From Desulfovibrio sp. (GTDB taxonomy: Bacteria > Desulfobacterota > Desulfovibrionia > Desulfovibrionales > Desulfovibrionaceae): a stretch of 15,204 nucleotides of DNA. Position numbers and translations under genes: made by a program. This document shows positions 1 to 15,204 of the stretch, piece after piece. Below the pieces are notes generated by a model, which saw only the letters and a list, made by a program, of their open reading frames with translations, did not search any database and was not told the origin of the DNA. The stretch covers positions 1 through 15,204 of the forward strand of contig JAITDR010000210.1 in the NCBI GenBank assembly GCA_031282465.1. Reading direction: 5' to 3'. Position 1 is the first letter of the stretch; each line of letters opens with the position of its first letter.

Positions 1-2
1 GC

Positions 3-785
3 ATGGAGGATCATCCTCTGCCCAAAAAGAAAAGCGTGTACATTCTGCCGAACCTGTTTACCACGGCCAGTCTGCTTGCCGGCTTTCTCGGCCTGATCTG
101 GGCCGCCGGCGGGAACTACGAAGCCTGCGCCCAGGCGGTGCTGTTCAGTGCGCTTATGGACGGGCTTGACGGCAAGGTGGCCCGTTGGACCGGCGGCTCC
201 AGCGAATTCGGCGTGCAATACGATTCCCTGGCGGACCTTGCCTCTTTCGGCGTGACTCCCGCGTTCTTGATTTACCGCTTCGCCTTGGGGGGATTCGGCA
301 ATATCGGCACGGCCGCCTGCTTTCTTTTTGCCGTGTGTTCCGCGCTGCGTCTCGCGCGTTTCAATGTCGGCGCATCAAGCACGGCCAATAAGAGCTTTTT
401 TACCGGGCTGCCCACTCCTGCGGCAGGCTGCACCCTGGCCTGTCTGGTGCTTATCGCGCCCAGACTGCCGGATGTTCTGCAGGGCGGCATAGGAGGCATT
501 GCTCTGGGCGGCACCGTAGGCACGGCCTTCCTCATGGTCAGCCGCATACGCTACGCTTCGTTCAAGGAACTGGGCTTTCTCAAGGCCCATCCCTTCCGCA
601 CCATGATCCAGGCTATAGCCCTGTTTGCCTTGGTTGTGGCTGATCCCGTGATTTTCGGCCCCCTGATTCTTTTCGGGTACATCGTTTCCGGCTTGGTATA
701 CACGTTCATCACCTTGCCCCGGCTGTCCAAGCTGGTCAACCGCTCTTCCCGGAACGCGGAAAAACGCGTCGACCAGCCCGGTTGA
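3..785 (+). CDS. pssA: CDP-diacylglycerol--serine O-phosphatidyltransferase
   Basis: Integral membrane enzyme that joins CDP-diacylglycerol and L-serine to give phosphatidylserine, the precursor of phosphatidylethanolamine. The CDP-alcohol phosphatidyltransferase signature is complete: D53, D56-G57, A60-R61, G70, D74 and D78, which fits D-x2-DG-x2-AR-x8-G-x3-D-x3-D. The opening KKKSVYILPNLFTTASLLAG is the usual start of the bacterial PssA II class, so the ATG at base 3 is probably the true start, although the upstream ribosome-binding region lies outside the window. Several hydrophobic segments follow (about 19-35, 83-115, 140-155, 200-235). The length of 260 residues is normal. The stop codon overlaps the TTG start proposed for mqnB by three bases, which points to cotranscription. 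Confidence 0.93.
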   Translation: MEDHPLPKKKSVYILPNLFTTASLLAGFLGLIWAAGGNYEACAQAVLFSALMDGLDGKVARWTGGSSEFGVQYDSLADLASFGVTPAFLIYRFALGGFGNIGTAACFLFAVCSALRLARFNVGASSTANKSFFTGLPTPAAGCTLACLVLIAPRLPDVLQGGIGGIALGGTVGTAFLMVSRIRYASFKELGFLKAHPFRTMIQAIALFALVVADPVIFGPLILFGYIVSGLVYTFITLPRLSKLVNRSSRNAEKRVDQPG

Positions 786-1738
786 ACGCGGGACGCGCCG
801 GGATTGCGGCCGAGCCCGCGGAAATGGAGTCGACCGGAGCAGCGCAGCGGGGCGCGTTGCTCCTTGTCTGCGCCGCAGCCTCGGAACTGCGCGCAACCCT
901 TGCCTTGTTGCCCGGCGGGAACGATATCGCCCTGCCGGACGAAGCACGTCCGCCCTTTGCCCTCCCCCGTGACGAGGCGCAACACCGCGCCGGCTCCGCC
1001 GCTCCGCGGGACGAAAAGCAACGCCGCGACTCCGCGTGCTCTCCGGAATCTCCCGAACGCGTCCTTTTGGAAACGGCATTGCCCGTTCTCAAACTTACCC
1101 GTTGCGACCTGTACCTGCTCATTTGCGGGGTGGGGCCCGTCGCGGCGGCCCTGTCCCTCGGCGCATGCCTGGGCGGCTTCATGCGTATCGCGCGGCGGGA
1201 GATGCCGGACGGCGTAATCAATACGGGTCTGGCCGGCAGTTATGACCTGGGTAAGGCTCCGGTAGGCAGCCTGCTGGCCGTCGACGAAGAACGGCTTGCG
1301 GAATACGGCGTCCGGGAGGAGACCGGCGTCCTTTCCGCCCTAGAGTTGCCACAGCTTGTCACAGACTCCGGGCCGGTGTACTCACGCCTTGCCCTTGACC
1401 CGGATGCCGCCTTGGCCCGCATGGCGCCCGCGCTTGGCAAAACTCCCGCGAGCCGGCATACTGTTCTGGAATCGTGCGCGCGCGGCGCCGCGCTGACCGT
1501 GGCCGGGATATCCGGCAACCCGGCCTTGGCGGCGCGGACGGCGCAACTTTGCGGAGGTCTTGCGGAAACTATGGAAGGCTTTGCTCTGGCTCTGGCCTGC
1601 GCCGCGGCGCGTGTCCCTTTCGCGGAATTCCGCGCTGTTTCCAATGCCGCGGGATACCGCCCCCCCCATACCTGGAATACGCCCGATGCCCTTGCTGCCC
1701 TAGGCTGGCTGGGCGCGGAACTTTTTTGCCGGGCGTAA
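782..1738 (+). CDS. mqnB: Futalosine hydrolase
   Basis: Member of the nucleoside phosphorylase/MTAN fold that splits futalosine to dehypoxanthine futalosine and hypoxanthine in the futalosine route to menaquinone; cytoplasmic. Visible family features are a beta-strand start GALLLVCAAASELRATL (24-40), GVGPVAAALSLG (116-127), NTGLAGSYDLG (147-157), and near the C-terminus E262-T-M-E-G-F followed by EFRAVSN (282-288). The start is uncertain. TTG at 782 overlaps the pssA stop, while ATG at 824 (residue 15) lies just before the first strand and would give 304 residues; neither has a strong Shine-Dalgarno. Either form is longer than the 220-240 residues usual for MqnB, because residues about 44-95 form a hydrophilic, low-complexity insert rich in Arg, Asp, Ala and Pro. 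The next gene starts four bases downstream and probably makes the menaquinone side chain, which supports the assignment. Confidence 0.85.
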   Translation: MNAGRAGIAAEPAEMESTGAAQRGALLLVCAAASELRATLALLPGGNDIALPDEARPPFALPRDEAQHRAGSAAPRDEKQRRDSACSPESPERVLLETALPVLKLTRCDLYLLICGVGPVAAALSLGACLGGFMRIARREMPDGVINTGLAGSYDLGKAPVGSLLAVDEERLAEYGVREETGVLSALELPQLVTDSGPVYSRLALDPDAALARMAPALGKTPASRHTVLESCARGAALTVAGISGNPALAARTAQLCGGLAETMEGFALALACAAARVPFAEFRAVSNAAGYRPPHTWNTPDALAALGWLGAELFCRA

Positions 1739-1742
1739 CATC

Positions 1743-2936
1743 GTGGTTTCCCTCAACGCACCCGCAGGGCCGTACTTCCCGCAAAGCTCCCCAAGCAGAG
1801 CCGGGCAGCGCCGGGACGCGGCGGCGGCCGCATTCGGCAAGGTCTGCCCTCAACAAAGCGACCCCGGCCGCTCCGGGCAGAACCCTGACGCGCCGCCGAG
1901 CGTATTCGGGGGGCCGTTTCCTGAGGCGTCGTTCACCCTGCGCGGCGACCGGGAGGAAGCCCGACGCGCCGCCGAGGCCATCGACGCCGTTCTTTCCCGT
2001 GAACAGCCCCGGATCAACGTGGAGCTTCGGAGGCATACAGCGGATTTACCGGAGCATGCGCGCGCCCCGGCGGAGCATTTGCTTCTGTCCGGGGGCAAAC
2101 GTCTGCGTCCCCTGTTGACCCTGCTTACCGGGCGCGCCTTCGGTTGCCGGGACGCCGGCCTCCATACGCTGGGCGCGGCGGTGGAGATGCTGCACGCCGC
2201 GACCCTGTTGCACGACGACATTCTCGACAATGCCCCCCTGCGCCGGGGACGTTCCTCGGCCCATGTCCTGTTCGGCACCGTGCAGGCCGTGCTGGCGGGT
2301 GACGCCATGCTGGCCAAAGCCCTGCTTCTGGTGTCGTCGTTCGGTGACCCGAGACTCACAGCCTGCGTATCGGAAGCCGTCATGCACACGGCTGAAGGCG
2401 AGATTGCCGAATTTGCCCGGCTCCGCGACACTTCCCTGAGTCATGAAGACTACGTTCGCATTATCACCGGCAAAACGGCCTGGATGCTGCGCGCTTCATG
2501 CGAACTCGGGGCGCTCCGGGCAGGGGCAGGCGAGGAGGCGGCGCGGGCCGCGGCGCTTTTCGGCCTGGAGTCGGGCATTGCCTTTCAAATCGTCGACGAC
2601 GTACTGGATTATTACCCGTGCGAAGAAACGGGCAAGCCCAAGGGAGGAGATCTCAGGGAAGGCAAATGTACGCCGCCCCTGCTCCTGTATCTCGCTTCCC
2701 TGCCTGCGGAGAAAGCCGACCGCCTGCGCGCGGACTTTGAGGGCGGCAGGCTTGATGAGGCGACTGTTGAAGCCTTGTGCGGGGAAATCTACGCCGGCGG
2801 TTTTGCGGAACAGGCCAGGGAACCCGCCGGGGTGCATCTTGCCGGGGCGGCGCAGGCGCTGGCGTCCTTTCCGCCTTCGCCGGAACGCGACCTTCTGGAC
2901 AATATCCGGCACTATATCCTGACGAGAACGGCGTAA
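1743..2936 (+). CDS. Polyprenyl diphosphate synthase (octaprenyl/heptaprenyl type), likely for the menaquinone tail
   Basis: Trans-isoprenyl diphosphate synthase that condenses isopentenyl diphosphate onto an allylic starter. Motifs in order are GGKRLRPLL (118-126), the first Asp-rich motif D158-D159-I-L-D162 followed by LRRGR, GKTAWML (243-249), the second Asp-rich motif D285-D286-V-L-D289, and GKPKGGDLREGKCTPPLLL (297-315). The product chain length cannot be read reliably from sequence, but the position directly behind mqnB makes the menaquinone side chain the likely use. The recognisable domain begins near residue 76. The first 75 residues are Pro/Ala/Gly/Arg-rich with no similarity I recognise and make the protein 397 residues, against about 320 in the family. 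The chosen start is GTG at 1743, four bases after mqnB. No ATG occurs between it and the conserved domain, so the extension is either real or the true start is a rare codon further in. Confidence 0.88.
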   Translation: MVSLNAPAGPYFPQSSPSRAGQRRDAAAAAFGKVCPQQSDPGRSGQNPDAPPSVFGGPFPEASFTLRGDREEARRAAEAIDAVLSREQPRINVELRRHTADLPEHARAPAEHLLLSGGKRLRPLLTLLTGRAFGCRDAGLHTLGAAVEMLHAATLLHDDILDNAPLRRGRSSAHVLFGTVQAVLAGDAMLAKALLLVSSFGDPRLTACVSEAVMHTAEGEIAEFARLRDTSLSHEDYVRIITGKTAWMLRASCELGALRAGAGEEAARAAALFGLESGIAFQIVDDVLDYYPCEETGKPKGGDLREGKCTPPLLLYLASLPAEKADRLRADFEGGRLDEATVEALCGEIYAGGFAEQAREPAGVHLAGAAQALASFPPSPERDLLDNIRHYILTRTA

Positions 2937-2971
2937 CCCCGGCAGCCGGCGGCGGAATCCGGTGCCGGGGT
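2936..2971 (+). terminator. Strong hairpin closing the pssA-mqnB-prenyl synthase run
   Basis: ACCCCGGCA (2936-2944) pairs perfectly with TGCCGGGGT (2963-2971) around an 18-base GC-rich loop. It starts on the last base of the stop codon. No T run follows, so an intrinsic terminator is not certain; it could instead protect the 3' end of the transcript. Confidence 0.5.
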
Positions 2972-3031
2972 CCCGTGAGGTAGGCTGGGACCTGACCATT
3001 GACATTTTTTGCCTAAAGCCACTGTCACCTC

Positions 3032-3364
3032 ATGGAAATAGTGCATTACATCACCGAAGACGGCACGGACTTGTACCGGAAATGGGTGGATGCCCTGCGG
3101 GACAATCGCGCCAAGATTGCCGTTTTGCGGCGAATTGACCGGGCGGCTATGGGTAATTTCAGCGACCACAAGCTTTGCCGGGACGGCGTTTCAGAAATGC
3201 GCGTCGATGTGGGGCCGGGATACCGGGTGTATTATTTCCTGCATGACCAAACGTCGGTCGTGCTTCTGTGCGGAGGCGACAAGCGTACTCAGGACGCGGA
3301 TATCAACAAGGCCGTTGCCTGCAGGGACGATTTTCTACGCCGGATGAAGGAGGAATTGGAATGA
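3032..3364 (+). CDS. Type II toxin, RelE/ParE superfamily (addiction module killer protein type)
   Basis: A 110-residue basic protein resembling the Gp49/HigB-like killer proteins, whose relatives act as ribosome-dependent or free mRNA interferases. Seen here are an N-terminal Y-I-T-E-D-G-T-D-L-Y-R-K-W-V-D-A-L-R-D segment, a central KLCRDGVSEMRVDVGPGYRV (57-76) and the LLCGGDKRTQDADI stretch (88-101). These match, from memory, the family pattern G-V-x-E-L-R-x-x-x-G-P-G-Y-R-V-Y followed by L-L-x-G-G-D-K-x-T-Q-x-x-D-I. The ATG at 3032 has only a weak ribosome-binding site. A TTGACA hexamer at 2999-3004 could be a -35 box, but no good -10 follows. The stop overlaps the antitoxin start as ATGA. 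Toxin-first order is typical of this subfamily. The reading frame is intact, and a degraded relative lies at 8478-8635. Confidence 0.85.
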   Translation: MEIVHYITEDGTDLYRKWVDALRDNRAKIAVLRRIDRAAMGNFSDHKLCRDGVSEMRVDVGPGYRVYYFLHDQTSVVLLCGGDKRTQDADINKAVACRDDFLRRMKEELE

Positions 3365-3672
3365 GCAAGCCGTACATTTCGCACGAAGAATCTACCATTG
3401 AGAGCTTCAAAAACGACCCGGGCTATGCCGCCGAGTATCTGAACGCCGTACTTGAAGACGGCGACCAGGAAGAACTTATGCTCGCCCTGCGCCGTGTCGC
3501 TTCGGCCTTCGGCATGAAGGACACGGCGGAAACTGCGGAGCTGAACCCCAAAACGCTCTACCGTACTCTCTCTCCCGCCGGAAATCCCGAACTGCGGAGT
3601 TTCCAGGCCATCCTTGGGGCAATGGGTATGCGCCTGGCGGTAACGCCCCTGGCGCGGGAGCAACATCAATAG
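3361..3672 (+). CDS. Antitoxin of the addiction module, HTH type
   Basis: A 103-residue partner of the upstream toxin, expected to bind and neutralise it and to repress the shared promoter. The protein has an N-terminal partner-binding part with Y21-L-N-A-V-L-E-D-G-D, then A36-L-R-R-V-A-S-A-F-G-M, and a helix-turn-helix region around AETAELNPKTLYRTLSPAGN (about 56-75), ending in FQAILGAMGMRLAVTP. This layout matches the probable addiction module antidote family that accompanies Gp49-like killers. The ATG at 3361 overlaps the toxin stop by four bases (ATGA), so translation is coupled. An in-frame extension to 3268 exists but would lie inside the toxin gene and is not needed. It ends 38 bases from the convergent BKACE stop; no clear terminator is visible in that gap. 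Confidence 0.85.
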   Translation: MSKPYISHEESTIESFKNDPGYAAEYLNAVLEDGDQEELMLALRRVASAFGMKDTAETAELNPKTLYRTLSPAGNPELRSFQAILGAMGMRLAVTPLAREQHQ

Positions 3673-3710
3673 CGGCGTTGCGGAGAAAGCCGGCCGCCTG
3701 CGCGCATCAT

Positions 3711-4643
3711 TCAGAAGCACACCTTGTCCGAACCTTTGAGTTGAAGTATGGCCCTGGCCTCATCCGGGTCGGCGATTTCCCGCCCCAGCGTTTCGATTAT
3801 CCCGCGTACGGCCGTGACCTGCTCGGCGCTGTTCTCGGCCGGCACGCCCGGCTTCAGGTACAGGTTGTCCTCCAGTCCCACGCGGGTGTTTCCGCCCATC
3901 GCGGCAGCCGCGGCGACCACGGGGAACTGGTGACGCCCCGCGGCCGCACAGGACCACACGTACTTCCCCTTGCCCAATAACTCGTCGGCCGTACGGCGTA
4001 GAAAGACCAGGTTGTCCACCGTGGCCGGCATCCCTCCCATGATGCCCAGAACAAACTGGATATAGACAAGCCCGGAAATGCTGCCCTCCTCTTTCAGGTA
4101 GGCGATGTTGTTGATCATTCCGCTGTCGTAGACTTCAAATTCCGGCAGGGAGCCATGTTCCGCCATGGTTTTCAGATAATAGCGCAATCCTTTGAAAGTA
4201 TTTGTAAATACAAGGTCCTCAGTATTTTCCAGATAGGGGATTTCCCAGTCGTGCAGGGGCTTGGCCATCTTTTTGTTCCGGGCCAGAGGACCGAGGTAGA
4301 AATTGAATGATCCGGCGTTACAGGAAGCTATTTCAGGTTTGAAAAGGGAAACCCCCGAAACGCGTTCTTCCAAGCTCATGCCGAGTCCGCCGCCGGTGGT
4401 CAGGCAAATCACGGCGTTGCAGCGTTTCTTGATGCCGGAAAGGATGGTTTCCAAAATTTTTTTGTCCACCGAGGGCCGGCCGTTGCCGGGGTCGCGCCCG
4501 TGGATATGCACAACCGCCGCCCCGGCTTCGCAGGCGCCCACCGCATGGTCGATAATTTGCCGTTCGGTTACCGGAAGATGTTCCGAAAGGCTCGGGGTGT
4601 GAATAGCGCCGGTAATCGCCGCTGTAATCAACGTCTTACCCAT
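3711..4643 (-). CDS. Beta-keto acid cleavage enzyme (BKACE, DUF849; 3-keto-5-aminohexanoate cleavage type)
   Basis: Zn-dependent TIM-barrel enzyme family in which a beta-keto acid and acetyl-CoA are converted to acetoacetate and a new CoA ester. With the start at 4643 the metal ligands H46 and H48 lie in VVHIHGRDPGNGRP, at the same numbers I recall for the lysine-fermentation enzyme Kce. The R254-V-G-L-E258-D259-N motif corresponds to Kce R226, E230 and D231, so the active site appears intact. The start at 4643 is preferred because AGAGGAAA lies seven bases upstream and MGKTLITAAITGA is the usual N-terminus; an in-frame extension to 4712 would run into the transporter gene. Length is 310 residues. 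It is the second gene of a two-gene unit, 25 bases after the AtoE-like transporter. Substrate is unknown: lysine-pathway genes such as kdd or kal are not in the window, so the symbol kce is not given. Confidence 0.9.
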   Translation of the reverse strand: MGKTLITAAITGAIHTPSLSEHLPVTERQIIDHAVGACEAGAAVVHIHGRDPGNGRPSVDKKILETILSGIKKRCNAVICLTTGGGLGMSLEERVSGVSLFKPEIASCNAGSFNFYLGPLARNKKMAKPLHDWEIPYLENTEDLVFTNTFKGLRYYLKTMAEHGSLPEFEVYDSGMINNIAYLKEEGSISGLVYIQFVLGIMGGMPATVDNLVFLRRTADELLGKGKYVWSCAAAGRHQFPVVAAAAAMGGNTRVGLEDNLYLKPGVPAENSAEQVTAVRGIIETLGREIADPDEARAILQLKGSDKVCF

Positions 4644-4668
4644 AGTGAAATTTCCTCTTTTTTCAGAA

Positions 4669-6072
4669 TCACATGACAAAGGGCAGGAAATAAATTCCCA
4701 GCCCCAGCACAACGCCGTAAATTATGCACAGGGTGAGGCCGTAAGGGAGAATCTGCTGGAAGCGCACTTTGAAAGCGCCCAGAATCGGCAGAGCCCAGAA
4801 CGGCTGGATGAGATTCGTCCATAAATCCCCGAGCACATAGGAGTTGACGACGTATGGAATCCCGACGCCGAGCTGCTGTGCCGCCGGAACCGTATAGGGA
4901 GCTTCAATGACGAACTTCGAGCCGCCGGACGGCACGAAGATGTTCATGATGCCGGAATAGATGAAGTTGATGAGCGGGAAGGATTCCTTGCTGGAAATGC
5001 TCACAAACCAGCCCGCGATAACTCCGGAAAGGCCGGAATTGGAGATTATGCCGAAAATCCCGGCATAGAACGGAAACTGAATGATGACGCCTCCCACTGT
5101 AATGACGCCGCGTCCCACCGATGCCGTAAAACTGCGCAGACTTCTGTGCATGAGCAGGCCGAGCATGAGCATGATGAAATTAAGCGAATTCAGGTCCAAT
5201 TTGCCTATGCCCTGTCTGATCAGAAAATCCGCGGCCCAGATCAGCCCGAGTATGCCGATGATCAACGGCAGGGCAAAAGAGGTGTTGAGAAATTCGGCCG
5301 GGGTGCGGTTGGTCGGTTGAGCCTCGGGTGCCTCGGCCAGGAATTCCTCGGCCAATTCCTCGGAAATCTCCTCCGCCTTGTCTCCGGCGGGGGCCATGAG
5401 CATGAACAGGACGGGCAGGCTCAGCACCAGAATGACGTTCAAAAGAATCATCTGCGGCATGAATACGGTTTCCGTGATGGGAATGACACCCGTGAGTTTT
5501 TCAATAAAGTGTCCCGGCGTCGCCACCAGCAGCGGCGGAGCCTGTGAAGGTCCTCCGGCGCAAACGATGCCTGCGTAGGCCATGGCGGCGATCATGGGGT
5601 AGTGCAGGCCGGAGCCCCTGTTGCGGGCAGCCAGTTCGCGGCCCATGATGATGCCGAGCATAAGGCCGATGCCCCAATGCAGCCACCAGACCACGGCCAG
5701 AATCAGACCGTACCAGAACAGAAGTTTGCGCGTCGACTTGAACATGGTGACGAACCTGGTGATGCCGCGCCGCGCAATCTTTGAATCCGCCAGCACAAAG
5801 CCCGTGATCATAAGGATGCTCATCTGCATGGCGAACGTAAGAAGCTGCCAGAATCCCTTGATCCAATCCTGCAACAGCTCGTAAGGCCCGTGCGGGGTCA
5901 GCCCGAAAGCCATGACAAATATGACCAGGGTGAGGGCAAGGACAAACACCATGGAATCAGGAATCCATTTCACGCTCCACACCGAAAACCATTCCACAAA
6001 GCGGTTGAAAACGTTGTCCCTCCCTGCGGAAGTACCTTGAGAATGAGCCGTCTTTCGAACTGATTGAGACAT
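4669..6072 (-). CDS. atoE: Short-chain fatty acid transporter, AtoE family
   Basis: Inner-membrane carrier of 467 residues (E. coli AtoE is about 440), likely bringing in short-chain acids or keto acids. There are about ten or more hydrophobic segments (for example 40-56, 80-95, 116-144, 205-227, 264-283, 296-308, 322-356, 366-382, 422-434, 443-464). Two stretches are typical of AtoE: FVPSGGSKFVIEAP (379-392) and GDLWTNLIQPFWALP (415-429). Between them and the N-terminal half lies a strongly acidic loop (231-250, rich in Glu). The ATG at 6072 is chosen because AGAGAGGG precedes it by a few bases and MSQSVRK leads into FNRFVEWFSVWSVKWIPDS, the family start. The open frame extends upstream to 6240, but those 56 residues do not look like transporter and fall in the leader of the sigma-54 promoter. 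The adjacent BKACE suggests the cargo is a beta-keto acid or its precursor. Confidence 0.88.
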   Translation of the reverse strand: MSQSVRKTAHSQGTSAGRDNVFNRFVEWFSVWSVKWIPDSMVFVLALTLVIFVMAFGLTPHGPYELLQDWIKGFWQLLTFAMQMSILMITGFVLADSKIARRGITRFVTMFKSTRKLLFWYGLILAVVWWLHWGIGLMLGIIMGRELAARNRGSGLHYPMIAAMAYAGIVCAGGPSQAPPLLVATPGHFIEKLTGVIPITETVFMPQMILLNVILVLSLPVLFMLMAPAGDKAEEISEELAEEFLAEAPEAQPTNRTPAEFLNTSFALPLIIGILGLIWAADFLIRQGIGKLDLNSLNFIMLMLGLLMHRSLRSFTASVGRGVITVGGVIIQFPFYAGIFGIISNSGLSGVIAGWFVSISSKESFPLINFIYSGIMNIFVPSGGSKFVIEAPYTVPAAQQLGVGIPYVVNSYVLGDLWTNLIQPFWALPILGAFKVRFQQILPYGLTLCIIYGVVLGLGIYFLPFVM

Positions 6073-6250
6073 TATTCCCTCTCTTGAAATGATGCTGATC
6101 GCCCGCAACTTTTTGTGTTTGAGATTGCCGCTTGAGGGCGGACAAAGCTCTCCTGTGCCGTTCGGGCAGAGGGAAGCCGTGAGGATTCCCCCTGCTCGAT
6201 CAACGCGCCGTTGCGAACTGCTGAAATACGCGTCAAACAAAGAGGAAAAA

Positions 6251-6265
6251 GCAAATATCGGGCCG
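6251..6265 (-). promoter_or_regulatory. Sigma-54 promoter for the atoE-BKACE operon
   Basis: Read on the - strand the sequence is CGGCCCGATATTTGC, a GG-N10-GC element with the TTGC -12 box intact and one departure inside the -24 box (consensus TGGCACG-N4-TTGC). GG is at 6264-6263 and GC at 6252-6251. Transcription would start near 6239, leaving a leader of about 167 bases before atoE. The divergent sigma-54 activator makes this site credible. Confidence 0.65.
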
Positions 6266-6364
6266 ACCTCCCGGTTCTTTGCCGATCTCCGTTCGTTTTT
6301 CCTGTAATTTTCCGTTGATGCGGCTTGCGCGCCCTTGCGCGGTCAAGTGTGTTGAGCGGCGTCC

Positions 6365-6397
6365 GTTTTTATGAAAAAAAAAATTGTATTTTTTTCG
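6365..6397. promoter_or_regulatory. A/T tract between the divergent promoters, probable intrinsic bend
   Basis: A run of ten A at about 6374-6383 and a run of seven T at 6388-6394 lie in an otherwise GC-rich region. GTCCG just before (6361-6365) and CGGAC just after (6395-6399) are inverted, so the tract sits in the centre of a large imperfect inverted repeat. Bent or IHF-bound DNA is common between a sigma-54 activator site and its promoter. No clear match to the IHF consensus is visible. Confidence 0.4.
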
Positions 6398-6432
6398 GAC
6401 ACCGTGTACGCATGTATGACCTGAAAAAAGAC

Positions 6433-6471
6433 AATTTCCCCGCCGCGCAAAAGCGCAAAAGCCGGGAAATT
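6433..6471. promoter_or_regulatory. Nested inverted repeat upstream of the regulator promoter, candidate activator site
   Basis: AATTTCCC (6433-6440) and GGGAAATT (6464-6471) are perfect 8-base inverted arms. Between them lies a second inverted repeat, GCGC-AAAA-GCGC (6445-6456), and the motif GCGCAAAA occurs twice in tandem (6445-6460). The site ends 12 bases before the -24 GG of the + strand sigma-54 promoter and lies about 170-210 bases upstream of the - strand one, within normal enhancer distance. Confidence 0.45.
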
Positions 6472-6482
6472 CGCATTTGATT

Positions 6483-6498
6483 CGGCACAGGATTTGCG
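6483..6498 (+). promoter_or_regulatory. Sigma-54 promoter for the regulator gene
   Basis: CGGCACAGGATTTGCG has GG at 6484-6485 and GC at 6496-6497, exactly ten bases apart, and matches GGCAC-N5-TTGC closely. Start of transcription would be near 6508, about 150 bases before the ATG. A sigma-70 alternative overlaps it: TTGACA at 6502-6507 with a poor -10 (GCAAAT) 17 bases later. Confidence 0.65.
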
Positions 6499-6509
6499 AG
6501 CTTGACACT

Positions 6510-6525
6510 CCGCAATGGTTTGCGG
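6510..6525. promoter_or_regulatory. Palindrome at the predicted start of regulator transcription
   Basis: CCGCAA-TGGT-TTGCGG is a perfect 6-base inverted repeat with a 4-base centre. It is framed by a second pair, GATTTGC (6491-6497, overlapping the -12 box) and GCAAATC (6525-6531). Its position at +1 would suit an operator for self-repression, or a hairpin at the 5' end of the mRNA. Confidence 0.4.
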
Positions 6526-6658
6526 CAAATCTTTGTTGTGCGATGCGCTTGGGCGGGCTGTGCCCCCTCAGGCGCATCTCAAGCGTGAACCGCCGTAGTC
6601 CGCGGGTGGGGCGGGCGACTGCAACCTTCCGGGAAAGCGACGAAAATATGGGGGGCCG

Positions 6659-8347
6659 ATGAATCGGGCAGAGCGGGCAAACGCCGTTTCCGTCCCGACC
6701 GAGACGCTCGCGGTCTTATCCCCTGTCGTGCGCGTCCTTCCCCCATTTGTTCTCGAATACACAAAACGCCGGCAAAGACACCCTGCCTTCTCCCTGCGCA
6801 GCGCGCAAAACGCCCCGGACAGCCCCCGGCATCGCGAACTGTTTTCGCGCCTGAAGGAAAAAGACCGGACCACATGGTGCGGAGAGGGATGTTGCCTCGG
6901 TTTCGTCCTTATCTCCGGCGAGACCCTGATCCTGGGTTGGGAAGAGAAAATACCGGAGGACAGCCGCCCCTTCGCCTGTATGCTGCTGCAAATCGTCGCC
7001 CGTGACCTGGAAAATGATACATGTATACGTGCGCTACGGGAGGAAGTCGAGTTCGGGCAGGAAATCGTGCAATCCATTTCCTCGGGTTTTCTGGTTCTCG
7101 CCCCGGATCTTACAGTGACCAAGGCCAACGCGGAGGCCTGTTTCATCCTGGAGACGAGCCGGGACAGGCTGGTGGACTCCAAGCTCACGGAGCACATTTT
7201 TTCTCCCTTGCTGATCAGGGAGATTTTCGCCACCGGCAAGCCGATTATAGACCGGGAAGTCGTTATCAGGCTGGCCTGTAAGGATGTGCGTATCCTTAAA
7301 ACAGCGGCCCCGGTTTTCGGAAAGGACGGTTCGGTCATCGCCGTTCTGGACCACTTCAAAAAGCTGGAAGAAGCCCGCAGGCCGGCTGCGCGCACCGTCG
7401 GCGCCAAGGCGAGGTTCTGTTTCAACGACCTTGTCCACGCAAGCCGCGCTATGCGCGATACTGTGGAGTTGGGCAAACAGGCCGCCGACAATTCGCTGCC
7501 CGTGCTGATCACAGGGGAAAGCGGCACCGGCAAGGAACTGCTCGCGCACGCCATCCACACCGCAGGCAAACGCAGCAGGAAGCCCTTTGTGGTCATAGAC
7601 TGCGCTGCGCTCCCGCGAGATCTGGCGGCAAGCGAGCTTTTCGGCCATGTGGAGGGAGCTTTCACGGGGGCGCGCAGGGGCGGGATGCCGGGGAAATTCG
7701 AACTCGCCGACGGCGGCACCCTGTTCCTTGATGAACTGGGTGAGCTGCCGCGGGAAGTGCAGGCGCAGTTCCTCCGGGTTCTCCAGAGCCGGGAAGTGCG
7801 GCGCCTGGGCGGCAAAGACGTTGTCCCCGTGGATGTACGCATCCTCGCCGCCACCAACCGCGACCTCTCCCAAGACGTCCGAGACGGACATTTCCGCGAA
7901 GACCTTTACTACAGGCTGAACGTCCTCTCCATACACATGCCGGCCCTGCGCTCGCGCCCCGAAGACATCCGGCTCCTGGCGGGATACTTCAGCCGCAAGT
8001 ACTGTCTTGCGGACAACAAGCCGGAAGTGTCTTTCACCGACGAGGCCCTTGCCGCGCTTCAGGCCGATGCCTGGGTCGGCAACGTGCGGGAGTTGGAAAA
8101 CACCATCGCGCGGGCCGTGCATACCTGCGGCGGCGTTATTGAGGCGAGACATGTGATGCGCAGCTCTCCCGCGCCGGTTCCGGCGCTGGAGGACGCCGCG
8201 GGCGGCGCCGTTTCCCTGAAGGATATGGAGAAAAGCGCCATCATGCAGACCCTCTCCGCCTGTTCGGGAAATATAAGCCGCAGTGCCGAAAGACTGGGGA
8301 TTTCCCGCAGCACCTTGTACAAAAAAATGGCCGCGTGGACCCGCTGA
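6659..8347 (+). CDS. Sigma-54-dependent transcriptional activator (PAS / AAA+ / Fis-type HTH)
   Basis: Enhancer-binding protein of 562 residues that couples ATP hydrolysis to opening of sigma-54 promoters. The N-terminal 120 residues are a possible sensor I cannot assign; it contains a small Cys cluster (C74, C78, C79). A PAS-like domain spans about 130-235 (SGFLVLAPDLTVTKANAEAC). The AAA+ domain spans about 260-490 with Walker A GESGTGKE (286-293), the sigma-54 contact loop GAFTGA (333-338), Walker B GTLFLDE (353-359) and the REDLYYRLNV arginine-finger region (413-422). A Fis-type helix-turn-helix closes the protein (GNISRSAERLGISRSTLYKK, about 539-558). All activator residues are present, so it should be functional. 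ATG at 6659 follows a G-rich stretch that can act as ribosome-binding site. The divergent position and the flanking GG-N10-GC promoters make the atoE-BKACE operon its likely target. The ligand is not evident. Confidence 0.92.
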   Translation: MNRAERANAVSVPTETLAVLSPVVRVLPPFVLEYTKRRQRHPAFSLRSAQNAPDSPRHRELFSRLKEKDRTTWCGEGCCLGFVLISGETLILGWEEKIPEDSRPFACMLLQIVARDLENDTCIRALREEVEFGQEIVQSISSGFLVLAPDLTVTKANAEACFILETSRDRLVDSKLTEHIFSPLLIREIFATGKPIIDREVVIRLACKDVRILKTAAPVFGKDGSVIAVLDHFKKLEEARRPAARTVGAKARFCFNDLVHASRAMRDTVELGKQAADNSLPVLITGESGTGKELLAHAIHTAGKRSRKPFVVIDCAALPRDLAASELFGHVEGAFTGARRGGMPGKFELADGGTLFLDELGELPREVQAQFLRVLQSREVRRLGGKDVVPVDVRILAATNRDLSQDVRDGHFREDLYYRLNVLSIHMPALRSRPEDIRLLAGYFSRKYCLADNKPEVSFTDEALAALQADAWVGNVRELENTIARAVHTCGGVIEARHVMRSSPAPVPALEDAAGGAVSLKDMEKSAIMQTLSACSGNISRSAERLGISRSTLYKKMAAWTR

Positions 8348-8360
8348 TACTCATTTACCT

Positions 8361-8391
8361 TCAAGCGGACTTTACAGCATTGTGCGCTTGA
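8361..8391 (+). terminator. Hairpin after the regulator gene
   Basis: TCAAGCG (8361-8367) and CGCTTGA (8385-8391) form a 7-base stem with a 17-base loop, 13 bases after the regulator stop. There is no T run, so the terminator role is tentative. Confidence 0.3.
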
Positions 8392-8477
8392 GACGGTCGC
8401 GTCCGGTCATGCGGTGCTTGGGAGAGCGGGCAACACCCGTCTTTCAAAACGCAAAAACTTACGCAGCAAAGCAGGCC

Positions 8478-8635
8478 GGGTAAATGCAGCGACCGCAAGC
8501 CTTGCCGGGGCGGTCTTTCGGAAGTGCGCTTTGATGTGGGGCCCGCGATAACGGGTGTACTATTTCCTGCATGACCGAACGCCGGTCGTGCTTTTGTGCG
8601 AAAGCGACAAGCGTACCCATGAAAACGCTGATTGA
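8478..8635 (+). pseudogene. Truncated and frameshifted copy of the addiction module toxin
   Basis: Bases 8488-8632 align with 3161-3301 inside the intact toxin, at roughly 85 % identity by eye. The first part reads S-D-R-K-P-C-R-G-G-L-S-E-V-R-F-D-V-G-P. One extra C in GGGGCCC (8539-8543) then shifts the frame. In the shifted frame the sequence continues R-V-Y-Y-F-L-H-D-R-T-P-V-V-L-L-C-E-S-D-K-R-T-H-E-N-A-D and ends at TGA (8633-8635). The first half of the toxin gene is missing, and nothing like the antitoxin follows. The Gly-Gly of the L-L-C-G-G-D-K motif has become Glu-Ser. The 8348-8477 stretch before it holds only the hairpin listed above. Confidence 0.85.
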
Positions 8636-8737
8636 ATCCCCTCAAAATGATAGCCAAACGGAAAGCAGTGTGGTATAAGGAAGCTGACGGAGGTAACGCG
8701 AAATATCACGTAAGCCCTATGCCGACGAGAAATCGAG

Positions 8738-8753
8738 AATGCGTAAACGCATT
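8738..8753. repeat. Perfect palindrome in the gap before the secreted orphan
   Basis: AATGCGT-AA-ACGCATT, 7-base arms with a 2-base centre. The surrounding 8640-8807 is more AT-rich than its neighbours and is otherwise empty apart from a doubtful 54-codon frame. It could be an operator for the following gene. Confidence 0.3.
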
Positions 8754-8807
8754 ACTCATATGTGATATGTTCTCAACAACTATGGATAATAGTATCCCGT
8801 TGGACGA

Positions 8808-9377
8808 ATGAAGCTTTGCGACCCCGCGAGCCTCAACTCCGCCGAGATGACCATGCGATTGATGTGCCGTATTTTTCTTTTGGCCGCCGTCTTCCTTGTT
8901 ACGGCGGGAGCGTCCGGCGCCGTTTACGGCGAGGAAGCTTTCTCTCCGTACCCTGCAACGCCGGCGCTGCATACAGGCATTTTCCCCTCGCGCCTCCTCT
9001 TACCCGCGCCCGGCGACGCGCAGGCCGCTCCGCGTTACTCCCGCCCTGATTTCCTCTCTGTTGCCCCTGACGGAGCCGAAGGCTCCCTTGACGAGCAAGC
9101 GGATCCCCATGCGGCGGATCCTTGCATCCGTTCCGAACGCCGATTCCCAACCGCGCTCGGCAGCCGGGAAAAAAAGAAAAACCTCGGAACGCATGACGCC
9201 GTTCTCGACGTCGGGACAATTTCCTCTACTGCCGCGTTGCGCGGTCAAAAACTCCTTACCCTGAACGCGAATCCGCTGTTCGGCGGCATGGATCGCAGCA
9301 TACGCCTCGGCGAACCCCGCGCAAGTCCCTCATCACTCTCCTTGGGAAGAGGCGGGCCGAGGCAGGCCGCCGTTTAG
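8808..9377 (+). CDS. Hypothetical secreted protein
   Basis: An unrecognised 189-residue frame. Residues 16-41 look like a Sec signal peptide: positive n-region (MRLMCR), hydrophobic core IFLLAAVFLVTAGASGA, and a probable cleavage after A-V-Y-G before EEAFSPYP. In-frame ATG codons at 8847, 8853 and 8862 would give a more usual signal peptide than the ATG at 8808, whose first 13 residues look spurious; no strong Shine-Dalgarno decides it. The mature part (about 150 residues) is rich in Pro, Ala, Arg and Ser, has no predicted membrane segment, and holds one basic patch (SREKKKN near 138-145) and the stretch LLTLNANPLFGGMDRSIRLG. No domain is apparent. It stands alone between a pseudogene and a repeat element, so it may be a lineage-specific or decaying gene. 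Confidence 0.5.
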   Translation: MKLCDPASLNSAEMTMRLMCRIFLLAAVFLVTAGASGAVYGEEAFSPYPATPALHTGIFPSRLLLPAPGDAQAAPRYSRPDFLSVAPDGAEGSLDEQADPHAADPCIRSERRFPTALGSREKKKNLGTHDAVLDVGTISSTAALRGQKLLTLNANPLFGGMDRSIRLGEPRASPSSLSLGRGGPRQAAV

Positions 9378-9385
9378 AGCTTTTC

Positions 9386-9467
9386 AACATTGATTTTTTT
9401 GCCTCCGGCGGCCGGGGCTCCGCCCTGGACTCGGCAGGGGGAATGATTCCCCCTGCACCCCCCGTTC
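9386..9467. repeat. Dispersed intergenic hairpin repeat, copy A
   Basis: Starts CAACATTGATTTTTTTGCC, then a GC-rich core (CCTCCGGCGGCCGGGGCTCC) and a perfect hairpin GCAGGGGGAAT-G-ATTCCCCCTGC (9434-9456), followed by a C run. The same order of blocks recurs at 14633-14735. Copy A lacks about 27 bases that copy B has between core and hairpin. Confidence 0.75.
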
Positions 9468-9631
9468 ATGGATGCGTATCTTCAAAGTTGAACCGTTCTT
9501 AGGGCGCGTTGTTCTGTCAGACCGGCAACTATCCATGCCTGTGGGTCGCCCGCCTTCTTCCCTCCTGTTTTTTGACGCTCCACGTTTCAAGGTCGTCGGA
9601 CTGCCGGCGCAAGACCCTCCGGGCTTTGCAA

Positions 9632-9675
9632 TGCCTGCTTTTGCAGGCAGGCATCGGACGGGGAGCGCCCGATGC
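9632..9675. promoter_or_regulatory. Two adjacent hairpins upstream of cstA
   Basis: TGCCTGC-TTTT-GCAGGCA (9632-9649) is followed at once by GCATCGG (9651-9657) with CCGATGC (9669-9675) around an 11-base loop. They end about 80 bases before the cstA start. They could end read-through from upstream or lie in the cstA leader. The rest of 9468-9755 shows no gene and no promoter that I can defend. Confidence 0.4.
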
Positions 9676-9755
9676 TCCAGGCCGCAATACTGTATGACAC
9701 ACTGACGCGACATCAATTCATCTTGGTGTCCGCGTCTATACCAGAGAGGTTTTTT

Positions 9756-11585
9756 ATGGATGCTTTACAAGGAATGAACGCGCTTACGCTCGTCTTTGTA
9801 TCCCTGTGCGTTTTCGCCATAGCATACCGTTTTTACGGCCTGTGGATAGCGAGCAGGATTCTGGAACTGGACGGAAAACGCATTACGCCGGCGGAACGCT
9901 TCGCCGACGGGCACGATTATGTGAAAACCAACAAGTTCGTTCTCTTCGGCCATCATTTCGCCGCCATCGCGGCGGCCGGCCCGCTTTTGGGACCGGTACT
10001 CGCGGCGCAGTACGGCTTCCTGCCCGGGGCCGTCTGGATCATTGTCGGCTGCGTCCTGGGCGGAGCGGTACACGACATGGTCGTCCTCTTCGCCTCCGTG
10101 CGCCACAAAGGCCGCAGCCTCGCCACCATCGCCGAAAAAGAAATCGGCAAGGCCACAGGCTTCGTCGCTTCCTGGGCGGTACTTTTTATTCTCGTCCTCA
10201 CCCTGGCCGGCCTTTCCATAGCCGTTGTCAATGCCATGCACGACAGCGCCTGGGGAACCTTCACCGTGGTCATCACCATCCCCATAGCCCTGTTGATGGG
10301 CGTGTATCTGCACGTCTGGCGCAAGGACGACGTGAAAGGAGCCAGCCTCCTCGGCGTCGCATTGCTCATGCTCGGCATCCTGGCCGGTCCCTATGTGGTG
10401 GAAAACGAAACGCTGCGCGGGGTGTTCTCAATGAGCAAGGAGAGCATTTCCCTGCTGATTCCCATCTACGGTTTTTCGGCTTCGGTCCTGCCGGTATGGC
10501 TTTTGCTCTGCCCCCGCGATTACCTTTCAACCTACCTGAAAATCGGCACCATACTCATGCTGGCGGCCGGCATCGTCTTCGTGCGGCCGGTCATGCTCAT
10601 GGAGCCCGTCTCCAGATTTATCGCCGGCGGCGGCCCCATCATCGGCGGCCCGGTATTCCCCTTTATTTTCATCACCATTGCCTGCGGTGCCATTTCCGGG
10701 TTTCACGCCATCATAGGCACGGGGACAACCCCGAAAATGATTGCCGACGAGCGCGAAGTTCTGTTTGTAGGGTACGGCGCCATGCTTACCGAGGGATTTG
10801 TGGCTATTATGGCCCTGATCGCCGCCTGCACCCTGGTTCCGGCGGACTATTTCGCCATCAACTCGCGGCCTGACGTGTTCGCCGGACTCGGCATGAACGT
10901 CGCGGATCTCCCCGCTCTTTCCGCCGCTGTGCAGGAAAACATTCAGGGACGACCCGGCGGTGCCGTTTCGCTGGCTGTCGGTATGGCGCACATCTTCTCG
11001 TCCATCCCCTTCATGAACCATCTGACGGCCTACTGGTACCACTTCGCCATCATGTTTGAAGCTGTATTCATCCTGACGGCGGTCGACACAGGCACGCGCG
11101 TGGGCCGCTTCTTTTTGCAGGAAATGATCGGCAAGGTTGTGCCCAAATTCAACGACAAGCATTGGTGGCCGGGCATCATCAGCACAAGCGCCGTGTTCAC
11201 GGGCGCCTGGGGTTATCTTGTGTATACGGGAGATATCACCGGCATCTGGCCCCTGTTCGGTATGAGCAACCAGCTTCTTGCCTCCTGCGGCCTTATTATC
11301 GCCACCTGCATGATCATTCGGATGAACAAGGCCGGATACGCCTGGTGCACCGCCGTGCCGGGCTTATTTATGGCCTGCATCACCCTCTGGGCGGGTTATC
11401 TGCAAATCTTCAACACTTACCTACCCAGAGGCGACTATCTGCTGGCGGTTCTGGGACTTGTCGTCATGGGGCTCATGCTCATCGTGTTCGTCGGCGCATT
11501 CATGCGCTGGAAGGAGCTTTTGGGCATCAAGAGCGTGATTGCGGACGAATACGGCAAGAGCGTGCTGGCGCTTGCAGAAGAATAG
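9756..11585 (+). CDS. cstA: Carbon starvation protein CstA family transporter
   Basis: A polytopic inner-membrane carrier of 609 residues. Characterised CstA-family members (CstA, BtsT) take up pyruvate and have been linked to peptide uptake. Family hallmarks are FGHHFAAIAAAGPLLGPVLA near residues 65-84, the following GGAVHDMVVLFASVRHKGRS, and ISGFHAIIGTGTTPKMI near 310-330. At least 14 hydrophobic segments are spread over the whole length. The ATG at 9756 is chosen over the in-frame codon at 9672 because AGAGAGG lies six T residues upstream and MDALQGMNALTLVFVSLCVF is the natural first helix; ATG 9774 is a minor alternative. It is monocistronic, preceded by two hairpins and followed by three. 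In a sulfate reducer a pyruvate carrier would feed an electron donor, but the substrate is not shown by the sequence. Confidence 0.9.
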   Translation: MDALQGMNALTLVFVSLCVFAIAYRFYGLWIASRILELDGKRITPAERFADGHDYVKTNKFVLFGHHFAAIAAAGPLLGPVLAAQYGFLPGAVWIIVGCVLGGAVHDMVVLFASVRHKGRSLATIAEKEIGKATGFVASWAVLFILVLTLAGLSIAVVNAMHDSAWGTFTVVITIPIALLMGVYLHVWRKDDVKGASLLGVALLMLGILAGPYVVENETLRGVFSMSKESISLLIPIYGFSASVLPVWLLLCPRDYLSTYLKIGTILMLAAGIVFVRPVMLMEPVSRFIAGGGPIIGGPVFPFIFITIACGAISGFHAIIGTGTTPKMIADEREVLFVGYGAMLTEGFVAIMALIAACTLVPADYFAINSRPDVFAGLGMNVADLPALSAAVQENIQGRPGGAVSLAVGMAHIFSSIPFMNHLTAYWYHFAIMFEAVFILTAVDTGTRVGRFFLQEMIGKVVPKFNDKHWWPGIISTSAVFTGAWGYLVYTGDITGIWPLFGMSNQLLASCGLIIATCMIIRMNKAGYAWCTAVPGLFMACITLWAGYLQIFNTYLPRGDYLLAVLGLVVMGLMLIVFVGAFMRWKELLGIKSVIADEYGKSVLALAEE

Positions 11586-11604
11586 CAGGGCGTCTTCACT
11601 TCGG

Positions 11605-11625
11605 GGCCGGCGCGTTGCGCCGGCC
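11605..11625 (+). terminator. First of three hairpins after cstA
   Basis: GGCCGGCGC-GTT-GCGCCGGCC, a perfect 9-base stem with a 3-base loop, 20 bases after the cstA stop. No T run follows. Confidence 0.5.
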
Positions 11626-11634
11626 GATGCGGAG

Positions 11635-11661
11635 GGACGACGGGACGCTCTTCCGTCGTCC
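11635..11661 (+). terminator. Second hairpin after cstA
   Basis: GGACGACGG (11635-11643) and CCGTCGTCC (11653-11661) form a perfect 9-base stem around a 9-base loop. No T run follows. Confidence 0.45.
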
Positions 11662-11680
11662 ACGCCTGCAAATTCTTGCC

Positions 11681-11729
11681 GCGGGGTTGCCGCAAGGCGG
11701 ATGCGCTCCGCCTGAAGCGGCAACCCCGC
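11681..11729. repeat. Third hairpin after cstA: long two-tier inverted repeat
   Basis: Outer arms GCGGGGTTGCCGC (11681-11693) and GCGGCAACCCCGC (11717-11729) are perfect over 13 bases. Inside them AGGCGGA (11695-11701) and TCCGCCT (11707-11713) form a second stem with loop TGCGC. Together this is a 20-pair stem with one small internal loop. It may be a terminator working in both directions or a mobile-type palindromic repeat; no second copy is in the window. Confidence 0.6.
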
Positions 11730-11776
11730 AGAGAACCCCCACGAATTCACCTGCCGAGGCGGCGCGTTTTTACGGT

Positions 11777-11805
11777 TTGACTTTTACCCGCCGCCGGCGT
11801 AACTC
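11777..11805 (+). promoter_or_regulatory. Weak sigma-70-like promoter candidate for the ffh operon
   Basis: TTGACT at 11777-11782, a 17-base spacer and TAACTC at 11800-11805. The -35 is good and the -10 is poor. If used, the 33-bp repeats would lie in the 5' leader of ffh. Confidence 0.25.
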
Positions 11806-11843
11806 TCACGAGCTTTCACCCCCCCGATCCGGCAGAGCAGGAT

Positions 11844-11953
11844 GGGTGTCCTCCTGACGGTCCGACGGGTATCCTGCTGATGTCCTACACGCGTCCTATG
11901 GGTGTCCTACTGATGTCCGACACTCGCCCTACGGGTGTCCGACCGGCTGACGG
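11844..11953. repeat. 33-bp tandem repeat upstream of ffh
   Basis: Two full 33-base units (11867-11899 and 11900-11932) beginning GGGT(A/G)TCCT(G/A)CTGATGTCC are flanked by a 23-base degenerate unit (11844-11866) and a partial unit from 11933 starting GGGTGTCCGACCGG. The units differ at several positions, so the array is not recent. It lies 30-140 bases before the ffh start. Confidence 0.7.
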
Positions 11954-11984
11954 CACCGCATAAGCACGGAGTATGTAACCCCGC

Positions 11985-13481
<1,497 letters not shown>

Positions 13482-13527
13482 AGCATCTTCCAACTCAGGC
13501 ATTTCCTTACCGAATCAGGAGAACACC

Positions 13528-13764
13528 ATGGCAGTAAAAATCAGACTTACCCGCGCAGGCAGCAAGAAAAAGCCCTTTTACCGCATCGTCGCCGCCGACT
13601 CGGCTTCCCGTCGCGACGGCCGCCCCCTGGAATATCTGGGCTGGTACAACCCCATGAGCGACCCGGCCAAAATGGAAATAGACAGGGAAAAAGTACAAAA
13701 ATGGCTCGGCCTCGGCGCCGAAGCCACAGACACGGTGCGCAGCCTGCTCAAAAAATCGCAGTAG
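13528..13764 (+). CDS. rpsP: 30S ribosomal protein bS16
   Basis: Small basic protein of 78 residues needed for 30S assembly. [20 protein letters not shown], the following ADSRxxRDGR-like segment (here [10 protein letters not shown]) and LEYLGWYNP are classic for bS16. AGGAGA five bases before the ATG is the strongest ribosome-binding site in the operon, as expected for a ribosomal protein. It starts 46 bases after ffh. Confidence 0.97.
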
Positions 13765-13806
13765 TTGCCGGCCGGCACTGCGCCGCGACCGGGACGAGGT
13801 CCTCCC

Positions 13807-14040
13807 ATGCTTAAAGAATACCTCGAATTTATTGTTAAATCTCTTGTGAACAAACCCGAGGAAGTGCTGGTGACCGAGGTTCCCGGCGAACAAGCAGTCG
13901 TCTACGAATTGCGCGTCGCCAAAGAGGACCTGGGAAAAATCATCGGCCGGCAAGGCCGTACCGCACGGGCTGTGCGCATCCTTCTCGGAGCGGCGTCCAC
14001 GCGGCTGAAAAAACGTTCCCTCATGGAAATTGTGGAATAA
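13807..14040 (+). CDS. khpA: KH-domain RNA-binding protein KhpA
   Basis: A single type II KH domain of 77 residues. The start MLKEYLEFIVKSLVNKPEEV and the RNA-binding loop IIGRQGRTARAVRILL, with G47-R-Q-G50 as the GxxG motif, are typical. KhpA pairs with KhpB (EloR/Jag) in Firmicutes and binds many RNAs there; its role in this lineage is not established here. The ATG at 13807 is preferred over an in-frame TTG at 13765 because GAGG lies seven bases upstream and the extra 14 residues are not KH-like. The position between rpsP and rimM is the common one. Confidence 0.92.
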   Translation: MLKEYLEFIVKSLVNKPEEVLVTEVPGEQAVVYELRVAKEDLGKIIGRQGRTARAVRILLGAASTRLKKRSLMEIVE

Positions 14041-14061
14041 GTCGACCAAGGGCAAAACACC

Positions 14062-14592
14062 GTGCTTTCCGGGCAACTGTTCCCCGCCGGCCGCATCGGC
14101 AAGGCTCACGGCATACGCGGAGAACTCGTCCTCGTGCCGGATGTCGATATGCCCGCCCCGCTCCCGGCGGAAATCTTCCTCCGTCCCGCACAGGGCGGCA
14201 CGCCCCGCCCCTACACCGTCACACAGAGCAGACAACACCACGGAACCTTTATCGTCGCCTTGGAAGGCGTCGAAGACCGCAACGCCGCCGAGACACTGCG
14301 CTCTCACGCAGTGCTGCTGCCGGCCGAAGCCTTCCCCTCAGACGAGCCCCCCCTGGCCTCACTGCCCGGCATTCGGGTCTTCACCCCGGACGGCAACAGC
14401 GGCGAACGGGAACTGGGACGCATCGCAAGCGCCGAAAGACCGGCCGGACAGACAATCTGGAGCATAATCTCGGAAGACGGCAATGAAATCCTCTTCCCGG
14501 CCGTGCAGGAGTTCATACTCTCCCTCGATACCGAAAAAGGCGAAGCCCGCATCGCTCCGCCGCCGGGTCTCCTGGAACTGTACCTGTCGTGA
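14062..14592 (+). CDS. rimM: Ribosome maturation factor RimM
   Basis: Binds uS19 and helps mature the 3' domain of 16S rRNA in the 30S subunit. The N-terminal RimM barrel opens with AGRIGKAHGIRGELVLVPDV (11-30). The C-terminal PRC-barrel part carries V-F-T-P-D-G then GRIASAERPAGQTIWSI and ends with F-P-A-V-Q-E-F-I and the typical tail PPPGLLELYLS. Length is 176 residues, normal. The start is GTG at 14062, with AAGGG as ribosome-binding site, 21 bases after khpA. Confidence 0.95.
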   Translation: MLSGQLFPAGRIGKAHGIRGELVLVPDVDMPAPLPAEIFLRPAQGGTPRPYTVTQSRQHHGTFIVALEGVEDRNAAETLRSHAVLLPAEAFPSDEPPLASLPGIRVFTPDGNSGERELGRIASAERPAGQTIWSIISEDGNEILFPAVQEFILSLDTEKGEARIAPPPGLLELYLS

Positions 14593-14632
14593 ATGTCGGC
14601 GAGTCGCCCCGGACTTTCGGCCTGAGCCGGCA

Positions 14633-14735
14633 CAACGTTGATTTATATGCCTCCGGCAGTCGGGGCTCCGCCTCAAGCCCCGCAGGGGCTCCGCCCCATG
14701 ACCCCGCCGGGGGAAATGATTTCCCCCGGACCCCC
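14633..14735. repeat. Dispersed intergenic hairpin repeat, copy B
   Basis: Starts CAACGTTGATTTATATGCC, then CCTCCGGC and CGGGGCTCCGCC as in copy A, then an additional GGGGC-TCC-GCCCC hairpin near 14684-14696, and the end hairpin CCGGGGGAAAT-G-ATTTCCCCCGG (14707-14729), followed by a C run. The end hairpin keeps its form although the arm sequence differs from copy A. It fills the 190-base gap between rimM and trmD. Confidence 0.75.
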
Positions 14736-14782
14736 TCATCGGGGCCGGCCTGAGCAGGCGCAAGGTCGAGCCGGAAAAAAAC

Positions 14783-15204
14783 ATGCACTTCAATATCGTC
14801 ACGCTGTTCCCCGAATACTTCTCCGGCCCCTTGACCTGCGGGCTGCTCGGCAAAGCGTGTGAAACCGGTCTGCTTTCCTTTTCTTTTCACAACCCGCGCG
14901 ACGCGGCAGAAGACAAACGCCGCACCGTGGACGGCCCCCCTTACGGCGGCGGGCCGGGCATGGTTATGCTTCCCGGCCCGCTGTGCAAAACCCTGCGCGG
15001 CCTGGGCTTCGTCCCGCACGACGCCGTCGGGCCGGGTCCCCTGCTCCTGTTCAAAGCCGGGGGCACCCCCTTCGGACAGACGCGCGCGGCTGCCCTTGCC
15101 GCAGAAGTGACCCGCTCCGCACACGCGCAGCCCCTGACCCTGATCTGCGGACGCTATGAAGGCATCGACGCGCGCATTGAAGAGCTCTTTCCTGCGGAGG
15201 CCGT
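14783..15204 (+). CDS. trmD: tRNA (guanine-N1)-methyltransferase, 5' part
   Basis: SPOUT enzyme that methylates G37 of tRNAs with S-adenosylmethionine and prevents +1 frameshifting. The N-terminus MHFNIVTLFPEYFSGPLTCG is canonical. It is followed by DDxPYGGGxGMVM-like VDGPPYGGGPGMVM, and by LICGRYEGIDARIE close to the window end, which belongs to the knotted cofactor site. About 140 of the usual 230-250 residues are present and the frame is open to the last base; the gene runs out of the window. The ribosome-binding site is weak (CCGGA, then an A run). The separation from rimM by copy B of the repeat is unusual, since these genes are often nearly adjacent. Confidence 0.95.
   Translation, partial: MHFNIVTLFPEYFSGPLTCGLLGKACETGLLSFSFHNPRDAAEDKRRTVDGPPYGGGPGMVMLPGPLCKTLRGLGFVPHDAVGPGPLLLFKAGGTPFGQTRAAALAAEVTRSAHAQPLTLICGRYEGIDARIEELFPAEA

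Follow-up and report, generated by a model that had tools for sequence, protein, structure and literature searches.

An AtoE-type carrier and a beta-keto acid cleavage enzyme (BKACE) form a tight two-gene operon in Desulfovibrio sp., with a sigma-54-dependent activator divergent from it. The 15,204 nucleotides analyzed here (the window) make up contig C4 in a genome of 277 contigs and 1.96 Mb, which is 67.31% complete. We find the three-gene unit to be real and sensible, and its support as a unit exceeds what the window alone could tell. Its parts are of known kinds, and the carrier-BKACE-activator set is a further example of these. We give even chances to an inducible catabolic role in which BKACE would convert a short, neutral beta-keto acid, supplied as such or as its 3-hydroxy precursor, to an acyl-CoA and acetoacetate. 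The original prediction had placed the three genes at 3711..8347; its coordinates agree with ours, the BKACE stop lying at 3711 and the activator stop at 8347 (Table 1). The operon it proposed is confirmed by a gap of 25 nt between the carrier stop and the BKACE ATG, on one strand, as read from the sequence and the table of open reading frames. Both operon genes are taken from their ATG codons (starts at 4643 and 6072); the mechanical reading frames, with TTG starts, are longer (333 and 523 aa).

Table 1. Genes and candidate regulatory sites of the carrier-BKACE-activator unit (window positions)
Feature	Position	Strand	Description
BKACE (beta-keto acid cleavage enzyme, DUF849)	3711..4643	-	310 aa, ATG start; PF05853, NF053538, catalytic residues
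AtoE-type short-chain fatty acid carrier ('AtoE1')	4669..6072	-	467 aa, ATG start, first gene of the operon; PF02667, TIGR00366
Sigma-54-dependent activator (enhancer-binding protein)	6659..8347	+	562 aa; AAA+ 259-426, Fis-type HTH 520-560, PAS match 139-240 under cut-off
Putative sigma-54 -24/-12 box of the operon, CGGCCCGATATTTGCT	6250..6265	-	Upstream of the carrier
Putative second sigma-54 box, CGGCACAGGATTTGCG	6483..6498	+	Towards the activator; p ~0.07 in a 350-bp region
Weak candidate activator-binding core, ATACATGCGTAC	6406..6417		Between the two boxes; 3 mismatches to CTACATGTGTAG of L060; speculative

Residues 3-302 of BKACE match the whole PF05853 profile (1-274 of 274; 329.6 bits, cut-off 24.8, 1.9e-98). 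The predicted active-site residues H46, H48, R254, E258 and D259 were found at those exact positions; we take them to be the two metal-binding histidines and the R..ED motif, by analogy with the Kce structure. Family and residues together predict an acetyl-CoA-dependent cleavage activity, and we know of no assay of any close relative. The best NCBIfam model is NF053538 (3,5-dioxohexanoate transferase), at 406.7 bits. The closest named chemistry, as a leading candidate only, is cleavage of 3,5-dioxohexanoate, the reaction that directly precedes acetoacetyl-CoA when phloroglucinol is degraded anaerobically. The enzyme might be a triacetate acetoacetate-lyase, in a cell that scavenges 3-hydroxy-5-oxohexanoate or 3,5-dioxohexanoate freed by phloroglucinol degraders, a reading that we consider possible but unlikely. 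NF053538 favors it as the best model; however, the score is under the curated cut-off (430), and the model is blind to gene context. Two BKACEs of the window clade, P0025 and P0074, reach 433.7 and 436.6 bits, those of cyclase-BKACE-SDR-3HCDH clusters reach 390-400 bits, and the scores do not separate contexts.

Lysine fermentation, that is, cleavage of 3-keto-5-aminohexanoate, is suggested by general homology and by the automatic names of several homologs. However, the residue at the position of Kce Glu14, which binds the 5-amino group of the substrate (PMC10470551), is isoleucine (Ile14), and the Lys_ferment_KCE model (NF052387) gives 236.6 bits against a cut-off of 382. On these two grounds we reject the lysine pathway, which appears very improbable and had already been described as not evident.

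The carrier matches PF02667 (SCFA_trans) with 342 bits (7.8e-102, profile 8-453 of 453) and TIGR00366 with 335.4 bits, under the curated cut-off of 575.75. A second carrier in the same genome is 33-34% identical to it. Relatives at least 59% identical were found in G008, G282 and G284 only, among 288 genomes of the family. The same-genus genome G014 keeps a carrier fragment (83% identity over 41 residues), and therefore the unit seems to be gained and lost.

The activator matches PF00158 (4.8e-67) and HTH_8 (2.7e-14). Walker motifs are present, with GESGTGKE at residue 286 and DELGELP at 358, and the predicted GAFTGA loop was found at residue 333. The activator had been called complete, which holds for the AAA+ and DNA-binding parts; the first ~57 residues lack conservation in the closest relatives, and the Pfam scan found no sensor domain above cut-off (the PAS match scores 20 bits, cut-off 23.1). 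A frameshifted N-terminus was rejected, as tblastn with the first 200 residues of three relatives gave significant matches in the activator's own frame only. Among the 288 family genomes, matches at 1e-150 or better occur in the genome itself, G007, G008 and G282. The three relatives are at least 54% identical, and all lie on contigs with a BKACE, in one cluster in G007 and G008 and at a distance of ~6.4 kb in G282 (contig C184).

RpoN is encoded in the window genome (PF04552, 1.2e-59, contig C233). We built a box matrix from four boxes upstream of BKACE genes, one in G007 and three in G282, two of the latter lying in similar flanks and so not being independent. Under this matrix, CGGCCCGATATTTGCT ranks second among all window positions on both strands, after a site at 8333 that lies within the activator gene. 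Across family loci that overlap in part, 616,476 positions in all, 13 reach the score of CGGCCCGATATTTGCT, counting the training sites. The best box of the G008 operon, CGGCAGGGGGTTTGCA, shows less resemblance. With a generic sigma-54 consensus, the region of CGGCCCGATATTTGCT has p = 0.038, other BKACE-linked regions with a box 0.04-0.3, and ten control regions 0.17-1.0; this consensus gave no good box in G283, G284 or L010, nor for the G008 activator or immediately upstream of G008 BKACE1. With p 0.04-0.3 in the better regions and nothing in five others, we discarded the generic consensus by itself as proof of a promoter. That promoter statistics are modest singly (p 0.04-0.3) is also a point against our best reading. 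We regard CGGCCCGATATTTGCT as a candidate sigma-54 promoter of the operon, with moderate support from its resemblance to the boxes that precede BKACE genes of two related genomes. Together with rpoN, this candidate promoter upholds the predicted sigma-54 control in outline. No box comparable to CGGCACAGGATTTGCG was seen for the G008 activator (best score 11, p 0.59). An activator-binding palindrome is clear in L051, L060 and L059 and weak in the window, where we keep it as speculation.

BKACE matches at E 1e-3 occur in 15 of the 288 family genomes, including the window genome. At 1e-100, the class search retrieved five copies in 4 of 348 genomes (the window genome, G008, G282 and G283). At 1e-85, 53 of 395 genomes in an even phylum sample have a match, again counting the window genome, the others being 45-56% identical. 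The carrier-BKACE pair is adjacent in three of the five window-clade copies, which come from 4 of 288 family genomes. The pair recurs in G008, G282 and a Syntrophales genome (L010; carrier 52% identical); the full transporter-BKACE-activator triplet was found in one further genome, that of same-genus G008, among the 288. In G008 (L051), BKACE2, 3HCDH, carrier2, BKACE1 and carrier1 follow each other on one strand, with the activator relative (57%) divergent. G282 (L055) has a BKACE1-carrier1 pair, and its other BKACE1 is accompanied by a TRAP carrier and a PanE-like protein; the activator relative of G282 shares contig C184 with yet another BKACE. G007 (L060) shows the order BKACE2, 3HCDH, carrier2, activator. 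In G283 (L053) a lone BKACE1 adjoins a CoA-transferase and a crotonase, and in G284 (L090) a type III CoA-transferase, a thiolase and carrier1 (59% identical) lie on a contig that has no BKACE. Partners thus vary, one of the five window-clade copies having a TRAP carrier and one a CoA-transferase and crotonase, which weighs against our best reading.

Beyond the family, we included 60 of 61 non-own phylum matches (G691 left out) and L001-L018 of 19 GTDB loci (the partial L019 left out); L013 and L200 are apparently one record, with an identical protein. A carrier of the same protein family as the window's lies near BKACE in 4 of the 60 phylum loci (adjacent in L184, L195 and L209, ~2.9 kb off in L177) and 2 of the 18 GTDB loci (L010 and L016). 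Identity to the window carrier is 32-34% in L184, L195, L209 and L016, and 37% in L177. Most phylum relatives of BKACE are therefore without a window-type carrier, which also counts against our best reading. A 3HCDH protein was found near BKACE in 28 of the 60 phylum loci (tblastn, 1e-12); these many neighbors fit the import of a hydroxy acid, and the window itself has none.

AtoE is an acetoacetate carrier. The window carrier may likewise move acetoacetate, in or out, with the BKACE substrate arising in the cell or with BKACE catalyzing the reverse reaction from an acyl-CoA and imported acetoacetate; we regard this as a minority possibility. In its support, E. coli atoE sits in the atoDAEB operon, turned on by AtoSC upon acetoacetate induction (PMC3118216), the G284 carrier adjoins a thiolase, and the reverse reaction was demonstrated for CsTAL, the triacetate acetoacetate-lyase of Clostridium scatologenes (PMC10470551). 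However, BKACE genes of relatives lie beside unrelated carrier classes, TRAP (DctP by Pfam, DctM-like by tblastn) and, judged by eye, SSS-like and TctA-like, a pattern more in keeping with import of different substrates than with a common product.

Further linkage of the pair was sought through contig sizes. In this indirect test, we compared the exact longest-contig sizes of the best 120 BKACE and best 120 carrier matches. Seven sizes are shared (2633, 4672, 6194, 6489, 22671, 107249 and 246617); a control with jittered sizes, run 1000 times, averaged 0.76 shared sizes and never exceeded 5. Source names agree in five of these pairs and overlap in two (22671 and 107249). A second BKACE list (119 of 120 sizes used) shares one size, 6618, with differing sources. 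The 2,633-base contig has room for little beyond the carrier and BKACE genes, and the two longest (107249 and 246617) show both genes on one contig and nothing closer. One of the seven is the already known pair of G282; another, P0044 (107249), bears a Firmicutes name. The test has blind spots, as it missed the known window and G008 pairs, for which the carrier list has other contigs or omits the clusters. The pair is probably present on six further contigs, one of them named Firmicutes.

In a quick tree of 129 BKACE rows with SH-aLRT supports, the window BKACE falls in a 39-row clade (support 100) of rows from its own family, metagenomes and the named Firmicutes P0044, P0054, P0074 and P0103. 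Clade-typical residues include C232 (36 of 39 rows) and A233 (38 of 39). None of the PDB chains included lies within this clade; BKACE15, 3e49 and 3lot group in a different one (97). A third clade (100) comprises eight BKACEs (L183, L185, L186, L190, L191, L194, L199 and L201). A 3HCDH lies in the stretch around each of the eight, and L191, L194, L199 and L201 also have a cyclase match; L186 has a cyclase-like ORF, judged by eye. We called these clusters phloroglucinol type on the gene set described in PMC10470551; the cyclase, SDR and 3HCDH of L199 and the SDR of L194 were run against Pfam.

This third clade bears on the lyase alternative. Over 39 hand-chosen pocket positions near strand ends, it shares 25-28 with the window BKACE, against 19 for BKACE15 (3lot and 3e49 share 21-22). 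Moreover, the G008 pair lies in a one-strand run with a second BKACE that has Trp at the Glu14 position, as CsTAL does, and with a 3HCDH protein that has 51-57% identity to its counterparts near phloroglucinol-type-clade BKACEs. However, as many positions are matched by TRAP-linked (25), other carrier-linked (23-28) and Dehalococcoidia (31) BKACEs, the Firmicutes clade-mates sharing 30-31. We dropped pocket positions as a substrate indicator because they do not separate contexts. Also against a lyase, the window BKACE falls outside the cyclase-BKACE-SDR-3HCDH clade, and no PF04199 cyclase was found in its genome (67% complete), for which we likewise discarded a complete phloroglucinol pathway. 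The open reading frames and family scan of the window showed no cyclase, SDR reductase or 3HCDH beside BKACE.

The genome has one BKACE, one thiolase above cut-off (contig C113), four CoA_trans stretches on three contigs and one 3HCDH_N protein. The last adjoins the thiolase and fits the 3-hydroxybutyryl-CoA dehydrogenase model above cut-off (451.3, cut-off 408), and was discarded on that account as the missing hydroxy-acid dehydrogenase. The original prediction rightly noted that the window holds no thiolase or CoA-transferase; its conclusion that an acetoacetate route is not evident does not extend to the genome. Acetoacetate can therefore be handled, and the absence of these genes is an effect of the window. 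The original prediction is thus partly supported: it stands as to operon, outline of sigma-54 control, exclusion of lysine fermentation and recurrence of the pair, and is not supported as to the absent acetoacetate route; its import of a beta-keto acid is one possibility beside that of a hydroxy-acid precursor or acetoacetate.

In our preferred reading, inducible beta-keto acid catabolism, the activator and RpoN-polymerase would switch on the operon at CGGCCCGATATTTGCT. The carrier would import a short carboxylate (~C5-C6) whose tail bears no charge. With the exception of acetoacetate, free beta-keto acids are prone to decarboxylation, and the import is thus more likely a 3-hydroxy precursor, oxidized by a dehydrogenase encoded elsewhere, than the beta-keto acid itself. 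BKACE, judging from family and residues, would then form acetoacetate and a new acyl-CoA from the beta-keto acid and acetyl-CoA, and the CoA-transferase and thiolase seen elsewhere in the genome may turn acetoacetate into acetyl-CoA. In favor of this reading are the family and residues of BKACE, the recurring carrier-BKACE pair, the shared contig sizes, the G284 carrier next to a thiolase and a type III CoA-transferase, the activator relatives on BKACE-bearing contigs, and the RpoN, thiolase, CoA-transferase and 3-hydroxybutyryl-CoA dehydrogenase genes of the genome. It counts against this reading that no dehydrogenase lies beside the operon and that the sole 3HCDH_N match, in a genome 67% complete, is of the 3-hydroxybutyryl-CoA type.

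Several known systems resemble parts of the unit. Like the window, the E. coli atoSC-atoDAEB system combines an AtoE-family carrier, acetoacetate chemistry and a sigma-54 activator (PMC3118216). Its operon has a CoA-transferase and thiolase where the window has BKACE; the window carrier falls under the TIGR00366 cut-off, and the window activator shows no receiver domain in the family scan. BKACE15 of Paracoccus denitrificans (PDB 8RIO, 8RIP and 9HNF) is 46% identical to the window BKACE and like it in family, length and catalytic residues; it differs in clade and at 20 of the 39 pocket positions. Its substrates include beta-ketohexanoate and 3,5-dioxohexanoate (PMC11961710). CsTAL, known here from its description, belongs to the BKACE family and lacks Glu14, as does the window enzyme, with Trp16 in place of Ile14; unlike the window BKACE, it has PGR, DPGC and a dehydrogenase as neighbors in a phloroglucinol cluster (PMC10470551). 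The deoxyribonate operon of Pseudomonas simiae also combines a carrier and BKACE in one catabolic operon, with MFS carriers, an SDR dehydrogenase and a lactonase, none of which lies beside the window operon (PMC6365646). The carrier-BKACE pair is not named in titles or abstract openings of the open-licence literature searched, and could already have been published.

The range of possible BKACE substrates is wide, and most of the homologs found here that bear a name are labeled after lysine fermentation. A carrier-enzyme pair recurring across phyla narrows the search, as carrier subfamily and enzyme clade should share a substrate. We also offer, as a long shot, that the BKACE clade common to the window's family and Firmicutes, often paired with a carrier subfamily of its own, forms a new specificity group, with which anaerobes would scavenge, under a dedicated sigma-54 switch and along an undescribed cross-feeding route, a beta-keto or beta-hydroxy acid lost by their neighbors during polyphenol breakdown. 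If the substrate is a polyphenol-derived acid, Desulfovibrio-like bacteria would be tied to plant-polyphenol turnover as feeders on partial products.

Five BKACE copies are carried by a single genome of the family, G282, on contigs C117, C171, C184 and C58 (loci L054, L055, L057, L059 and L061). These copies differ in their carriers, which are of the AtoE and TRAP types according to Pfam and SSS-like or TctA-like when judged by eye, and in their dehydrogenases, which are PanE-like, 3HCDH (3-hydroxyacyl-CoA dehydrogenase-type) or of the DRL/SAF type. At L055, (AC)n tracts begin immediately 3' of the -12 box of the putative sigma-54 promoters, upstream of a BKACE gene and of a PanE-like gene; a third promoter region at L055 7298 is alike and has no such tract. 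The (AC)n-bearing promoter of G282 could be a length-variable promoter.

Features located in the window and in related genomes
Feature	Location	Strand	Remarks
Long (AC)n tracts	L055 1086-1140 and 6700-6754		G282
Carrier remnant, 41 residues	L092 9314-9436		G014, window's genus
Toxin-antitoxin pair, HI1419/HI1420-type	window 3032-3672	+	TIGR02683 over cut-off, TIGR02684 barely over
189-aa ORF	window 8808-9374	+	between sigma-54 activator and CstA

The carrier remnant of G014 shares 83% identity over its 41 residues with the window carrier, and the stretch matched in the genome search contains one stop. In another genome of the family, G284, a type III CoA-transferase frame (L090 2-1110) adjoining a thiolase and a carrier is broken by an in-frame stop at L090 767-769.

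Within the window itself, the toxin-antitoxin pair immediately adjoins the BKACE operon. The 189-aa ORF had no match in Pfam or NCBIfam at 1e-3.

Elsewhere in the phylum, at L186, L191, L194, L199 and L201, a BKACE of the 310-aa type is clustered with a cyclase and a 3HCDH, and an SDR protein intervenes at L186, L194, L199 and L201. These five clusters look like those of phloroglucinol degradation.
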